Below, piece after piece: positions 1-64,000 of a DNA stretch of 64,000 bases. This DNA comes from Granulibacter bethesdensis. GTDB taxonomy: Bacteria; Pseudomonadota; Alphaproteobacteria; Acetobacterales; Acetobacteraceae. Numbering within the stretch: position 1 is the stretch's first letter; every line of letters begins with the position of its first letter. Under the pieces are notes generated by a model that saw only the letters and a program-made list of their open reading frames with translations, was not told the DNA's origin and ran no database searches. Location of the stretch: NCBI RefSeq assembly GCF_001889525.1, contig NZ_CP018192.1, positions 1,090,501 through 1,154,500 of the forward strand, read 5' to 3'. The position numbers and the translations under genes are program-made.

Positions 1-155
1 GCCATTTGAAGATCGGCTCCGGTGCGCGTATCGGTGCGCAGGCGGGGGTGATGGCTGATGTCCCGGCGGGGGCCGAGATCGTGGGATCTCCGGCTCAGCC
101 GGTAAAGGATTTCTTCCGCCAGATTGCGATGTTACGGCGGCTTGCCCGCAGATAA
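1..155 (+). CDS. lpxD: UDP-3-O-acylglucosamine N-acyltransferase LpxD, C-terminal end only
   Basis: The frame entering the window at base 3 gives the last 50 residues of LpxD, the cytoplasmic enzyme that N-acylates UDP-3-O-acylglucosamine in lipid A synthesis. Visible are the end of the left-handed beta helix (hexapeptide pattern GSGARIGAQAGVMADVPAG), the segment VGSPAQPVKDFFRQ and a helical tail ending RRLARR. The call rests on this tail and on the following fabZ-lpxA order, which is the usual Gram-negative arrangement. The catalytic part lies outside the window. The stop is TAA at 153-155, 31 bases before fabZ. Confidence 0.85.
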   Translation, partial: HLKIGSGARIGAQAGVMADVPAGAEIVGSPAQPVKDFFRQIAMLRRLARR

Positions 156-186
156 GGCACGTAGACGTGCCAGGGAATTGAGGCTG

Positions 187-699
187 ATGGACCAGAGCGT
201 AACTTCCGAGAACCAGCCGGAAACCGGCGAAGGCCGGACTATTATCGACATTGCGGGTATCATGAAGATGATCCCGCATCGTTACCCGTTTCTTCTGGTT
301 GATCGGGTGATTGACATCGTCCGTGGTGAGCGTGGCATCGGCATCAAGAATGTCACAGCCAGCGAAAGTCATTTTGCCGGACACTTCCCCAATCATCCGG
401 TGATGCCAGGTGTGCTGATCATCGAGAGCATGGCGCAGACGGCAGCGGTGCTGGTGGTCGATGCCCTGGGGACGGATGCTGAAGGGCGCGTGGTCTATTT
501 CATGTCCATCGAGGGCGCGAAATTCCGCCGCCCGGTGGTGCCGGGGGACCAACTGCGTATTGAGTGCGAACGCTTGCAGCATCGTGGCAATGTCTGGAAA
601 TTCCGTGGCACAGCCCGTGTGGATGGGCAGATCGTTGCAGAGGCCAGTTTCGCAGCCATGATCCTGCGGCCTTCTCCGGCCCAGCAGGCTGAGGCATGA
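187..699 (+). CDS. fabZ: (3R)-hydroxyacyl-ACP dehydratase FabZ
   Basis: This is a 170-residue hot-dog-fold dehydratase of type II fatty acid synthesis. It removes water from 3-hydroxyacyl-ACP, the pool from which LpxA and LpxD also draw. HRYPFLLVDR, the catalytic-histidine segment GHFPNHPVMPGV and the catalytic-glutamate segment ESMAQ are all present. The frame is open from 124, but ATG 187 is preferred: GAGG lies at 180-183 and the protein then has normal FabZ length. The stop overlaps the lpxA start in an ATGA, so the two are translationally coupled. It is the second gene of the lpxD-fabZ-lpxA-lpxI operon. Confidence 0.95.
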   Translation: MDQSVTSENQPETGEGRTIIDIAGIMKMIPHRYPFLLVDRVIDIVRGERGIGIKNVTASESHFAGHFPNHPVMPGVLIIESMAQTAAVLVVDALGTDAEGRVVYFMSIEGAKFRRPVVPGDQLRIECERLQHRGNVWKFRGTARVDGQIVAEASFAAMILRPSPAQQAEA

Positions 700-1547
700 T
701 GAATCCAGTGACCGAGTTGAAGCCCGCCACGATCCACCCCACTGCGATCATATCCCCCTCGGCCAAAATCGGGGCAGGGGTAAGCATCGGACCATTCTGC
801 ACCGTGGGACCGGATGTAGAGCTGGCGGATGGTGTGACCCTCGTCTCCCATGTGGTTGTGGATGGTCATACGGTGATCGGGGAGGGTGCAACGCTCTGGC
901 CGTTCTGCTCTGTCGGTCTGGCTCCTCAGGATCTGAAATATCGTGGAGAGCCGACCCGTACCGAAATCGGTGCTCGCACCCAGATTCGTGAACATTGCAC
1001 CATTCACCGTGGCACGGTCACGGGCACCGGTCTTACCAAAGTCGGCTCCGACTGCCTGCTGATGGCAGTGGCGCATGTCGCGCATGATTGCGAAGTCGGT
1101 AACAACGTCATCATCGCCAATAATGTGGTTATGGGCGGGCATGTAACCATTGGTGATCATGCTGGCATTATGGGGGCAGCGGCGATCCATCAGTTCGTCC
1201 GCATCGGCCGCTGCGCCTGGGTGGGTGGTGTTTCTGGCGTTGAGCGTGATGTGATCCCGTTTGGCATGGTGATGGGTAATCGCGCATGGCTGGCCGGGCT
1301 GAATATCGTCGGCTTGAAGCGCCGGGGCTATGATCGCTCCGAAATTCACCGTCTGCGCGCGGCGTTCCGCATCCTGTATCGTGATACCTCCGTCGATGAC
1401 GGGGTGTTTCAGGAGCGTGTACAGCGTGTTTCCACGGAATACGGCGAGGATCGTCTGATCGCGGAGATGCTGGCATTTATCGCGGCTCCCAGTCATCGTG
1501 GTCTGATCCGTAATGGCGTGCGTGATGACGGGGCTGAGCCGGCCTGA
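696..1547 (+). CDS. lpxA: Acyl-ACP--UDP-N-acetylglucosamine O-acyltransferase LpxA
   Basis: LpxA catalyses the first step of lipid A synthesis, moving a 3-hydroxyacyl chain from ACP to UDP-GlcNAc in the cytoplasm. The 283 residues begin with the hexapeptide-repeat helix (HPTAIISPSAKIGAGVSIG). The catalytic-histidine segment is HVAHDC and the second conserved histidine is in AIHQFVRIG. The C-terminal helical domain starts at NIVGLKRRGYDRSEIHRLR. The glycine pair in WVGG aligns with Gly172-Gly173 of E. coli LpxA. There Gly173 permits C14 chains, so a long 3-hydroxy chain is inferred here. The ATG overlaps the fabZ stop. Confidence 0.96.
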   Translation: MMNPVTELKPATIHPTAIISPSAKIGAGVSIGPFCTVGPDVELADGVTLVSHVVVDGHTVIGEGATLWPFCSVGLAPQDLKYRGEPTRTEIGARTQIREHCTIHRGTVTGTGLTKVGSDCLLMAVAHVAHDCEVGNNVIIANNVVMGGHVTIGDHAGIMGAAAIHQFVRIGRCAWVGGVSGVERDVIPFGMVMGNRAWLAGLNIVGLKRRGYDRSEIHRLRAAFRILYRDTSVDDGVFQERVQRVSTEYGEDRLIAEMLAFIAAPSHRGLIRNGVRDDGAEPA

Positions 1548-1592
1548 TCCAGTCTGGCCCATGTCACTGAGGCTGTTCTTGAGGGAGGTCTC

Positions 1593-2477
1593 ATGGCTGG
1601 CTCTTCGATGCCGGATATGAAGGTGGCCTTGGATGCGCCGCCTGCGCTCGGTATTATTGCAGGCAGTGGTGATCTGCCGGGGCGTGTCGCTGCTGCTGCA
1701 AGGCGTGCCGGTCGAGATGTTTTCATCATCGCTGTGGAAGGCCATGCCGAGCCTGCTGTCGTTGGCTCTTATTCTCATGCTTTTGTCCGTGTCGGAGCGG
1801 CCGGACGTATTCTGTCCCTGTTGAAACAGGCTGGATGCCGCGATCTGGTGCTGGTCGGGCCGGTCAAGCGTCCCTCTATCCTGCAGTTGCGTCCCGATGC
1901 GGAAGGGACCCGCATTCTGGCACGGATCGGCAAGGCTGCCTTTGCCGGGGATGATGGATTGCTGGCGGCTGTGGTGCGGGTGCTGGCCGAGGAAGGCTTT
2001 CAGGTCATTGGTGCTCATGATGTGCTGACTGATATTGTGGGGCCGACGGGTGTGATGACCAGAGCAGTGCCTGATGAGACGGCCCGTGGGGATATTGCCC
2101 GTGGAATTGCGGTGGTGCAGGCGCTTGGGGCGGTTGATGTCGGACAGGGCTGCGTGGTGCAGCAGGGGATTGCGCTGGCGGTCGAGGCCATTGAGGGCAC
2201 GGATGCGATGCTGACCCGCAGCGCGACGGTTGCCCGACCGGGACCGGGTGGTGTTCTGGTCAAGCTGGTCAAACCCGGTCAGGATCGCAGGGCCGATCTG
2301 CCGACCCTAGGCCCGCGCACGGTACAGACAGCCATTGAGGCCGGGCTGCGCGGCATTGCGTTCGAGGCAGGGGGCACGATCCTGACTGCCCAGGCGGAGA
2401 TGGTGCGTCTGGCGGATGAAGGTGGTCTTTTTCTGATCGGAATCGATCCTGCTGCGTTTAAACCGGACATTGCCTGA
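1593..2477 (+). CDS. lpxI: UDP-2,3-diacylglucosamine pyrophosphatase LpxI
   Basis: This 294-residue protein belongs to the LpxI family (formerly DUF1009), which replaces LpxH in most alphaproteobacteria and hydrolyses UDP-2,3-diacylglucosamine to lipid X and UMP. Recognisable segments are [11 protein letters not shown] at the N-terminus, [15 protein letters not shown] in the middle and the C-terminal block [21 protein letters not shown]. The start ATG 1593 has a strong ribosome site (GGGAGG just upstream). Its place directly after lpxA supports the function. No lpxB follows; the next gene is gloA. Confidence 0.93.
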
Positions 2478-2490
2478 ACAGGAGACGCTC

Positions 2491-2886
2491 ATGCTGAAGG
2501 GCCGCATGCTTCACACGATGGTCCGTGTCCGCAATCTGGATGCCAGCGTTCGTTTTTATACGGACTTGCTGGGGATGAAGGTTTTGCGCCGCAGTGAGAA
2601 TGAAGCCGGACGCTACACACTGGTTTTCGTAGGATATGGGGCGACGCCGGATGATGGCAGTCTGGAGCTGACCTATAATTGGGGTCAGGATGAAGGCTAT
2701 GATCTCGGTACAGGATATGGCCACATCGCCATCGGCGTTCCGGATGTGGCGGCTGCGTGTGAGGCGATCCGTCAGGGTGGAGGCCATGTCACGCGGGAAG
2801 CTGGCCCGGTGAAAGGGGGCACGACCGTGATCGCGTTTGTCGAGGACCCGGACGGCTATAAAATCGAACTGATCGAGCGGCCCTGA
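2491..2886 (+). CDS. gloA: Lactoylglutathione lyase (glyoxalase I)
   Basis: This 131-residue glyoxalase I isomerises the methylglyoxal-glutathione hemithioacetal to S-lactoylglutathione. The four metal ligands expected from the nickel-type E. coli enzyme are in place: His in MLHTMVRV, Glu in LELTYNWG, His in GYGHIAIGV and Glu in KIELIE. The tail [20 protein letters not shown] is almost identical to E. coli GloA. The frame is open from 2470, but ATG 2491 is preferred because GGAG sits at 2481-2484. It lies 13 bases after lpxI and is probably cotranscribed with it, without an obvious functional link. Confidence 0.95.
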
Positions 2887-2902
2887 ACCGGAATAGTCGG
2901 TT

Positions 2903-4330
2903 ATGGCGCTGTCCGGTTTCAGGCTTCCGGGCTGGGATGATATTGCCGGTCCGGCTCTGGGCGGTAGATCAGTGGTGCGGATCGGCGTCACTGGACTGGC
3001 CCGCTCTGGCAAGACTGCCTTTCTGACGTCGGTGGCGGCCAATCTTCTTGCGCAGGCGGCCGGACTTGTGACGCTGCCCGCTTTGCAGACTGCGTTGCAA
3101 GGCCGTGCCCTGAGTGTGGCCATCACTCCATCCGGGACGGAGAGCATCCCCCGATTTGATTATGCCGCCCATATGGCATCGCTGGCAGCGGACCCGCCTG
3201 TATGGCCGGAGCGGACCGATACTGTTTCCATGCTCGCGCTTGATCTGACGATCAGCCGCTCTGGTTTGGCCTCGGTGTTGCCGGAGCGTCGTATCAGCCT
3301 CGAATGTCTCGACTATCCGGGCGAGTGGCTGCTGGATCTGCCGATGCTGGCACAGGACTACGAGGAATGGTCCGGCGCGGTGCTGGAGCGTCTGGAAGGA
3401 CAGGGGGAGGCCGCCGGATTTCTGGGCTTCGTCAAGGCGCTTCCGGCTTCCGCCCGCGCGGATGAGGTGATTGCGGAGGAAGGTGCGCGTTTGTATCGCG
3501 CCATGCTCCATCGCCTGCGGAAGCAGGGTCTGTCCTTTCTTCAGCCGGGACGGATGTTGATGCCTCCGCCTGGGTTGGAGCCGCCATGGATGGGATTTTT
3601 CCCCAGTCTAGCCCGTGGCGGGCTGGGTGGACTGCTGAACGGGCGTTATGACCGCTATCGTCAGGCGATCAGGGATGAACTGATTGCGCCTTCCTTCGGT
3701 CATGTGGATCGGCTGGTGGTGATGGCTGATCTGCTATCCGCACTCCATGCTGGACCGGATGCTTATGCGGATGCGGCTTCTGCGCTGGGCGCGGTGGCTT
3801 CTGCGTTGCGCTGGCGCGGTGGCTGGACCGATTCCATCCCGCTGCTGCGTGAGGCGGGCCGATTTCTGCCGGAATGGCTGCGCTCGGCATTGCTGCCGGG
3901 CACTATTGCGCGGGCGGCGTTCGTTGCCAGCAAGGCGGATCACGTCGCGGAGCGTCAGCGCGGCAATCTGGCGGCGCTGATGGGTTTGCTGACGGATAGC
4001 GTTCCAGAGCGCTTCCGGCAGGAAACGACACGTGGAGGGCGCACCCGTGCCTTCGCCATGGCCTCGGTCCGTTGCACCGAGGATTTCGTGTGGACGCTGG
4101 ATGGCCATCCTGTCTCCGCTGTGCGCGGGCGGCTGACCGGCAGTGATCGCATCACCCGGTCCTATCCGGGTGAGGTGCCTGACCGGCCGCCGGAGCCATC
4201 GTTCTGGGCGCACCGCTTTCTGGCGCCGCCGGATTTCGAGCCGATGCGCTTGCCGGCGGGTGGGCGGGCCGGCATTCCGCATCTTGGTCTCGATACGCTC
4301 CTCGCATGGCTGCTGGAGGATGTGCTGTGA
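2903..4330 (+). CDS. ycjX: YcjX-family (DUF463) P-loop protein
   Basis: This 475-residue protein of the YcjX family is a predicted nucleotide-binding protein. A Walker A motif (GVTGLARSGKTAFLTS) sits at about residues 28-43, and the family segments CLDYPGEWLLDLPML and AFVASKADHVAE (a possible NKxD-like specificity motif) follow. No transmembrane segment is evident. In E. coli ycjX and ycjF are adjacent and linked to stress responses, but their biochemical role is unsettled. The same pairing is kept here: the TGA stop overlaps the GTG start of the next gene. The start lies 16 bases after gloA. Confidence 0.85.
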   Translation: MALSGFRLPGWDDIAGPALGGRSVVRIGVTGLARSGKTAFLTSVAANLLAQAAGLVTLPALQTALQGRALSVAITPSGTESIPRFDYAAHMASLAADPPVWPERTDTVSMLALDLTISRSGLASVLPERRISLECLDYPGEWLLDLPMLAQDYEEWSGAVLERLEGQGEAAGFLGFVKALPASARADEVIAEEGARLYRAMLHRLRKQGLSFLQPGRMLMPPPGLEPPWMGFFPSLARGGLGGLLNGRYDRYRQAIRDELIAPSFGHVDRLVVMADLLSALHAGPDAYADAASALGAVASALRWRGGWTDSIPLLREAGRFLPEWLRSALLPGTIARAAFVASKADHVAERQRGNLAALMGLLTDSVPERFRQETTRGGRTRAFAMASVRCTEDFVWTLDGHPVSAVRGRLTGSDRITRSYPGEVPDRPPEPSFWAHRFLAPPDFEPMRLPAGGRAGIPHLGLDTLLAWLLEDVL

Positions 4331-5313
4331 GTGATCCGGCCACGCCCCGTCCCATCATTGCGCCCATCATTGCGCCACGTGTGGAAACAGAGGGTGAGTC
4401 TCCTATATCTGCCTCTTCCTCTGCGCGACTGAAGGAGCCTGTCTTCACGGAGCCGGAAACTCCACCCTTCATCGCACCACGTGTGGAGACAGATCACCTT
4501 CCCGCCGAGCGTCTGGAACAGGCATTGCCATCCATTCCGCTCAATCCCGGACGCGGTCTCGGCACACTGACACTGATGGCATCTGGAATAGGGCTGCTTG
4601 GAGTGGGGGTTGTGGCCCTGCTGGCGGTTGGTTTCGTGATGGATCAGTTCGCACGCAGCACGTGGCTGGGTGGAATCAGCCTGGCGGTTTCGCTCGCTGG
4701 TTTCGGTCTGCTGGGGGCGGGGTTCTGGCGGGAGGCACGCGGATTATTTGCTCTGAAGGCAGTTGATGAGGAACGGGCGGCAATTCTGGGCCAGGATGTC
4801 GAAGCGGCGCGGAAGGCAGCACGCCGTTGGTCGCGCCATGCGCGTCATGGGACGGAGGTTCTGCCTGCCATCGAGGAAGCGAAGTCTTCTGCCGCTATTG
4901 CTTCCCTGCTGCGGGCAGGTCCAGTCGCGGCGTTGCGAGAGGAGAGCGATGCGCTGGCCCGCGCAGCCGCGGTGCAGGTGTTCAGCGCGACAGCCGCGAT
5001 TCCGTCGCCTGCATTGGACGGCTTTTTTGTGGCATGGCGCGGCGTGCGGCTGGTACGGCAGATAGCGGCATTGCATGGGATGCGGCCAGGCTTGCTCGGT
5101 ACGCTGGCCCTGTTGCGGCGGGTGACGCTTTCAGCGGCGGCGGTCGTGACGACGGATGTGGCGCTGAATGCGGCTTTGCAGGCGTTGGGAACCCATCCGT
5201 TGCTGCGCCATGTTGCGGGCGATATGGCCGGTGCCGGAGTCGCAGCCCGGCGTATGCTGGTTCTGGCGCGGGTTACGGCGGCTGCGTGTGATCCGACACA
5301 GCGTGAGAAATAG
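4327..5313 (+). CDS. ycjF: YcjF-family (DUF697/UPF0283) membrane protein
   Basis: The product has 328 residues from a GTG at 4327 that overlaps the ycjX stop. A proline-rich cytoplasmic N-terminus of about 80 residues carries a twice-used block, IAPRVETE and IAPRVETD. Two membrane helices follow (around LMASGIGLLGVGVVALLAVG and ISLAVSLAGFGLLGAGF), then a DUF697-type helical C-terminus (LLGTLALLRRVTLSAAAVV). This is the domain order of YcjF. The pairing with YcjX suggests a P-loop protein working at the inner membrane; the function is not known. The last 41 bases overlap the 3' end of ruvX on the opposite strand. Confidence 0.82.
   Translation: MSDPATPRPIIAPIIAPRVETEGESPISASSSARLKEPVFTEPETPPFIAPRVETDHLPAERLEQALPSIPLNPGRGLGTLTLMASGIGLLGVGVVALLAVGFVMDQFARSTWLGGISLAVSLAGFGLLGAGFWREARGLFALKAVDEERAAILGQDVEAARKAARRWSRHARHGTEVLPAIEEAKSSAAIASLLRAGPVAALREESDALARAAAVQVFSATAAIPSPALDGFFVAWRGVRLVRQIAALHGMRPGLLGTLALLRRVTLSAAAVVTTDVALNAALQALGTHPLLRHVAGDMAGAGVAARRMLVLARVTAAACDPTQREK
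4351..4374. repeat. 12-bp perfect tandem duplication in ycjF
   Basis: CCCATCATTGCG occurs twice in succession, in frame, giving PIIAPIIAP near the N-terminus of the YcjF protein. It lies in the low-complexity proline-rich leader, where length change should be tolerated. Confidence 0.9.
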
Positions 5314-5779
5314 GCGGCAACGCGTCCAGCGCGGATTGCAACATCACGGCGGCGGCCATTTTATCCACCACAGCAGCCCTTCTCTTGCGGCCAAGATCGG
5401 CGGAATTGATCAGAAGCTGATGTACCCGGCTGCTGGTTTCCCGCTCATCCCACAAAGCGGCCGGCAGGCCGGTCGCGTCAGAAAGTGCAATCGCCCAATC
5501 CCGCGCCGCCTGCGCCGCCGGGCCGAAGCTGCCATCCATCGACAAAGGCAGGCCGATAATCATGCCTCCGGCTTCTTCCTTGCGGGCGATCGTGGCGATT
5601 TCCTCTGCATTGACGCGGAGCTTGCCGCGTCTGATCGAACCGTACGGGCTGGCGATATCCAGCCGGACGTCGGACAGGGCGATGCCGATAATCCGGCTGC
5701 CGGGATCGATTCCAAGCAGCCTTTGATTGCGGGAGAGTCGGCTTTGCAGGTCGGGCACGTTGAACAGGGACATGCGCAT
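5273..5779 (-). CDS. ruvX: Putative pre-16S rRNA nuclease / Holliday junction resolvase-like RuvX (YqgF)
   Basis: This 168-residue RNase H-fold protein of the YqgF/RuvX family is linked to 5' maturation of 16S rRNA. The family marks are in order: [15 protein letters not shown] (first catalytic Asp), [19 protein letters not shown] (catalytic Glu) and the last acidic motif in [11 protein letters not shown]. The start could be ATG 5779 or ATG 5773. The gene faces away from gatC, with 43 bases between start codons, so their promoters must share this space. Its 3' end overlaps the end of ycjF by 41 bases. Confidence 0.92.
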
Positions 5780-5822
5780 CGTTATGGTCCGCTGCTTCTG
5801 GGAAGAACAGGGTTTCGATCAA

Positions 5823-6146
5823 ATGGCATTGGACACCGGCGTCGTCCGGCGCATCGCCCGGTTGGCACGCATTCATGTGGATGAGGCTGATCTGGGTGCG
5901 CTGCAAGGCGAATTGAACGCGATTCTTGGTTGGGTCGACCAACTGGAAGCGGTGGATGTCAGCGCGGTGGATGGAATCGCGCCGATGACAGGCCCGGCGG
6001 ATATACAGGCGGATGGCGAGACCAGCCTGGCCGTTGCGCCGATGAGGGATGATGTGGTGACGGAAGGCGATCTGTCGGACAAGGTTCTGGCCAATGCGCC
6101 CGACCGTGCCGGACCGTTTTTCGCCGTGCCGAAGGTGGTGGAATAA
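5823..6146 (+). CDS. gatC: Asp-tRNA(Asn)/Glu-tRNA(Gln) amidotransferase subunit C
   Basis: GatC is the small subunit that wraps around GatA in the amidotransferase converting mischarged Glu-tRNA(Gln) or Asp-tRNA(Asn) to the correct amide. The 107-residue product from ATG 5823 has the family pattern [20 protein letters not shown] at the N-terminus and the conserved end [14 protein letters not shown]. Upstream in-frame starts exist (open from 5727) but would add a tail unlike GatC. Its TAA overlaps the gatA ATG by one base (TAATG). First gene of gatCAB. Confidence 0.93.
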
Positions 6147-7645
6147 TGAGCGCGCTGACCGATCTGACCATTGCGGAGGCCCGGGACGGGCTGCGCGCAA
6201 AACGTTTTTCAGCGCGGGAACTGACCGACGCGCATCTTGGTGCGATCGAAGCCCTCAATCCGCGTCTGAATGCCTATATCACTGTGACGCCGGATCAGGC
6301 GCGCGCACAGGCCGATGCTGCCGACCGTGCCCTTGCCTCCGGGGATGCCGTGGCGCTGACAGGTATTCCGGTCGCCAGCAAGGATATGTTCTGCTCCGAG
6401 GGCATCCGCACAACGGCAGGAAGCCGCATTCTGGAAAATTTCGTGCCGCCTTACGAGAGCGCGGTGACGGAGCGGATGCTGCGTGATGGGGCGGTGATCC
6501 TCGGCAAGGCCAATCTGGATGAATTCGCGATGGGGTCGGCCAACCTGACCTCTGCCTATGGTCCGGTGGAAAATCCGTGGAAGCGCCACGGAGATGATGC
6601 GGTGCTGGTGCCGGGTGGTTCTTCTGGCGGTTCTGCGGCGGCTGTGGCCGCGCATCTGGCGCTGGGCGCAACCGGGACCGATACAGGTGGCTCAATCCGT
6701 CAACCGGCCAGCTATTGCGGCATTGCCGGGATCAAGCCGACCTATGGACGGTGCAGCCGCTGGGGGATTGTGGCCTACGCATCCTCGCTGGATCAGGCTG
6801 GTCCGTTTGCGCGCACTGTGAGGGATAATGCGATCCTGCTGCGCTCCATGGCCGGACATGATCCACGTGACAGCACCAGCGCCATGCGTGAGGTGCCGGA
6901 TTTTGAAGCCGCCTGTCAGCGCGGCGTCAAAGGGCTGCGGATCGGTCTGCCGCGTGAATATGTCGCCGATGGCATGAGTGAGGAAATCCGCATGCTCTGG
7001 CAGAACGGTGCCGCCATGCTCCGTGCCGCCGGGGCCGAGGTGGTGGACGTCAGCCTGCCGCATACAAAGCATGCTCTGGCTGCCTACTACATCATCGCAC
7101 CGGCGGAGGCGTCCTCGAACCTCGCGCGCTATGACGGTGTGCGGTTCGGCCATCGCTCCACCGATAACAGGGATCTGAACGATCTCTATGAGCGCAGCCG
7201 TGCCGAAGGATTTGGTGCCGAGGTGAAGCGCCGCATCATGGTCGGCACATATGTGCTCTCGGCTGGATATTACGATGCTTATTATCTGAAGGCGCAGAAG
7301 GTGCGTGCTCTTATCGCCCGCGATTTTGCGGAGGCTTTCCGCTCGGTTGATGCGCTGCTGACCCCGACCGCGCCGAGTGCCGCCTTCGCGCAGGGCGAGA
7401 CCATCGACGATCCGGTGGCGATGTATCTGAACGATGTGTTCACCGTGCCGATCAATCTGGCCGGTCTGCCCGCCATGTCCATTCCTGCCGGGTTGAGCAC
7501 AACCGGGCTGCCGCTCGGCCTGCAGATTATCGGGCGGGCTTTCGATGAGGAAACGGTCTTTGCCGTGTCGGCCGCGCTGGAACAGGCGGCTGCCTTTACT
7601 CATCGCCCGGCCCTGCGTGCCGATACTCTGAATGCTGGAGCCTGA
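6146..7645 (+). CDS. gatA: Asp-tRNA(Asn)/Glu-tRNA(Gln) amidotransferase subunit A
   Basis: GatA (499 residues) is the amidase-signature subunit that releases ammonia from glutamine. The catalytic Lys is in IPVASKDMF, the bridging Ser in the glycine-serine signature [14 protein letters not shown], and the nucleophilic Ser in [12 protein letters not shown]. The length is normal. A full gatCAB set suggests that Gln-tRNA and/or Asn-tRNA is made by transamidation, as in most alphaproteobacteria; whether GlnRS or AsnRS is also encoded cannot be seen here. gatB begins 6 bases after the stop. Confidence 0.97.
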
Positions 7646-7651
7646 AACGAG

Positions 7652-9103
7652 ATGAGCTACACGATTGAGGGCGCAACCGGCGCATGGGAACTGGTGATCG
7701 GGCTGGAGGTGCATGCCCAGGTCATCAGCCAGTCCAAGCTGTTCAGCGGCGCGGCAACGGCGTTCGGTGCGGAGCCGAACTCGCAGGTCAGTCTGGTGGA
7801 TGCCGCTCTGCCCGGTATGCTGCCTGTGCTGAACAGGGAATGTGTCGCGCAGGCGGTCCGCACCGGGCTGGGCCTGAAGGCGCATATCAATCCGGTCAGC
7901 CGTTTCGACCGGAAGAACTATTTCTACGCCGATCTGCCGCAGGGTTATCAGATCAGCCAGTTCGCGCATCCGATTGTCGGCTCCGGCACGATCGAGATCG
8001 AGTTGCAGGACGGCTCCACACGCCAGATCGGCGTGACCCGGCTGCATCTGGAGCAGGATGCCGGTAAATCCCTGCATGATCAGGATCCGACCCGCAGCTT
8101 CATCGACCTGAACCGCTCGGGCGTTGCGCTGATGGAGATCGTCAGTGAGCCGGATATGCGCAGCCCGGAGGAGGCAGGCGCCTATCTGCGTAAATTGCGG
8201 ACAATCCTGCGGTATCTCGGCACTTGTGACGGCAATATGGAGGAAGGCTCCATGCGCGCCGACGTGAATGTGTCGGTGCGCCGTGCCGGAGAGCCGTTCC
8301 GCACACGCTGCGAAATCAAGAACGTCAACTCGATCCGCTATGTGATGCAGGCGATCGAGGCCGAGGCGAAGCGCCAGATCGCGCTCTGGGAAGAGGGTGG
8401 GGAGGTTGATCAGGAAACACGCCTGTTCGATCCGTCACGAGGCGAGACCCGATCCATGCGCAGCAAGGAAGACGCGCATGATTACCGTTATTTCCCCGAT
8501 CCCGATCTGCTGCCGCTGGTTCTGGATGAGGACTGGATCGAGGGGCTGAAAGCCTCCCTGCCGGAACTGCCGGATGACAAGCGGGCGCGTTTCATCGCTG
8601 AATACGGGCTGACCCCGTATGATGCAGGCGTGCTGGTAGCGGAGCAGGCCAGCGCCAGTTTCTTCGAAACGGTGGCAAAGGGGCGTGATGCCCGTTTGGC
8701 GGCGAATTACATCACCGGCGATTTGTTCGCCGTGCTGAATCGCACCGGGCGCAGCATCACCGACAGCCCGATTTCAGCGGAGGCGCTGGGCGGCTTGCTC
8801 GATCTGCTGGCCGATAACACGATCAATGGCCGTATCGCCAAGGAAGTGTTCGAGGCCATGGCCGAAACCGGAGAGCATCCGGCGGATATCGTCGAAGCCC
8901 GTGGCCTGCGTCAGGTGACTGATACCGGAGCGATCGATACGGCGGTGGCGCAGGTTCTGGAGGCCAATCCCGACAAGCTGGCGGAATATCGCTCCGGCAA
9001 GGACAAGCTGTTCGGCTTCTTCGTCGGTCAGGTGATGAAGGCCATGCAGGGCAAGGGGAATCCCGCTCTGGTCAACGAGGCACTGAAAAAGGCGCTCGGT
9101 TGA
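7652..9103 (+). CDS. gatB: Asp-tRNA(Asn)/Glu-tRNA(Gln) amidotransferase subunit B
   Basis: GatB (483 residues) binds the mischarged tRNA, activates its side chain with ATP and receives ammonia from GatA. Family marks include [12 protein letters not shown] at the start, [20 protein letters not shown], the acidic metal-site region [12 protein letters not shown], and the GatB/YqeY tail ([19 protein letters not shown]). It is the last gene of the operon and is followed by a hairpin terminator at 9128-9160. Confidence 0.97.
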
Positions 9104-9127
9104 ACAGGGGTATCAGATTCCGGATAC

Positions 9128-9160
9128 AAAAAGGACCGGTCGTGAGACCGGCCCTTTTCC
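9128..9160. terminator. Bidirectional rho-independent terminator between gatB and sodB
   Basis: An AAAA-flanked stem GGACCGGTC / GACCGGCCC with loop GTGA is followed by TTTTCC; one A-C mismatch interrupts the stem. With A residues on one side and T residues on the other it can end both the gatB transcript and the converging sodB transcript. Confidence 0.85.
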
Positions 9161-9182
9161 GTCTGGCGATGCTTGAACGCGC

Positions 9183-9785
9183 TCAGCCCAGCTGGGCTTC
9201 GGCGAATTCGTAATTGGCCAGCTTATCCAGATAGTTCTGGACGTAGTCGGGGCGACGGTTGCGGAAATCGACGTAGTAGCTGTGCTCCCACACATCCAGC
9301 GCCAGCAGAACCTTGCCTTCATCGGTCGCGACCGGGTTCACGCCGTTCGGGCTTTTGGTCACTTTCAGCTTGCCGTCGGAACCCATTACCAACCAGGCCC
9401 AGCCGGAGCCGAACTGGGTGGTGGCAGCGGTCTTGAACTGTTCCTTGAACGTGTCCACGCTGCCGAAATCCGCGACGAGCTTCTGTTCGAGTCGGGTCGG
9501 AATCCGGCCACCATTCGGGCTCAGATTCTGCCAGAATACGATATGGTTCCAATGCTGCCCGGCATTGTTAAACACGGGGGCGGCATCGGCCTTGTTATAG
9601 GTGGCCTTGATGATCTCTTCGAGAGATTTACCCTGCAGATCCGGGTTTTTCTCGACGAAACCGTTCAGTGCGGTCACATACGCCTGATGATGCTTGCCGT
9701 GATGCAGTTCGAGCGTTTCCTGCGACATGCCGTTGGCCGCGAGGGCATTCAGCGAATAGGGCAGGGAGGGAAGTTCAAAAGCCAT
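9183..9785 (-). CDS. sodB: Superoxide dismutase, Fe type (Fe/Mn family)
   Basis: This 200-residue cytoplasmic superoxide dismutase has the four metal ligands in the expected places: His in LELHHGKHHQAY, His in GQHWNHIVFW, and Asp and His in LDVWEHSYYVDF. The glutamine before HWNH is at the position of Gln69 of Fe-SOD, and no Mn-type glutamine is seen at the GSGWAWL site. An iron enzyme is therefore inferred, although a cambialistic one cannot be excluded. No signal peptide is present. It faces away from the gene at 9884 and shares a terminator with gatB. Confidence 0.93.
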   Translation of the reverse strand: MAFELPSLPYSLNALAANGMSQETLELHHGKHHQAYVTALNGFVEKNPDLQGKSLEEIIKATYNKADAAPVFNNAGQHWNHIVFWQNLSPNGGRIPTRLEQKLVADFGSVDTFKEQFKTAATTQFGSGWAWLVMGSDGKLKVTKSPNGVNPVATDEGKVLLALDVWEHSYYVDFRNRRPDYVQNYLDKLANYEFAEAQLG

Positions 9786-9883
9786 GTCCAGAGTCTCCGT
9801 TTTGTGTCTCTGATGGTCGAACCAGAGCTATTGTCGCCGCTTTCCGCCGTCAAGGACACAGGCGACAGAAAGACAGGTCTTTC

Positions 9884-10705
9884 ATGTCCCCGTCATTGAA
9901 CGGACCCGTTCTCAGCCCTGCTGCCCACATTGTCAGGCGGTATGATCCGGATCGTTTTTTCGCGTCCTTGTTCGCCGCCCCGGACAAGCGTGAAAGCCTC
10001 ATGCTTCTATACGCTTTGAACCATGAACTGGTTCGGGCAAGGGAAGTGGCCAGCACGCCGATTGTCGCGCTGATCCGTCTGCAATGGTGGCGGGAGGTGG
10101 TCGAGGGCGTGGAGAAACGCCATGAACTGGCGACTCCGCTGGGGGAGGCGCTGAAGGCGGGACAACTGGATCGGGAAGGGCTGCTGGCCCTGATCGAGGC
10201 GCGGGAAGCCGATATGGAGGAGTCTTTTCCCGATTCCCTGACGCTATGGCATTATCTGGAGCAGACAGCCGGACAGGTGGCTGTGCTGGCCGGGCAGATC
10301 CTTGGGGCAGGCAAAGAGGAACAGGTGCGTCTGCGCCGTCTGGGAGCCATATATGGTCTGGCTGGGGTCGTTCACGGGGTCTGTGCCCATGCAGCGCAGG
10401 GGCGCGTTCTGGTACCAGTGGCAGAGCTGCATGCGGCCGGGCTGGAGCCGGAGGCGCTGACCAGCGCGCCGCATGAGGCAGGCAATATTGCTGCCGGACC
10501 TTTGCAGGCATTGGCAACCGAGGGGCAGCGGCGATTGCGGCTATGCCGTGGCCGGGTGGGACGAGGCTGGATGGCGGCGGCTTTGCCCGCAGTGCTGGCC
10601 CGGCGCGATCTGGCCCGGCCCATTTATGGTCGCATCAACCCATCGCAGCGAGGCCTTGGAGACCGTCTGGCGGTGCTGATAGCTGCGTTAACCGGCAGAA
10701 TTTAA
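9884..10705 (+). CDS. Squalene/phytoene-synthase-fold protein lacking Asp-rich motifs (NDUFAF6-like)
   Basis: The 273 residues have the all-helical squalene/phytoene synthase fold: RRYDPDRFFASLFAAPDKR, then ALNHELVRAREV, IRLQWWREVVEG and IYGLAGVVHGVCAHAAQGR. The two aspartate-rich Mg-diphosphate sites expected after the ALN segment and in the LRD region are absent (ALNHELVRAREV and HGVCAHAAQ instead). That, together with the (M/L)QWW motif, matches the branch related to mitochondrial NDUFAF6, a complex I assembly factor, better than hopanoid or carotenoid enzymes. The function in bacteria is inferred. ATG 9884 follows a short palindrome, GAAAGAC-AG-GTCTTTC, at 9868-9883. Confidence 0.7.
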   Translation: MSPSLNGPVLSPAAHIVRRYDPDRFFASLFAAPDKRESLMLLYALNHELVRAREVASTPIVALIRLQWWREVVEGVEKRHELATPLGEALKAGQLDREGLLALIEAREADMEESFPDSLTLWHYLEQTAGQVAVLAGQILGAGKEEQVRLRRLGAIYGLAGVVHGVCAHAAQGRVLVPVAELHAAGLEPEALTSAPHEAGNIAAGPLQALATEGQRRLRLCRGRVGRGWMAAALPAVLARRDLARPIYGRINPSQRGLGDRLAVLIAALTGRI

Positions 10706-10714
10706 ACCGTAGCG

Positions 10715-10746
10715 GCTTCCTCATCCAGCCGCTTCCTCATCCAGCC
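10715..10746. repeat. 16-bp perfect tandem duplication at the end of the CMD-family gene
   Basis: GCTTCCTCATCCAGCC is repeated exactly at 10715-10730 and 10731-10746. On the minus strand it covers the last codons and the TGA stop (10721-10723) of the carboxymuconolactone-decarboxylase-family gene. Because 16 is not a multiple of 3 the duplication shifts the frame: with one copy the tail would read EEAATV-stop, with two copies it reads EEAAG-stop. Confidence 0.9.
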
Positions 10747-11131
10747 GGGCAAAGACGGCGCGGGCTGTTGCCAGACCATTCATGGCGGCTGGAAAACCTG
10801 CATAGACAGCGATCTGCATAATGATCTCGATGATTTCCTGCCGTGTCAGCCCGATATGCAGCCCGGCGGCAATATGGGCGTCCAACTGGGGCAGCGCATT
10901 GCCCATCGCTGCCAGGGCGGAAATCGTGGCTATCTGGCGTGACCGCAGGTCGAGGGCTGGGCGGTCGTAAATATCGGCGAATGGAAATTCGTAGATCATG
11001 CGGGCGAAGTCGGGCGCGAATGTACCAAGCCCGTCGACGATATCCAGGCCGTGCTGCCCATGCAGGGTGTGCAGCATTTTTCGCCCGCGCTGGTAACGCT
11101 GTTCTTTGTCGTCCTGATGAGTCATGGCCAT
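10721..11131 (-). CDS. Carboxymuconolactone decarboxylase family protein
   Basis: This small all-helical protein of the CMD/AhpD-like fold has about 136 residues. The family core is DRPALDLRSRQIATISALAA followed by LDAHIAAGLHIGLTRQEIIE and MQIAVYAGFPAAMNGL. There is no CxxC, so it is closer to PcaC-like gamma-carboxymuconolactone decarboxylases than to AhpD peroxidases. No protocatechuate-pathway neighbours are present, so the substrate is unknown. The frame is open upstream to 11302; ATG 11131 (AGGG four bases upstream) or ATG 11125 (AGGG ten bases upstream) fits the family length. The 3' end carries a 16-bp duplication. Confidence 0.8.
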   Translation of the reverse strand: MAMTHQDDKEQRYQRGRKMLHTLHGQHGLDIVDGLGTFAPDFARMIYEFPFADIYDRPALDLRSRQIATISALAAMGNALPQLDAHIAAGLHIGLTRQEIIEIIMQIAVYAGFPAAMNGLATARAVFARLDEEAAG

Positions 11132-11178
11132 CAATCCCTGTGCATCTGAAATATGGTGCAGCATGAAGCTGTATAACG

Positions 11179-11208
11179 AAAAAAGGGAGCCTTCCGGCTC
11201 CCTTTTCC
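11179..11208 (-). terminator. Rho-independent terminator of glnA
   Basis: A perfect stem GGGAGCC-TTCC-GGCTCCC (11185-11202) is bordered by an A tract on the left and TTTT on the right. Read on the minus strand it ends in six T residues, 25 bases after the glnA stop. Confidence 0.88.
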
Positions 11209-11232
11209 CGTTTGTTTCAATCGCGTGAGCGA

Positions 11233-12663
11233 TCAGGCGGAGTAGTACATCTCGAACTCGACCGGGTGCGGCGTGTGTTCGAAGCGGTACACTTCCTTCC
11301 ACTTCAGTTCGATATAGCTCTCGATCTGATCCTTGGAGAACACATCGCCCTGCAGCAGGAATTCGTGATCGGCTTCCAGAGCCTGCAGCGCTTCACGCAG
11401 CGAGCCGCAGACGGTCGGGATGTCTTTCAGTTCTTCCGGCGGCAGATCGTACAGATCCTTGTCCATCGGGTCGCCCGGATGGATCTTGTTCTTGATGCCG
11501 TCCATGCCCGCCATCAGCAGCGCGGAGTAGGCGAGGTAGGGGTTGGCGACCGGATCCGGGAACCGGACTTCGACACGCTTCGCCTTCGGGCTGGTGGTGT
11601 AAGGAATACGGCAGGAGGCCGAGCGGTTGCGGGACGAATAAGCCAGCAGCACCGGAGCCTCGAAACCTGGAATCAGGCGCTTGTAGCTGTTCGTCGACGG
11701 GTTGGTGAAAGCATTGCATGCCTTGGCATGCTTGATGATGCCGCCGATGAAGTACAGACATAGCTCGGACAGGTCGGCATAGCCATTGCCGGCGAAGAGC
11801 GGTTTGCCCGCTTTCCACAGCGAGAGGTGGGTGTGCATCCCGGAACCGTTATCGCCATAGATCGGCTTCGGCATGAAGGTTGCCGTCTTGCCGTAGCTGT
11901 GGGCGGTGTTGTGTACGCAGTATTTGTAGATCTGCATGTCGTCGGCCATGCGGGTCAGCGTGTTGAACTTGGTGCCAAGCTCATGCTGGGACTGCGCCAC
12001 TTCGTGGTGGTGCTTTTCGATGACCAGACCCATTTCGCCCATGGCGGACAGCATTTCGGCGCGCAGATCGCTTTCGCCATCGACCGGCGGAACCGGGAAG
12101 TAACCGCCCTTGACGCCCGGACGGTGGCCCATATTACCTTCCGGATAGTCTTTCATGCTGGAGCCGGGGCCTTCGACGCTGTCCAGCTGGAAGGTGCCGA
12201 AATTGCCACCCGTGCCGAAACGCACGCTGTCGAAGATAAAGAATTCGGCTTCCGCACCGATGGAGACCGTGTCGGCCACGCCGGAGGTACGGACATATTG
12301 CTCGGCCAGTTTCGCGGTGGCGCGCGGGTCACGGGCATAGAACTGACCGGTGCTCGGCTCGATGATGTCGCAGAACAGGATCAGGGACGGCTTGGCCGCG
12401 AACGGGTCCATGACGGCTGTTTCCGGGTCCGGCATCAGCACCATGTCGCTTTCATTGATGGCTTTCCAGCCGGCAATGGAGGAGCCGTCGAACATGAAAC
12501 CGTCGCGGAACGAATCTTCGTTCACGGTGGAAATATGCTGAGCGGTGTGCTGCCATTTGCCGCGGGGATCGGTGAAGCGCAGGTCGACATATTCGACCGC
12601 GTTTTCCCTGATCATGTCCATCACGCGAGAGACGCTGTCCGGCGTCGAGTCTTTTTCCGACAT
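11233..12663 (-). CDS. glnA: Glutamine synthetase type I
   Basis: This 476-residue GSI enzyme makes glutamine from glutamate, ammonia and ATP, acting as a dodecamer in the cytoplasm. Recognisable are DPRGKWQH, the FDGSSIAGW loop, the metal-site region [12 protein letters not shown], the ATP region [14 protein letters not shown] and the glutamate-site segment NRSASCRIP. The adenylylation tyrosine is in [10 protein letters not shown], so control by a GlnE-type adenylyltransferase is expected. It lies downstream of glnB on the same strand (181-base gap), the classical alphaproteobacterial glnBA unit. GAGGA lies just upstream of ATG 12663. Confidence 0.97.
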
Positions 12664-12844
12664 ACTCGCCCTGTTCCTCTGTTAGATTAGGCTTCTGATT
12701 GACATGCCCCGGCCATAGGGCCGAACGCATGCTTGAGACAGCCATAACCGGGTTTTGCGGATTTGACGCGGGCAAACACGTCATAAACCTCCGTAAAACG
12801 CCAGGCTATGGTGAAAAATTAACCGGCAGGTAAGGCGTGCGGGA

Positions 12845-13512
<668 letters not shown>

Positions 13513-14673
13513 GTGAAGCCATTGAATGCCTTGATGTCCTCCCTTGAAACCACCGTATTCACGGTTATGTCGGCATTGGCGGCCAGACATGATGCGGTGA
13601 ATCTCGGGCAGGGCTTTCCGGATACGGAGGGACCGGATTTCATCGTGCGTGCCGCGTCAGAGGCTCTGCTGGACGGACGCAACCAGTATGCCCCCATGCC
13701 TGGAGTGCCTGAATTGAGGCAGGCGGTGGCGGCGTCAGAAGCCCGGCATTACGGCATCACGGTCGACCCCGATTCGGAGGTGCTGGTCACGGCAGGCGCC
13801 AGTGAGGCTCTGGCTGCCAGCCTGATGGCTTTGCTTGATCAGGGAGATGAGATCATCCTGTTCGAGCCGCTGTTCGATACGTATCTTCCGATCATTCGCA
13901 TGATCGGCGCGGTCCCCCGTATCGTCAGGCTGGAGGCCCCCGACTGGTCACTGCCGGAGCAGGCATTGCGGGAGGCGTTCGGTCCTAAAACCAAGGCGGT
14001 TTTGCTGAATACGCCGATGAATCCATGCGGCAAGGTTTTTGGTCCTGATGAGTTGGCACTGATTGCGGAACTGGTGCAGGCTCATGATGCCTATGCGATC
14101 TGTGACGAGGTGTATGAGCATCTGGTGTATGCGCCATCGCGTCACATTCCTTTGCGCACCTTGCCTGGCATGTCCGATCGCTGCCTTCGCATCGGCAGTG
14201 CCGGCAAGACCTTCAGCCTGACCGGTTGGAGGGTCGGTTATGTGACCGGGCCGAAATCGCTGGTGTCGGTCGTGATGCGGGTGCACCAGAATCTGGTATT
14301 TGCGATTGCCCCCAATCTTCAACGTGCCGTGGCCGTGGGGCTGAATGCGCCTGACAGTTATTTTGCCGAACTGTCAGACAGTCTGCGACAGAAGCGGGAT
14401 CGGCTGCATGATGGTCTGACCGAAATCGGATTTGACGTCATGCCCATACAGGGCAGCTATTTCCTGATCGCCGATTATCGTCGGCTGGGATTTGAGGCCG
14501 ATGACATGGCATTCTGCCGTTTGCTTGTTGAAAAGGCGGGGGTTGCGGCGATCCCTGTGGCGGCTTTCTATGACAGGGATGCACCTCAGGGATTTGTGCG
14601 TTTCGCTTTTTGCAAGCGGAATGAGGTGCTGGATGAGGGAATTGCCCGAATGCGCGCCTTTTTCAGTCGGTGA
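13513..14673 (+). CDS. PLP-dependent aminotransferase, class I (methionine/kynurenine aminotransferase-like)
   Basis: This 386-residue fold-type I aminotransferase has the signs NLGQGFPDTEGPDF and QYAPMPGVPELRQAVA at the N-terminus, NTPMNPCGKVF, CDEVYEHLVY, and the PLP lysine in GSAGKTFSLTGWRVGY. The C-terminal arginine region is QGFVRFAFCKR. This pattern resembles the YbdL / kynurenine-oxoglutarate transaminase group, which often prefers methionine or aromatic amino acids; the substrate here is not known. GTG 13513 is chosen for its AGGAG seven bases upstream and because the protein then starts at the usual point. It is monocistronic and diverges from glnB. Confidence 0.88.
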   Translation: MKPLNALMSSLETTVFTVMSALAARHDAVNLGQGFPDTEGPDFIVRAASEALLDGRNQYAPMPGVPELRQAVAASEARHYGITVDPDSEVLVTAGASEALAASLMALLDQGDEIILFEPLFDTYLPIIRMIGAVPRIVRLEAPDWSLPEQALREAFGPKTKAVLLNTPMNPCGKVFGPDELALIAELVQAHDAYAICDEVYEHLVYAPSRHIPLRTLPGMSDRCLRIGSAGKTFSLTGWRVGYVTGPKSLVSVVMRVHQNLVFAIAPNLQRAVAVGLNAPDSYFAELSDSLRQKRDRLHDGLTEIGFDVMPIQGSYFLIADYRRLGFEADDMAFCRLLVEKAGVAAIPVAAFYDRDAPQGFVRFAFCKRNEVLDEGIARMRAFFSR

Positions 14674-14720
14674 AGACAGGCGTTCCGGACATAAATCGAT
14701 CCTCTTCTGCTCAGGGGGCG

Positions 14721-14749
14721 TTGACGCGGGCGACGTGATCGGTCAAATA
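14721..14749 (+). promoter_or_regulatory. Promoter of tRNA-His
   Basis: TTGACG (14721-14726), 17 bases and CAAATA (14744-14749) form a good sigma-70-type promoter. A GC-rich discriminator (CGCCCCGCCCC) follows directly, the form typical of stringently controlled stable-RNA genes. The tRNA begins about 50 bases further on. Confidence 0.65.
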
Positions 14750-14802
14750 CGCCCCGCCCCATCCGGTTGTGGTTTTTTCCCGGGTGGTCAGCACTGGGTC
14801 AT

Positions 14803-14879
14803 GGCGGGTGTAGCTCAGATGGTAGAGCGCCAGGTTGTGGTCTTGGATGTCGCGGGTTCGAGTCCCGTCGCTCGCCCCA
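14803..14879 (+). tRNA. tRNA-His (anticodon GTG)
   Basis: A full cloverleaf can be drawn by hand. The acceptor is GCGGGTG/CGCTCGC, with the extra 5' G(-1) at 14803 facing C73, a feature of tRNA-His. The anticodon loop TTGTGGT has GTG at 14837-14839, the T-arm is CGGGTTCGAGTCCCG, and the CCA end is encoded at 14877-14879. It stands alone, with its own promoter upstream. Confidence 0.96.
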
Positions 14880-14951
14880 GTGCCCTTTCATGCTGCATCA
14901 GCGGCATAGTCCCGGCAATATCATCATTGATGGATGCGTGAGGCCTTACCG

Positions 14952-15815
14952 ATGCGTATCGCTGTGCTGGGTACCGGAATCATGGGGCGGTGGATGGCCT
15001 GCCGTCTTGCCGATGCCGGGCATGAAGTCACAGTCTGGAATCGCAATCCTGTCCGAGCGGCTGAACTCGGCCTGCCCGTGGCGGCGTCGGCTCCTGATGC
15101 GGCACGTGGGGCCGATGTCGCGTTGCTGATGGTGTCCGACGGTCCGGCCTGCGATGCGGTGCTGGAGACCGGGTTTATCGATACCATGGCACAGAATGGC
15201 ATCGTGCTGGTGATGAGTTCCATTGAGCCATGGCGCGCCAGAGCCCAGGCAAAGAAAGTATCGCCCCGGTTTTACGTCGATGCACCTGTTTCCGGCGGAG
15301 AGGGCGGTGCGCGGGATGGCACCCTCGCGATCATGGCGGGGGGAGAGGAGGCGGTGCTGAACCGTTTGGCTCCGGTTTTTGCCGCGCTGGGTCGCATGAC
15401 CAGAATCGGCGATATTGGTACCGGTCAGCTTGCGAAACTGGCCAACCAGTTGATCGTCGGTGTGACGATCGGTGCGGTGTCGGAGGCTTTCGTGCTGGCC
15501 GAAGCCGGTGGCGCTTCCGCCGCACGGTTCAGGGAAGCCGTGGCGGGCGGTTTTGCCGATAGCCGCATCCTGCGTGAACATGGGCAACGCATGCTGGATG
15601 AGAATTTTGTTCCGGGTGGAAAATCCGCGATCCAACTCAAGGATCTGCGCATGATTCTGCAAGAGGCGAAAACGCTCGGGCTGTCACTGCCGATGACGGA
15701 AGCGGTGGCCTCTCTCTATCGTGCTCTCTGCGAAGCGGGGGATGGCGATCTGGACCATGCGGGGCTCATCCGGCAGATACGGCGCGACAGTGCATTGCCA
15801 GGAACCGTTCAGTAG
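14952..15815 (+). CDS. NAD(P)-dependent oxidoreductase of the beta-hydroxyacid dehydrogenase family
   Basis: The 287 residues have an N-terminal Rossmann fold (AVLGTGIMGRWMACRLADAG, followed by WNRNP, which suggests NADP preference) and the family's catalytic segment DAPVSGGEGGARDGTLAIMAGG. The catalytic lysine is in GQLAKLANQLIVG, and the all-helical C-terminal domain is normal. The family includes 3-hydroxyisobutyrate, tartronate-semialdehyde and glyoxylate/succinic-semialdehyde reductases, which sequence alone does not separate here. ATG 14952 is chosen over 14934 because GAGG lies about nine bases upstream. The 3' end overlaps the lipoprotein gene by 7 bases. Confidence 0.85.
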   Translation: MRIAVLGTGIMGRWMACRLADAGHEVTVWNRNPVRAAELGLPVAASAPDAARGADVALLMVSDGPACDAVLETGFIDTMAQNGIVLVMSSIEPWRARAQAKKVSPRFYVDAPVSGGEGGARDGTLAIMAGGEEAVLNRLAPVFAALGRMTRIGDIGTGQLAKLANQLIVGVTIGAVSEAFVLAEAGGASAARFREAVAGGFADSRILREHGQRMLDENFVPGGKSAIQLKDLRMILQEAKTLGLSLPMTEAVASLYRALCEAGDGDLDHAGLIRQIRRDSALPGTVQ

Positions 15816-16288
15816 CGACGCCACGCGGCAGGTAAATGCTGTTCCGCCTGTGCATCCGGTTGGGATGCATCCAGATCACGCAGACATTGCCGTATGATCG
15901 GTGCGCAATACGCATCCGGTGCCCCGCGGGCATCTTTCTCGCCGCTGTAGTGAATTTGCATGACCCGGTCATGATCCAGCCGAAAGGTCGCATGGCAGTA
16001 TCCACCGCCAGAGACGCTTAATCCACCCCCGATAATTGGGAGCGTGATATTGATGCCTCCATTGCCGGTAGAGTTGGCATAGTATGTCAAAATCGTGGTG
16101 TCGCCTGCGGTATTTTTTTGATCCGGTGCGCCGAGACAGGTTTGCAGATCAACCGCCGAAAGACCGACAAATCGCGTTCTCGCCCGTTGTGCGGTGTGAG
16201 AATCAGACAGGGAGCACCCCCCTGACAACAATAAAAGACCCAGACAGAAAGCCGGATGAAGAACGCGCAGCAGCGAGGATGACAGCAT
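15809..16288 (-). CDS. Hypothetical lipoprotein
   Basis: The product has about 159 residues with a lipoprotein signal peptide: hydrophobic LGLLLLSGGC, where Cys25 would be lipidated by Lgt after LspA cleavage. The segment LSAVDLQTCLGAPDQKNTAGD resembles the SmpA/OmlA-type domain of small outer-membrane lipoproteins but is too short for a firm family call. The mature part has a glycine-rich stretch (IIGGGLSVSGGGY) and several cysteines. ATG 16288 is used; a TTG at 16300 would add four residues. It converges with the preceding dehydrogenase. Confidence 0.72.
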   Translation of the reverse strand: MLSSSLLRVLHPAFCLGLLLLSGGCSLSDSHTAQRARTRFVGLSAVDLQTCLGAPDQKNTAGDTTILTYYANSTGNGGINITLPIIGGGLSVSGGGYCHATFRLDHDRVMQIHYSGEKDARGAPDAYCAPIIRQCLRDLDASQPDAQAEQHLPAAWRRY

Positions 16289-16321
16289 CGATAAGATCAA
16301 AACTTCTATCAGCCCGTTGAT

Positions 16322-16351
16322 AACAGACGGCTATGATCGAAGCCGCCTGTT
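16322..16351 (-). other. Strong hairpin between hipO-type gene and lipoprotein gene
   Basis: AACAG-A-CGGCT and AGCCG-C-CTGTT form a 10-bp stem with one A/C mismatch and loop ATGATCGA. It lies 60 bases after the amidohydrolase stop on the minus strand. There is no T tract, so it may be a rho-independent terminator remnant or an mRNA 3'-end stabiliser. Confidence 0.45.
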
Positions 16352-16410
16352 ACCAGACGCATCAGTCTGCGAAGCGTTGCGCATCGTTCCGCATCCGTTG
16401 CAGTGCCGCT

Positions 16411-17595
16411 TCAGGATGAATGAGGAGGCTGGTTGGACAGCGGCAGTTCCTGCTCCACCAGCGTCACCCAGTAGGATGCCCCCAGCGGCAGGATCGCATC
16501 GTTGAAATCATAGGCGGGGTGATGCAGACCGGGATCGGTTGCCGTCTTGCCACTGCCCAGCATGATGTAGCTGCCGGGTTTGACGTTCAGCATGAAAGAA
16601 AAATCCTCTCCCCCCATGGAGGGAGCAGGCAGTTCCTCGGTCGGGGCAACGGCACTGGCGGCTTTCCAGGCGCGCTCCGTTGCATCAGCATCGTTGATAG
16701 TCGCCGGATAGAGCACGTCGAAGGTAAAGGAGACCTGCGCACCGAAGGCCGAGGCGATGCCGTTCACAATGCCCCGTGCCGCGGCTTCCATGGCTTCACC
16801 TAAGCCGGGCGTGAACCAGCGGGCGGTTCCTTTTAACTCCACACGTTCCGGGATGACGTTATAAGCGTTGCCGCCTGCGATCTGGGTGATCGACAGCACA
16901 GCCTTGTCGGTTGGATCGACGATCCGGGAGACGACGGATTGCAGCCCCGTCACGATATGGGCGGCGACAACCACCGGATCTATGCCACGCTGGGGCTGAG
17001 CGCCATGCGCTCCTTTGCCGGTGACGATGATGTCGATATTGGCTACCGCGGCCATGACCGGACCCGGGGCCATCTGGAACACACCTTCCGGAGAACTTGG
17101 CCAGTTATGCAGGCCATAGATACGCTCCATGGGGAAGCGGTCGAACAGCCCTTCCTCGACCATCATCCGACCGCCGCCGATCTGTTCCTCGGCGGGTTGG
17201 AAAATCAGATAGGCCGTGCCCGCGAAATTCCTTGTCGCGGCCAGATCACGCGCGGCCCCCAGTAACATGGTGGTGTGGCCGTCATGACCGCAGGCATGCA
17301 TCACACCGGGATTGGCAGAGGCATAGGGTTTGCCGCTTTCTTCCGTGATGGGCAGAGCATCCATATCGGCGCGCAGGCCGATGGTTCCGCCCGCCGCACG
17401 GCCATGGATGACGGCGACAACGCCGGTTTCGGCGATCCCGGTGATGATTTCGTCCACGCCGAATTCCCGCAGCTTTTGCTGCACGAAGGCGCTGGTTGCG
17501 GTTTCCTCCAGTGACAGCTCCGGATGACGGTGCAGATGGTGCCGCCACTGCGTCATCTCATCCTGAAAAGCGGCGATACGGTCTTTGATCGGCAT
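16411..17595 (-). CDS. M20-family amidohydrolase (hippurate hydrolase / N-acyl-amino-acid hydrolase type)
   Basis: This 394-residue metallopeptidase of the M20D family cleaves N-acyl amino acids such as hippurate. Metal-site segments are GLRADMDALPI, MHACGHDGHTTMLLG, FQPAEEQIGGGRMMVEEG (general-base Glu plus ligand) and SMGGEDFSFML near the end. The dimerisation lid domain is in the middle (DIIVTGKGAHGAQPQRGIDP). No signal peptide is seen, so it should be cytoplasmic. GGAGAG lies just before ATG 17595. It follows the SDR gene by 28 bases on the same strand, probably one transcript. The substrate is unknown. Confidence 0.88.
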   Translation of the reverse strand: MPIKDRIAAFQDEMTQWRHHLHRHPELSLEETATSAFVQQKLREFGVDEIITGIAETGVVAVIHGRAAGGTIGLRADMDALPITEESGKPYASANPGVMHACGHDGHTTMLLGAARDLAATRNFAGTAYLIFQPAEEQIGGGRMMVEEGLFDRFPMERIYGLHNWPSSPEGVFQMAPGPVMAAVANIDIIVTGKGAHGAQPQRGIDPVVVAAHIVTGLQSVVSRIVDPTDKAVLSITQIAGGNAYNVIPERVELKGTARWFTPGLGEAMEAAARGIVNGIASAFGAQVSFTFDVLYPATINDADATERAWKAASAVAPTEELPAPSMGGEDFSFMLNVKPGSYIMLGSGKTATDPGLHHPAYDFNDAILPLGASYWVTLVEQELPLSNQPPHSS

Positions 17596-17623
17596 GGGGG
17601 TCTCTCCGTGGCCGGGCGGTGGA

Positions 17624-18526
17624 TCAGGCTTGAGCCGGGTTGAAGCTGCGCGTCAACCCATCTTTCAGGCTGATCGGCTCGATCCCCAGAATGTGGCGCA
17701 TCGGTGTGATATCGAAAGAGCGATTTTCTGTCAGACGCTGAATTTCTCCTTCCAGTTTGCTCATGAAAGGGCGGCGGGCGAGGGCTGGAATGCGCTGCCC
17801 CAGCGCAAGGCCATGCAGCATCAGCGAAGCAGGCAGTGGCAGGATCAGGGGCGCACGCACTTTGGATATCCGGGCGATAAGGCGGATACAATCCGCGTAG
17901 GAGACCGGCTCCGGCCCCGCAATGACGAGTGTGGAGGCACTCTTCCAAGGGCATGACAGGGCGGCGATCAGGCAGCGTGTGACGTCATCCTGATAAATCG
18001 GCTGTATCAGGGCACGCCCGCCATCCGGTATCGGCAGAAGGTGTGTTTTGCGGATCAGCCTTGCAAGGCGACGCAGCGTCTGTTCCTCTGGATCGCCATA
18101 GATCATGGTGGGATGCAGCATGACGCCGTGTCGCCCTGATCCCAGAAAAGCCTGCTCCCCTGCGCGAACTCCCGCACAATGCGGGTCCGTGAAGGCAGAG
18201 AATTTCCTTGTGCTGCCCATCAGGATCAGGCTGGCCTGTTCAGGGGCTGCTTCGATGATGGTGGCGCTATGGCTGGCATGGCTGGTAGCGACGATCGCGC
18301 TGACACCATCCAATGCATGACGAAGCTGATCCGGCCGGGTGACATCGGCCCCTCTGACCTGCACGTCATTTTCTGCATGGGCGGGTTGCGTGATACCGCA
18401 GGAAAGCCATTTGTCGGGGTTTCTGACCACGGGGCGGAATGGCATACCGGCGTCTGACAGAGCGCGGCAAAGCGCCAGACCGGTGCGACCGGTGGCGCCG
18501 ATCACGGCCACCAGACCGGGGTTCAT
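17624..18526 (-). CDS. Atypical short-chain dehydrogenase (NAD(P)-binding, NmrA/NDUFA9-like)
   Basis: The product has 300 residues with an N-terminal Rossmann fold (VAVIGATGRTGLALCRALSDAG, the GxxGxxG of atypical SDRs). A later STRKF/PTMIYG segment takes the place of the usual YxxxK region, and a C-terminal helical part follows. Such proteins act as NAD(P)H sensors, quinone reductases or complex I assembly subunits; the choice cannot be made here. The start is uncertain: ATG 18526 and ATG 18541 are both possible and neither has a good ribosome site. Both lie in or beside a perfect 24-bp palindrome (18529-18552), which suggests tight control. Confidence 0.7.
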   Translation of the reverse strand: MNPGLVAVIGATGRTGLALCRALSDAGMPFRPVVRNPDKWLSCGITQPAHAENDVQVRGADVTRPDQLRHALDGVSAIVATSHASHSATIIEAAPEQASLILMGSTRKFSAFTDPHCAGVRAGEQAFLGSGRHGVMLHPTMIYGDPEEQTLRRLARLIRKTHLLPIPDGGRALIQPIYQDDVTRCLIAALSCPWKSASTLVIAGPEPVSYADCIRLIARISKVRAPLILPLPASLMLHGLALGQRIPALARRPFMSKLEGEIQRLTENRSFDITPMRHILGIEPISLKDGLTRSFNPAQA

Positions 18527-18528
18527 GG

Positions 18529-18552
18529 TGTGTGGTATCATGATACCACACA
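18529..18552. promoter_or_regulatory. Perfect 24-bp palindrome, candidate operator at SDR/rplM divergent start
   Basis: The half-site TGTGTGGTATCA (18529-18540) is followed at once by its exact reverse complement (18541-18552). It covers or touches the SDR start codon and ends ten bases before the -35 box of the rplM promoter. The size and symmetry suit a dimeric GntR-, TetR- or XRE-type regulator; no regulator gene is adjacent. Confidence 0.6.
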
Positions 18553-18561
18553 AAGGAATGC

Positions 18562-18590
18562 TTGACGTTCGGGGGATTGCAGGCCATAAG
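18562..18590 (+). promoter_or_regulatory. Promoter of rplM-rpsI
   Basis: TTGACG (18562-18567), 17 bases and CATAAG (18585-18590) precede a GC-rich start region, about 58 bases before the rplM ATG. Perfect 8-bp arms CGTTCGGG (18566-18573) and CCCGAACG (18597-18604) surround the -10 region. Confidence 0.55.
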
Positions 18591-18647
18591 CCGCCACCCG
18601 AACGCATGCGGTTTTGTCCGCCACTGCCATTCTCGAGGACATCCTAG

Positions 18648-19112
18648 ATGAAGACCACCCTCTCGCTGAAACCCGCGGAGGTGAACAAAGACTGGGTATT
18701 GATCGACGCGGAAGGGCTGGTGCTCGGCCGTCTTGCCGTCATCATCGCCAACCGTCTGCGTGGCAAGCACAAGCCGCAGTTCACCCCCCATGTCGATTGC
18801 GGCGACAACGTTGTCGTGATCAACGCCGACAAGATCCGCGTGACCGGCAATAAAGCCGATCAGTCGGTCTTTTACTACCACACCGGCTATGCCGGTGGCA
18901 TCAAGGGCCGCAGCATCCGCCAGCGTCTTGAAGGCAAGCATCCCGAATCCGTGGTCGAAAAGGCCGTGGAGCGCATGATTACGCGCGGTCCGCTGCAGCG
19001 TCAGCAGATGAAGCATCTGTATGTGTATGCCGGTGCATCCCACCCGCATGACGGCCAGCAGCCGAAGTCGCTGGATGTCGGCGCGCTCAACAGCAAGAAC
19101 CGGAGGGTCTGA
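18648..19112 (+). CDS. rplM: 50S ribosomal protein L13
   Basis: This is the 154-residue L13 protein of the large subunit, an early assembly protein that binds 23S rRNA. Family marks are [51 protein letters not shown] and [14 protein letters not shown]. The length is usual for alphaproteobacteria. It forms the standard rplM-rpsI pair (5-base gap) with a sigma-70 promoter just upstream; in other bacteria the pair is subject to growth-rate control. Confidence 0.98.
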
Positions 19113-19117
19113 CCTCT

Positions 19118-19618
19118 ATGTCCGATACACAGACCCGTACCCTGGCCGATCTGAAGGATCTCGCGGTCTCACAGGGTTCAACCGTTTCCGGTGAAGTCCC
19201 CGCTGCTTCCCGTGAGCCGAAGCGTGATGCACAGGGCCGTTCCTATGGCACTGGCCGCCGCAAGGATGCCGTTGCCCGCGTCTGGGTGAAGCCCGGCAAG
19301 GGCGACATTCAGGTCAATGGCAAGAAGGTCGGCACCTATTTTGCGCGCCCCGTGCTGCGCATGCTGATCACCCAGCCTTTCCTGGTCACTGATCGCTATA
19401 ACCAGTTCGACGTGTACTGCACGGTGACTGGCGGCGGTCTGTCCGGTCAGGCCGGTGCCGTCCGCCATGGCATCAGCCGCGCTCTGGTCAATTATGAGCC
19501 GGAACTGCGCAGCGTCCTCAAGGTTGCCGGCTTCCTGACCCGCGATCCGCGCGTCGTTGAACGTAAGAAATACGGTAAGGCCAAGGCCCGTCGTAGCTTC
19601 CAGTTCAGCAAGCGCTGA
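19118..19618 (+). CDS. rpsI: 30S ribosomal protein S9
   Basis: S9 sits in the head of the small subunit, and its basic C-terminal tail reaches the P-site tRNA. The conserved core begins at [14 protein letters not shown], followed by [15 protein letters not shown] and [17 protein letters not shown], and ends with FQFSKR. The 166-residue product carries an N-terminal extension of about 40 residues before the core, common in alphaproteobacteria. A hairpin terminator follows 19 bases after the stop. Confidence 0.98.
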
Positions 19619-19636
19619 GTTCCACTGGTTGGTGGG

Positions 19637-19670
19637 AAAAGGGCCGGGCAGCAATGTCCGGCCTTTTCTT
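19637..19670 (+). terminator. Rho-independent terminator of rplM-rpsI
   Basis: AAAAGGGCCGGGCA and TGTCCGGCCTTTT pair with one bulged G around loop GCAA, and the stem runs into TTTTCTTT. It lies directly after rpsI and separates it from argC. Confidence 0.88.
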
Positions 19671-19738
19671 TATCCCGCCTCTTTTCTTTGCGGGGCGGGT
19701 GCCTATCCTGCAGCGGCGGATGGAAGGGCATGATCGAG

Positions 19739-20650
19739 ATGACGCACAGCATTTTTATCGACGGCGAAAGTGGCACTACCGGTCTCGGCATCCGCGAAAG
19801 GCTGGGCGATCTGCCTGGCGTCTCCTTGCGCAGTCTGCCCGCAGAGCATCGTAAAGATCCGGAGGCCAAGCGCGCTATTCTGGCTGACGTCGATCTTGCC
19901 ATCCTGTGCCTGCCTGATGACGCGGCGAAGGAAACTGTCGCGCTGGCGGATTCTCTTGGAGGAAACGCCCCCAAACTGCTGGATGCCAGCACGGCTCATC
20001 GTGTGGCGGAGGGCTGGATATACGGTTTTGCCGAATTACAAGCCGATCAGGCAGCGCAGATCCGCAATGCCGGAAAAGTCGCCAATGTCGGCTGTTACGC
20101 CGTCGGCAGCATTTCCCTGCTGCGTCCGCTGATCGATGCCGGGCTGATTGCGCCGGATCAGCCGCTCAGCATCAATGCGATCAGCGGTTATAGCGGCGGC
20201 GGCAAAAATATGATTGAGGCGCATGAGAAGGAGGGCGGTCCCGCTTTCGAGCTGTATGCGCTGGGGCTGGAGCATAAGCATTTGCCGGAGATCATGGCTT
20301 ATGCAGGGCTGACAAGGCGGCCGATTTTCGTGCCTTCTGTTGGGCATTTTCCGCAGGGTATGCTGGTTTCCGTGCCGCTCCATCTTGATGATCTGCCGGG
20401 ACGGCCCTCAGCGAGCGATCTGGAAGCCGCCTTGCGTACCCATTACAGTGCGGCGAGGCAGGTTCGGGTCATGGACACTGTATCGACCCTGCGCGCAGAA
20501 GATGCATCCCGCTCGGATCATCTGGAACTGCGCGTTTTTGGCAATGAAAGCAGGCGTCAGGCCGTGCTGGTGGCGAAGTTGGATAATCTGGGCAAAGGTG
20601 CCTCAGGTTCGGCGATCCAGAATGCACGCCTGATGCTGGGGCTGGAGTAG
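19739..20650 (+). CDS. argC: N-acetyl-gamma-glutamyl-phosphate reductase, type 2
   Basis: ArgC reduces N-acetylglutamyl phosphate to the semialdehyde with NADPH, the third step of arginine synthesis. The product has about 303 residues of the short type 2 form: [17 protein letters not shown] (dinucleotide site), the catalytic-cysteine segment [16 protein letters not shown], and the histidine segment [18 protein letters not shown] 19739 gives the usual N-terminus; ATG 19730 is also possible, and a GGAAGG lies at 19722-19727. The rpsI-argC neighbourhood is common in alphaproteobacteria. Confidence 0.93.
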
Positions 20651-20657
20651 GTATCGC

Positions 20658-21188
20658 GTGATTATCGCGTTTGAAGGCAAAACACCGATCATTCATCCCT
20701 CGGCCTGGATTGCGCCGGGAGCTGTGATCATTGGCGATGTTGAGATCGGGCCGGACAGCTCGGTCTGGTATGGCTGTGTCCTGCGCGGCGACACAAACCG
20801 GATCAGAATCGGTGAGCGCACCAATATTCAGGATGGTACCATCGTTCATGTGAACCATGTCTGCTATCCGACTTTGATTGGCGATGACGTCACCATCGGC
20901 CATGCCGCTATTGTGCATGCCTGCGAACTGCATGATGGCAGCTTTGTCGGCATGGGAGCCACGGTGATGGATGGAGCCGTACTGGGCCGTGGCAGCGTGC
21001 TGGGGGCGCGGGCTATGCTGACGCCGGGCAAGGTAACAGGCGAGGAAGAGTTGTGGATCGGCTCTCCCGCGAAACTCCAGCGCTGCCTCAGCGAGCAGGA
21101 CAAGGCCATGTTCGCCGATACCGTGCCGCATTACCTTGATCTGTCGAGACGTCACGCCAGAACTGCGAAACGTCTCGACGAGGGATAA
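20658..21188 (+). CDS. Gamma-class carbonic anhydrase family protein
   Basis: This is a 176-residue left-handed beta-helix protein with the metal-site histidines of the Cam/YrdA family: IVHVNH, then TIGHAAIVHAC. The conserved Arg-Asp pair is in LRGDTN. The last third is the usual C-terminal helix (SEQDKAMFADTVPHYLDLS). Whether it hydrates CO2, as in Methanosarcina, or is an inactive relative such as a complex I carbonic anhydrase-like subunit cannot be told. The start is GTG 20658, 8 bases after argC, so cotranscription is likely. Confidence 0.87.
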   Translation: MIIAFEGKTPIIHPSAWIAPGAVIIGDVEIGPDSSVWYGCVLRGDTNRIRIGERTNIQDGTIVHVNHVCYPTLIGDDVTIGHAAIVHACELHDGSFVGMGATVMDGAVLGRGSVLGARAMLTPGKVTGEEELWIGSPAKLQRCLSEQDKAMFADTVPHYLDLSRRHARTAKRLDEG

Positions 21189-21203
21189 GGGCCGGTTGTT
21201 CTG

Positions 21204-21590
21204 TCAGCTGCCGTAAAGTGTATGAGGGTCGATCAGTGGTTCTGTCAGGGTGGTGATGGCGCCATCCTTGCCGATAGCCCGGTAGAAGCAGCTTCGGCGC
21301 CCCGTATGACATGCGACACCCGGTTGATCGACCAGTACCAGCAGGGCGTCCCCGTCACAATCGACCCGTAACTCGATCAGCGTCTGTACTTGTCCGGAGG
21401 TCTCGCCCTTGCGCCACAGCCCCTTCCGGCTGCGACTGAAATAGCAGACCCGACCCGTCGCCAACGTTTCCTCTATAGCCTCCCGGTTCATCCAGGCCAG
21501 CATCAGCACCTCGCCAGTGTCATGCTGCTGGGCGATGGCAGTGACGAGGCCCTGATCGTTGAAGCGTATAATATCGAACACATCGTTCAT
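21204..21590 (-). CDS. hisI: Phosphoribosyl-AMP cyclohydrolase
   Basis: HisI opens the adenine ring of phosphoribosyl-AMP in histidine synthesis. The 128 residues contain MLAWMNREAIEETLATGRVCYFSRSR, broken here as MLAWMNREAIEE and CYFSRSRKGLWRKGETSGQ, the acidic metal site RVDCDGDALLVLV and the zinc cysteines of GVACHTGRRSCFYR. It is the monofunctional form with no HisE domain. Its ATG overlaps the metC stop (ATGA), so it is the last gene of sseA-metC-hisI. No other his genes are nearby. Confidence 0.95.
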   Translation of the reverse strand: MNDVFDIIRFNDQGLVTAIAQQHDTGEVLMLAWMNREAIEETLATGRVCYFSRSRKGLWRKGETSGQVQTLIELRVDCDGDALLVLVDQPGVACHTGRRSCFYRAIGKDGAITTLTEPLIDPHTLYGS

Positions 21591-22801
21591 CGCTGCATGG
21601 TATCCAGAGCCTGTGTCAGGTCGGCGATTAGATCCTGTGGGTCTTCCAGACCGATATGGATGCGTACGGTTGGTCCTTCGAGCGGAATGTCATGGCTGCG
21701 ATGGATGGTGCCGTAGGTCGGCATGATCAGGCTTTCATAGCCGCCCCAGGAGGCACCCAGACCAAAAATCGAGAGAGAATCGATGAAACGGTCGCTCTGC
21801 TCTGTCGTGAAGGAACTCTTGAACTCCACACCGAACAGGCTGGGTGCACCCGTGAAATCCCGCTTCCACATCTCATAACCGGGATCGCCCGGCAGGGCTG
21901 GGTAGAGTACGCGCTGAATCTCGGGCCGTTCGCTCAGGAAGGTAGCGATATGCAATGCGCTCTGCATCTGGTGGTTCATGCGCACCGCCATGGTGCGCAG
22001 ACCGCGCAGGGCCAGCCAGCAATCATCGGGGCTGGCATATTGCCCCAGCAGCCCGGCTGTGCTGCGCACCCGGCGCCAATGTGCTTCGTCATTGACAGTG
22101 ATAGAGCCGAGCAAAAGATCACTGTGGCCACCGACATATTTCGTCAGCGCCTGAATCGAGAGATCGATTCCATGCTGGAATGGCTGAAAGTGGCGAATGC
22201 CCCAGGTATTATCGAGCATTGTCACCGCCCCGTGCTGATGCGCCAGAGCGCAAAGCGCTGCGACATCCTGCACCTCGAAGGTATGGCTGCCGGGGCTTTC
22301 CAGAAACAGCACTCTGGTTTCCGGCCTGAACAGGGGCGCAAGTTCATGCGCAGTCGCTGTAGCGGTGTAAAAAGTTGTTTCTATTCCGAACTGTTTTAGC
22401 AGACCTTCGCAGAAATCACGTGTCGGGCCATACACCATATCCGGAACCAGCAGGTGATCGCCTGCGCTCAGATAACCGAGTAAAGGCACAGTACAGGCTG
22501 CCAGACCGGAGGATACGATCTGGCAATGCGTGCCGCCTTCGATTTCGGCAATGGCGTTTTCCAACGCGAAATGGGTTTCTGATCCATTCAGCCCGTAGGT
22601 CAGGGCCTGTTCCAGCCAGCGTTTTCCCTCACGACGTCGCGTCTCTGTATCGGGTTGCAGGACCGTTGATCCACGGATGAGAGGTGGGTTCACGACACCG
22701 GTGTATTTTTCCACCGGCCGGCCAGCCCTCACCAATCTGGTATCGGGATGTTCATTGGGCGCATCAGCTGGGGTGCGCGGTCCCGGACGATTATACTGCA
22801 T
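21587..22801 (-). CDS. metC: Cystathionine beta-lyase (Cys/Met metabolism PLP enzyme)
   Basis: The 404 residues belong to the gamma family of PLP enzymes. RLVRAGRPVEKYTGVVNPPL is a typical MetC N-terminus. The cofactor lysine is in SIQALTKYVGGHSDLLLGS and the phosphate-site tyrosine region is QALTYGLNGSETHFALENAI. It converts cystathionine to homocysteine, pyruvate and ammonia. ATG 22801 lies 11 bases inside the end of sseA; the frame is open further but without MetC-like sequence. The order sseA-metC places two cysteine/sulfur enzymes in one transcript. Confidence 0.9.
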   Translation of the reverse strand: MQYNRPGPRTPADAPNEHPDTRLVRAGRPVEKYTGVVNPPLIRGSTVLQPDTETRRREGKRWLEQALTYGLNGSETHFALENAIAEIEGGTHCQIVSSGLAACTVPLLGYLSAGDHLLVPDMVYGPTRDFCEGLLKQFGIETTFYTATATAHELAPLFRPETRVLFLESPGSHTFEVQDVAALCALAHQHGAVTMLDNTWGIRHFQPFQHGIDLSIQALTKYVGGHSDLLLGSITVNDEAHWRRVRSTAGLLGQYASPDDCWLALRGLRTMAVRMNHQMQSALHIATFLSERPEIQRVLYPALPGDPGYEMWKRDFTGAPSLFGVEFKSSFTTEQSDRFIDSLSIFGLGASWGGYESLIMPTYGTIHRSHDIPLEGPTVRIHIGLEDPQDLIADLTQALDTMQR

Positions 22802-23645
22802 CACGCTGCTTCTGAGTATCGGGGCGGCTGCCCCATTCCGACCATGAGCCATCATAAATGGAGGCTGCCTCCAAGCCTGCTACCGCCATAGCAAAGCTGA
22901 GCAGGGAGGCGGAAACGCCGCTTCCGCAACTTGCAATCACTGGTTTGCTGCCATCAATACCGGCAGCAGCAAAACGCTGACGCAAAGTCTCGGGCGACAA
23001 CAGAGTACCATCTGCTGCCAGAACCTGATTGAAAGGCAGATTGAGACTGCCGGGAATCCGGCCGGATTCCACGCCTGGGCGCGGTTCTGCGGCAGTGCCG
23101 GCAAAACGCTCCGCGCTGCGGGCATCCAAGACCAGCTCGGCCCCGGATATCAGATTATCCTTGATATCGCCGATGCCTCGTACGTATTTCGGGCGCCAGT
23201 CGGTCAACAAGGCAGATGGAGCGGAGGTGGAAGCAATCTCGCCACTTTCGGTCTGGCCACCGGCCCGAATCCACGCATCAAGCCCGCCATCCAGTACGGC
23301 AGCCTCCAGACCAAACAGCCGGAACAGCCACCAGCCGCGGGCAGCCCACATCATGCTGTTCTGATCATAGAAAACGACCCTGCTGTTATTGGACACGCCA
23401 AGCGCACCAAGCTGGGCCGCGAACTGGCCGGGTGGGGGAACCATATGCGGCAGATCGGTCTGCTGATCGGCAATGGCATCAATATCGAAATAAATAGCCC
23501 CGGGAATATGTCTGCGCACGTAGTCATCATGACCGTTGCGGCCCTGATTGGGTAAAAATTTCGTTGCGTCGAAAATGATCAGATCAGCCGCACCCATTGA
23601 CTCTCGCAGCCACGCCGCGTCGACCAAAACAGGCAGTGTCGCCAT
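22791..23645 (-). CDS. sseA: 3-mercaptopyruvate sulfurtransferase (tandem rhodanese)
   Basis: The 284 residues are in two rhodanese domains. The N-terminal, inactive one contains VVFYDQNSMMWAARGWWLF and the C-terminal one has the active-site loop SCGSGVSAS, which is the mercaptopyruvate (CGSGVxA) rather than thiosulfate type. The enzyme moves sulfur from 3-mercaptopyruvate to a thiophilic acceptor. Its ATG overlaps the stop of the broken NUDIX gene in a TAATG, so translation was once coupled to that gene. It overlaps metC by 11 bases downstream. Confidence 0.92.
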   Translation of the reverse strand: MATLPVLVDAAWLRESMGAADLIIFDATKFLPNQGRNGHDDYVRRHIPGAIYFDIDAIADQQTDLPHMVPPPGQFAAQLGALGVSNNSRVVFYDQNSMMWAARGWWLFRLFGLEAAVLDGGLDAWIRAGGQTESGEIASTSAPSALLTDWRPKYVRGIGDIKDNLISGAELVLDARSAERFAGTAAEPRPGVESGRIPGSLNLPFNQVLAADGTLLSPETLRQRFAAAGIDGSKPVIASCGSGVSASLLSFAMAVAGLEAASIYDGSWSEWGSRPDTQKQRDAV

Positions 23646-24299
23646 TATTCGTCCCTTCCGAGCCAGTCGCGTTTAGTCCGGTCACGTTGTGCTGCCAGCC
23701 AGAGCAGGGCAACCGTTGTTACAACATTGCTGAACTGACCGACGATAGCGGCCTCGATCGCCTGCTGGGCAGGAACGATTCGGATACGGATGTCCTCGTT
23801 TTCAGCTCTCAGACCTCCTGTCCCGGGATGATCCCCATGATAGAATGCAGGCAAAATGGCTTCACGGATATAAAGTGACAGGGTTTCATCTGATTCGCCC
23901 GGTGTCAGAAGATAATTTTCGGCATGGAGCAGCCTTTTCGGGGTGGCACCGGGCTCCTCCAGACATTCACGACGGGCGGTGGGTTTCTGCCGGATCCTCG
24001 CCGGAATGGCTTATACCGGCAGGAATTGCGGTCATGACCGGGTCAAGACTGACGGCCAGTGCCGCAATCCGTATCTATTCGATCAGAATGAGGGTATCCC
24101 CTGTGGGGATTATGGCAGAACTGCGGATGCCTTGCCACGTCGCCAGATTTCCCAATTCTTGCACGCCGGATCATGCGCCAGCGAAGCGCCGGTTGTGGAA
24201 CGAGATCAGCTCCACAGCATAGCGCCCTTTCCAGACGATACTGTGGGATTTAGTCCTTATATCCACGTGGGAGGGCAGGCTGAGAAAATTGTCTGACAG
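23645..24299 (-). pseudogene. Decayed NUDIX hydrolase (ADP-ribose pyrophosphatase-like)
   Basis: Joining frames on the minus strand rebuilds a NUDIX protein. One frame gives IVWKGRYAVELISFHNRRF, then a TGA (24171-24173) where Trp is expected. It goes on to a TAG (24075-24077) in ILIE-stop-IRIAALAV, where relatives have Gln, then DPVMTAIPAG. A net +1 shift near 23971-23981, inside the NUDIX box, moves into the frame reading RRECLEEPGATPKRLL, ENYLLTPGESDETLSLYIRE and AENEDIRIRIVPAQQAIEAA to the stop at 23645. GX5EX7REUXEEXGU can be recovered across the break. Two stops and a frameshift make a functional product very unlikely. The original start is uncertain: the frame can be followed to about 24299 without an ATG. 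Confidence 0.85.
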
Positions 24300-24404
24300 G
24301 CCTTTGCTGACGAGAGAATCGCTTGGATGGGAACGGCGATTTTCTCGTCATAGCGGATGGACAAATTCTACATACGGTTCTTGCAGGATGACGTTTGGCC
24401 AGGA

Positions 24405-25259
24405 TTACCCCAGCATACTCCGAAGAATTTTAGCTCCCTCATGACCTTTGATTGAATTTTTCCAGCACATTTCGGCCATTTTTTGATGGGACACCACAAT
24501 TTCCTCGGCAGAAGAAATGATCGCTACCCCTTCTTGAAGGTCGGGTGCGGTATCCGTGTGAAACGGATTGAGGACAAGCTGTATTGTTGAATGAGACCGT
24601 GCGATCACCATACGGCTGTTGATTTCCCCAGGTGACAGTAGTCCGAACTGCAATCCCATTGGTTCCGTTTCCAGAAGGTTGGCCATGTGCTCAACCTCCC
24701 GTCTTGCCACGGCAAGGGCGGCTGCTTTCAGCTCTTCCGATAAATTGGGTCCGCCAATACCCTGTTGCAGCATAATGGAAATGGCAGCAGGGGATAACAT
24801 TGCAATGAGGTTGGGTCTTCGGGCGGCATAGGCCGCGCGTCTCTCTTTCAGCGTTTTTACAAGCTGCTCGACGTAAAGCCGGTCTGCTTTCGATCGTCCG
24901 GCATGGCGGGACGTGATGGATTCGACCAGAAACGCTTCTGTTTCATCCAGCATCGTCAGATGGCATAGCGCATCTCCGACAAACTGCAGCTGGGCGGCAT
25001 TCTCCTCAATCTGGCGGGCACGTTCGAAATATCCGACAGGCCGGCTTTGATACTCAATACTGACACCCAGCAGGGAAAGAGGAGAAACCTGCAGGAGTTC
25101 AGCCAGCCTCTGCACGGTATCAAGTTTGATGACCTCGCCTTTTTCATAGCGGTATAGCGCGGCTCTTGAGACACCCAGCCGTGCTGCTATCTCCTCTGCG
25201 CGCAATCCAGACTCCAGGCGATAGGCACGCAGGCGCTGACCAATTTCCGCAAAACGCAT
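24405..25259 (-). CDS. XRE-family transcriptional regulator
   Basis: The product has 284 residues. The N-terminal 60 form a lambda-repressor-like helix-turn-helix (LRAEEIAARLGVSRAALYRYEKGEV, here split as LRAEEIAARLGVSR and AALYRYEKGEVIK). The remaining 220 residues are a helical ligand or oligomerisation domain that I do not recognise, with no cupin motif. ATG 25259 is used; TTG 25265 would add two residues. An 18-bp imperfect tandem repeat lies 73-108 bases upstream and may be its own operator. Its neighbour is the AT-rich hydroxypyruvate-isomerase-like gene, a plausible target. Confidence 0.8.
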   Translation of the reverse strand: MRFAEIGQRLRAYRLESGLRAEEIAARLGVSRAALYRYEKGEVIKLDTVQRLAELLQVSPLSLLGVSIEYQSRPVGYFERARQIEENAAQLQFVGDALCHLTMLDETEAFLVESITSRHAGRSKADRLYVEQLVKTLKERRAAYAARRPNLIAMLSPAAISIMLQQGIGGPNLSEELKAAALAVARREVEHMANLLETEPMGLQFGLLSPGEINSRMVIARSHSTIQLVLNPFHTDTAPDLQEGVAIISSAEEIVVSHQKMAEMCWKNSIKGHEGAKILRSMLG

Positions 25260-25331
25260 AATCAATGTCGGGTGTCCTGCCAGGCTTTGAAAGAATAACG
25301 CTATAAAGAGCTAATAGGGCCTGCGTAAAGA

Positions 25332-25367
25332 TTTTAAAAGTATATCAAATTTTAAAACTATACTAAA
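25332..25367. repeat. Imperfect 18-bp tandem repeat upstream of the XRE regulator
   Basis: TTTTAAAAGTATATCAAA and TTTTAAAACTATACTAAA follow each other directly and agree at 15 of 18 positions. They lie in a very AT-rich 219-base gap between the regulator start and the hyi-like stop. Iterated sites of this kind often bind regulators cooperatively; they may also belong to the promoter's AT-rich UP region. Confidence 0.6.
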
Positions 25368-25484
25368 ATACGATATAAAAAAATGAGATTTAAAAATCAA
25401 AATTGTACAAAAAATAAGATAAAATACTTATTCGCTTAAGTGTCTCTGGAAAGAATACATTTCTTAAAAAGCTGTCCCTGAAGT

Positions 25485-26264
25485 TTAAATTTTATAATTA
25501 TCCCGCCACATGAGGCCATCTATTGTGGAGGTTAAAGGATTATATTCGCAGCTAATCCAGCCATGGTAGTTTTCATTTCTGATGATTGAGAATATCTCTA
25601 TCCATGAGATATTTCCGGTTCCAGGTTCATGACGGCCGGGAGTATCAGCGATCTGGATATGCCGTGTTTGGGGAAGCCATTTTCTCAGTGATTGTTCCCA
25701 CATAGTGTCCGTTAAAAATAAATGATATAGATCAAGCTGAAGGCCAATATTAGGCATTCCCGTTAAGGAAATTATTCTTGAAGCTTGGTCTGCCGTTTTT
25801 AGATAGTAGTTATTAATTGTTTGGATGCTGATGGGCTCGATCGTTATTGTTATGTTTGACTCTGCCGCAAGGCGGGCAGCCCATATCAGGTTTGAGACAT
25901 AGCACTGTTCCATGGCGACATTGTCGTGGCCGGTTTCAGACAAGCCCGCCATGCAATGAATAAACGAACAGTTGAGTGTTCTGGCATAGCGTAGAGCCAG
26001 CAAAAAACCTGCCCTGAACTCATCTTGTCGGTGAGAAAGAGCCGCAAGACCCCTTTCGCCCCTCTCCCAGTTTCCTGCCGGAGCGTTGATAAGCACCATT
26101 GTCAGCCCGGTTTTTTTCAATATCGAGCCGATACGATCTGCCGGTACAGCGTAAGGAAAAAGACATTCCACGCCCGAAAAACTGGCTGAAGCAGCTTGCT
26201 GAAAGCGTTCCAGAAAATCGAATTCAGTAAACAGAAAAGAAAGATTGGCGCAGAGGGACAACAT
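25485..26264 (-). CDS. hyi: Hydroxypyruvate isomerase family protein (TIM barrel)
   Basis: This 259-residue xylose-isomerase-like TIM barrel of the Hyi/OtnI group interconverts hydroxypyruvate and tartronate semialdehyde, or 2-oxo-tetronates. Metal-site segments are NITITIEPIS (Glu), GLQLDLYHLF (Asp and His), HIQIADTPGRHEPGTG and GWISCEYNP (Glu). The coding sequence and both flanks are clearly richer in A and T than the rest of the window, which suggests transfer. There is no gcl, glxR or otn neighbour, so the pathway is not visible. A symmetric site at 26386-26404 lies upstream. Confidence 0.82.
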   Translation of the reverse strand: MLSLCANLSFLFTEFDFLERFQQAASASFSGVECLFPYAVPADRIGSILKKTGLTMVLINAPAGNWERGERGLAALSHRQDEFRAGFLLALRYARTLNCSFIHCMAGLSETGHDNVAMEQCYVSNLIWAARLAAESNITITIEPISIQTINNYYLKTADQASRIISLTGMPNIGLQLDLYHLFLTDTMWEQSLRKWLPQTRHIQIADTPGRHEPGTGNISWIEIFSIIRNENYHGWISCEYNPLTSTIDGLMWRDNYKI

Positions 26265-26385
26265 GTCAGAAAAACCGTACCAGGATTTTGATATGGATCA
26301 CCAACGAATTTTTGTTGGGATTAAAATTAAAACATGAATTCGGTGATGCGTTAAGTAATGAAGCGTTTGTAATGAACCGATCAAT

Positions 26386-26404
26386 TGTGAAAATTTGTTT
26401 CACA
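26386..26404. promoter_or_regulatory. 19-bp inverted repeat upstream of the hyi-like gene
   Basis: TGTGAAA-ATTTG-TTTCACA is a perfect 7-bp inverted repeat, 122 bases before the hyi-like start. It resembles an operator of LacI or GntR type. The 9-base gap inside TGTGA/TCACA excludes a standard CRP site, which has 6. The XRE regulator next door is one candidate binder. Confidence 0.45.
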
Positions 26405-26466
26405 TGCTAGTTTCAAATTTACCCGGTTGATTTATTTTTGTGACAACAAGTATAATTAATACTTCT

Positions 26467-28272
26467 TTATTCCCCGTACGGAATCCCATCCCGCCGCGGA
26501 TCGGCCGCTCCTGTCAGATGCCCGTCTGCTTTTTTGATAATCATGGAGAGACCTGAATTGAGCCTTATGATCGCAGGATGATGACCATACTGGAGCAGGC
26601 GATCAGCCAATAAGGCGGCTTCAGTCCCTGCTTCCAGATCGGCTTTCAGACCTGTTGTGCCGATGTGGGGAGCCGAGACGGCCTGGGCAGGAGACAGGTT
26701 CCATCGCATGGACAGTAGCATGGCCTGACTGACATAGCTGATAATGTGGCCACCTCCGGGCGATCCGGCAATCATGTCGAGCTTTCCATTCTGATCCAGG
26801 ACAATGATTGGTGCCATGCTGCTGCGTGGTCTTTTGCCCGGCTGAACCCGGTTGGCAACAGCCTTACCTGCCTCTTCAGGCAAAAATGCGAAATCGGTCA
26901 GCTCATCGTTCAGGATAAATCCATCGACCAGAAGCTTGGAGCCAAATGCGTCCTGCACCGTGGTCGTCATGGACACTGCATTGCCATGCGAATCCACGAT
27001 GCTGATATGACTGGTGCCGTGCTCCGGTTTTGGTGGTTGTGCCCCCTGTGCAGGGGGCAGTTCGGGCATGGACCAGGATGGGTTACCGGCCTCTACTGTG
27101 GAGGTCGCATGGCGGGGATGAATCATTCTGGCTCTTTGCCGAAGATAGGCCGGGTCGAGAAGACCGCGGAGCGGTATCTTTACGAAATCAGGATCAGCCA
27201 GAAACAGGTTGCGATCTGCAAAGGCCAGGTGTTCGGCCTGAATGATCAGATCGGCCGCTTCGGCGCTGTCGGGGCGCAGATGCCGCAGATCGAAACCCTC
27301 CAGCATGGAGAGTATCTGCAAGACGGCGACGCCTCCGGAGGAAGGCGGTCCCATGCTGCACACTGTCCGCATTTTGACAGGCATGCACAGGGCCGGGCGC
27401 TGACGGGGTTGATAGGAGGCCAGATCATCCATCGTCATGGTCCCGGAGGCCGGGCTTCGCCGGATCGCTGCCACAATGTCGGTGGCGATCCGACCGGTCA
27501 GCAAGGCATCTGCCCCTTTCTCGGCAACGCTCCGCATCGTTTCTGCCAGAGGGGGATTTTTTAATATGTAGCCCGGCTCAGGAACTGAGCCATTGGGCAG
27601 GAAATAAGTCCTTGCGGCTTCCTGTACCATCAAGTTGCTCTGTTCTTCCCGGATTTCCCGGCTCATCAGCGCAGAAACCGGAAAACCGTTTTCCGCCTGG
27701 GTGATGGTGCTGGTAAACAAGTCCTTCCAGAGCAGATGCCCATGCAGCCTGTGCGCAGCTTCGAGCATTCTCAGCGCACCGGGCACTCCGACGGCGCGCC
27801 CTCCGATTCCGGCGCTGTCCAGCGGGAGTGGTCTGCCGGTCGCATCCTGAAAAATGGTGGGGGGGATGGCGGCAGGGGCGGTCTCCCGTCCATCCCAGCT
27901 GGTAACCTGCCGGGTGGCCGCATCATAGTACAGCAGGAAGGCGCCTCCACCCAGACCGGAAGACTGAGGCTCCACCAGTGACAACATCGCCTGTGCGGTA
28001 ACCGCGGCATCAATGGCATTCCCCCCTGCTTTCAGCACATCCAGTGCTGCCCGGCTGGCGAACGGGTTGGCCGTTACCACCATCATATGGGCGGCGGTTA
28101 CATCCTGGGCCAGCGTAGGAAACGGATGAGGGGTGGAGGGCCGATGTGCGGGTGTCTCGGCGGCGAGGGAAAAAGGCATTATGACAGTCGCACAGAACGC
28201 GAGCCGTGCCAGGCTTCGTTTTGTGAAAAACAGCCTGTCCCATGCTTGCCGCAGTTTCCGTGTGACTGTCAT
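26467..28272 (-). CDS. ggt: Gamma-glutamyltranspeptidase precursor
   Basis: This 601-residue Ntn-hydrolase cleaves the gamma-glutamyl bond of glutathione in the periplasm. A signal peptide covers about the first 38 residues (basic start, then ARLAFCATVIMPFSLAAE). The self-cleavage site and new N-terminal threonine are in PEHGTSHISIVDSHGNAV, and the substrate loops GGGAFLLYYD, PGALRMLE and AGSPGGGHIISYVSQAM are present. Processing should give large and small subunits. The start is only 15 bases from the start of yraN on the other strand. A weak AT-rich hairpin lies just after the stop (26448-26464). Confidence 0.95.
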   Translation of the reverse strand: MTVTRKLRQAWDRLFFTKRSLARLAFCATVIMPFSLAAETPAHRPSTPHPFPTLAQDVTAAHMMVVTANPFASRAALDVLKAGGNAIDAAVTAQAMLSLVEPQSSGLGGGAFLLYYDAATRQVTSWDGRETAPAAIPPTIFQDATGRPLPLDSAGIGGRAVGVPGALRMLEAAHRLHGHLLWKDLFTSTITQAENGFPVSALMSREIREEQSNLMVQEAARTYFLPNGSVPEPGYILKNPPLAETMRSVAEKGADALLTGRIATDIVAAIRRSPASGTMTMDDLASYQPRQRPALCMPVKMRTVCSMGPPSSGGVAVLQILSMLEGFDLRHLRPDSAEAADLIIQAEHLAFADRNLFLADPDFVKIPLRGLLDPAYLRQRARMIHPRHATSTVEAGNPSWSMPELPPAQGAQPPKPEHGTSHISIVDSHGNAVSMTTTVQDAFGSKLLVDGFILNDELTDFAFLPEEAGKAVANRVQPGKRPRSSMAPIIVLDQNGKLDMIAGSPGGGHIISYVSQAMLLSMRWNLSPAQAVSAPHIGTTGLKADLEAGTEAALLADRLLQYGHHPAIIRLNSGLSMIIKKADGHLTGAADPRRDGIPYGE

Positions 28273-28287
28273 GATCGAGCATTGCCA

Positions 28288-28764
28288 ATGAACAAAAAGA
28301 AAGATGACCGTGGTGGTCTGTCATTACCTTCTGACAGAGTATTTTGCAGCTTACATGAAAATGACAGCATCTGGCAGCATGATAACAAGACCCTCCGTGG
28401 CGGTAAGGCCAGCCGTGATGGCATAGAGGCAGAGCGTATCGCTGCACAGGCACTGGAAGCAGATGGCTGGCAGATTTTAGGCCGGCGGCTGCGTACATCC
28501 GCAGGCGAGATCGATATTCTTGCTGAGAGGGACGGATTGCTGGTGGTTGTCGAGGTGAAATACCGGCCAACCCTGAGCGAGGCAGCCCATGCGCTAGGCC
28601 CACGCCAGCGCAAACGCCTGATTGCCGCCGCCTCGTATGTGCTGGCACAAAATCCGGAATATGGTACGGAAGGCGTGAGATTCGACGTTATTGTGGTTGA
28701 TATGGCCGGGCAGGTGCGCAGGATTACTGATGCGTTCAGGCTGGAGGAGGAGGGGTGGCCTTAG
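28288..28764 (+). CDS. yraN: UPF0102 family protein YraN (predicted endonuclease-like)
   Basis: The product has 158 residues. The C-terminal 120 form the YraN domain with the nuclease-like core GEIDILAERDGLLVVVEVKYR (given as GEIDILAERD and VVVEVKYR), which has the D...ExK spacing of restriction-endonuclease-like folds. The first 38 residues are extra and polar. The frame is open upstream to 28087, but ATG 28288 avoids overlap with ggt. Its promoter must then lie inside the ggt coding region. The last four bases overlap the end of comM. The function is unknown; a role in DNA processing is often suggested. Confidence 0.82.
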   Translation: MNKKKDDRGGLSLPSDRVFCSLHENDSIWQHDNKTLRGGKASRDGIEAERIAAQALEADGWQILGRRLRTSAGEIDILAERDGLLVVVEVKYRPTLSEAAHALGPRQRKRLIAAASYVLAQNPEYGTEGVRFDVIVVDMAGQVRRITDAFRLEEEGWP

Positions 28765-30272
28765 CCACGCCATTGTCGGACGCGGAAATTCAGGGCTTCG
28801 GCTAGATGTAGGCGGGAAATGTCCGCTTCCTGTGCCAGGTCGGCGATTGTGCGGGCGACGCGGATCATGCGCGTCAAACCACGCGCCGATAATTTCAGGC
28901 GCAGGCTGGCCTGTTCTGCAAAAGCGGCTACCTCGGGGGACAGGGAAGGGTCTGCACCATTCTGCCGCTTGCCATACTGGAGGCGTGCGGCCCGAAACTG
29001 TCGTGCTGCCTCGATCCGTACCGCCACGGAGGCACTGTTTTCACCAGGCGGAGCCCGCATCAACTCTGTCGGAGTGGCGGGCTGTACGGTGACTACAATA
29101 TCCATACGATCCAGCAGCGGGCCGCTGATCCGGGCCTGATAGCCATCGCCGCAGGCGGGTGCGCGCACGCATTCACGATCCGGAGTGCCGAGATAGCCGC
29201 AGCGGCATGGATTCATGGCGGCAATGAGCTGAAACCGTGCGGGATAGGTAATATGTGCCGCAGCCCGAGCCACTGTTGCCTGTCCGGTTTCCATGGGCGT
29301 TCGAAGGGCTTCCAGCACCTGACGGGAAAATTCCGGGAATTCGTCCAGGAACAAGACGCCATGATGGGCAAGGGAGATTTCCCCCGGTTTGGCACGCGGC
29401 CCACCCCCGGCAATGGCCGCTTGGCTGGCACCATGATGCGGTTCACGGAAAGGGGGACGGGTGATCAGCCTGCCATCGCGCAGCATGCCTGCAATACTGT
29501 GAATCGTGCTGACATCCAGAATCTGCGATGGCGTGAGGGGCGGCAGTAAGCCGGGCAGACGGGCGGCGAGCATTGACTTACCTGCCCCAGGCGGCCCGAT
29601 CAGCAGAAGGTTATGCTGTCCGGCGGCGGCGATTTCGAGGGCCCGTCTGGCTGTCTCCATACCTTTGACATCGGCAAGGTCGGGGAGTGCCGATCCCCCC
29701 ACCTGACCAGCCGGTTCCGGTCGAGGCAGCGTCTGTGTGCCACGAAAATGATTGATGATGGCCAGCAGATTGGGTGCGGCAATGATGCGTTCCGCCCCGG
29801 ACCATGCGGCTTCTCCGCCCTGCCGTTCCGGGCATATCAGGCCGAGGCCGCATGCATGTGCGCCGATGGCTGCTGGCAGCACCCCGTTCACCGGTTGTAA
29901 GGCACCATCCAGTGAAAGCTCGCCAAGGCTGGTATATCCGGCACTATCGGAGGCTGGCAGGATATCCATTGCTGCCAGCACACCCAGTGCGATTGGCAGA
30001 TCGAAATGACTGCCTTCCTTAAGCAGATCGGCAGGCGCCAGATTGACCAGAATACGCCGTGGCGGCAGAGCCAGCCCCATGGAGGCAAGGGCTGCGCGTA
30101 CCCGCTCCCGTGCTTCTCCCACCGCTTTATCGGGCAGACCCACCACCTGAAAAGCAGGAAGGCCGGGAGAAATTTGTACCTGAATTTCCACAGGAATGGC
30201 AGTGACCCCGGCAAAGGCGAAGGAATGGGCGCGGACGACCTTGCTACCTTCACGATGGGGAGTCTGTGCCAT
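28761..30272 (-). CDS. comM: ComM/YifB-family Mg-chelatase-like AAA+ ATPase
   Basis: The 503 residues comprise an N-terminal ChlI-like domain (AHSFAFAGVTAIPVEIQVQI and GLPDKAVGEARERVRAA) and a central AAA+ module with Walker A LLIGPPGAGKSMLA and Walker B GVLFLDEFPEF. A small cysteine cluster follows in NPCRCGYLG/RECVRAPAC, then the C-terminal Mg-chelatase domain. Family members such as ComM are hexameric helicases that drive branch migration during natural transformation. Competence itself is not demonstrated here. It converges with yraN. Confidence 0.93.
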   Translation of the reverse strand: MAQTPHREGSKVVRAHSFAFAGVTAIPVEIQVQISPGLPAFQVVGLPDKAVGEARERVRAALASMGLALPPRRILVNLAPADLLKEGSHFDLPIALGVLAAMDILPASDSAGYTSLGELSLDGALQPVNGVLPAAIGAHACGLGLICPERQGGEAAWSGAERIIAAPNLLAIINHFRGTQTLPRPEPAGQVGGSALPDLADVKGMETARRALEIAAAGQHNLLLIGPPGAGKSMLAARLPGLLPPLTPSQILDVSTIHSIAGMLRDGRLITRPPFREPHHGASQAAIAGGGPRAKPGEISLAHHGVLFLDEFPEFSRQVLEALRTPMETGQATVARAAAHITYPARFQLIAAMNPCRCGYLGTPDRECVRAPACGDGYQARISGPLLDRMDIVVTVQPATPTELMRAPPGENSASVAVRIEAARQFRAARLQYGKRQNGADPSLSPEVAAFAEQASLRLKLSARGLTRMIRVARTIADLAQEADISRLHLAEALNFRVRQWRG

Positions 30273-30351
30273 TGAGATAACCGATTTCCAACCAAAACAG
30301 GCCTGACATGCTTTCTTCGATCAGGCAATTTATTCTTTTTACAGAACAATT

Positions 30352-30456
30352 ATGGCAGGAGAAAGATGAAGGATATCCCCTTAATCGGGCTATAAAGGGT
30401 GGCGGCTGAGGACTCATTTTTATGATAATTTGGCAAATCCTGTTTCTTCCTGCCAT
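30352..30456. repeat. Long inverted repeat in the comM / CNNM intergenic region
   Basis: ATGGCAGGAGAAA (30352-30364) and TTTCTTCCTGCCAT (30443-30456) are reverse complements apart from one bulged T, with 78 bases between. They lie in the 269-base gap between two divergent genes. No coding sequence is seen in the gap apart from a 9-codon frame with a good ribosome site at about 30366. This could be a large stem-loop in the leader of the downstream gene or the remnant of a small inverted-repeat element. Confidence 0.5.
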
Positions 30457-30541
30457 TGGTAATATCGCCAAAATCGGATGAAGCATTAAAAGAATGCCGG
30501 ATTAGAATGCTAGCCGCCTGATAAGGATATTTCCTCTCTTG

Positions 30542-31840
30542 ATGACCATTCTGGTTGAATTTCTGATTGTCCTGTTGCTGATTCTGCTGAACGGGTTATT
30601 TGCGATGGCGGAGCTGGCGCTGGTTTCGGCCCGTCGCGCCCGGCTGTCGGTCATGGAACAGAAAGGAATTCCCACCGCGACGCTGGCAAGGGAACTTGCG
30701 GAAGATCCCCATCGTTTTCTGCCGACCGTGCAGGTAGGGATTACGCTGGTGGCGATTCTGTCCGGCACGTTTGGCGGGGCGCGGATCGCTGATCATCTGG
30801 CCAGATATCTGGACATGATTCCGGTGCTGGCCCGTTTTTCCAATGATATTGCCCTGCTGATCGTGGTGGTTGTCATCACCTATTTGACCATGGTGCTGGG
30901 GGAGCTGGTACCGAAGCAGCTTGCCCTGCTGGGGCCGGAGCAGGTTGCAGTCAGGGTGGCCAGGCCGGTGGCGTGGCTGTCGAAGGTGACGGGGCCTGCG
31001 GTGTGGCTGTTAGGGTATTCATCCTCTGTAGTACTGAGCCTGTTCGGTCTGACCCGTTCTTCCCAACCGCAGGTGACGGAAGAAGAACTGAAAGCCCTGC
31101 TGGCGGAAGGCACGCAGGCAGGTGTGCTGGAAACCGAAGAGCGAGCCATGATCGAGCGTGTGCTGCGCCTCGCTGACAAACCCATCCGCGCTCTGATGAC
31201 GCCGCGAAACGAAATTGCCTGGATCGACCGGAGCGATACGGAGGCAGATATCATCGCCGCAGTGAAAGAAGCACCTCATTCCCGCCTGGTGGTCTGTGAG
31301 GGTTCGATCGACAATGTGGTGGGCGTGGTGCAGGCCAAGCATATACTCGATCGCCTTCTGGAGGGGCAGCCTTTGTCCATCGGTGCTTCCCTGCGTCAGC
31401 CGATGGTGGTGCCTGATACCGTAACAGCGCTGGGCGCGCTGGAAAGGCTGAAGAGCGATACTTTGGGTCTGGCGCTGGTCATGGATGAGTATGGCAGTTT
31501 CGAGGGGGTGGTCACTGCCGCCGATGTGCTGAAAGCCATTGTCGGTGAAGCCGGAGACAACACCGGAACATCCTCCCACACTCCTGATGCGCTGCCAGGT
31601 ACGATGGTTCTGGACGGGATGATGGCGGCGGATGAGCTGAAATCCCGTCTCTCCCTGCCGGAACTGCCTGCCGAGGGCAGCTATCACACGGCAGCCGGGC
31701 TGGTGCTGGCGATCTTGCGACGGGTGCCCAAAACCGGGGACCGGATCGCCTTTGCCGGCTGGACGTTCGAGGTGCTGGAGATGGATGGTCGCCGGGTCGC
31801 CCGGCTACGGGCCAGCCGCGATACGCTTGCTGAGGGATGA
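30542..31840 (+). CDS. CNNM/CorC-type membrane protein (DUF21, CBS pair, CorC-HlyC domain)
   Basis: The product has 432 residues. The N-terminal DUF21/CNNM membrane domain has three or four helices (FLIVLLLILLNGLFAMAELALV, here split as FLIVLLLILL and NGLFAMAELALVSARRARL, and later IALLIVVVVITYLTMVLGEL). It is followed by a CBS-pair domain (MTPRNEIAWIDR to MDEYGSFEGVVT) and a C-terminal CorC/HlyC domain (DRIAFAGWTFEVLEMDGRRV). Relatives export Mg2+ or Co2+, or are called hemolysins on weak grounds. ATG 30542 is preferred to the TTG at 30539. The leader contains a long inverted repeat. Confidence 0.88.
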   Translation: MTILVEFLIVLLLILLNGLFAMAELALVSARRARLSVMEQKGIPTATLARELAEDPHRFLPTVQVGITLVAILSGTFGGARIADHLARYLDMIPVLARFSNDIALLIVVVVITYLTMVLGELVPKQLALLGPEQVAVRVARPVAWLSKVTGPAVWLLGYSSSVVLSLFGLTRSSQPQVTEEELKALLAEGTQAGVLETEERAMIERVLRLADKPIRALMTPRNEIAWIDRSDTEADIIAAVKEAPHSRLVVCEGSIDNVVGVVQAKHILDRLLEGQPLSIGASLRQPMVVPDTVTALGALERLKSDTLGLALVMDEYGSFEGVVTAADVLKAIVGEAGDNTGTSSHTPDALPGTMVLDGMMAADELKSRLSLPELPAEGSYHTAAGLVLAILRRVPKTGDRIAFAGWTFEVLEMDGRRVARLRASRDTLAEG

Positions 31841-31986
31841 CGCTATCAGCCCTGTTGAGGGCAGGCATCCCCGCTGTTTCATCAATCTGAAGGGCATGCG
31901 GCAAAGCCAGCCGGGCTGCGCAGCACCTTATTACATAAGCCTCCGAGTGCTTACTTTCAGGAAGCACATCCAGCAGCTTCACGGTG

Positions 31987-32733
31987 TCAACAGGCTGAAG
32001 CGGTCTCCAACGCTGCTATCGTGACATCCAGAAGCCGATCGATCACATGCGGTTCCTGTGCGCCTGCAATGGCATGATGATGGTCGAACACAAAACAGGG
32101 AACCCCGGTGATGCCGAGCCGATGAGCCTGTACCGTGGCAAGCTGAATTTCGCTGCGCCCTTCTAGGCCGCGCAGATAGGTCAGGGCATCGGTCCGGCTG
32201 AATCCGGCCTCGGAAGCGATACGTGCCAGTTCATCCAGATCCCCAATATCCCGCCCCTCGGTGAAGCAGGCGGCAAAGAGGCGTTCTACCATGCCTCCGG
32301 TGGTATCGGCAGGACGGGCGGAAAATGACGTGTTGAAATTACTCAGACCGGCACTGCTATGGGAGAGGTGATAAGCCGTGGCCTGCTTCGCGACCCATCT
32401 CACCAGCCGATGGGCATCAAAACTGGATGGCAAGGTGTTGATCAGGTCAAAGCGAAAACTGATTCCTTCCCGACGCCCCAACTCGGTAATGGAGCGATGC
32501 AGCCGTTGCGTGCGGTCTTCTGTGCCTAATCTACGGACGATATGGTCGTCTCGTCCTGCGCTGCTGCGCTCCATGTCCGGATTGAGCAGGAAAGGCCTCC
32601 ACTCGATCACGGGGCTGATATCCGTTCGTCTGGCAAGGCATTCACGAAGTCGCCTGACACCCAGATAGCTCCAGGGACATATCAGATCGAACACGACGGC
32701 GATCGCCAGAAGTGCGCGGGGAGGGGCGAGCAT
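31987..32733 (-). CDS. DsbA-family FrnE-like oxidoreductase
   Basis: The 248 residues have a thioredoxin-like fold with helical insertion, as in FrnE and 2-hydroxychromene-2-carboxylate isomerase. The active-site region is VFDLICPWSYLGVRRL, with a single cysteine instead of CxxC, and the cis-proline segment is GITGVPCFVFD. A stretch of about 24 residues, YHLSHSSAGLSNFNTSFSAR onward, interrupts the region before MVERLFAACFTEGRDIGD where close relatives are usually continuous. ATG 32733 or GTG 32739 may start it. The partner or substrate is unknown. It diverges from glk. Confidence 0.8.
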   Translation of the reverse strand: MLAPPRALLAIAVVFDLICPWSYLGVRRLRECLARRTDISPVIEWRPFLLNPDMERSSAGRDDHIVRRLGTEDRTQRLHRSITELGRREGISFRFDLINTLPSSFDAHRLVRWVAKQATAYHLSHSSAGLSNFNTSFSARPADTTGGMVERLFAACFTEGRDIGDLDELARIASEAGFSRTDALTYLRGLEGRSEIQLATVQAHRLGITGVPCFVFDHHHAIAGAQEPHVIDRLLDVTIAALETASAC

Positions 32734-32892
32734 GTTCACAGGAGTGAGTGTAGCGCATTCCTTAGTGTGCTCAAAAGATATAATGCTCTCAGCAGATTGT
32801 TTTATATAAGATTTTTTAATAATCCGATGCTTGTTGTGCTGGCGTCAAAGCAGTCCGATACAGGGCGTTCTTCTAGCAGGATAGATCACATT

Positions 32893-33852
32893 ATGACCGA
32901 ATTTCCGCCTCGTCTGATTGGCGATATCGGGGGCACGAATGTCCGTTTCGCCCTGGCGATGGGGGACGGCGTTATTGTGCATGAACACAAGCTGCCTGTC
33001 GCGGAATTTGACAGTCTGGAACTGGCGGCCAGAACCTATTTGCAGGCGCGTGGTTCCCTCAGTCAGAAGGTGGAGGAAGCGGTTTTCGCCGTTGCGACAC
33101 CGGTGAAGGGCGATGAAATCGCCTTTACCAACAATCCCTGGCGTTTCTCGATTCGTTCAACTGAAGCGGCTCTGGGGCTGAAGAAGCTGGAAATCATTAA
33201 TGATTTCGTAGCTCAGGCGGCCTCCATCCGGGTAACGCCTGATGAGGAAATGACGATCATCAAATCAGGCCAGGTCATGGATCATCATCCCGCAGTGGTG
33301 ATTGGGCCGGGGACCGGTCTCGGTATGGCCTTCATCCTGCGCCGCAAGGATGGAGAAGAGATTTTAGCCAGTGAAGGCGGCCACTGCACCTTCAGCCCGC
33401 GTGATGAAATCCAGACCTTCATTCGCGATCAACTGGCGCGCGAATACGGCCATGTCTCGTCGGAGCGGCTGCTGTCCGGTCCGGGGTTGCTGGCTATGGC
33501 CAGAGCACTGGCGCAGCGTGCAGGAATTTCTCTGACGCTTGGAAAACCGGCTGATGTCACAAGGTTGGCCGAGCAGGAAGCCTGTCCTGTCTGCCGGGAA
33601 GCAATCAATGTTTTTTCTGCCGTGCTCGGCTCGGTGGCCGCGGATGCGGTGCTGAATTTAGTGGCTATTGGCGGGGTGTATCTGATTGGAAATGTCAGCA
33701 AAAGTCTGCGCGCTATGATGGATTTCGATGCGCTGATTGAGGCGTTTCTGGAAAAAGGACGGTTTCGTGCCCTGCTGGACGATGTACCGATCATGCAGGT
33801 GATGCGCTCCAACACAGGCCTTCTGGGGGCGTCGGCCTGGCGCGGGCGTTGA
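32893..33852 (+). CDS. glk: Glucokinase
   Basis: This 319-residue bacterial glucokinase of the Glk family (ATP-dependent, not ROK) phosphorylates glucose in the cytoplasm. The phosphate-1 site is LIGDIGGTNVRFALA, the glucose region is FTNNPWRFS with the catalytic Asp in IINDFVAQA, GPGTGLGMAF is the next phosphate loop, and the glucose-binding glutamate region is SEGGHCTFSPRDE. The frame is open upstream, but ATG 32893 gives the family N-terminus with AGGA about 12 bases upstream. It is monocistronic and divergent from the FrnE-like gene. Confidence 0.95.
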   Translation: MTEFPPRLIGDIGGTNVRFALAMGDGVIVHEHKLPVAEFDSLELAARTYLQARGSLSQKVEEAVFAVATPVKGDEIAFTNNPWRFSIRSTEAALGLKKLEIINDFVAQAASIRVTPDEEMTIIKSGQVMDHHPAVVIGPGTGLGMAFILRRKDGEEILASEGGHCTFSPRDEIQTFIRDQLAREYGHVSSERLLSGPGLLAMARALAQRAGISLTLGKPADVTRLAEQEACPVCREAINVFSAVLGSVAADAVLNLVAIGGVYLIGNVSKSLRAMMDFDALIEAFLEKGRFRALLDDVPIMQVMRSNTGLLGASAWRGR

Positions 33853-34012
33853 AATCACAGACTCGTTTCAGATGGAGTCGAGGCGCTGGGTAATTTTATT
33901 GCGTGTTATTGGGTCAGGACGAATGTCCCATGCGGAAACTCAATAATAAATGAAACGCAATGCATGCATGAATTTTTGATATTGAATGCCTCTCCTAAAT
34001 AGTCTCATGCTC

Positions 34013-34117
34013 CCCCTGTCGCTTCGTCCCGACCAGTGACGGAACAGGGGAAGGAATATTCCTTCCCCAGTTGCCACCGGGCAAACGGATGAGGTTCCAC
34101 CAAGGGAGTGCCATCCG
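34013..34117 (+). promoter_or_regulatory. Strongly structured 5' leader, candidate cis-regulatory RNA
   Basis: Four helices can be drawn in 105 bases just before the 58-codon gene. A: CCCCTGT (34013-34019) with ACAGGGG (34044-34050), extended by TTCGTC/GACGGA around a 9-base loop. B: a perfect 22-bp palindrome, GGGGAAGGAAT and its complement (34047-34068), which shares GGGG with helix A, so the two exclude each other. C: TTGCC-ACCG-GGCAA (34071-34084). D: CGGATG (34086-34091) with CATCCG (34112-34117), enclosing the ribosome site AGGGAG and ending at the start codon. I do not recognise a known riboswitch class. A DNA-level operator at B is the alternative. Confidence 0.55.
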
Positions 34118-34294
34118 ATGGCCATGCAGCTTTCTTCTTACGCTTCCGGTTTTATGCACACCCCCGTGCGCAGCAGTGTGACAGCGTCTTCTCCGGAACA
34201 GAAAGACGCGCTGAAGCAAGCTTTGCTGTTTGTTTTTGCAATTCAGACGCCGATATGGGCAGCTCTCTATTTGCTGTTCAGCGCTGGGTTATAA
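34118..34294 (+). CDS. Small membrane protein, 58 residues
   Basis: ATG 34118 is preceded by AGGGAG nine bases upstream, an excellent ribosome site. The product begins MAMQLSSYASGFMHTPVRSS, has a polar middle (SPEQKDALKQ) and ends in one probable membrane helix, LLFVFAIQTPIWAALYLLFS, followed by AGL and the stop at 34292-34294. I do not recognise the family. It lies alone between glk and the converging NiCoT gene, after a 265-base non-coding stretch whose last 105 bases form the structured leader. The strong ribosome site, good hydrophobic segment and conspicuous leader argue that it is real. Confidence 0.6.
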   Translation: MAMQLSSYASGFMHTPVRSSVTASSPEQKDALKQALLFVFAIQTPIWAALYLLFSAGL

Positions 34295-34336
34295 GAGAGA
34301 GGAAGACTTATCTTCTCCCCTCTTCCACCAGAACTT

Positions 34337-35419
34337 CTAGTTGCTTGGCGATCTTTCCTGCCTATGGGCAGAGTTATCGAGGTCGACAAGGCGGTAGGCC
34401 AGCGCAGAAAGAAGCCAGATCACAATAAAGACGCCAACGATGAGAAAGCCGAAATCGGCCAGATCATCGTTCAGGGATGCAATGTCTTGCCAGATTGGCC
34501 CGCGGAGATGCAGGTGCTCGCCGATCAGGCTGAGTGCTTCAACCGATCCTATGAGCAGCGCCACCGTGATGGATATGGCTGTCATGGTAATATTGTACCA
34601 TAGTTTCCGTTGCGGATTGCTGAAAGCCCATCCGTAAGCACCAGCCATCAAGCTGCTGTCGAGCGTATCGACCAGTGTCATTGCGGCGGTAAACAGGGCT
34701 GGAAAGATCATAATTTCCCACGCCGGGATACCTCCTGCATGCTGCGTGGCGGTGATGCCGAGCAGCCCGATTTCGGTGGCAGTATCAAAACCCAGCCCGA
34801 ACAGCACTCCCAACGGATAGAGGTGCCATGGTTGGCTGATGCGCTCGAACACCGGACGGCAGAGACGGCTCAGAAGACCGCTTTTGTCCAGCGCGTCATG
34901 CAATGCGGCCTGACTCATTGTTTGCTGGCGAGCGCTACAAAACTGCTGCCACAATGTGCGCAGGATCATCAGATTGGCAACGGCAATACACAGCAGAAAC
35001 ACGGCGGAGGTCAGTGTGCCGACAGTGCCGCCGAAAAAGCGAATATTCTCCAGCAAAGTCTGAAATTGTTGTGCCGAGACTGCAATCAGCGCACAGGCCA
35101 GCACCACAATGGTGGAGTGCCCGAGCGAGAACCATAATCCAGTGCGGTGAGGCTGAATGCCCGCCTGCATCAGACGGCGTACGGTATTGTCGATGGCGGC
35201 AATATGATCGGCATCCAGCGCATGCCGCAGCCCGAAAATCCAGGCTAGCAACGCTGTTCCCAGCAGCATCGGTGTGTCGGCAAAAGCCTGCCAGGCGATC
35301 AGCCAGACCAACCCGTTCACAGCGATCAAAGCGGTATGGAGCAGGAGAATGCTGCGCGGGATGGTACGAGGATGAAGAAAGAATGGCGGCATGGGGTCAT
35401 GCAATGATCCCGCCGCCAT
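34337..35419 (-). CDS. NiCoT-family nickel/cobalt transporter
   Basis: This high-affinity Ni2+/Co2+ permease of the HoxN/NixA type has about 360 residues and eight predicted membrane helices. The signature in helix II is RHALDADHIAAIDN (HX4DH), and LGFDTATEIGLLG is the second conserved motif. Starts at ATG 35419, TTG 35428 or ATG 35392 are possible and none has a clear ribosome site. No urease, hydrogenase or cobalamin gene is in the window, so the metal it serves is not known. It converges with the 58-residue membrane protein, whose leader therefore does not control it. Confidence 0.88.
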   Translation of the reverse strand: MAAGSLHDPMPPFFLHPRTIPRSILLLHTALIAVNGLVWLIAWQAFADTPMLLGTALLAWIFGLRHALDADHIAAIDNTVRRLMQAGIQPHRTGLWFSLGHSTIVVLACALIAVSAQQFQTLLENIRFFGGTVGTLTSAVFLLCIAVANLMILRTLWQQFCSARQQTMSQAALHDALDKSGLLSRLCRPVFERISQPWHLYPLGVLFGLGFDTATEIGLLGITATQHAGGIPAWEIMIFPALFTAAMTLVDTLDSSLMAGAYGWAFSNPQRKLWYNITMTAISITVALLIGSVEALSLIGEHLHLRGPIWQDIASLNDDLADFGFLIVGVFIVIWLLSALAYRLVDLDNSAHRQERSPSN

Positions 35420-35452
35420 TTTTGTCAACTATGGATGCAGAAAAGGTGCGCC

Positions 35453-35770
35453 TCAGCGCTTTCTGACAAACTCGGCGCGAAGCACCAATCCTTTGATCGT
35501 ATCGTGTTTGCAGTCGATTTCCTGCGGGTCACCGGTCAGACGGATGGATCTGATCACTGTGCCACGTGGCAAGGTCTGGTTGGCGCCCTTGACTTTCAGA
35601 TCCTTGACGAGCGTCACGCTGTCACCATCGGCCAGAATATTGCCGACTGCATCTTTCACCTGAACTGTTTCATCCTGCGCGCGGTCAGCAGCTTGCCGGG
35701 CGGCGTCTGCGGCACTGATCCATTCGCCGCTGGCCTCGTCATAGATATATTCTTCGTTCTGATCGGACAT
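35453..35770 (-). CDS. PhnA-domain protein without the zinc ribbon
   Basis: The product has 105 residues. The C-terminal 70 are a clear PhnA/YjdM domain (VKDAVGNILADGDSVTLVKDL, given as VKDAVGNILADGDSVTL, then KVKGANQTLPRGTVIRSIRL and EIDCKHDTIKGLVLRAEFV). E. coli YjdM has an N-terminal four-cysteine zinc ribbon; here that part is EEYIYDEASGEWISAADAAR with no cysteine. Despite the name, the family has no proven role in phosphonate use. ATG 35770 is chosen over upstream in-frame codons. It lies between NiCoT and opgH on the same strand. Confidence 0.83.
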   Translation of the reverse strand: MSDQNEEYIYDEASGEWISAADAARQAADRAQDETVQVKDAVGNILADGDSVTLVKDLKVKGANQTLPRGTVIRSIRLTGDPQEIDCKHDTIKGLVLRAEFVRKR

Positions 35771-35803
35771 CGTAAAATTCACTTCTTCAAAGACGGATAT
35801 GGT

Positions 35804-37948
35804 TCAGGACTGGAGATCCGGCAGGGAAACCAGGCCATCCAGAGCGTCGGCATCATTCAAAGCAGCGCTTTTCTCTGCTCGATTGAGGGAGGAGAGAGCG
35901 TGTGTCAGTGTATCGGCCTCCGCAATTTTGACGCGGGCCACCAGGATGTTGGCGTCAACGGGGTCAGCACGCGGTCGGCGCGGGGGTGGCAGCATTGCCC
36001 GATGTGCGGCCAGCAGGGTCTGGTCGGTACGAAGACGGATGACAGCTTCCATCTCCGGAGCATCGGCAAGGGAATGATAGATCTCTCCGGCGCGAACCAG
36101 AGCACGAGGAGGATTGCATTCCTCGGGGATCAGCAGCAGGCCCAGCCGACGCAGAGCCAGCCCGGCGGCGCGGTTTCCGGTCAGGCTGACAAGGGGGATG
36201 GCCAATGCCATGCCTACCACAACCGGCGTCATCCACAGAAAAAGCGGGAAGGAGACGAGCATGGCTGCACCGCCCAGCACCAGCCCGAAGACGGTATGCT
36301 GCCAGTATGTCTCAATAACCGCGCGCAGCGGAATGCTGCCATCATCCCGTCTCTGTGCGTTCCAGCCGCTATCCCGCCCGGCGAGAATGGAGGCAACACC
36401 CATTGACTGGATCAGCATGGCAATCGGGGCGATCAGACCGCCAATGACCGTCTCGATCAGCATACTGAGGACCAGACGGATAGCCCCACCGCAGCCCCGT
36501 CGCTCGGAACCATGCAGCATGGTGACGATGCAACCCAGAACTTTGGGGGCCAGCAGTAATCCCATGGTGCCGATGAACACATACATGGCAAGCACAGGGT
36601 CCACGGAAGGCCAGTGAGGAAACAGAGCCCGTCCCTGATGCGGGAAATACTCTGGCCGCACGAAAATACTCTCGAGGGAGATCAGGATGCCCAGCACCAG
36701 AAACAGCAACCATAAAGGTGCCGTGATATAGGAGCCGATCCCCATCGCCATATGCACCCGGCTGATCCAGTGCAGACCACGGGCAGGCAGAATCTTGGCG
36801 TGCTGAAGATTCCCCTGACACCAGCGACGGTCACGAATGGCGATGTCGGTCAGGGAAGGCGGGCTTTCCTCATAGCTTCCGGCCAGAGCGGGCAGCATGT
36901 GAATGGCCCAGCCGCCGCGCCGCATCAGCGCCGCTTCGACAAAATCATGGCTCAGTACATGGCCGCCAAAGGGTTTGCGACCGCTCAGATGCGGTAGTCC
37001 TGCCTGTTCAGCAAAGGCCTTGGTGCGGATCACCGCATTATGGCCCCAGTAATTGCCTTCGGAGCCATGCCACCAGGCAATGCCATGAGCGATCAGCGGA
37101 CCATAGACCCTGCCCGCAAATTGCTGCATGCGGGCAAAAAGAGTGCGGCCATTGACAATCACGGGCAGCGTCTGGATCAGCCCGATGCCGTCATGCTGCT
37201 CCATGGCGGCGGTCATGCGGACGATGGTGTCGCCTTCCATCACACTGTCGGCATCCAGCACCAGCATCTGACGGTATGCACCGCCCCAGCGGCGCACCCA
37301 TTCACTGATATTGCCAGCCTTGCGCTCGATGTTTTTGGCGCGGCGGCGATAGTAGATGTTTTCGCCGCCGCCCACTCGTTGGCGCAGGGCCAGAAAAGCC
37401 TGTTCCTCCTCAATCCACACGTCAGGGTCGGTCGTGTCGCTCAGGATAAAAACATCGAAAGCCGCCATACGTCCGGTGGCCTGAAGGCTTTCATAAATTC
37501 CCTGCAGGCCAGCGGTCACGCGGGCCGGGCTTTCATTATAGCAGGGCATCAGAATGGCGGTGCGATGGTGGAGCTCCGGCAAAGATCCATCACGATGTAC
37601 GCCCAGCCCCAGCCCGCCATTGCGGCCCAGCATGGAGGCGAAACCACCCAGCGCACTCATGAAAGACAATGCGATCCAGGCGAACAGAATCACGAACAGC
37701 ACGACCAGCACGACACCGAGTGTGGTTGTGACGCTGGCATTCAGGACGCGATTCATCTCATAGGCCGCGCCAATGGTCAGCAGCACTGTGCCGAGAAAAA
37801 CGAACACACGTCGCAGCGCCAGACCACGCGGTGCGCTCAGTGGCCTTTGCCCGACCAGAGGGCCGGTTGGGGCCGCGTCCAGCCGTTGCACCGGCATATC
37901 CATGGAGGATTCTGTCGGGAGAAAAGGGGGCAAGCCGGTTGCCGACAT
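35804..37948 (-). CDS. opgH: Glucans biosynthesis glucosyltransferase H
   Basis: OpgH (714 residues) is the inner-membrane GT2 enzyme that polymerises the beta-1,2-linked backbone of osmoregulated periplasmic glucans. Two N-terminal helices precede the cytoplasmic catalytic domain with RTAILMPCYNE, the DxD motif LVLDADSVMEGD, HDFVEAALMRR and the QxxRW-like RDRRWCQGNLQH; further helices follow (GSYITAPLWLLFLVLGILIS). ATG 37948 lies 2 bases after the opgG stop; the frame is open to 37963 from a TTG. opgG and opgH form one operon, in the same order as in E. coli mdoGH. Confidence 0.93.
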   Translation of the reverse strand: MSATGLPPFLPTESSMDMPVQRLDAAPTGPLVGQRPLSAPRGLALRRVFVFLGTVLLTIGAAYEMNRVLNASVTTTLGVVLVVLFVILFAWIALSFMSALGGFASMLGRNGGLGLGVHRDGSLPELHHRTAILMPCYNESPARVTAGLQGIYESLQATGRMAAFDVFILSDTTDPDVWIEEEQAFLALRQRVGGGENIYYRRRAKNIERKAGNISEWVRRWGGAYRQMLVLDADSVMEGDTIVRMTAAMEQHDGIGLIQTLPVIVNGRTLFARMQQFAGRVYGPLIAHGIAWWHGSEGNYWGHNAVIRTKAFAEQAGLPHLSGRKPFGGHVLSHDFVEAALMRRGGWAIHMLPALAGSYEESPPSLTDIAIRDRRWCQGNLQHAKILPARGLHWISRVHMAMGIGSYITAPLWLLFLVLGILISLESIFVRPEYFPHQGRALFPHWPSVDPVLAMYVFIGTMGLLLAPKVLGCIVTMLHGSERRGCGGAIRLVLSMLIETVIGGLIAPIAMLIQSMGVASILAGRDSGWNAQRRDDGSIPLRAVIETYWQHTVFGLVLGGAAMLVSFPLFLWMTPVVVGMALAIPLVSLTGNRAAGLALRRLGLLLIPEECNPPRALVRAGEIYHSLADAPEMEAVIRLRTDQTLLAAHRAMLPPPRRPRADPVDANILVARVKIAEADTLTHALSSLNRAEKSAALNDADALDGLVSLPDLQS

Positions 37949-37950
37949 GA

Positions 37951-39486
37951 TCACGGCGTCCAACGGAACATCCAGTTTTCGGTCAGGGGCTGATTATCCT
38001 TGGATAATCTGGCGGTGACCTCGACCAGTTTTTCACCACCGGGGGCCAGTTCAAAACCGACCCGCCAACCGCCAATATCCGGATTGGGTTCGGAGAAGAT
38101 ATTTCGGATCTGTCCGGCAGAGGCATGCACCTCCACATTCGGCGGCTGGGCTGTGGTGAGGGATTTGACCGTATCGCCGGTGAAGTCGATCACATATTCG
38201 CGACCCTGCTTGTCATCGGCCAGGCCGGAACGTGTATCGGCAACCCGCGCCAGCTTGGTGGGCCAGGGCGTATCCCAGCCCCAATGCATGCGATAGGTGA
38301 AGTTATACTCGCCCTTGGCAGCCAGTTTTTCCTTGGGCCGCCAGAAGCTGACGATATTGTCGTTTACCTCGTTCGGGGTAGGGATTTCGACCAGATCGAT
38401 CGATCCCTGTCCCCAGTCACCGATGGTTTCGATCCACAGGCTGGGGCGCTTTTCATAGCGGAGGGAGAGATCCTGATAATCGGCAAAGGCACGCTTCCGC
38501 TGCATCAACCCGAAGCCGCGTGTATTGCCATCGGCAAAGGCACTGAACTGAAGATCGCGGGGGTTCACCAGAGGACGCCAGATCTGATCCCCATTGCCGA
38601 CCCAGATTGACAGACCTTCGCTATCATGCGCCGCTGGTCGCCAGTCATCGACGCCTTCACGGTCGTCGAAGTCGAAATCGAACATGCTGGTCATGGTCGC
38701 CAGACCGGGTTCGGTGATATCGACGCGGGGATAAAGGGTGCTTTCCACATCAAACACCGTTGTATCACCCGGATGGATGGTAAAGCGGTAAGCCCCTGTG
38801 GTACTGCGTGTGTCAAGCAGCGCATGAACGACGATGCTGTGGCTGTCCGGGCGCGGCTTTTCCAGCCAGAAAGTGCGGAAGGCGGCGAATTCCTCGCCTT
38901 TGGGATTGCCGGTGCCGATTGCCAGACCACGGGCTGAAAGACCGTAAACCTGGCCTTTTGCGACGGCACGGAAATAACTTGCCCCCAGAAACACCACGAA
39001 TTCATCATAATAATCCGGGCGGTTGATCGGGGCATGAATGCGGAACCCGGCGAAACCCAGGTTGCCGGTCACGCGCAGTTTCTGATCTTCATATTCGAAC
39101 AGGTCGGGGTTGAACCCGACAGGACGCGACTGCCCATCCGAGACCTCATTGATCTCGACCTTTTGCTCGAACAGGTATCCGCGATGGATCAGTTCCACAC
39201 GAAACGGCAGATTGTCGTTCCGCCACAGCGCACGGTCTTTCTGAAAGCGAATGCCACGCCACTGGTCCCAGCTCAGCTTGCTGACGGCAGCCGGTAGATT
39301 GGTGTCGGGGGCCTGATAGGGCTTCCGGCTCAGTTCCTGCGCAATCCGGCGCACAGTTGATGCATCGAACGGGGTGGAAGCGGCCTGGTGAGGAGCTGAT
39401 TCGGCTGCGGCGGGATTGGAAGGGCTGCCGAGGGCGGCAAGCATTGTAAGAGAGGCAGAGCCTTTCATCAGGGCACGACGCTGCAC
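37951..39486 (-). CDS. opgG: Glucan biosynthesis periplasmic protein OpgG/OpgD family
   Basis: The product has 511 residues and acts in the periplasm in branching or release of glucans made by OpgH. The signal region MQRRALMKGSASLTMLAALG has a twin-arginine pattern like that of OpgD rather than the Sec signal of E. coli OpgG. The mature part has the family segments FDASTVRRIAQELSRKPYQ, YFRAVAKGQVYGLSARGLAI, EKPRPDSHSIVVHALLD and YNFTYRMHWGWDTPW. It lies directly upstream of opgH (2-base gap). OpgD-type function cannot be excluded. Confidence 0.9.
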   Translation of the reverse strand: MQRRALMKGSASLTMLAALGSPSNPAAAESAPHQAASTPFDASTVRRIAQELSRKPYQAPDTNLPAAVSKLSWDQWRGIRFQKDRALWRNDNLPFRVELIHRGYLFEQKVEINEVSDGQSRPVGFNPDLFEYEDQKLRVTGNLGFAGFRIHAPINRPDYYDEFVVFLGASYFRAVAKGQVYGLSARGLAIGTGNPKGEEFAAFRTFWLEKPRPDSHSIVVHALLDTRSTTGAYRFTIHPGDTTVFDVESTLYPRVDITEPGLATMTSMFDFDFDDREGVDDWRPAAHDSEGLSIWVGNGDQIWRPLVNPRDLQFSAFADGNTRGFGLMQRKRAFADYQDLSLRYEKRPSLWIETIGDWGQGSIDLVEIPTPNEVNDNIVSFWRPKEKLAAKGEYNFTYRMHWGWDTPWPTKLARVADTRSGLADDKQGREYVIDFTGDTVKSLTTAQPPNVEVHASAGQIRNIFSEPNPDIGGWRVGFELAPGGEKLVEVTARLSKDNQPLTENWMFRWTP

Positions 39487-39604
39487 GAATCCTCCTTTCG
39501 ACGGATATGATGGACCAGTCAGTCAGATAACATGGTCCTACGCGCAACAGGAAGAAGAGGCGTCAGACCCCAATTTAGGTGGAGCCTCAGTTCGGGCCGT
39601 GGTG

Positions 39605-40198
39605 TTAAGCTTCGCTGCGTTCTTCGTTTCCGCTGCCGCTGGGACGGGGTGCCCTTGCACGCGGCTCCATCTGTCGCCGTGTGAAGAAGGTGGCGATATC
39701 GGCAAGCTCCAGAAATTCATCAGCCTGACGACGCAGATCGTCGGCAATCATAGGGGGGGAGGTTCGGATGGAGGAAACAACGGAAACCCGCACGCCCTTC
39801 CGTTGCACGGCTTCGACCACGCGTCGGAAATCAGCATCGCCGCTGAACAAGACGGCATGATCAATCCGGTCGGCGATTTCCATCATATCGACGGCCAGCT
39901 CGATATCCATATTGCCTTTGATTCGGCGGCGACCGGAGGAATCCGTGAATTCTCTGGCCGGCTTGGTAACCAGATTATAGCCGTTATAAGCAAGCCAGTC
40001 TGTCAACGGCTTGAGGGGAGAATATTCTTCCGTTTCAAGAACAGCTGAGTAATAGTATGCACGCACAAGTTGAGAACGACTGCGGAAAGTTGACAGCAAA
40101 TTGCGATAGTCGACCTCAAAGCCTAGGTTCCGGGATGCCGAATAGAGGTTAGCGCCATCTATAAAGAGCGCTATTCTCTCGGTCGGTAGGAAATGCAT
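39605..40198 (-). CDS. NYN-domain protein (LabA/DUF88 family)
   Basis: The 197 residues have a PIN-like NYN nuclease domain: RIALFIDGANLYSASRNLGF holds the first acidic site, KGNMDIELAVDMME the middle ones, and AVLFSGDADFRRVVEAVQRKG the last. The C-terminal tail is basic and low in complexity (RRQMEPRARAPRPSGSG), suitable for RNA binding. NYN proteins are predicted metal-dependent RNases; the target is unknown. ATG 40198 is chosen from a frame open to 40351, with AAGGA about 11 bases upstream. It diverges from folK. Confidence 0.85.
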   Translation of the reverse strand: MHFLPTERIALFIDGANLYSASRNLGFEVDYRNLLSTFRSRSQLVRAYYYSAVLETEEYSPLKPLTDWLAYNGYNLVTKPAREFTDSSGRRRIKGNMDIELAVDMMEIADRIDHAVLFSGDADFRRVVEAVQRKGVRVSVVSSIRTSPPMIADDLRRQADEFLELADIATFFTRRQMEPRARAPRPSGSGNEERSEA

Positions 40199-40357
40199 AC
40201 TCTTGAATATCCTTGGCTTATAAAACGGCGTGATGAGGTTCAGCCGCTTGGCGGAATCTTTGCCATGCATCGATGCTATGCTGATCTTTAAACGACAATG
40301 AAGGGCATTTACAATGCACAAGCCTGCAGTATACGGCGATTTGATGAGCATATAAAA

Positions 40358-40855
40358 ATGATTTTAATAGCAATCGGGGCAAATCTGCCGAATTCAGATG
40401 GCATGCCAGCCATTGAAACCTGCCGTCAGGCGGTGGCACGGCTGGGCGAGTTGCCCGGTCTGACTCTGGAAGCCTGCTCTCGTTGGTATCTGACGGCGCC
40501 GATGCCGCCTTCCGGTCAGCCTGATTACGTGAATGGTGTAGCCCGTCTGTCCGGTGAAATCGATCCTGAGCTTCTTCTGGCCTGGTTGCAGGAGATTGAA
40601 GCACGCAATGGCCGTGTCCGTACGGTTCCCAATGCTCCCCGCACACTTGATCTTGATATTATCGATATGGATGGAGTGGTCAGATCCGCCCCTGATCCTA
40701 TTCTGCCGCATCCAAGGGCGGCAGAGCGTGCTTTTGTCCTGACACCGCTGCGGGATGTGTGTCCAGACTGGATTGATCCCGTCAGGGGTAAAACGGTGGA
40801 TGATCTGCTGGATGCGTTGCCGCCACAGGGAATAAGACCGGCTGATTCTGACTGA
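40358..40855 (+). CDS. folK: 6-hydroxymethyl-7,8-dihydropterin pyrophosphokinase
   Basis: FolK (165 residues) moves diphosphate from ATP to the pterin in folate synthesis. Signs are LIAIGANLP at the start, the SRWYLTAPM segment, YVNGVARL, the catalytic and metal site RTLDLDIIDMDG and the HPRAAERAFVLTPLRDV end. The frame is open from 40298, but ATG 40358 gives the normal N-terminus; no strong ribosome site is seen. No folP or folB is adjacent. It lies upstream of rpoZ and is probably transcribed separately. Confidence 0.94.
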   Translation: MILIAIGANLPNSDGMPAIETCRQAVARLGELPGLTLEACSRWYLTAPMPPSGQPDYVNGVARLSGEIDPELLLAWLQEIEARNGRVRTVPNAPRTLDLDIIDMDGVVRSAPDPILPHPRAAERAFVLTPLRDVCPDWIDPVRGKTVDDLLDALPPQGIRPADSD

Positions 40856-40903
40856 TCCGTTCCAGCGGAAAGGCTGATCCGCGTGAGCAGATGCCAGCTC
40901 CGG

Positions 40904-40932
40904 TTGCTTGGGGAGGGAGGCTGCTTTATAGG
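40904..40932 (+). promoter_or_regulatory. Possible promoter of rpoZ
   Basis: TTGCTT (40904-40909), 17 bases and TATAGG (40927-40932) lie 44 bases before the rpoZ start. The -10 box is a modest match, so the call is tentative. Confidence 0.35.
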
Positions 40933-40975
40933 TGATCCTTCGCTTCAGTAAATTTGTGTTTTGGGAGGTCGCCGC

Positions 40976-41371
40976 ATGGCGCGCGTCACCGTTGAAGATT
41001 GCGTCGAAAAGGTGCCCAATCGGTTCGAGCTGGTTCTGCTGGCCGCGCATCGTGCCCGCTGCATCAGCCGCGGCGAGGAACTGACCATTGATCGGGACAA
41101 CGATAAGAACCCGGTGGTCGCACTGCGTGAAATTGCTGATGAGACGGTGACCACTACTGGATTGCATCAGGATCTGATGAAGTCACTTTCCCGCGCACCT
41201 GAGCCGGAACCCGCGGATGAAGAAGTGCTAGACCTGATCCCAACCGAGCAAAATATCTTTGGCCTGCAGGATGTTTCTGCCGAGGAAGAAGCTCATTCCG
41301 GTGCGGTCGATCTCTCATCCGATGAGATGGAAGCTGCGATTGAGGCCGAACTTGGCGGTCGTCGTCGCTGA
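40976..41371 (+). CDS. rpoZ: RNA polymerase omega subunit
   Basis: Omega (131 residues) helps fold and recruit the beta' subunit and forms part of one ppGpp site. The conserved part is [20 protein letters not shown], then [16 protein letters not shown] and [15 protein letters not shown]. The acidic C-terminal extension ([20 protein letters not shown]) is typical of alphaproteobacteria. ATG 40976 has GGGAGG at 40963-40968. The gene stands before relA/spoT, a common and functionally sensible pairing, but an internal promoter separates them. Confidence 0.96.
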
Positions 41372-41419
41372 TTGATGGGATGATTGCGGGCATTATTGAC
41401 GCCTGATTCGCTGAAATCA

Positions 41420-41469
41420 TTGCGCCGCGTGCAAGGGACACCCTTATAATAAACGTTCAACGGGTGTCC
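41420..41469 (+). promoter_or_regulatory. relA promoter flanked by an inverted repeat
   Basis: A perfect TATAAT (41445-41450) lies 68 bases before the relA ATG, with TTGCGC at 41420-41425 as the best -35 (19-base spacer, rather long). Perfect 8-bp arms GGACACCC (41436-41443) and GGGTGTCC (41462-41469) enclose the -10 box and the expected start point. The left arm lies upstream of the start, so this would be a DNA site and not an mRNA hairpin for this promoter. Confidence 0.5.
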
Positions 41470-41517
41470 TGAGTCGTACGGAGTCTCGTCCGGCCTGGGC
41501 CAGAGCGGGGCCACAGA

Positions 41518-43800
41518 ATGACGCAGAGCATGGGAGCCGGCTTTTTCAGCCGCCTGACGCGCCTTCCTGACGGCGTGGCGGGTGAGGTGGGGCAGCCGGC
41601 CCGTCCCCGTATCGTGCGGCAGTTCGAGCTGACCGAAAAAGTCCTCAGTTATGCCCCCAATGCTGATACGGATCTGATCGACGCCGCCTATGTGCTCGCG
41701 ATGCGCGCGCATGGGCAGCAGGTACGCGACAATGGCGATCCCTATATCACGCATCCGCTGGCAGTGGCCGATATTCTGGCCGGATATCGGTTGGATGTCG
41801 GCAGCATCATCACTGGCCTGCTGCATGACACGATTGAGGATACACAGCTAAGCCTTGCCCAGATCGAGGAGCGTTTCGGGGCTGAAATCGCCGGTCTGGT
41901 CGATGGCGTGACCAAGCTGACCCGGTTGGAACTCCAGTCCGATCGCACCAAGCAGGCGGAAAATTTCCGTAAGCTCGTTCTGGCCATGAGTAAGGATATC
42001 CGCGTGCTGCTGGTCAAGCTCGCGGACCGGCTGCACAATATGCGGACCCTGCATTTCGTGCGCTCCGACGCGCGCCGCCAGCGTATCAGCCGCGAGACAA
42101 TGGAAATCTATGCCCCTCTCGCCGACCGCATCGGTATGGAGGAGGTGAAGACCGAGCTTCAGACTCTGGCCTTCGCACAGCTTGAGACCGAAGCTTACGA
42201 CACCATCATGGCGCGGCTGAACTTCCTGCGTGGCCGTGGGGCCGATGTGATCGAGGAAGTGAAGGCCGAGCTTCGCCGTGTGTGCGAGGATCATGGCGTC
42301 ACGGTGATCGAGGTCACGGGACGGGAAAAATCCCCGTTCTCGATCTGGGAAAAAATGCAGCGCCGCAGTGTGGCGTTTGAGCAGTTATCCGACATCATGG
42401 CGTTCCGCATCGTTGTGCCGACGCGGGCGGATTGTTATGCCGCGCTGGGGGCGGTGCACGCGACCTATCCGGTGATTGCCGGACGGTTCAAGGATTATAT
42501 CTCCACCCCCAAGGCAAACGGCTATCAAAGCCTGCACACCGGCGTCACCCTGCGGGAGCCGCGCAACCAGAAGATCGAGGTGCAGATACGCACCCGCGAT
42601 ATGGATGACGTCGCGGATAACGGCGTGGCCGCGCACTGGGCCTATAAAGACGGGCAGGAGATGCTGCCCAGCGAAGTGCAGCGTTTCCGCTGGGTGCAGG
42701 ATCTGCTCGAAATTCTTGATAATTCCGCAGCTCCTGATGAGTTTCTCGAGAATACTAAGCTCGAATTATATCAGGATCAGGTTTTCTGCTTTACCCCGAA
42801 AGGCCAATTGATCCAGTTGCCACGCGGGGCGACCCCGGTCGATTTTGCCTATGCTGTGCATAGTCAGATTGGTGATACCTGCGTAGGCGCGCGCGTGAAT
42901 GGCCGTTTGCTGCCGCTGCGGCACGAATTGCAGAATGGTGATCAGGTCGAAATTCTGACGGCCCGTGGCGGCACCCCCAGCCCGCAATGGGAACGCTTCT
43001 GCGTCACCGGCAAGGCACGGGCGCGCATCCGTCGCTATGTGCATCAGCAACAGAAGCAACTGCATGTGGATGAAGGCCGTGCCATGTTGGCTAAGGCCTT
43101 CCGGCAGGAAGGGTTGGATGGTAGCGAGAAGGTGCTTGATACAGCCCTGAAAACGCTGAAGCAGCCTACTCTGGAAGACCTGTATATCGCTGTCGGTAAC
43201 GGCAATATCGGGCCGAAGGAGGTGGTGCATGCCGCCTATCCGGAATTGCGGCCCGCTGCGCGTGCGCCGCGTATGTTGCATGGCCTGCCGCCGCGTCCGT
43301 CCTCCCGTCCGGCTGGTCGTGCAGAGAGCGGTATGGCTATTACCGGCCTGGTCTCCGGGATGGCGGTTCATTATGCCGGATGCTGCCATCCTCTGCCGGG
43401 GGATCGCATTGTCGGCATCGTCGCCACCGGCAAGGGTGTGACCATCCATACGCGGGACTGCCCGACGCTGGAAAGTTTTGCGTCCACGCCTGAGCGTTTC
43501 ATTGATGTGGACTGGGACAGTGCCATGATGGAACGTAGCAATGAGGGCAAGCGCGGAGATCTTTATACGGGACGCATCAGTGTGATCGCCTCCAATGAGG
43601 GAAATGCTCTGGCCAATATCACCAACGCCATCGCCAAGCAGGACGGGGCGGTAATGAATTTAAAAATCGTTAATCGACAGCAGGATTTTTTTGAAATTCT
43701 GATTGATGTGAATGTGCGTGATGTACGCCATCTTTCTCATGTGATTGCGGGTCTGCGTGCTGCGTCGAGCATCACACAGGTCGAGCGTGCACGGAGTTGA
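41518..43800 (+). CDS. relA: Bifunctional (p)ppGpp synthase/hydrolase, Rel/SpoT family
   Basis: This 760-residue Rsh protein is the only one in the window. The HD hydrolase domain is complete, with HDTIEDT and [12 protein letters not shown]. The synthetase domain has [14 protein letters not shown] and [20 protein letters not shown], the TGS domain starts at [20 protein letters not shown], and the C-terminal ACT domain is [20 protein letters not shown]. Both activities are expected, as in other alphaproteobacteria with a single Rsh. It heads the relA-acpS-lepB-rnc-era-recO-parC run. Confidence 0.95.
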
Positions 43801-43819
43801 ATACACGGATGATGATGGC

Positions 43820-44257
43820 ATGATCATCGGCATTGGCTCGGATATCTGTGACATCCGACGCATCGAAACAGTGCTGGAGCGCCATGGCGAGCGGTTTCTG
43901 AGCAGGGTTTTTACCACGGCAGAGAGGGCCAAGGCCGAACGCCGTAATGGCCGCATGCGCATGGGAACCTATGCCAAGCGTTTCGCGGCCAAGGAAGCCT
44001 GCGCCAAGGCACTTGGCACCGGTTTTGCCGGGGGCGTGTTCATGTCTGATCTTGCGGTCGTCAACCTGTCTTCCGGCCAGCCGACACTGCGTCTGACAGG
44101 CGGGGCGGCGGCAAGGCTGAGTGCTATTACCCCGTCCGGTATGGGGGCGCAGGTCCTGCTGACGATGACGGATGAATACCCGTACGCCTATGCGCAGGTG
44201 GTGATTTCGGCTGTGCCTCTTCCGACCTCTCTCACGGGTGGCCGGGGGCTGCCTTGA
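43820..44257 (+). CDS. acpS: Holo-[acyl-carrier-protein] synthase
   Basis: AcpS (145 residues) transfers 4'-phosphopantetheine from CoA to apo-ACP. The Mg site is in [15 protein letters not shown] and the second motif in [20 protein letters not shown] 43820 is the only sensible start, 19 bases after relA; upstream codons in the same frame give no AcpS-like sequence. The C-terminus has an extra tail of about 15 residues ([13 protein letters not shown]). It is part of the relA-to-parC run, next to lepB and rnc as in many alphaproteobacteria. Confidence 0.94.
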
Positions 44258-44330
44258 CAGGCGGGGAGGCGCCCGGCATCCCTTGCGCCCTATCCATGCG
44301 GCTTACAATAATATCCGGACAACCATAACG

Positions 44331-45089
44331 ATGTCAGAACGCAAATCCGGCTTCTGGAGCAATGTAGTCGTGATCGTCTACGCAGCTCTCATTGCCATTG
44401 GTTTTCGGACTTTTCTTTTCGAGCCATTTAATATTCCCTCCGGATCGATGATCCCGACATTGCAGGTCGGTGATTATCTGTTCGTCTCCAAATATGCTTA
44501 CGGGTACTCGCACTTCTCGCTGCCATTTGCGCCCGATCTTTTTTCCGGGCGCATTTTCGGCAGCCTGCCGCATCGCGGGGATGTTGTGGTGTTCCGCCTG
44601 CCGACCGATACCTCGACCAGCTATATCAAGCGTGTGATAGGGCTGCCGGGTGATACGGTGCAGATGCGCGAGGGCCACCTGTTCATCAATGGCACGGAGG
44701 TTCCTCGCAAGGAACATGGCGTTTACACCATTGAGGGTGAGGGCAGCTCTCCGGTACCGGAGGAAGACAAATTATATGTCGAGGATTTACCCGGTGCGAG
44801 CGGGCAAGGCGGGGTGGATCATTTGATCCTGAAACGCTCGGATCATGAAATGCTCGATAATACACCGGAATTCAAAGTCCCGGCCGGGCATTTCTTTGCG
44901 ATGGGGGATAATCGGGATAACAGTCAGGACAGTCGGGTCATGTCGGTGGTCGGATTTGTGCCGATAGAAAACCTGATTGGCCGTGCGGAGTTTATTTTCT
45001 TCTCCGTGCATGCAACCGCCCCCTGGTATCAGGTTTGGGAATGGCCGTTGGAAATCCGCTGGAACCGTTTGTTCAGAAGCATCCACTGA
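44331..45089 (+). CDS. lepB: Signal peptidase I
   Basis: This 252-residue membrane-anchored serine-lysine protease cleaves Sec and Tat signal peptides. One N-terminal helix (VVVIVYAALIAIGFRTFLF) precedes the catalytic serine in PSGSMIPTL and the general-base lysine in SYIKRVIGLPGD. The conserved box MGDNRDNSQDSR and the final FVPIENLIGRAEFIFFS complete the family. Only one membrane helix is seen, unlike the two of E. coli. ATG 44331 is used. Confidence 0.95.
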   Translation: MSERKSGFWSNVVVIVYAALIAIGFRTFLFEPFNIPSGSMIPTLQVGDYLFVSKYAYGYSHFSLPFAPDLFSGRIFGSLPHRGDVVVFRLPTDTSTSYIKRVIGLPGDTVQMREGHLFINGTEVPRKEHGVYTIEGEGSSPVPEEDKLYVEDLPGASGQGGVDHLILKRSDHEMLDNTPEFKVPAGHFFAMGDNRDNSQDSRVMSVVGFVPIENLIGRAEFIFFSVHATAPWYQVWEWPLEIRWNRLFRSIH

Positions 45090-45120
45090 ACGCCGTGCGG
45101 TCGGTTCAGATGAGGCGTCC

Positions 45121-45897
45121 ATGACCACGACACCAGCCAGTCAGTCGAAATATGCCGGGATCGCGGACCGTTCTCTGGAGGCTGCTGAGGCTCTGCTGAG
45201 CCATCGCTTTGCCCGTCGTGATCTGTTGGCCGAGGCTCTGACACATCGCTCCGCCGTCAAAATAATGCATGGCCAAACGGGGCAGAGCTTGCCGCGTGGC
45301 GCCGGGTCCAATGAGCGGCTGGAATTCGTTGGCGACCGGGTCTTGGGACTGGTGGTGGCCGAATGGCTGGTGGAGCGTTTTCCGCTGGAGCAGGAAGGCG
45401 AATTAGGTCGCCGTTTGGCGCATCTGGTATCCCAGCCGGTTCTGGCCGGGATCGCCGAGCAATCCGGGCTGCCGCAAATCCTGTCCGTGGCGCCCGGTGA
45501 GGCAAAGGCCGGTGTCCGCAAACTGGCAACTGTTTTGTCCGATGCGATGGAGGCTCTGATCGGCGCGCTTTATCTGGATGCGGGGCTGGACCCGGTGCGG
45601 CAGTTTATCCGGCGTCATTGGGAACCGGTGATGCAGCGGCAGACAGAGCCGCCGAAAGATGCCAAAACAGCTTTGCAGGAATGGGCGCAGGGTCTTGGCC
45701 TTCCTCTGCCCACCTATCGTCTGGCACGTCGCGAGGGACCGCCGCATAACCCGGTATTCTGGGTGGAGGTTTTGGTAAATGATCATGTCGGGCAGGGGCA
45801 GGCGGGCAGCAAGCGTGCTGCCGAGCAACTGGCGGCGCAGGATTTGCTGGGCCGGATACAGGACAAGACAGGACCAGATCGGGATCGGAACGGATGA
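45121..45897 (+). CDS. rnc: Ribonuclease III
   Basis: RNase III (258 residues) cuts double-stranded RNA in rRNA and mRNA maturation. The signature NERLEFVGDRVLGLVVAEWL carries the first metal ligands and SDAMEALIGALYLDAG the second set. The C-terminal dsRNA-binding domain runs from DAKTALQEWAQGLGLPLPTY to AAEQLAAQDLLGRI. The TGA overlaps the era ATG (ATGA), so rnc and era are coupled, as in most bacteria. Confidence 0.96.
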   Translation: MTTTPASQSKYAGIADRSLEAAEALLSHRFARRDLLAEALTHRSAVKIMHGQTGQSLPRGAGSNERLEFVGDRVLGLVVAEWLVERFPLEQEGELGRRLAHLVSQPVLAGIAEQSGLPQILSVAPGEAKAGVRKLATVLSDAMEALIGALYLDAGLDPVRQFIRRHWEPVMQRQTEPPKDAKTALQEWAQGLGLPLPTYRLARREGPPHNPVFWVEVLVNDHVGQGQAGSKRAAEQLAAQDLLGRIQDKTGPDRDRNG

Positions 45898-46901
45898 GCG
45901 GCGGTAAAGAGAGTGCAGACGATATGAGCCCCCCTGATCCCACCCGGTCAGACCTCCATGAAGGGACATTCTCTGCCGAAAACAGGCTGGGCGGCTCTGG
46001 CAAGACACGGTGCGGTTACGCCGCTCTGCTGGGTGCGCCGAACGCGGGTAAATCGACCTTGGTCAATGCACTGACCGGTGCCAAAGTGTCGATCGTCTCG
46101 CCTAAGGCGCAGACGACCCGCTTTCGTGTTCTCGGCATCGCCATGCACCAGACGGAAGCCGGAGAGACCTCTCAGATTTTGATGGTGGATACGCCCGGTA
46201 TCTTCACGCCGCGTCGTCGTCTGGATCGGGCCATGGTTGCCGCGGCATGGACCGGGGTTCAGGATGCCGATCTCGGTCTCTTGATGGTCGATGCCCGTGC
46301 GGGTCTGACCGAGGATGTGCGGGCGATTATCGAGCGTCTGGGCAACCGGCGCACCTGGCTTGTGCTGAACAAGGTTGATCTGGTTCCCGCGCCGAGCCTG
46401 CTCCCGCTGGCACAGGAGTTGAGCGGTCTGGCCAAATTCGAGGAAACCTTCTTCATCAGCGCGGCGAAGCGGGATGGGCTGGACATGCTGCTGACAGCGC
46501 TGGCCGAGGCCATGCCACCTGGCCCGCATCTATATCCGGATGATGATCTGACCGATCTGCCGGATCGTCTGCTGGCCGCCGAGATCGTGCGCGAGCAGAT
46601 TTTCCTGCAAACCCATGAGGAAATCCCGTATTCCGCCACGGTTGAGACGGAGGCGTTTCAGGAGCGTCCCGACGGCTCCGCCCGGATTGAGGCGACAGTT
46701 TATGTGGCGCGGCCCGGCCATAAGGCAATCCTGATCGGTGCGGGGGGCAGCCGCATCAAACAGATTGGCGCACGGGCGCGGCAGGAATTGTCGGCTCTGC
46801 TGGATCGGCCGGTGCATCTGTTTCTCAATGTGAAGGAACGCGCGGGCTGGGATGAGGAAACTGCCCGGCTGCGTGCGATTGGCCTCGAAGATCCGGGCTG
46901 A
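45894..46901 (+). CDS. era: GTPase Era
   Basis: Era (335 residues) binds the 3' end of 16S rRNA during 30S assembly. The GTPase motifs are G1 LLGAPNAGKSTLVN, G2 AQTTRFR, G3 VDTPGIF and G4 LNKVDL. The C-terminal KH domain contains KAILIGAGGSRIKQIGARAR. The first 40 residues, before YAALLGAPN, are a poorly conserved extension; ATG 45927 would shorten it but would lose the overlap with rnc. recO follows after 34 bases. Confidence 0.96.
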   Translation: MSGGKESADDMSPPDPTRSDLHEGTFSAENRLGGSGKTRCGYAALLGAPNAGKSTLVNALTGAKVSIVSPKAQTTRFRVLGIAMHQTEAGETSQILMVDTPGIFTPRRRLDRAMVAAAWTGVQDADLGLLMVDARAGLTEDVRAIIERLGNRRTWLVLNKVDLVPAPSLLPLAQELSGLAKFEETFFISAAKRDGLDMLLTALAEAMPPGPHLYPDDDLTDLPDRLLAAEIVREQIFLQTHEEIPYSATVETEAFQERPDGSARIEATVYVARPGHKAILIGAGGSRIKQIGARARQELSALLDRPVHLFLNVKERAGWDEETARLRAIGLEDPG

Positions 46902-46935
46902 TTGTCTCTCCGGTTGAGAGAGAGGGGATGGCCTG

Positions 46936-47688
46936 ATGGAATGGACGGCGCCCTGTATCGTGCTGAGTGCCCAGCCTTACGGTGAGGCAGACTGCCTGGC
47001 TGCGGTCTTTTCCGAGGATCAAGGACTGTACCGAGGACTGGTCCGTGGTGGTACATCACGGCAGCGCGGCGGTATCTGGCAGCCGGGCAACCTCGTTATG
47101 GCACGTTGGACGGCAAGGTTGGCCGATCAGCTTGGCTCCCTGACGGCGGAGCTGATTCATCCCGCTGCCGCGCTGGCTATGGATGATCCCCTTAATCTTG
47201 CCGTGCTGCGGTCCCTCTGCACCGTCGCGGAAGGCGCATTGCCGGACCGGGAGGCTCATCCAGCTGCTTTTATACCCTTGCCCGGTTTGCTGACACGCCT
47301 CTCGCTTGGCGGTGGGCAGGTGGTTGAGGATACCATACGATGGGAAGCGATCTTGCTGCGGGAGCTTGGCTACGGTCTCGATCTTCAGCGTTGTGCTGTA
47401 ACGGGGCAGGTAAGCGGTTTGCATTACGTCTCGCCGCGTACTGGACGGGCTGTCTCATCAGACGCGGCAGAGCCATGGCTGGACCGGCTTTTGCCGCTAC
47501 CGGCTTTCCTGTTGCATCAGGCGGAAACCGACAGTGACCCGGTCGCCTGGCGGGACGGATTACGGCTGACCGGGTATTTTTTATCGCGGGATGTGTTCGG
47601 AACCCGGCATCGGCCTCTTCCCCCGGCGCGCATGTCGCTATACGACCGTATCTCGGCGCTGACGGAAACGGAACGTGAACATGCCTGA
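46936..47688 (+). CDS. recO: DNA repair protein RecO
   Basis: RecO (250 residues) loads RecA on SSB-coated DNA with RecR. The N-terminal OB fold begins [20 protein letters not shown] and continues [10 protein letters not shown]. The helical C-terminal part has [20 protein letters not shown] and [13 protein letters not shown]. Only single cysteines are seen where some RecO proteins have a four-cysteine zinc site. The era-recO order is widespread. The last 8 bases overlap the parC start. Confidence 0.92.
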
Positions 47689-49894
47689 CGACATGATAGG
47701 CCGGGTCGAGGATACCAGGCTGGCGGATGCCTTGTCGGAGCGATATCTGGCGTATGCACTGTCCACCATTATGGCGCGTTCCCTGCCGGATGTCCGTGAT
47801 GGGCTGAAGCCTGTGCATCGGCGGCTGATTTACGCGATGCATCAGCTGCGGCTTGATCCCGATGCCGGGTTCAAGAAATGCGCCCGTATCGTCGGGGATG
47901 TAATCGGTAAATATCATCCTCACGGCGATTCCGCGGCTTATGAGGCTTTGGTGCGTCTGGCCCAGGATTTCGCCTCCCGCTATCCGCTGGTCGATGGGCA
48001 GGGCAATTTCGGCAATATCGATGGCGATGGGGCGGCAGCCTATCGCTATACCGAGGCCCGACTGACCGAAGTCGCCCGCACCATGCTGGAAGGCATTGAT
48101 GACGATGCGGTTGATCTCCGCCCGACCTACAATGCTGAAGAAGTCGAACCGGCCGTGCTGCCCGCTGCTTTTCCTAATCTGCTTGCCAATGGGGCGGCAG
48201 GGATTGCGGTTGGTATGGCAACGTCGATCCCCCCCCATAATGCCGGGCAGGTCTGTGATGCCGCTCTGGCGCTGATCGAGAACCCGCAGGCCGATACGGC
48301 GACACTGCTGGACCATTTGAAAGGCCCGGATTTTCCGACCGGCGGTATTCTGGTGGAAGATCGTGCCGCGATGCTTCAGGCCTACGAGAGCGGGCGGGGT
48401 GGCTTCCGCGTCCGGGCACGCTGGCACAAGGAAGAGGGTCGTCTCGGCAGTTGGCGTATCATCATCACCGAAATTCCCTATCAGGTGCAGAAGGCCCGGC
48501 TGATCGAGCAGGTGGCGGCACTGATGGAGGAGAAAAAGCTGCCTCTGCTCGCCGATATTCGTGATGAAAGCACCGAAACCGTCCGTATCGTGCTGGAACC
48601 TAAATCCCGTACCATCGCCCCCGATGTGCTGATGGAGACGATGTTCCGTGCCACCGCGCTGGAAAGCCGTTTTCCGCTGAACATGAACGTGCTGGACGCC
48701 ACCCGCACGCCCCGTGTGATGGGGGTGAAGGAGGTTCTGCGGCAATGGCTGGATCATCGGCATGAAGTGCTGATCCGCCGTTCCACCCATCGTTTGGCCG
48801 CTATCGACCGGCGTCTTGAAATTCTGGATGGCTTTCTGCTGGTCTACCTCAACCTCGATGAGGTTATTCGCATCGTGCGGGAGGAAGACGAGCCGAAAGC
48901 TGCGTTGATCACGGCATTTTCCCTGACCGATATGCAGGCGGAAAGTGTGCTGAATATGCGCCTCCGCTCCCTGCGCAAGCTGGAGGAAATGGAAATCAGG
49001 CGTGAACACGCCAAACTCAGCAAGGAACGCAAGGATCTGGATGCGCTGCTGAAGAGTGAACCTCTGCGTTGGAAACGCATTGCCCATGAAGTGGCAGCGG
49101 TCCGGGATCAGTTCGGCAGTGGCAAGCTGGGTGATCGCCGCACGGATATTGCAGGCCCCCCCGCCACGGTCGAGGTTGCAGCCGAAGCCTTTGTGGAGAG
49201 GGAGCCGATCACCGTTATCCTGTCCGAAAAGGGCTGGATGCGGGCATTGAAAGGCCATATCGCGGATACGGCCGAGCTTCGTTTCAAGGAAGGCGATGCC
49301 CTGCGTTTTGCTCTGCCCTGCGAAACTACGGACCGGCTCTGTCTGCTGGCCACCAATGGCAAGGCCTATACGCTGAAAGCCGCCGATCTGCCGCGTGGGC
49401 GTGGTGACGGCCAGCCTGTGCGTCTGCTGGCCGGTTTCGGCAATGAGGATGACGTTATTACCATGCTGGTCCCGAAGGAGGAGGCACGCTACCTGCTGGT
49501 CTCTTCAGCGGGGCGTGGTTTCGTGATCCGTGGGGCCGATCTGCTGGCGGAGAAGCGCACCGGGCGTCAGGCGCTGAACGTCAAGCCGGGTGAGGAAGCC
49601 GCTTTCTGTGTTCCGGCAGAAGGTGATCATGTCGCGGTGATCAGCGAGAGCCGGAAACTGCTGGTTTTCCCGCTGGAACAGGTACCGGAAATGGCCCGTG
49701 GGGCTGGCGTGATCCTGAACAAGGGCGGTGCGCCACGGGATATCATGGTGCTTACGCTGGCGCATGGGTTGAGCTGGATGTCCGGGGAAAAACAGCGGGT
49801 CGAGCGCGATCTTTCCTATTGGCTCGGGGCACGGGGGCAGTCTGGTAAGGTGCCGCCCAATGGATTCCCGAAATCGGGCCGGTTCAAAAACTGA
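47681..49894 (+). CDS. parC: DNA topoisomerase IV subunit A
   Basis: ParC (737 residues) is the DNA-breaking subunit that decatenates chromosomes together with ParE. The winged-helix region has [20 protein letters not shown] and [20 protein letters not shown] (quinolone-determining region), and the active tyrosine is in [10 protein letters not shown]. The tower and coiled-coil region includes [14 protein letters not shown] and the C-terminal blades include AKLDNL-type repeats such as [20 protein letters not shown]. Single Ser and Glu/Asp positions in the quinolone region look wild-type (GDSAAYEAL). ATG 47681 overlaps recO. Three bases separate it from the end of bpt. Confidence 0.94.
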
Positions 49895-49897
49895 ATT

Positions 49898-50701
49898 TTA
49901 TTCCTGACCGGCGGAAAACCCCCTGGCGGACGGTCTGAACAATGGTCGGGTCTGTTCTTCCTGTTCATCGATATCTGCCTGTGTGAGCAGTCGCCAGGCA
50001 CCACGGGACAGGATTTCTGCCGGTTGATAGGCTGATTTATAGGCCATTTTACGGCTGTTTGCGACCCAATAGCCCAGATAGAGATAGGGCAGTCCTTCCG
50101 CTTTCGTATGCGCGACCATGGACAGGATGGCGTAACTGCCCAGCGAGCGATGCGGCAGATCGGGATCGTAGAAACTGTAGACTGCGGACAGCCCGTCATT
50201 CAGCCGATCAGTCAGACAGGCACAGAGCAGGACATCATCCTGGTCTCTGAATTCCAGAATGCTGGTCTGGATTGGCGTATCCTCCACCATGGCGCGGTAA
50301 TCGGTAAAACCCATCGCCGCCATGTCGCCGTCCCCGTGGCGGCTTTTCTGGTAACGCTGAAACAGCATGAACTGCTCGTGCGTCGCCTGTGCGGGGACGT
50401 CGAACATCTCGACCCCGGCATTGGTGCGGGTGATGCGCCGCCTTGTGCGGGTCAGACGGAAATCATTGACCGCAATCCGGATCGGAACGCACGCATTACA
50501 GCCCTGACATACCGGGGCATAGGCAATGTTGTGGCTGCGTCGGAATCCTGCACGCGACAGCCGGTTATGCAGAGTTTCCGCATCAGGACCGGTGATTTCG
50601 GTGACGACTTTCCGCTCCATGCGCCCGTCGAGATAGGGGCATGGCAAGGCACCGGTCGTATAGAAAAACTGCGGCCTATAGAGTGGTTTGCTGTCATTCA
50701 T
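49898..50701 (-). CDS. bpt: Aspartate/glutamate leucyltransferase
   Basis: Bpt (267 residues) attaches leucine from Leu-tRNA to N-terminal Asp or Glu, marking proteins for ClpS/ClpAP in the N-degron pathway. Typical segments are CPYLDGRMERKVVTEI, the cysteine-rich YAPVCQGCNACVPIRI, VYSFYDPDLPHRSLGSYAIL and LPYLYLGYWVANSRKMAYKS. The length is normal. The ATG overlaps the stop of the penicillin-acylase-like gene (ATGA), so it is the second gene of that pair. Confidence 0.94.
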   Translation of the reverse strand: MNDSKPLYRPQFFYTTGALPCPYLDGRMERKVVTEITGPDAETLHNRLSRAGFRRSHNIAYAPVCQGCNACVPIRIAVNDFRLTRTRRRITRTNAGVEMFDVPAQATHEQFMLFQRYQKSRHGDGDMAAMGFTDYRAMVEDTPIQTSILEFRDQDDVLLCACLTDRLNDGLSAVYSFYDPDLPHRSLGSYAILSMVAHTKAEGLPYLYLGYWVANSRKMAYKSAYQPAEILSRGAWRLLTQADIDEQEEQTRPLFRPSARGFSAGQE

Positions 50702-53052
50702 GGGTTATTGGCCGGGATCAGGTGCAGAACCGCTTCTATATGGGATGGCTCCTGTCCGAGCGGGAGGGTCTGCCCATCCCGCCAAAGCGGAATGAAATCT
50801 CGCGCATGGGCACTGAACACGTTTCCCGACTGTCCGGGGGCGGCGATGAAGCGGCTGCGCGTCAGATCAGCCAGATCGTAAACCCCGCGATAAGATGCTC
50901 CATGCATGTCCTCGAAGTCACCATCAGCCAGAGTATGATCGGCGCCGATGGCATGGGATGTGCCGGCCCGTCCGACTGTGCTGTCATCACCGCCGACGGA
51001 AGCGGAGGCCTGCCCGGCCAGCTTCAGCATTGGAATGCGGCTCAGGAGGGGATGGCGGAATGTGACCTGATGAGCCAGCCCCCATTGCCACTCTGCCGCG
51101 CGAGGGCCGTAGAGTGCTTTTAACTGCTGCACTGTCTCCTCCAATGTCCGGGTGAGCTGTTGGGTGCAGTCTGATCCGTCGCACCAGTGGGTGCCGGCAT
51201 CCGACAACAGCCACGCGCTGAATTCCAGTGGCGGAACGGCAGCACTCGGTACCGGAACATTGGCTTTTGCGAGTATGGTGCTGCGGAAACGATCCATCCA
51301 GGCATTGAAAATCAGTGGTGCTGGGCTGGACTCGGCCATGGTGCCATCCCATCCCGCCAGTAATGACAGGGCTGTCCGTGCCTCGCCTTCGGCCCGGATA
51401 AGCCGCAGGCGAGGTAACAGCGCCTGCGCAAACAGACTGCGCCGATCGGTCTGCATCGTGACAAAATCATCCAGACTGGCCTTACCCGCCCCATCCAGCA
51501 TTTGCCGGATACGATTGGCCCGCCATTCTCCCAACCCGTCGTGGCCCATAAAAGCCTGATTGCCGACCGGATCGGAGGTTCTCAACCGTTCATTCGCGTT
51601 GACCAACCGCCCGGAGGAGGGTGCGAGGCTGTGCGGCAGGGCATCTCCGCTGACTGTGCCGGTCCAGTCATGCGAGCCATCTGCACCGGGGACAGGCCAA
51701 CTGCCATCTCCCTGCCTGCGCAGTGGCAAGCGACCGGTTGTAAAGACCCCGATCGTTTCATGATCCGCAATCAGCAGGTTCTGTACCGGGCTCGAGATCA
51801 GCGGCGCAGCCAGCGATGCTTCCTGCACACTTTGCGCTTTATTGAGCATGGCAAGCCCGGCAGAGGCAGTGTCCCCCAGCATCAATCCGGTTGCGGATAA
51901 CGCCATGACCGGACCTGACCGGCCAGCCAGATCACTGATGACTGGGCCATGCCGGGTTTCGCGTACGGTCATGGTCACATCCGTGGCACCGTGCACATGG
52001 ATGATCTCCTGTCGCGTTTCATAAGCCAGTTTCCCCTCCGGGCTGGCGTAATGTCCGGGATCGAGTTCGGTTTCGATGAACAGATCCTGCGTATCGGCGA
52101 CGCTGGTGGTGAAAGTCCAGGCAATCCGGCCATTATGGCCGATGATCAGAAAGGGTGTTCCCGGTGCGGTCGCTCCGGCCAGAACATGGTCTGGTGTCTC
52201 GATCCGGGCGAGATACCACAGACCTGGCAGACCAAACGACAAATGCGGGTCTCCTGCCAGAAGCGGTGTTCCGGTCGCGCTATGGGCGCCATCCACGGCC
52301 CATTCATTGGATGCAGTGGAAGGAAGGGTAAAGCGTGCACCTTCCTGCGGCAGCATAGCCAGGAGGCGGCGGGCAGCCTCCGCAAAGCAGGGAGACAAAA
52401 GCGTGGAATCAACGGATTTTTCCGTGTTCCCTGCTGGCCATAGCTCCATGATGCGGTCTTTGGGTATGGTCGCTGCCAGTTCCGCACGCGCCAGTTCTGT
52501 TCGGTAATTGCCGGACAGATAGAGCATCATGCTCTTGCCCCAGAGCAGGCTGTCCACCGGAGACCACGGTTCGGGCGCACCGGACAGCAGGAATTCCGGA
52601 CTTGAGAAACGGCCTTTTTCCTGAAACCGGGCATTGACCCCGTTCGCATAGGCGACCAGCAAAGCCTTCGTGGCAGGCGGCAGCGTCTGGAGATCGGCCT
52701 CGGCGCGATGGCGCAGCCCCAGCGTGCGCATCAGCCGGTCAAGTGGAAGTGTGGCCGTGCCAGCCAGTTCCGAAAGCCTGCCCGACGCGGCACGGCGCAT
52801 GAGATCCATCTGAAACGCCCGGTCTCGGGCGTGAACATAGCCGAGGGTGAAGGCGGCATCCTCATCCGATTCTGCCTTGATCCATGGAATACCGTGTGCA
52901 TCAAACCGTATCAGGGCTTCTTTTCCCAGCAGGCTGGCTCTGGCCGTATGATCCCATGCAGGCAGGGTCAGCCAGACCACGCCCGCTGCAAGACCGGCAG
53001 CCAGCGCGATCGTCACGCCTGAAATGGCCAGAGTGCGGCGTATCAACCGCAT
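50698..53052 (-). CDS. Penicillin acylase family protein (N-acyl hydrolase)
   Basis: The 784-residue Ntn-hydrolase precursor has an N-terminal membrane or signal segment (ISGVTIALAAGLAAGVVWLT) leading to the periplasm. The alpha chain has FTLGYVHARDRAFQMDLMRR, and the self-cleavage serine is at the start of SNEWAVDGAHSATGTPLLAG, followed by GDPHLSFGLPGLWY and the conserved Asn region. Family members cleave penicillins, acyl-homoserine lactones or other amides; the specificity here cannot be read. ATG 53052 is used from a frame open to 53217. It overlaps bpt by four bases. Confidence 0.87.
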   Translation of the reverse strand: MRLIRRTLAISGVTIALAAGLAAGVVWLTLPAWDHTARASLLGKEALIRFDAHGIPWIKAESDEDAAFTLGYVHARDRAFQMDLMRRAASGRLSELAGTATLPLDRLMRTLGLRHRAEADLQTLPPATKALLVAYANGVNARFQEKGRFSSPEFLLSGAPEPWSPVDSLLWGKSMMLYLSGNYRTELARAELAATIPKDRIMELWPAGNTEKSVDSTLLSPCFAEAARRLLAMLPQEGARFTLPSTASNEWAVDGAHSATGTPLLAGDPHLSFGLPGLWYLARIETPDHVLAGATAPGTPFLIIGHNGRIAWTFTTSVADTQDLFIETELDPGHYASPEGKLAYETRQEIIHVHGATDVTMTVRETRHGPVISDLAGRSGPVMALSATGLMLGDTASAGLAMLNKAQSVQEASLAAPLISSPVQNLLIADHETIGVFTTGRLPLRRQGDGSWPVPGADGSHDWTGTVSGDALPHSLAPSSGRLVNANERLRTSDPVGNQAFMGHDGLGEWRANRIRQMLDGAGKASLDDFVTMQTDRRSLFAQALLPRLRLIRAEGEARTALSLLAGWDGTMAESSPAPLIFNAWMDRFRSTILAKANVPVPSAAVPPLEFSAWLLSDAGTHWCDGSDCTQQLTRTLEETVQQLKALYGPRAAEWQWGLAHQVTFRHPLLSRIPMLKLAGQASASVGGDDSTVGRAGTSHAIGADHTLADGDFEDMHGASYRGVYDLADLTRSRFIAAPGQSGNVFSAHARDFIPLWRDGQTLPLGQEPSHIEAVLHLIPANNP

Positions 53053-53215
53053 CAAAGCTCTGTTCCCGGCGCTGTTTTTGTCCCGACACACACGGAAGCA
53101 TTTCCCATGGTGCAGCGCCCCTCTTATAAGCTGTTCTGCGCAAGGATGGACCGCGCATTGTCTTATGGGCAAGTAATCCCTTTCGGATAAGGATTCCGTA
53201 CCGCGTGATTCCTTC

Positions 53216-54061
53216 ATGAACCAGCCGGAAATACGGTTTATCCGCTATTTGCTGAAAGGCGCCTTTTACCGGCTCTCTTATCGCGCGTGGGGGAAGCCCG
53301 ATCTGCCACCGCTGATATGTGTGCACGCGCTGACCAGGAATGCTCATGATTTCGATGTGCTTGCGCGCGCCATGTCGGATCGGTTCCATGTCATCTGCCC
53401 TGATCTTCCGGGACGCGGTGCCTCAGACTGGTTGCCGGATGCCTCGTTGTATGAGCCTCAGAATTATGTGACTGCTCTTGCGCATCTGCTGGGGATGATA
53501 GAACAACCGGTATCGTTTCTGGGGACTTCTCTGGGCGGTCTGTGCGGGATGCTTCTGACCAGTTCTTTGGGTCATCCGATCGCAAAACTGGTGCTGAATG
53601 ATATTGGCCCCCTTATTCCAGGACGCTCTCTGTCACGAATCCGGGATTACATGCTGCGCGCACGGCCGGAATTCCCGGATATGGGCGGTCTGGAAGCCTA
53701 TTTAAGACAGGTGCACGCAGGCTTTGGCCCTCTGACCGATCGCCAGTGGGAACGTATGGCCCGTCACAGTGCCCGGACTTTGGCGGATGGCCGTGTCGCC
53801 CTGCATTACGATCCGGGCATCGCTCGGCCAATGCGCTCCATGCTGGCGATCGACACTAATCTCTGGCGGGTCTGGGAGAAGATCAGGGTACCGGTCATGG
53901 TGGTGCGGGGGGAAAGCAGCGATGTGCTGTTGCCGGACACTGTCGAGCGTATGGTGAGGAGCGGTGCCACCAGTCTGGAGGTGCCGGGATGCGGTCATGC
54001 ACCCGCCCTGATGGATCGGCCCAGCATTCAGGCGATCAGGCGGTTTTTGCTGGGATCCTGA
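53216..54061 (+). CDS. Alpha/beta hydrolase
   Basis: The 281 residues have an alpha/beta-hydrolase fold with the oxyanion loop VHALTRNAHDFD, the nucleophile elbow FLGTSLGGLCG (Ser), the acidic residue in VRGESSDVLLPD and the catalytic histidine in PGCGHAPALMDRP. A helical cap lies between about residues 130 and 210. The substrate is unknown; esterase or lipase-like activity is likely. It diverges from the penicillin-acylase-like gene and is probably monocistronic. No signal peptide is seen. Confidence 0.88.
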   Translation: MNQPEIRFIRYLLKGAFYRLSYRAWGKPDLPPLICVHALTRNAHDFDVLARAMSDRFHVICPDLPGRGASDWLPDASLYEPQNYVTALAHLLGMIEQPVSFLGTSLGGLCGMLLTSSLGHPIAKLVLNDIGPLIPGRSLSRIRDYMLRARPEFPDMGGLEAYLRQVHAGFGPLTDRQWERMARHSARTLADGRVALHYDPGIARPMRSMLAIDTNLWRVWEKIRVPVMVVRGESSDVLLPDTVERMVRSGATSLEVPGCGHAPALMDRPSIQAIRRFLLGS

Positions 54062-54223
54062 TCCTGACAGAAAACCCTCCTGACTGCGCTTCCGAAGTGC
54101 GATGATCTGCTTTAGAGGGGGCATCCGTCGAACGACACTTGATTTGTGACGTCAGGAGCCTGTGTTTCCGCGTTCATCACGGAATAAGAAAAGCGGACCC
54201 TGCAGATACGGGAGAGAGAACGC

Positions 54224-54547
54224 ATGCCTGTTGCTATTTTTGTCAATGCTGCCGGGGCTCGTCAGGAGGTAGACGTCCCGAATGGTGTCAATCTGGTTGA
54301 GGCAGCGATTGATAAGGGTGTGCAGGAACTGGCAGCGATTTGCGGGGGGTATCTGCAATGCGCAACCTGTCATGTGTTCGTGGAGGAGGATTTTCTGAAT
54401 CGTCTGCCGCCGCGTTCGGTTGATGAGGATTCAATGCTTGACAGTACAGCGGAACCACGGCGGGAGAACAGCAGGCTGGCTTGTCAGATCGTGATGAATG
54501 ACAGTCTGTCAGGCATTGTCGTGCATATGCCTGACCGGCAGATGTGA
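54224..54547 (+). CDS. fdx: 2Fe-2S ferredoxin, adrenodoxin type
   Basis: The 107-residue ferredoxin has cluster cysteines ICGGYLQCATCHV (Cys-x5-Cys-x2-Cys) and a fourth Cys in RLACQIVM. The adrenodoxin-type end is LSGIVVHMPDRQM. Such proteins pass electrons to cytochrome P450s, to the Isc pathway or to dioxygenases; no partner is adjacent. GGAGAGAGA lies just before ATG 54224. The upstream 162 bases are non-coding and contain a TGACGTCA palindrome near 54147. Confidence 0.92.
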   Translation: MPVAIFVNAAGARQEVDVPNGVNLVEAAIDKGVQELAAICGGYLQCATCHVFVEEDFLNRLPPRSVDEDSMLDSTAEPRRENSRLACQIVMNDSLSGIVVHMPDRQM

Positions 54548-54563
54548 TCAGCCCGATACGGCT

Positions 54564-54893
54564 TTAATGACCTGAGCTGGACAGCAGATTGATGGTCAGC
54601 ACCCCGGCAATAATCAGCCCGATTCCAGCCATCGCGGCTGCATCAAGCTTCTGCTCCAGAAACACTACTCCGATCAGGGCGATGGCTGCCGTGCCAATGC
54701 CGGACCAGACCGCATAAGCGGTTCCTACCGGCATCGTGCGCAGAGCCTGCGCCAGCATGAAGAAGGCGGCTCCATAAGCGAGGGCGATCACTCCAATCCA
54801 GCCTGGTTTGCTGAAGCCTTCGGATTGTTTTAACCCGACCGTGCCAATCACTTCTGACAGAATAGCCAGAAGGAGCCATGCGCCTGCTGGCAT
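54564..54893 (-). CDS. Small multidrug resistance (SMR) family transporter
   Basis: The 109 residues have four membrane helices. The key glutamate of helix I is in LLLAILSEVIGTVGLK, the family tyrosine and tryptophan are in AYAVWSGIGTA, and the last helix is AGIGLIIAGVLTINLLS. The pattern is nearer EmrE than Gdx/SugE, so proton-coupled export of cationic drugs is the best guess; guanidinium export remains possible. It begins one base after the hemB stop, so it is cotranscribed with hemB. It converges with the ferredoxin gene. Confidence 0.92.
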   Translation of the reverse strand: MPAGAWLLLAILSEVIGTVGLKQSEGFSKPGWIGVIALAYGAAFFMLAQALRTMPVGTAYAVWSGIGTAAIALIGVVFLEQKLDAAAMAGIGLIIAGVLTINLLSSSGH

Positions 54894-54894
54894 G

Positions 54895-55953
<1,059 letters not shown>

Positions 55954-56949
55954 TTAAAAATGCTGCCATCCTTTCCGTTCGAATGGCATGATGCTTCCAT
56001 CCGATGCAAGAACATGCACGCCGGGTTTTTGACCGGAGCAGGCACCGAACCGTCCAATCCTCTGTACCGGAATACCGAGAGAGTCTGCGCGTTGCCGAAG
56101 TGGAACCGTGCAGGAGGGTGAAACGGCCATGACGAGTTCATAATCATCCCCGCCGGAGAGGCAAAGCGGCAGATAATCCGGTATATGCCGACGCGCCGCC
56201 TCGGAAAGGGGAATAGTGTCGGCCTCGATCAGCGCATCAAGATCCGACGCCCTACAGAGATGGCCAAGATCCTGCAACAGCCCGTCTGAAATATCGGCGG
56301 CGGCCTGCACCAGACTCTGATCGATCAAACCCATCCTGGGGCTTGGCAGGTGATAGCGCCCGGCCAGAAAATCATCCGGGTCAGCCAGTCCCTCTGTCAG
56401 TGCCAGCAGCCCGAGTGCGCCATCGCCGATAGTACCGGTGACCCATATCTCATCATTCGGGCAGGCTCCCTGACGCCTGACCGCCTTACCCGGTTCGACT
56501 GTACCGATGACGGTCAGGGACAGACAGGCCGGGCCCTTGATGGAGGTGGTGTCTCCGCCCAGTAAAGTAATACCGAACATGGCCTGATCTTCCGCCAACC
56601 CCGCAGTAAATGCTGTAAACCATGGGGCCGGATCAGTACCGCGCGGCAGCGCCAGCGTCATCAGATAGTGCAGCGGTGCGGCCCCCATCGCCGCCAGATC
56701 GGACAGATTGACCCGCAACAGCTTGCGGGCAAGCAGATGAGGATCGGTGCCTGGCAGATAATGCACCCCCTCCACCATCGCATCGGCAGCCAACACAAGG
56801 GAGAGGCCGGGGGGTGGTTGCAGCAGTGCTGCATCATCGGTGAGGTTCAGCCCCCCCGCTGCGGCAAGCGGTGCCAGATAACGGGCGATCATGCCGAATT
56901 CGCCGTTATCCGGAGGAGTGCCGCAGAAGGATGGGGGAGGGGCTGTCAC
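55954..56949 (-). CDS. thiL: Thiamine-monophosphate kinase
   Basis: ThiL (331 residues) phosphorylates thiamine monophosphate to the active diphosphate. Family segments are FGMIARYLAPLA at the N-terminus, NLTDDAALLQPP (metal site), VEGVHYLPGTDPHLLARK, LLGGDTTSIKGP and the C-terminal AADISDGLLQDLGHL and LSGGDDYELVMAV. The start is GTG 56949, three bases after the nusB stop. Placement after ribH and nusB is frequent in proteobacteria. Confidence 0.94.
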   Translation of the reverse strand: MTAPPPSFCGTPPDNGEFGMIARYLAPLAAAGGLNLTDDAALLQPPPGLSLVLAADAMVEGVHYLPGTDPHLLARKLLRVNLSDLAAMGAAPLHYLMTLALPRGTDPAPWFTAFTAGLAEDQAMFGITLLGGDTTSIKGPACLSLTVIGTVEPGKAVRRQGACPNDEIWVTGTIGDGALGLLALTEGLADPDDFLAGRYHLPSPRMGLIDQSLVQAAADISDGLLQDLGHLCRASDLDALIEADTIPLSEAARRHIPDYLPLCLSGGDDYELVMAVSPSCTVPLRQRADSLGIPVQRIGRFGACSGQKPGVHVLASDGSIMPFERKGWQHF

Positions 56950-56952
56950 CGT

Positions 56953-57444
56953 TCAGCCTTGCTGACGCTCTCCGGCAAACTCTTCCGGTCGCAACTGACG
57001 GGCCAGTGCGTTGAGGATGCCGTTGACCATGCGTGGCTCCTCCCCCTGAAAAAAGCCGTGGGCAATATCCAGATATTCGTTGATGACGACACGCGGCGGT
57101 GGACCGTCTTTCATCCGTAATTCGCAGACACCGGCGCGCAGCAGGGCGCGCAGCACCGGATCAAGTCGCGCCAGCGGCCATTCGGCAGGCAGCGCGGTGA
57201 TCAGCAATGGATCGATCGCGTCCTGTTCTTTGGTGGCCGCACGGACGATGCGTGAAAACAGTGGCACCTCGGCATCCGGAATACGGCCATCCTCGAAACC
57301 ATCCTGACCCGGCAGCACGCCAAGGCGGAAACGAACAAACTGTTCAATCACGGCTTCAAGACTTTCCTGAGCCTGCTCGCCCTGAAACAGGGCCTGAACA
57401 GCTGCAACGCGAGAGGCCGTGCGCGGACGTGTGCGACGGTTCAT
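56953..57444 (-). CDS. nusB: Transcription antitermination factor NusB
   Basis: NusB (163 residues) is an all-helical RNA-binding factor that works with NusE/S10 on boxA in rRNA antitermination. Recognised are TASRVAAVQALFQGEQ at the start, LARLDPVLRALLRAGVCELR, and the conserved VVINEYLDIAHGF. The ATG overlaps the ribH stop (ATGA) and the gene sits between ribH and thiL, the usual context. Confidence 0.95.
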   Translation of the reverse strand: MNRRTRPRTASRVAAVQALFQGEQAQESLEAVIEQFVRFRLGVLPGQDGFEDGRIPDAEVPLFSRIVRAATKEQDAIDPLLITALPAEWPLARLDPVLRALLRAGVCELRMKDGPPPRVVINEYLDIAHGFFQGEEPRMVNGILNALARQLRPEEFAGERQQG

Positions 57445-57947
57445 AAAGACTTCTCCACGCGACGGCGCAGGGAAATCTGCTTCAGGACTGCAACGGCGGC
57501 CTCGGCACCTTTGTTATGGCTGTGCATGGCGCTGTCAGAGGGAGGCGCGGAACGGTCCAGAGCCTGCTGTATGGTCGAGACAGTGAGCAGACCATTGCCC
57601 AGCGCCAGCACATTATCCAATGCCACGCGCATCAGGCCGGCCATCGCTTCGCGGCAGATATGGTCGTAATGGTCTGTATCGCCTTTTACCACGCAGCCAA
57701 GCGAGATATAGCCATCGTAGCGGTTATTGGCAGAGCGCTGCACGATCGCGATTGCCTGAGGTAACTCGTAGGCTCCAGCCACATCGGCGATCTCGTAGGT
57801 GGCTCCCGCTTCAGTGAAAATACGGACTGCACCTGCGGTCAGCCCGTCCACGACATTGGTATAGTAAGGTGCACGCACGATCAGCACATGCGGAGGTGCT
57901 CCGTCGATGACGGGTGCGGTGGGAAAAGGGGCGTCCTGGGTGCTCAT
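57441..57947 (-). CDS. ribH: 6,7-dimethyl-8-ribityllumazine synthase
   Basis: RibH (168 residues) condenses the butanone phosphate made by RibB with the ribityl-uracil made by RibD. The conserved elements are the ligand segment AGAYELPQAIAIVQRS, GCVVKGDTDHYDHICREAMAG (given as GCVVKGDTDHYDHIC), and the phosphate-site HNKGAEAAVAVL. It overlaps ribBX upstream and nusB downstream by four bases each. Confidence 0.95.
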   Translation of the reverse strand: MSTQDAPFPTAPVIDGAPPHVLIVRAPYYTNVVDGLTAGAVRIFTEAGATYEIADVAGAYELPQAIAIVQRSANNRYDGYISLGCVVKGDTDHYDHICREAMAGLMRVALDNVLALGNGLLTVSTIQQALDRSAPPSDSAMHSHNKGAEAAVAVLKQISLRRRVEKSL

Positions 57948-59104
57948 CCGCCGTGATGGTCCTTCAGATGGCGCTGTTCGACGATATTCAAACCGTATCC
58001 TTCCAGCGCGACGATGTTCAGATGGGTATTGGATAGCAGAATCATGTCCTTGACACCCAGATCACTCAGAATCTGCGCACCGATTCCATAGCTGCGCAGG
58101 GAGGCTGTAGGGCGCCCGGAGGAGGCAAGCCCGGCGACACGCGCCGACAAACCTGTGGAACTGGTGTTCCGCAACAGAACAACCGCGCCCTCGCCGAGAT
58201 CAGCGATCATCTGCATGGCGCTGTGCAGGGAGGAGTTATGCGGTCCGCCCAGCACATCATCTACCAGATCGACCGCATGCATACGCACAGGGAACGGCCG
58301 ACCAGGCTCCGGCGAGCCTTTGACCAGCACAAGATGCTCTTCATACTCCACTGTATTGGCATAGACGATGATCCGCCATGTGCCGCCAATTTCATGATGG
58401 AGCGTATTTTCCGACACTTGCCGCACAAGTTTTTCGGTGTGATGGCGGTAGGAAATGAGATCGGCGATCGTGCCGAGCTTCAGATTGTGATGCTGTGCGA
58501 AGGAGACCAGATCCGGCAATCGGGCCATGGTGCCGTCATCGTTCATGATCTCGCAGATGACGCCAGACGGGTAGAGTCCGGCCAGCCGGGCGATATCCAC
58601 CGCGGCTTCGGTATGGCCCGCCCTCATCAGCGTGCCGCCCTCGCGGGCCATCAGCGGAAACACATGGCCCGGGGTCACGATGTCATCCCGTGTGGTTTCC
58701 GGATTGATCGCGGTGGCCACGGTATGGGCGCGGTCATGCGCAGAGATACCGGTGCTGACGCCATCCCTTGCCTCGATAGAGACGGTGAAGGCCGTCTGGT
58801 GCCGTGTGCCATTGGACTGGCTCATGAGCGGCAGACCGAGCTGTTCCACACGGCGTCTGGTCAAAGCGAGGCAGATCAGGCCGCGTGCGTAACGCGCCAT
58901 GAAATTGATGGCATCCGGTGTTGCGAACTGGGCCGGAATGACCAGATCGCCTTCATTTTCCCGGTCCTCATCATCCACCAGAATGAACATCCGGCCTGCG
59001 CGGGCCTCTTCGATGATTTCACTGGCCGGGCTGATATAATCGGTCAGGCTGGCACGGGCGATAGAGGCGGTGGCCAGTTGGCTTGCCTGCGGTATATTCG
59101 TCAT
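57944..59104 (-). CDS. ribBX: RibB fused to a degenerate GTP-cyclohydrolase-II-like domain (RibBX type)
   Basis: The 386 residues are in two domains. The N-terminal half is a good 3,4-dihydroxy-2-butanone-4-phosphate synthase ([55 protein letters not shown]). The C-terminal half has the GTP-cyclohydrolase-II fold, but the zinc-cysteine segment (CxxG...RCDCG in active enzymes) reads [20 protein letters not shown] with no cysteine, and the RQEGRG loop is RNTSSTGLS. The second activity is therefore lost. This matches the RibBX variant known from other proteobacteria, and a separate ribA must exist elsewhere. Confidence 0.9.
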
Positions 59105-59739
59105 AAGGCGGCTTTCAGTTGATTTTCCGCCTCGAAGTCACGGGTGACACTCAGGCGGGCAACATAGCGTGCAAGCATGTCGATTTCGATATTCACAAGG
59201 CTTCCTGCCACCAGTGTTCCGATGGTCGTGACAGCGCATGTGTGCGGGATGATATTGACGCCGAAGACTTCATTCTCAACCTCGTTCACGGTCAGGGAAA
59301 CCCCGTCGACCGCAATGCTGCCTTTCTGCGCGATATAGCATGCAAGGTGGGATGGGGCACGGAAGCGCATTCTGGTGGAGCCGTGTTCCGGCAGAATGGA
59401 GATGAGTTCTGCCACCCCGTCCACATGGCCGGAGACGATATGGCCGCCCAACTCATCCCCGACTTTCAGCGCGCGCTCGAGATTGATCACGCTGTTCTGC
59501 TGCCAGCTTCCCAGCGTTGTTTTGGAAAGCGTTTCCGCCGATACCTCCGCTACGAAAGCGGTATCCCCGGCAAACTCAACGACTGTCAGGCAGCAGCCTG
59601 AACAGGCAATGGAAGCACCGGTAACCGCCCCCGTCAGAAATCCTTCCGGCGTGGTGATGGTCAGCCGCATATCCGAGCCGCCCTCCAGCGGGCTGATCGT
59701 GGCAACCGAGCCGAGACCGGTTACGATGCCGGTGAACAT
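59101..59739 (-). CDS. ribE: Riboflavin synthase, alpha subunit
   Basis: RibE (212 residues) dismutates two lumazine molecules to riboflavin. It has two similar beta-barrel halves: [15 protein letters not shown] with GASIACSGCCLTVV in the first, and GDELGGHIVSGHVDGVAEL with GSIAVDGVSLTVNEV in the second. ATG 59739 has AAGGAAGAG upstream; the frame is open far beyond. It overlaps ribD upstream by 19 bases and ribBX downstream by four. Confidence 0.95.
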   Translation of the reverse strand: MFTGIVTGLGSVATISPLEGGSDMRLTITTPEGFLTGAVTGASIACSGCCLTVVEFAGDTAFVAEVSAETLSKTTLGSWQQNSVINLERALKVGDELGGHIVSGHVDGVAELISILPEHGSTRMRFRAPSHLACYIAQKGSIAVDGVSLTVNEVENEVFGVNIIPHTCAVTTIGTLVAGSLVNIEIDMLARYVARLSVTRDFEAENQLKAAL

Positions 59740-60851
59740 GTCTCTTCCTTTCTCAATTCTGTCACCATATCTGTGCCGACAGCCCTGGTCGATACGGCGT
59801 GGAAGCGCGGCATGACCGAAAGGGTGGGTAGGCTGAGCGCTCCCGTAGCGGCGTATCCGTCTGCGCCTATGATGGCAGGGGCATGATACCAGACGATATC
59901 GTCCACATACTCCTCGCGTAGCAAGGAGGCGGCGATTTCTCCTCCCCCTTCTACCAGAATCCATGTCAGCCCGGCTTCACCCAATTTTTGCAGTGCGTTG
60001 CGCATGATCAGCCGCCCTGTTTCAGGGGCAACTGGCACTGGCAGGACTTTCGCCCCCGCTTGCTCCAGCGCGGCATGCCGAGCCGGATCGGCGTCATCGG
60101 CACAGAGAATCCATACCGGTCCCGCTCCATCGTGCAGCATGCGGGCATTCAGGGGCATCCGCAGCCGGGAATCGGCAACCAGTCGTAGCAGCGGAGTCTG
60201 CCGCGCATTGGTGAGGCGGCAGGTCAGGCTGGGATCATCAGCCAGAACTGTCCCGATACCAGTCAGGATTGCATCATGGCGTGCCCGTACCGCCTGAACG
60301 TGATGCCGCGCCTGTGCGCCGGTGATCCATTGACTTTCCCCACTGGCGGTGGCGATGCGTCCATCCAGTGTTGACGCGAGTTTCAGGGTAACGCGGGGAC
60401 GCCCGTAGCGAACACGATGCAGAAACCCTGCCGTCACCTGTGCAGCTTCTTCTTCCAGAACGCCGGTGCGCACTTCAATCCCGGCTTCCCGCAACCGGAT
60501 GAGGCCGCCGCCATCCACGCGTGGATCAGGGTCACGGAGCGCCACGACGACTCGCGCTATCCCGGCCTCAATCAGCGCATCGGAACAGGGTGGGGTGTGT
60601 CCGTGATGGCAGCAGGGTTCAAGAGTGACATAGGCAGTGGCCCCCTGCGCCAGAGTTCCGGCCTGAGCCAGTGCCTGAGGCTCCGCGTGGGGTCTGCCGC
60701 CATAACCGGTGACACCCCGCCCGACAACCCTGCCTTCCTTCAGGATGACACACCCTACGGATGGATTTGGCCAGGTTTCACCCCGGTGCCGTGCCGCCAA
60801 TGCTAGTGCGGCACGCATCGGCGGCAGATCGGGATCATCAGGATGATTCAT
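59721..60851 (-). CDS. ribD: Bifunctional riboflavin deaminase/reductase RibD
   Basis: The 376 residues comprise an N-terminal cytidine-deaminase-like domain with zinc ligands PHAEPQAL and [18 protein letters not shown], and a C-terminal 5-amino-6-ribosylamino-uracil reductase domain ([45 protein letters not shown]). Together they carry out the second and third steps of riboflavin synthesis. ATG 60851 overlaps the nrdR end by 14 bases. No FMN riboswitch is seen upstream; the nrdR gene fills that place. Confidence 0.94.
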
Positions 60852-61311
60852 CGCATTCTTTTGACGCTGCCTGTCCACCGAGAAAAGTCTGGAAATCGCC
60901 TGCATCGCTGAAATTCCGGTACACGCTGGCGAAGCGGACATAGGCTACATCGTCTACCTCCTTCAGTGTCTGCATCACCAGTTCGCCGATCAGCTTGCTG
61001 GGGATTTCGGTTTCTCCGCTGCTTTCAAGCTGCCGCACAATTCCGGTGATCATTTTTTCGATCCGGTCGGAATCGATGGGACGTTTCCGCAGGGCAATCT
61101 GCACCGAACGAGTCAGCTTGTCCCGGTCGAAGACCACACGTCTCTGATCCGTCTTGACCACGGTCAGTTCACGCAACTGCACCCGCTCTACGGTGGTAAA
61201 GCGCTGCATGCAGGCTGTACAGGACCGCCTGCGCCGTATAGCGGTGCCGTCATCGGTAGGCCGGCTGTCCTTGACCTGGGTATCCTCGTGTCCACAGAAC
61301 GGGCAGCGCAT
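60838..61311 (-). CDS. nrdR: Transcriptional repressor NrdR
   Basis: NrdR (157 residues) represses ribonucleotide reductase genes when dATP is bound. The N-terminal zinc ribbon is [18 protein letters not shown] with the second pair in [13 protein letters not shown]. The ATP-cone follows ([20 protein letters not shown]) and the end is [17 protein letters not shown]. It starts the rib operon; AAGGA lies nine bases before ATG 61311, directly after the T tract of the glyA terminator. Confidence 0.97.
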
Positions 61312-61328
61312 GGGATGCGATATTCCTT

Positions 61329-61398
61329 AAAAAAAACGCCGCCCCATTCCCCGGGCTGCGGGAGAATCGACCCGCAGGCTCAGGGAGTAGGACGGCGT
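61329..61398 (-). terminator. Branched terminator-like structure between glyA and nrdR
   Basis: On the minus strand ACGCCGTCC (from 61398) pairs with GGGGCGGCGT. Inside lies a second perfect helix CTGCGGG/CCCGCAG with an 8-base loop, and eight T residues follow. The outer stem plus T tract gives a good terminator for glyA. The nrdR ribosome site begins immediately afterwards, so readthrough control of the nrdR-rib operon is conceivable. Confidence 0.75.
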
Positions 61399-61429
61399 GT
61401 AATCTATCGCACCCTGCCGTATCGATCAC

Positions 61430-61453
61430 CTGCCTCCGTCATGACGGAGGCAG
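61430..61453. other. Perfect 24-bp palindrome after glyA
   Basis: CTGCCTCCGTCA is followed by its exact reverse complement, 33 bases after the glyA stop. It has no T tract. It may act as a 3'-end stabiliser before the terminator or as a pause hairpin. Confidence 0.6.
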
Positions 61454-61485
61454 AGGGAAGGGAAGCGGGGTCTCGAAGCAGGCTC

Positions 61486-62781
61486 TCAGTGATTGCGATA
61501 GAGCGGAAAACGCTTGCAGAGCGCCTTGACCTCGGCGCCGACTTCCTGCTCGACGGCTTCGTTGGAGCCATTTTCGCCAGCCTTGGACAGGCCTTCCACC
61601 ACGCGGTCGATCATCAGCCCGATCTCGCGGAATTCAGCCTCGCCAAAGCCGCGGGACGTGCCGGCCGGCGTGCCGAGACGGATGCCGGAGGTCACGGCGG
61701 GTTTCTGCGGATCGAACGGAATGGCGTTTTTGTTGGTGGTGATATGGGCGCGGCCGAGGCTCTCATCAGTGGCTTTGCCGGTCACATTCTTCGGACGCAG
61801 ATCGACCAGCATCAGATGCGTATCGGTGCCGCCGGACACGATGGCCAGACCGCGCTCCACCAGCGTGGAAGCCAGAACCTTCGCATTATCGGCAACGGAT
61901 TGCTGATAGGTCTTGAAGTCCGGCTTCAGGGCTTCCCCGAAGGCAACGGCCTTGGCAGCAATGACATGCATCAGCGGGCCACCCTGCAAACCGGGGAACA
62001 CGGCGGTGTTGAATTTCTTGCCGAGCTCAAGGTCATTGGTGAGGATCATGCCGCCACGCGGGCCGCGCAGGGTCTTATGGGTGGTGGTGGTGACCACATG
62101 CGCATGCGGCAGCGGGGACGGATAGATGCCGGCTGCGACCAGACCGGCAAAATGCGCCATGTCGACCATGAAATACGCGCCGACTTCATCTGCGACCTTA
62201 CGGATGCGGGGGAAGTCGATGAAGCGCGGATAGGCAGAGCCACCCGCGATGATGATCTTCGGCTTGTGCTCACGGGCGAGGGCTTCCAGTTCCTCATAAT
62301 CCAGCAGGCCGTCTTCCTTGCGGACGCCGTACTGTACTGCGTTGAACCACTTGCCGCTGACAGTGGGGGCCGCACCATGGGTCAGATGGCCGCCAGCGGC
62401 GAGGCTCATGCCCAGAATGGTATCGCCCGGCTTGGCCAGGGCGAAGAACACCGCACCATTCGCCTGTGCGCCGGAATGCGGCTGCACATTGGCGAATTCG
62501 CAGCCGAACAGCTGCTTGGCGCGGTCAATGGCGAGCTGCTCGGCGATGTCGACCGCCGCGCAACCACCGTAGTAGCGCTTGCCGGGATAACCCTCGGCAT
62601 ATTTATTGGTCAGGACGGAACCCTGAGCTTCCAGAACCGCCGCAGAAACGATGTTTTCGCTGGCGATCAGTTCGATACCGTCTTCCTGACGGTGAAATTC
62701 TTTTTCAAGGGCCGCGAACAGGTCGGGATCAGTATCGGCGAGGCGTGCGCCGAAAAAGGCATCAAGGGCGGATGCGGACAT
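61486..62781 (-). CDS. glyA: Serine hydroxymethyltransferase
   Basis: SHMT (431 residues) interconverts serine and glycine and supplies one-carbon units on tetrahydrofolate. Typical are [35 protein letters not shown], the PLP lysine in [16 protein letters not shown] and [13 protein letters not shown] 62781 is preferred to ATG 62790 because AAGGA then lies eight bases upstream. Its 3' region holds two strong hairpins, and a separate operon starts with nrdR. Confidence 0.96.
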
Positions 62782-62999
62782 TGTATTCATCCTTGGACGG
62801 TCATGAGAGCAACTTGATTGCGTCAGCTAACACAATCGGGACGTGTTTGGAAACACCGACTATCCTTGCGCCCGATAGGCGCTGTCGATCACAGGAAGAC
62901 AATTATAAAATTCCCTGGACAGGCTGCTCAGACATTTCCGACATGGAGAGGCGGTTCTGCATCCATAAGGCTTTATTTGTGCTGAGGAGTCCTCCCTCT

Positions 63000-64000
63000 A
63001 TGTCTTCTCCTGATGCTTCAATCACGGGCAGGCCTGCTCATAGCCTGTTTTCACGCAAGCCGATTACCGAAATTGATGAGCATAAGGGTGAGCTGAAGCG
63101 TGCCCTGAATGCCTGGCATATGATCGCATTGGGAATCGGTGTTATCATCGGTGCAGGGCTGTTTTCACTGACCGGGCTTGCCGCGGGTGATTATGCCGGC
63201 CCGGCAGTCGTGATCAGCTTCATGATCGCTGCCATCGGATGCGGGCTGGCCGGATGCTGTTACTCCGAACTGGCCAGCATGATCCCGGTCGCTGGAAGTG
63301 CCTACACCTATTCTTATGCCACATTGGGCGAACTGGTCGGCTGGATCATCGGCTGGGATCTGGTGCTGGAATATGCTGTGGGCGCCGCCACCGTTGCTTC
63401 CAGCTGGACCAGCTATTTCAAGGTGTTGCTTGCCCAGTTCGGGCTTGCCCTGCCGCCACGCTTGACCGCATCGCCTTTCAGCATCGTGGAACTGGCAGAT
63501 CATTCCCATGTGCATGGGCTGATCAACCTTCCCGCTTTTATCGTTGTCGTGGCGGTGTCGGTGGTACTGATGCGTGGCGTGACCGGGTCGGCATGGTTGA
63601 ATGCCGTCATCGTCATGCTGAAGCTCACCATCGTCGTGCTTGTGATCGTACTGGGCGCATCCTACGTGAACCCCGCGAATTACGTGCCTTTCATCCCAGA
63701 GAATACGGGGGAGTTCGGCCATTTCGGATTATCCGGCGTGATGCGGGGCGCGGCGGTGATTTTTTTCTCCTATGTCGGCTTTGATGCCGTTTCAACTGCG
63801 GCGCAGGAGGCTTATAATCCCCAGCGTGACGTGCCGCTTGGCATTCTTGGTTCTTTGGCGATCTGTGCCATTCTCTATGTCGGCTTCGGCCTGGTGTTGA
63901 CGGGGATCGTCAATTATCAGGAACTTGGCAGTATGGTGGACAAAATGGCGCCTATTTCGACCGCCATTTCCAGAACGCCTTATGCTTGGCTGAAATCCGC
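63000..64000 (+). CDS. APC-family amino acid permease, N-terminal part (runs off the window)
   Basis: The first 333 residues of a permease of the cationic-amino-acid-transporter group. A cytoplasmic start (ITEIDEHKGELKRALNAWHM) leads to the substrate-binding glycine motif LGIGVIIGAGLFSLTG in helix I. About eight membrane segments are seen before the end of the window, including the helix VIFFSYVGFDAVSTAAQEAY and the following NPQRDVPLGILGSL. GAGGAG lies ten bases before ATG 63000. It diverges from glyA, with 218 non-coding bases between starts. The substrate is unknown. Confidence 0.9.
   Translation, partial: MSSPDASITGRPAHSLFSRKPITEIDEHKGELKRALNAWHMIALGIGVIIGAGLFSLTGLAAGDYAGPAVVISFMIAAIGCGLAGCCYSELASMIPVAGSAYTYSYATLGELVGWIIGWDLVLEYAVGAATVASSWTSYFKVLLAQFGLALPPRLTASPFSIVELADHSHVHGLINLPAFIVVVAVSVVLMRGVTGSAWLNAVIVMLKLTIVVLVIVLGASYVNPANYVPFIPENTGEFGHFGLSGVMRGAAVIFFSYVGFDAVSTAAQEAYNPQRDVPLGILGSLAICAILYVGFGLVLTGIVNYQELGSMVDKMAPISTAISRTPYAWLKS

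Follow-up and report, generated by a model that had tools for sequence, protein, structure and literature searches.

A structured leader with candidate competing helices, upstream of a small-protein gene confined to one genus, in Granulibacter bethesdensis

Does the DNA ahead of a 58-codon gene in Granulibacter bethesdensis specify a leader RNA that affects expression of that gene, or does it simply fold well? We addressed this question in a 64,000-nucleotide stretch (the window) of the 2.69-Mb, single-contig genome, comparing three genomes of one genus: the window's own (G000) and two relatives (G157 and G100).

The small-protein gene and its surroundings

The gene (34118–34294, plus strand, ATG at 34118) has a glucokinase gene ending at 33852 as its upstream neighbour and converges with a NicO nickel transporter gene on the minus strand (34337–35428). 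It is present in all three genomes of the genus, in one copy in its own genome, and the copies are 93–100% identical to that of the window. Substitutions were mainly silent (pN 0.008–0.038, pS 0.10–0.32; dN/dS 0.08–0.12 across the three species). Because all three genomes carry the gene and differ in it mostly at silent sites, the pattern of substitution indicates that it is real and under purifying selection. The 58-aa product is probably membrane-bound, with a hydrophobic C-terminal segment at residues 36–54 (mean hydropathy 2.0) that is the sole such segment, and it matched no Pfam, NCBIfam, PHROGs or PADLOC family at E up to 1.

All matches to the protein that we accept lie within the genus. 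A single-sequence search (E up to 0.01) of 397 family genomes matched only the three genus members, and a profile search (E up to 0.05) returned 19 of the 397, of which three were again the genus and the other 16 had a best E of 0.006. Ten of these 16 loci were inspected by eye and none was judged a relative, while the remaining six lie in frames of 140–654 aa. Across the class, the profile matched 106 of 289 genomes at E up to 1, the best match outside its own genome (E 0.006) being interrupted by internal stops; no relative was confirmed among named genome contigs and plasmids gave no match. We also used the neighbouring genes as synteny anchors, with glucokinase found in 45 of 100 family genomes (E up to 1e-20) and the nickel transporter in 40 of 100. 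Among the best 30 loci of each anchor, the small gene occurred only at the two from its own genome (other best E 0.24).

Upstream of the gene, a consensus scan found one promoter-like site, TTGATA-16-AATAGT at 33976–34003 on the plus strand, which is weak (9/12) and compares with 0.7 and 0.4 sites expected from shuffles. The G100 counterpart has G as the last base of its second hexamer, and the scan does not list it. Given the position of this weak match, the transcript would start near 34010. At the 5′ end of the leader there is also a 10-codon frame, ATG to TGA (34007–34039; MLPLSLRPDQ, or MLCLSLRPKQ in G100), with start and stop kept in all three species and no obvious ribosome site before it. 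At the other end of the locus, positions 34298–34377, which run from where the small gene stops into the 3′ end of NicO, are the most diverged 80 bases of G100 in the 3-kb locus (26 differing alignment columns, indels counted), and a minus-strand terminator-like site within them is at chance level and was not found in G157 or G100.

Helices in the leader and substitutions across three species

The leader (34008–34117, plus strand) folded more strongly than expected, with minimum free energy z-scores of −3.6 to −4.0 (−4.01 for 34013–34117 and −3.58 for 34005–34140, with 0 of 200 dinucleotide shuffles as good in either case). In searches against Rfam, only a tRNA in the window scored above the gathering score and the G157 and G100 loci had no such match, so the earlier description of a structured leader of no known class stands, while the search for a covariance-model family proposed with it yielded none. 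Folding of this strength is more than chance, yet it is not unique in the window, where 38 of 3652 segments (105 bases, both strands) reached at least the leader's strength in G+C-corrected energy. This count is in keeping with a leader without function, rich in G+C, whose strong fold is a matter of chance in a slowly evolving intergenic stretch, an explanation that we consider rather doubtful. Elsewhere in the window, segments 11131–11270, 19566–19740, 28176–28280 and 61321–61425 exceed the leader in G+C-corrected folding strength, and two perfect palindromes of 24 bp (18529–18552 and 61430–61453) are longer than the one in the leader.

The first-pass annotation drew four helices, and each of them can be found in the sequence: stem 1 (34013–34019/34044–34050 plus 34023–34028/34038–34043); a perfect 22-bp palindrome (34047–34068) that forms a hairpin with a 9-pair stem (34047–34055/34060–34068) and has GGGG (34047–34050) in common with stem 1; a tetraloop hairpin of 5 pairs (34071–34075/34080–34084); and a ribosome-site stem (34086–34091/34112–34117) that encloses AAGGGAG and abuts the ATG at 34118. 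AAGGGAG (34102–34108), invariant in the three species, is by its position the probable Shine–Dalgarno sequence. The ability to draw four helices is not the same as their coexistence or conservation, and the alignment of the three leaders, with 18 variable columns, separated them. The palindromic hairpin kept every pair, one of them being G-U in G100 and A-U in the other two species, while the tetraloop hairpin lost 2 of 5 pairs in G157 and 2 of 5 in G100 (when the same changes were placed at random, 99.88% of placements broke as few pairs or fewer), and the ribosome-site stem and stem 1 lost 1 of 6 and 1 of 13 pairs, respectively, in G100. Two further helices were unbroken in all three species, namely a local helix A of 8 pairs (34016–34023 with 34035–34042) and a long-range helix P2 of 9 pairs (34021–34029 with 34087–34095), which overlap at 34021–34023.

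The RNAalifold consensus was a single nested hairpin of 35 pairs (−45.8 kcal/mol) that combines P2 and the palindrome with an outer helix P1 (34009–34014 with 34104–34109), joining the 5′ end of the leader to the ribosome-binding stretch with one pair broken in G100, and an inner helix P3 (34036–34038/34075–34077 and 34040–34042/34071–34073), in which two pairs alternate between G-U and G-C. In six consensus pairs only one partner varies and pairing persists in some species, and three pairs are broken in some species (one in G000, two in G100). Compensatory changes upstream of orthologues in the family had been proposed as support for the helices, but no orthologue was found outside the genus, and none of the 35 pairs was altered on both sides among the three genomes. 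This count agrees with a leader without function, as does the conservation of the leader, which was not above that of the upstream DNA. Over 33850–34068, G000 and G157 differ at 1 of 219 bases, compared with 7 differences in the next 47 bases (34069–34115) and 10–15% divergence at silent positions in the small gene and the genes beside it; between G100 and G000 the divergence around the same stretch is about 8–14% per 80 bases. Such near-identity may reflect either strong constraint or recent exchange between the two genomes.

The palindrome could alternatively be a DNA operator that lies downstream of the promoter and binds a dimeric repressor. A perfect 22-bp dyad whose arms are each invariant over their outer 8 bases would suit such a site, but only one site occurs in the genome at up to 3 mismatches, and in G100 the dyad centre is asymmetric with the RNA hairpin retained, which leaves this explanation with very little probability. 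A weak DNA match to the palindrome core elsewhere in the genome lies inside a coding frame. The palindrome was also considered as the intrinsic terminator of the glucokinase gene and rejected, since the terminator scan had no match and there is no T run.

We assessed whether substitutions spare the fold by re-placing the same 18 variable columns at random and refolding (600 runs per reference for the leader). Depending on whether G000, G157 or G100 served as reference, the leader's alifold energy was equalled in 2, 44 or 1 of the 600 runs, respectively, and its structure conservation index (SCI) in 60, 104 or 16. Under the G000 reference, two upstream control stretches that overlap each other were as low in 428 of 600 and 248 of 400 runs, and a coding-region control in 193 of 400; in the upstream stretch 33853–34007 the mean single-sequence energy, unlike the consensus, was also low (9 of 400 random placements). 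No column shuffle (n = 300) was as low in energy, and the observed SCI of 0.96 was reached by 8 (shuffle mean 0.84). Helix A, the palindrome and P2 were all intact in 0.26% of 20,000 random placements and singly intact in 23%, 10% and 22%, for a set of helices picked after inspection of the data. A count of broken pairs on the RNAalifold consensus (P = 0.0002) is circular, because that consensus was derived from the same three sequences. Overall, these comparisons provide moderate evidence that the leader fold has been spared by substitutions; the test is weak with G157 as reference. That the consensus fold appears spared in the leader, and not so in its flanks, argues against a leader that folds without function.

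Competing states and access to the start region

Equilibrium predictions on growing prefixes, which describe folding order without kinetics, did not bear out the two-state switch between stem 1 and the palindrome that the first-pass annotation had proposed from their overlap. The outer half of stem 1 had probabilities of 0.96 (G000), 0.51 (G157) and 0.00 (G100) in the prefix to 34050 and of 0.89, 0.26 and 0.33 in the prefix to 34060, and fell to 0.00 in each species once the prefix reached 34070, staying there at all greater lengths, with the inner half at most 0.11. Stem 1 was thus predicted only in prefixes ending before about 34070, and forcing it cost 5.0, 13.0 and 14.5 kcal/mol in the three species. 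In the prefix to 34070, helix A had a probability of 0.98–1.00 and the palindrome of 1.00. Once 34087–34095 were included, P2 was predicted over helix A in the relatives, with probabilities of 0.71 (G157) and 0.98 (G100) at 34096, whereas G000 retained helix A (0.78 at 34096 and 0.93 at 34150, with P2 at most 0.31). P2 in G100 varied with length (0.95 at 34150, 0.55 at 34180 and 0.85 at 34294), the two states lay 1.8 (G000), 2.6 (G100) and 6.6 (G157) kcal/mol apart, and P1 had a probability of 0.07–0.18 in G000 from 34135 on. A start-codon hairpin, GCCAU-3 nt-AUGGC (34110–34122), whose two variable positions both lie in the loop, was favoured in G157 and G100 and not in G000. The favoured state differs among species and, within G100, with the length of the transcript. 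Since P2 displaces helix A in the relatives and stem 1 is gone by 34070, a two-state leader is possible in these models with helix A against P2, rather than stem 1 against the palindrome.

The palindromic hairpin was the only helix with a probability of 1.00 in all three species at each tested length that contains it, with variation in the helices around it. This would be expected if the leader were only a 5′ stability element, in which a hairpin near the 5′ end protects the mRNA from decay and nothing switches. No pair of helix A or P2 is broken either, and with G000 as reference the consensus energy of 34008–34070 alone was equalled in 36 of 600 random placements, as opposed to 2 of 600 for the whole leader, both of which weigh against this explanation and make it unlikely.

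Predicted access to the ribosome site, ranked against 49 control starts chosen according to simple rules, fell at the 45th percentile in G000, the 6th in G157 and the 24th in G100, which suggests that hiding of the site by the mRNA fold is strong in G157, moderate in G100 and ordinary in G000; the ordinary value in G000 would also be expected of a leader without function. Removing the first 8 leader bases, which include the P1 strand, changed access from 0.40 to 0.44 (G000), from 0.03 to 0.11 (G157) and from 0.25 to 0.13 (G100). Because this truncation barely alters access, P1 appears replaceable by other pairings. Between 25 and 55 °C, predicted access to the ribosome site rose from 0.34 to 0.45 in G000 and from 0.03 to 0.08 and 0.23 to 0.38 in the relatives, while predicted access to the start codon rose from 0.38 to 0.80 in G000 and at 55 °C was 0.22 and 0.24 in the relatives, where it remains closed.

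The reading that we prefer, and hold tentatively, is that the region is a cis-acting 5′ leader RNA of the genus-specific small-protein gene that affects its translation or mRNA stability. Weighing against it are the comparison of just three genomes, the lack of two-sided pair changes, the ordinary ribosome-site access in G000 and the slight effect of 5′ truncation on that access. Stem 1 is predicted to form first and to be replaced by helix A and the palindromic hairpin. When 34087–34095 are present, a long nested hairpin of P2, P3, the palindrome and partly P1 would dominate in the relatives and be a minor form in G000. In the state with P1 and P2, the 5′ end of the leader would pair with the ribosome-binding stretch, and the balance between helix A and P2 may set translation of the small protein or stability of its mRNA.

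Relatives of the leader and known systems

A covariance model of the leader (E up to 0.1) matched 7 of 249 family genomes, the three genus members strongly and four others with E of 0.005–0.08, in a search whose filters lose some weak matches. A DNA search with the leader (E up to 1) matched 56 of 100 relatives, with only brief, weak matches outside the genus (the best spanning 31 bases at E 0.003). Relaxing Rfam to E up to 10 gave ten weak matches at the leader, far below threshold and mostly to eukaryotic microRNAs and snoRNAs; a match to the bacterial sRNA CcsR1 on the minus strand scored 15.3 bits against a threshold of 65.3. The leader was absent from the titles and abstract openings listed for literature on Granulibacter transcriptomes and small RNAs, Acetobacteraceae riboswitches, and Acetobacter small membrane proteins, leaders and orphan genes.

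Riboswitches have competing helices upstream of the start codon. The leader likewise has competing helices in that position, but it matches no described class, shows none of the compensatory pairs sought in a riboswitch, and has strong matches in only 3 of 249 family genomes. As with RNA thermometers such as ROSE and fourU, a leader stem is able to hold the ribosome site, and predicted start-codon access in G000 increases with temperature; the differences are that the ribosome site is predicted to open little and the start codon of the relatives to stay closed, and that there is no Rfam match.

A further comparison is with enterobacterial timP of the type I toxin-antitoxin pair timP/TimR, which is reported to encode a small toxic membrane protein behind a leader of four stem-loops that can adopt mutually exclusive conformations and holds its ribosome site in a stem (PMC11228461). 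The candidate leader resembles timP by analogy and in manner only, with a small membrane protein, several leader stem-loops, exclusive conformations and a ribosome-site stem, while the antitoxin RNA, pseudoknot and toxicity are features of timP. If the likeness went deeper, the mRNA would encode a small membrane toxin silenced by its own leader; refolding or cleavage would open the mRNA and a small antisense RNA would block it. The 58-aa protein is short and has one hydrophobic C-terminal segment, as expected of a type I toxin, and the structured leader has a 5′ end able to pair with the ribosome site. Against this, consensus scans, which are weak evidence, found no opposite-strand promoter-like site in G000 or G157 and one in G100 behind the gene, the gene is present in a single genomic copy, and its ribosome site has ordinary access in G000 that is not freed by 5′ truncation. 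We regard a type-I-toxin-like mRNA as very improbable.

Returning to the cis-acting leader, a bolder and quite improbable version is that helix A and P2, alternating around a constant palindrome, open or close the region around the start codon of a new, genus-specific small membrane protein, which might make the locus an Acetobacteraceae module of a new, type-I-toxin-like sort. At this locus, even three close genomes can tell helices that are kept from those that can merely be drawn. If the preferred reading is true, a lineage of acetic acid bacteria would have a small protein not described before, under an RNA control of its own.
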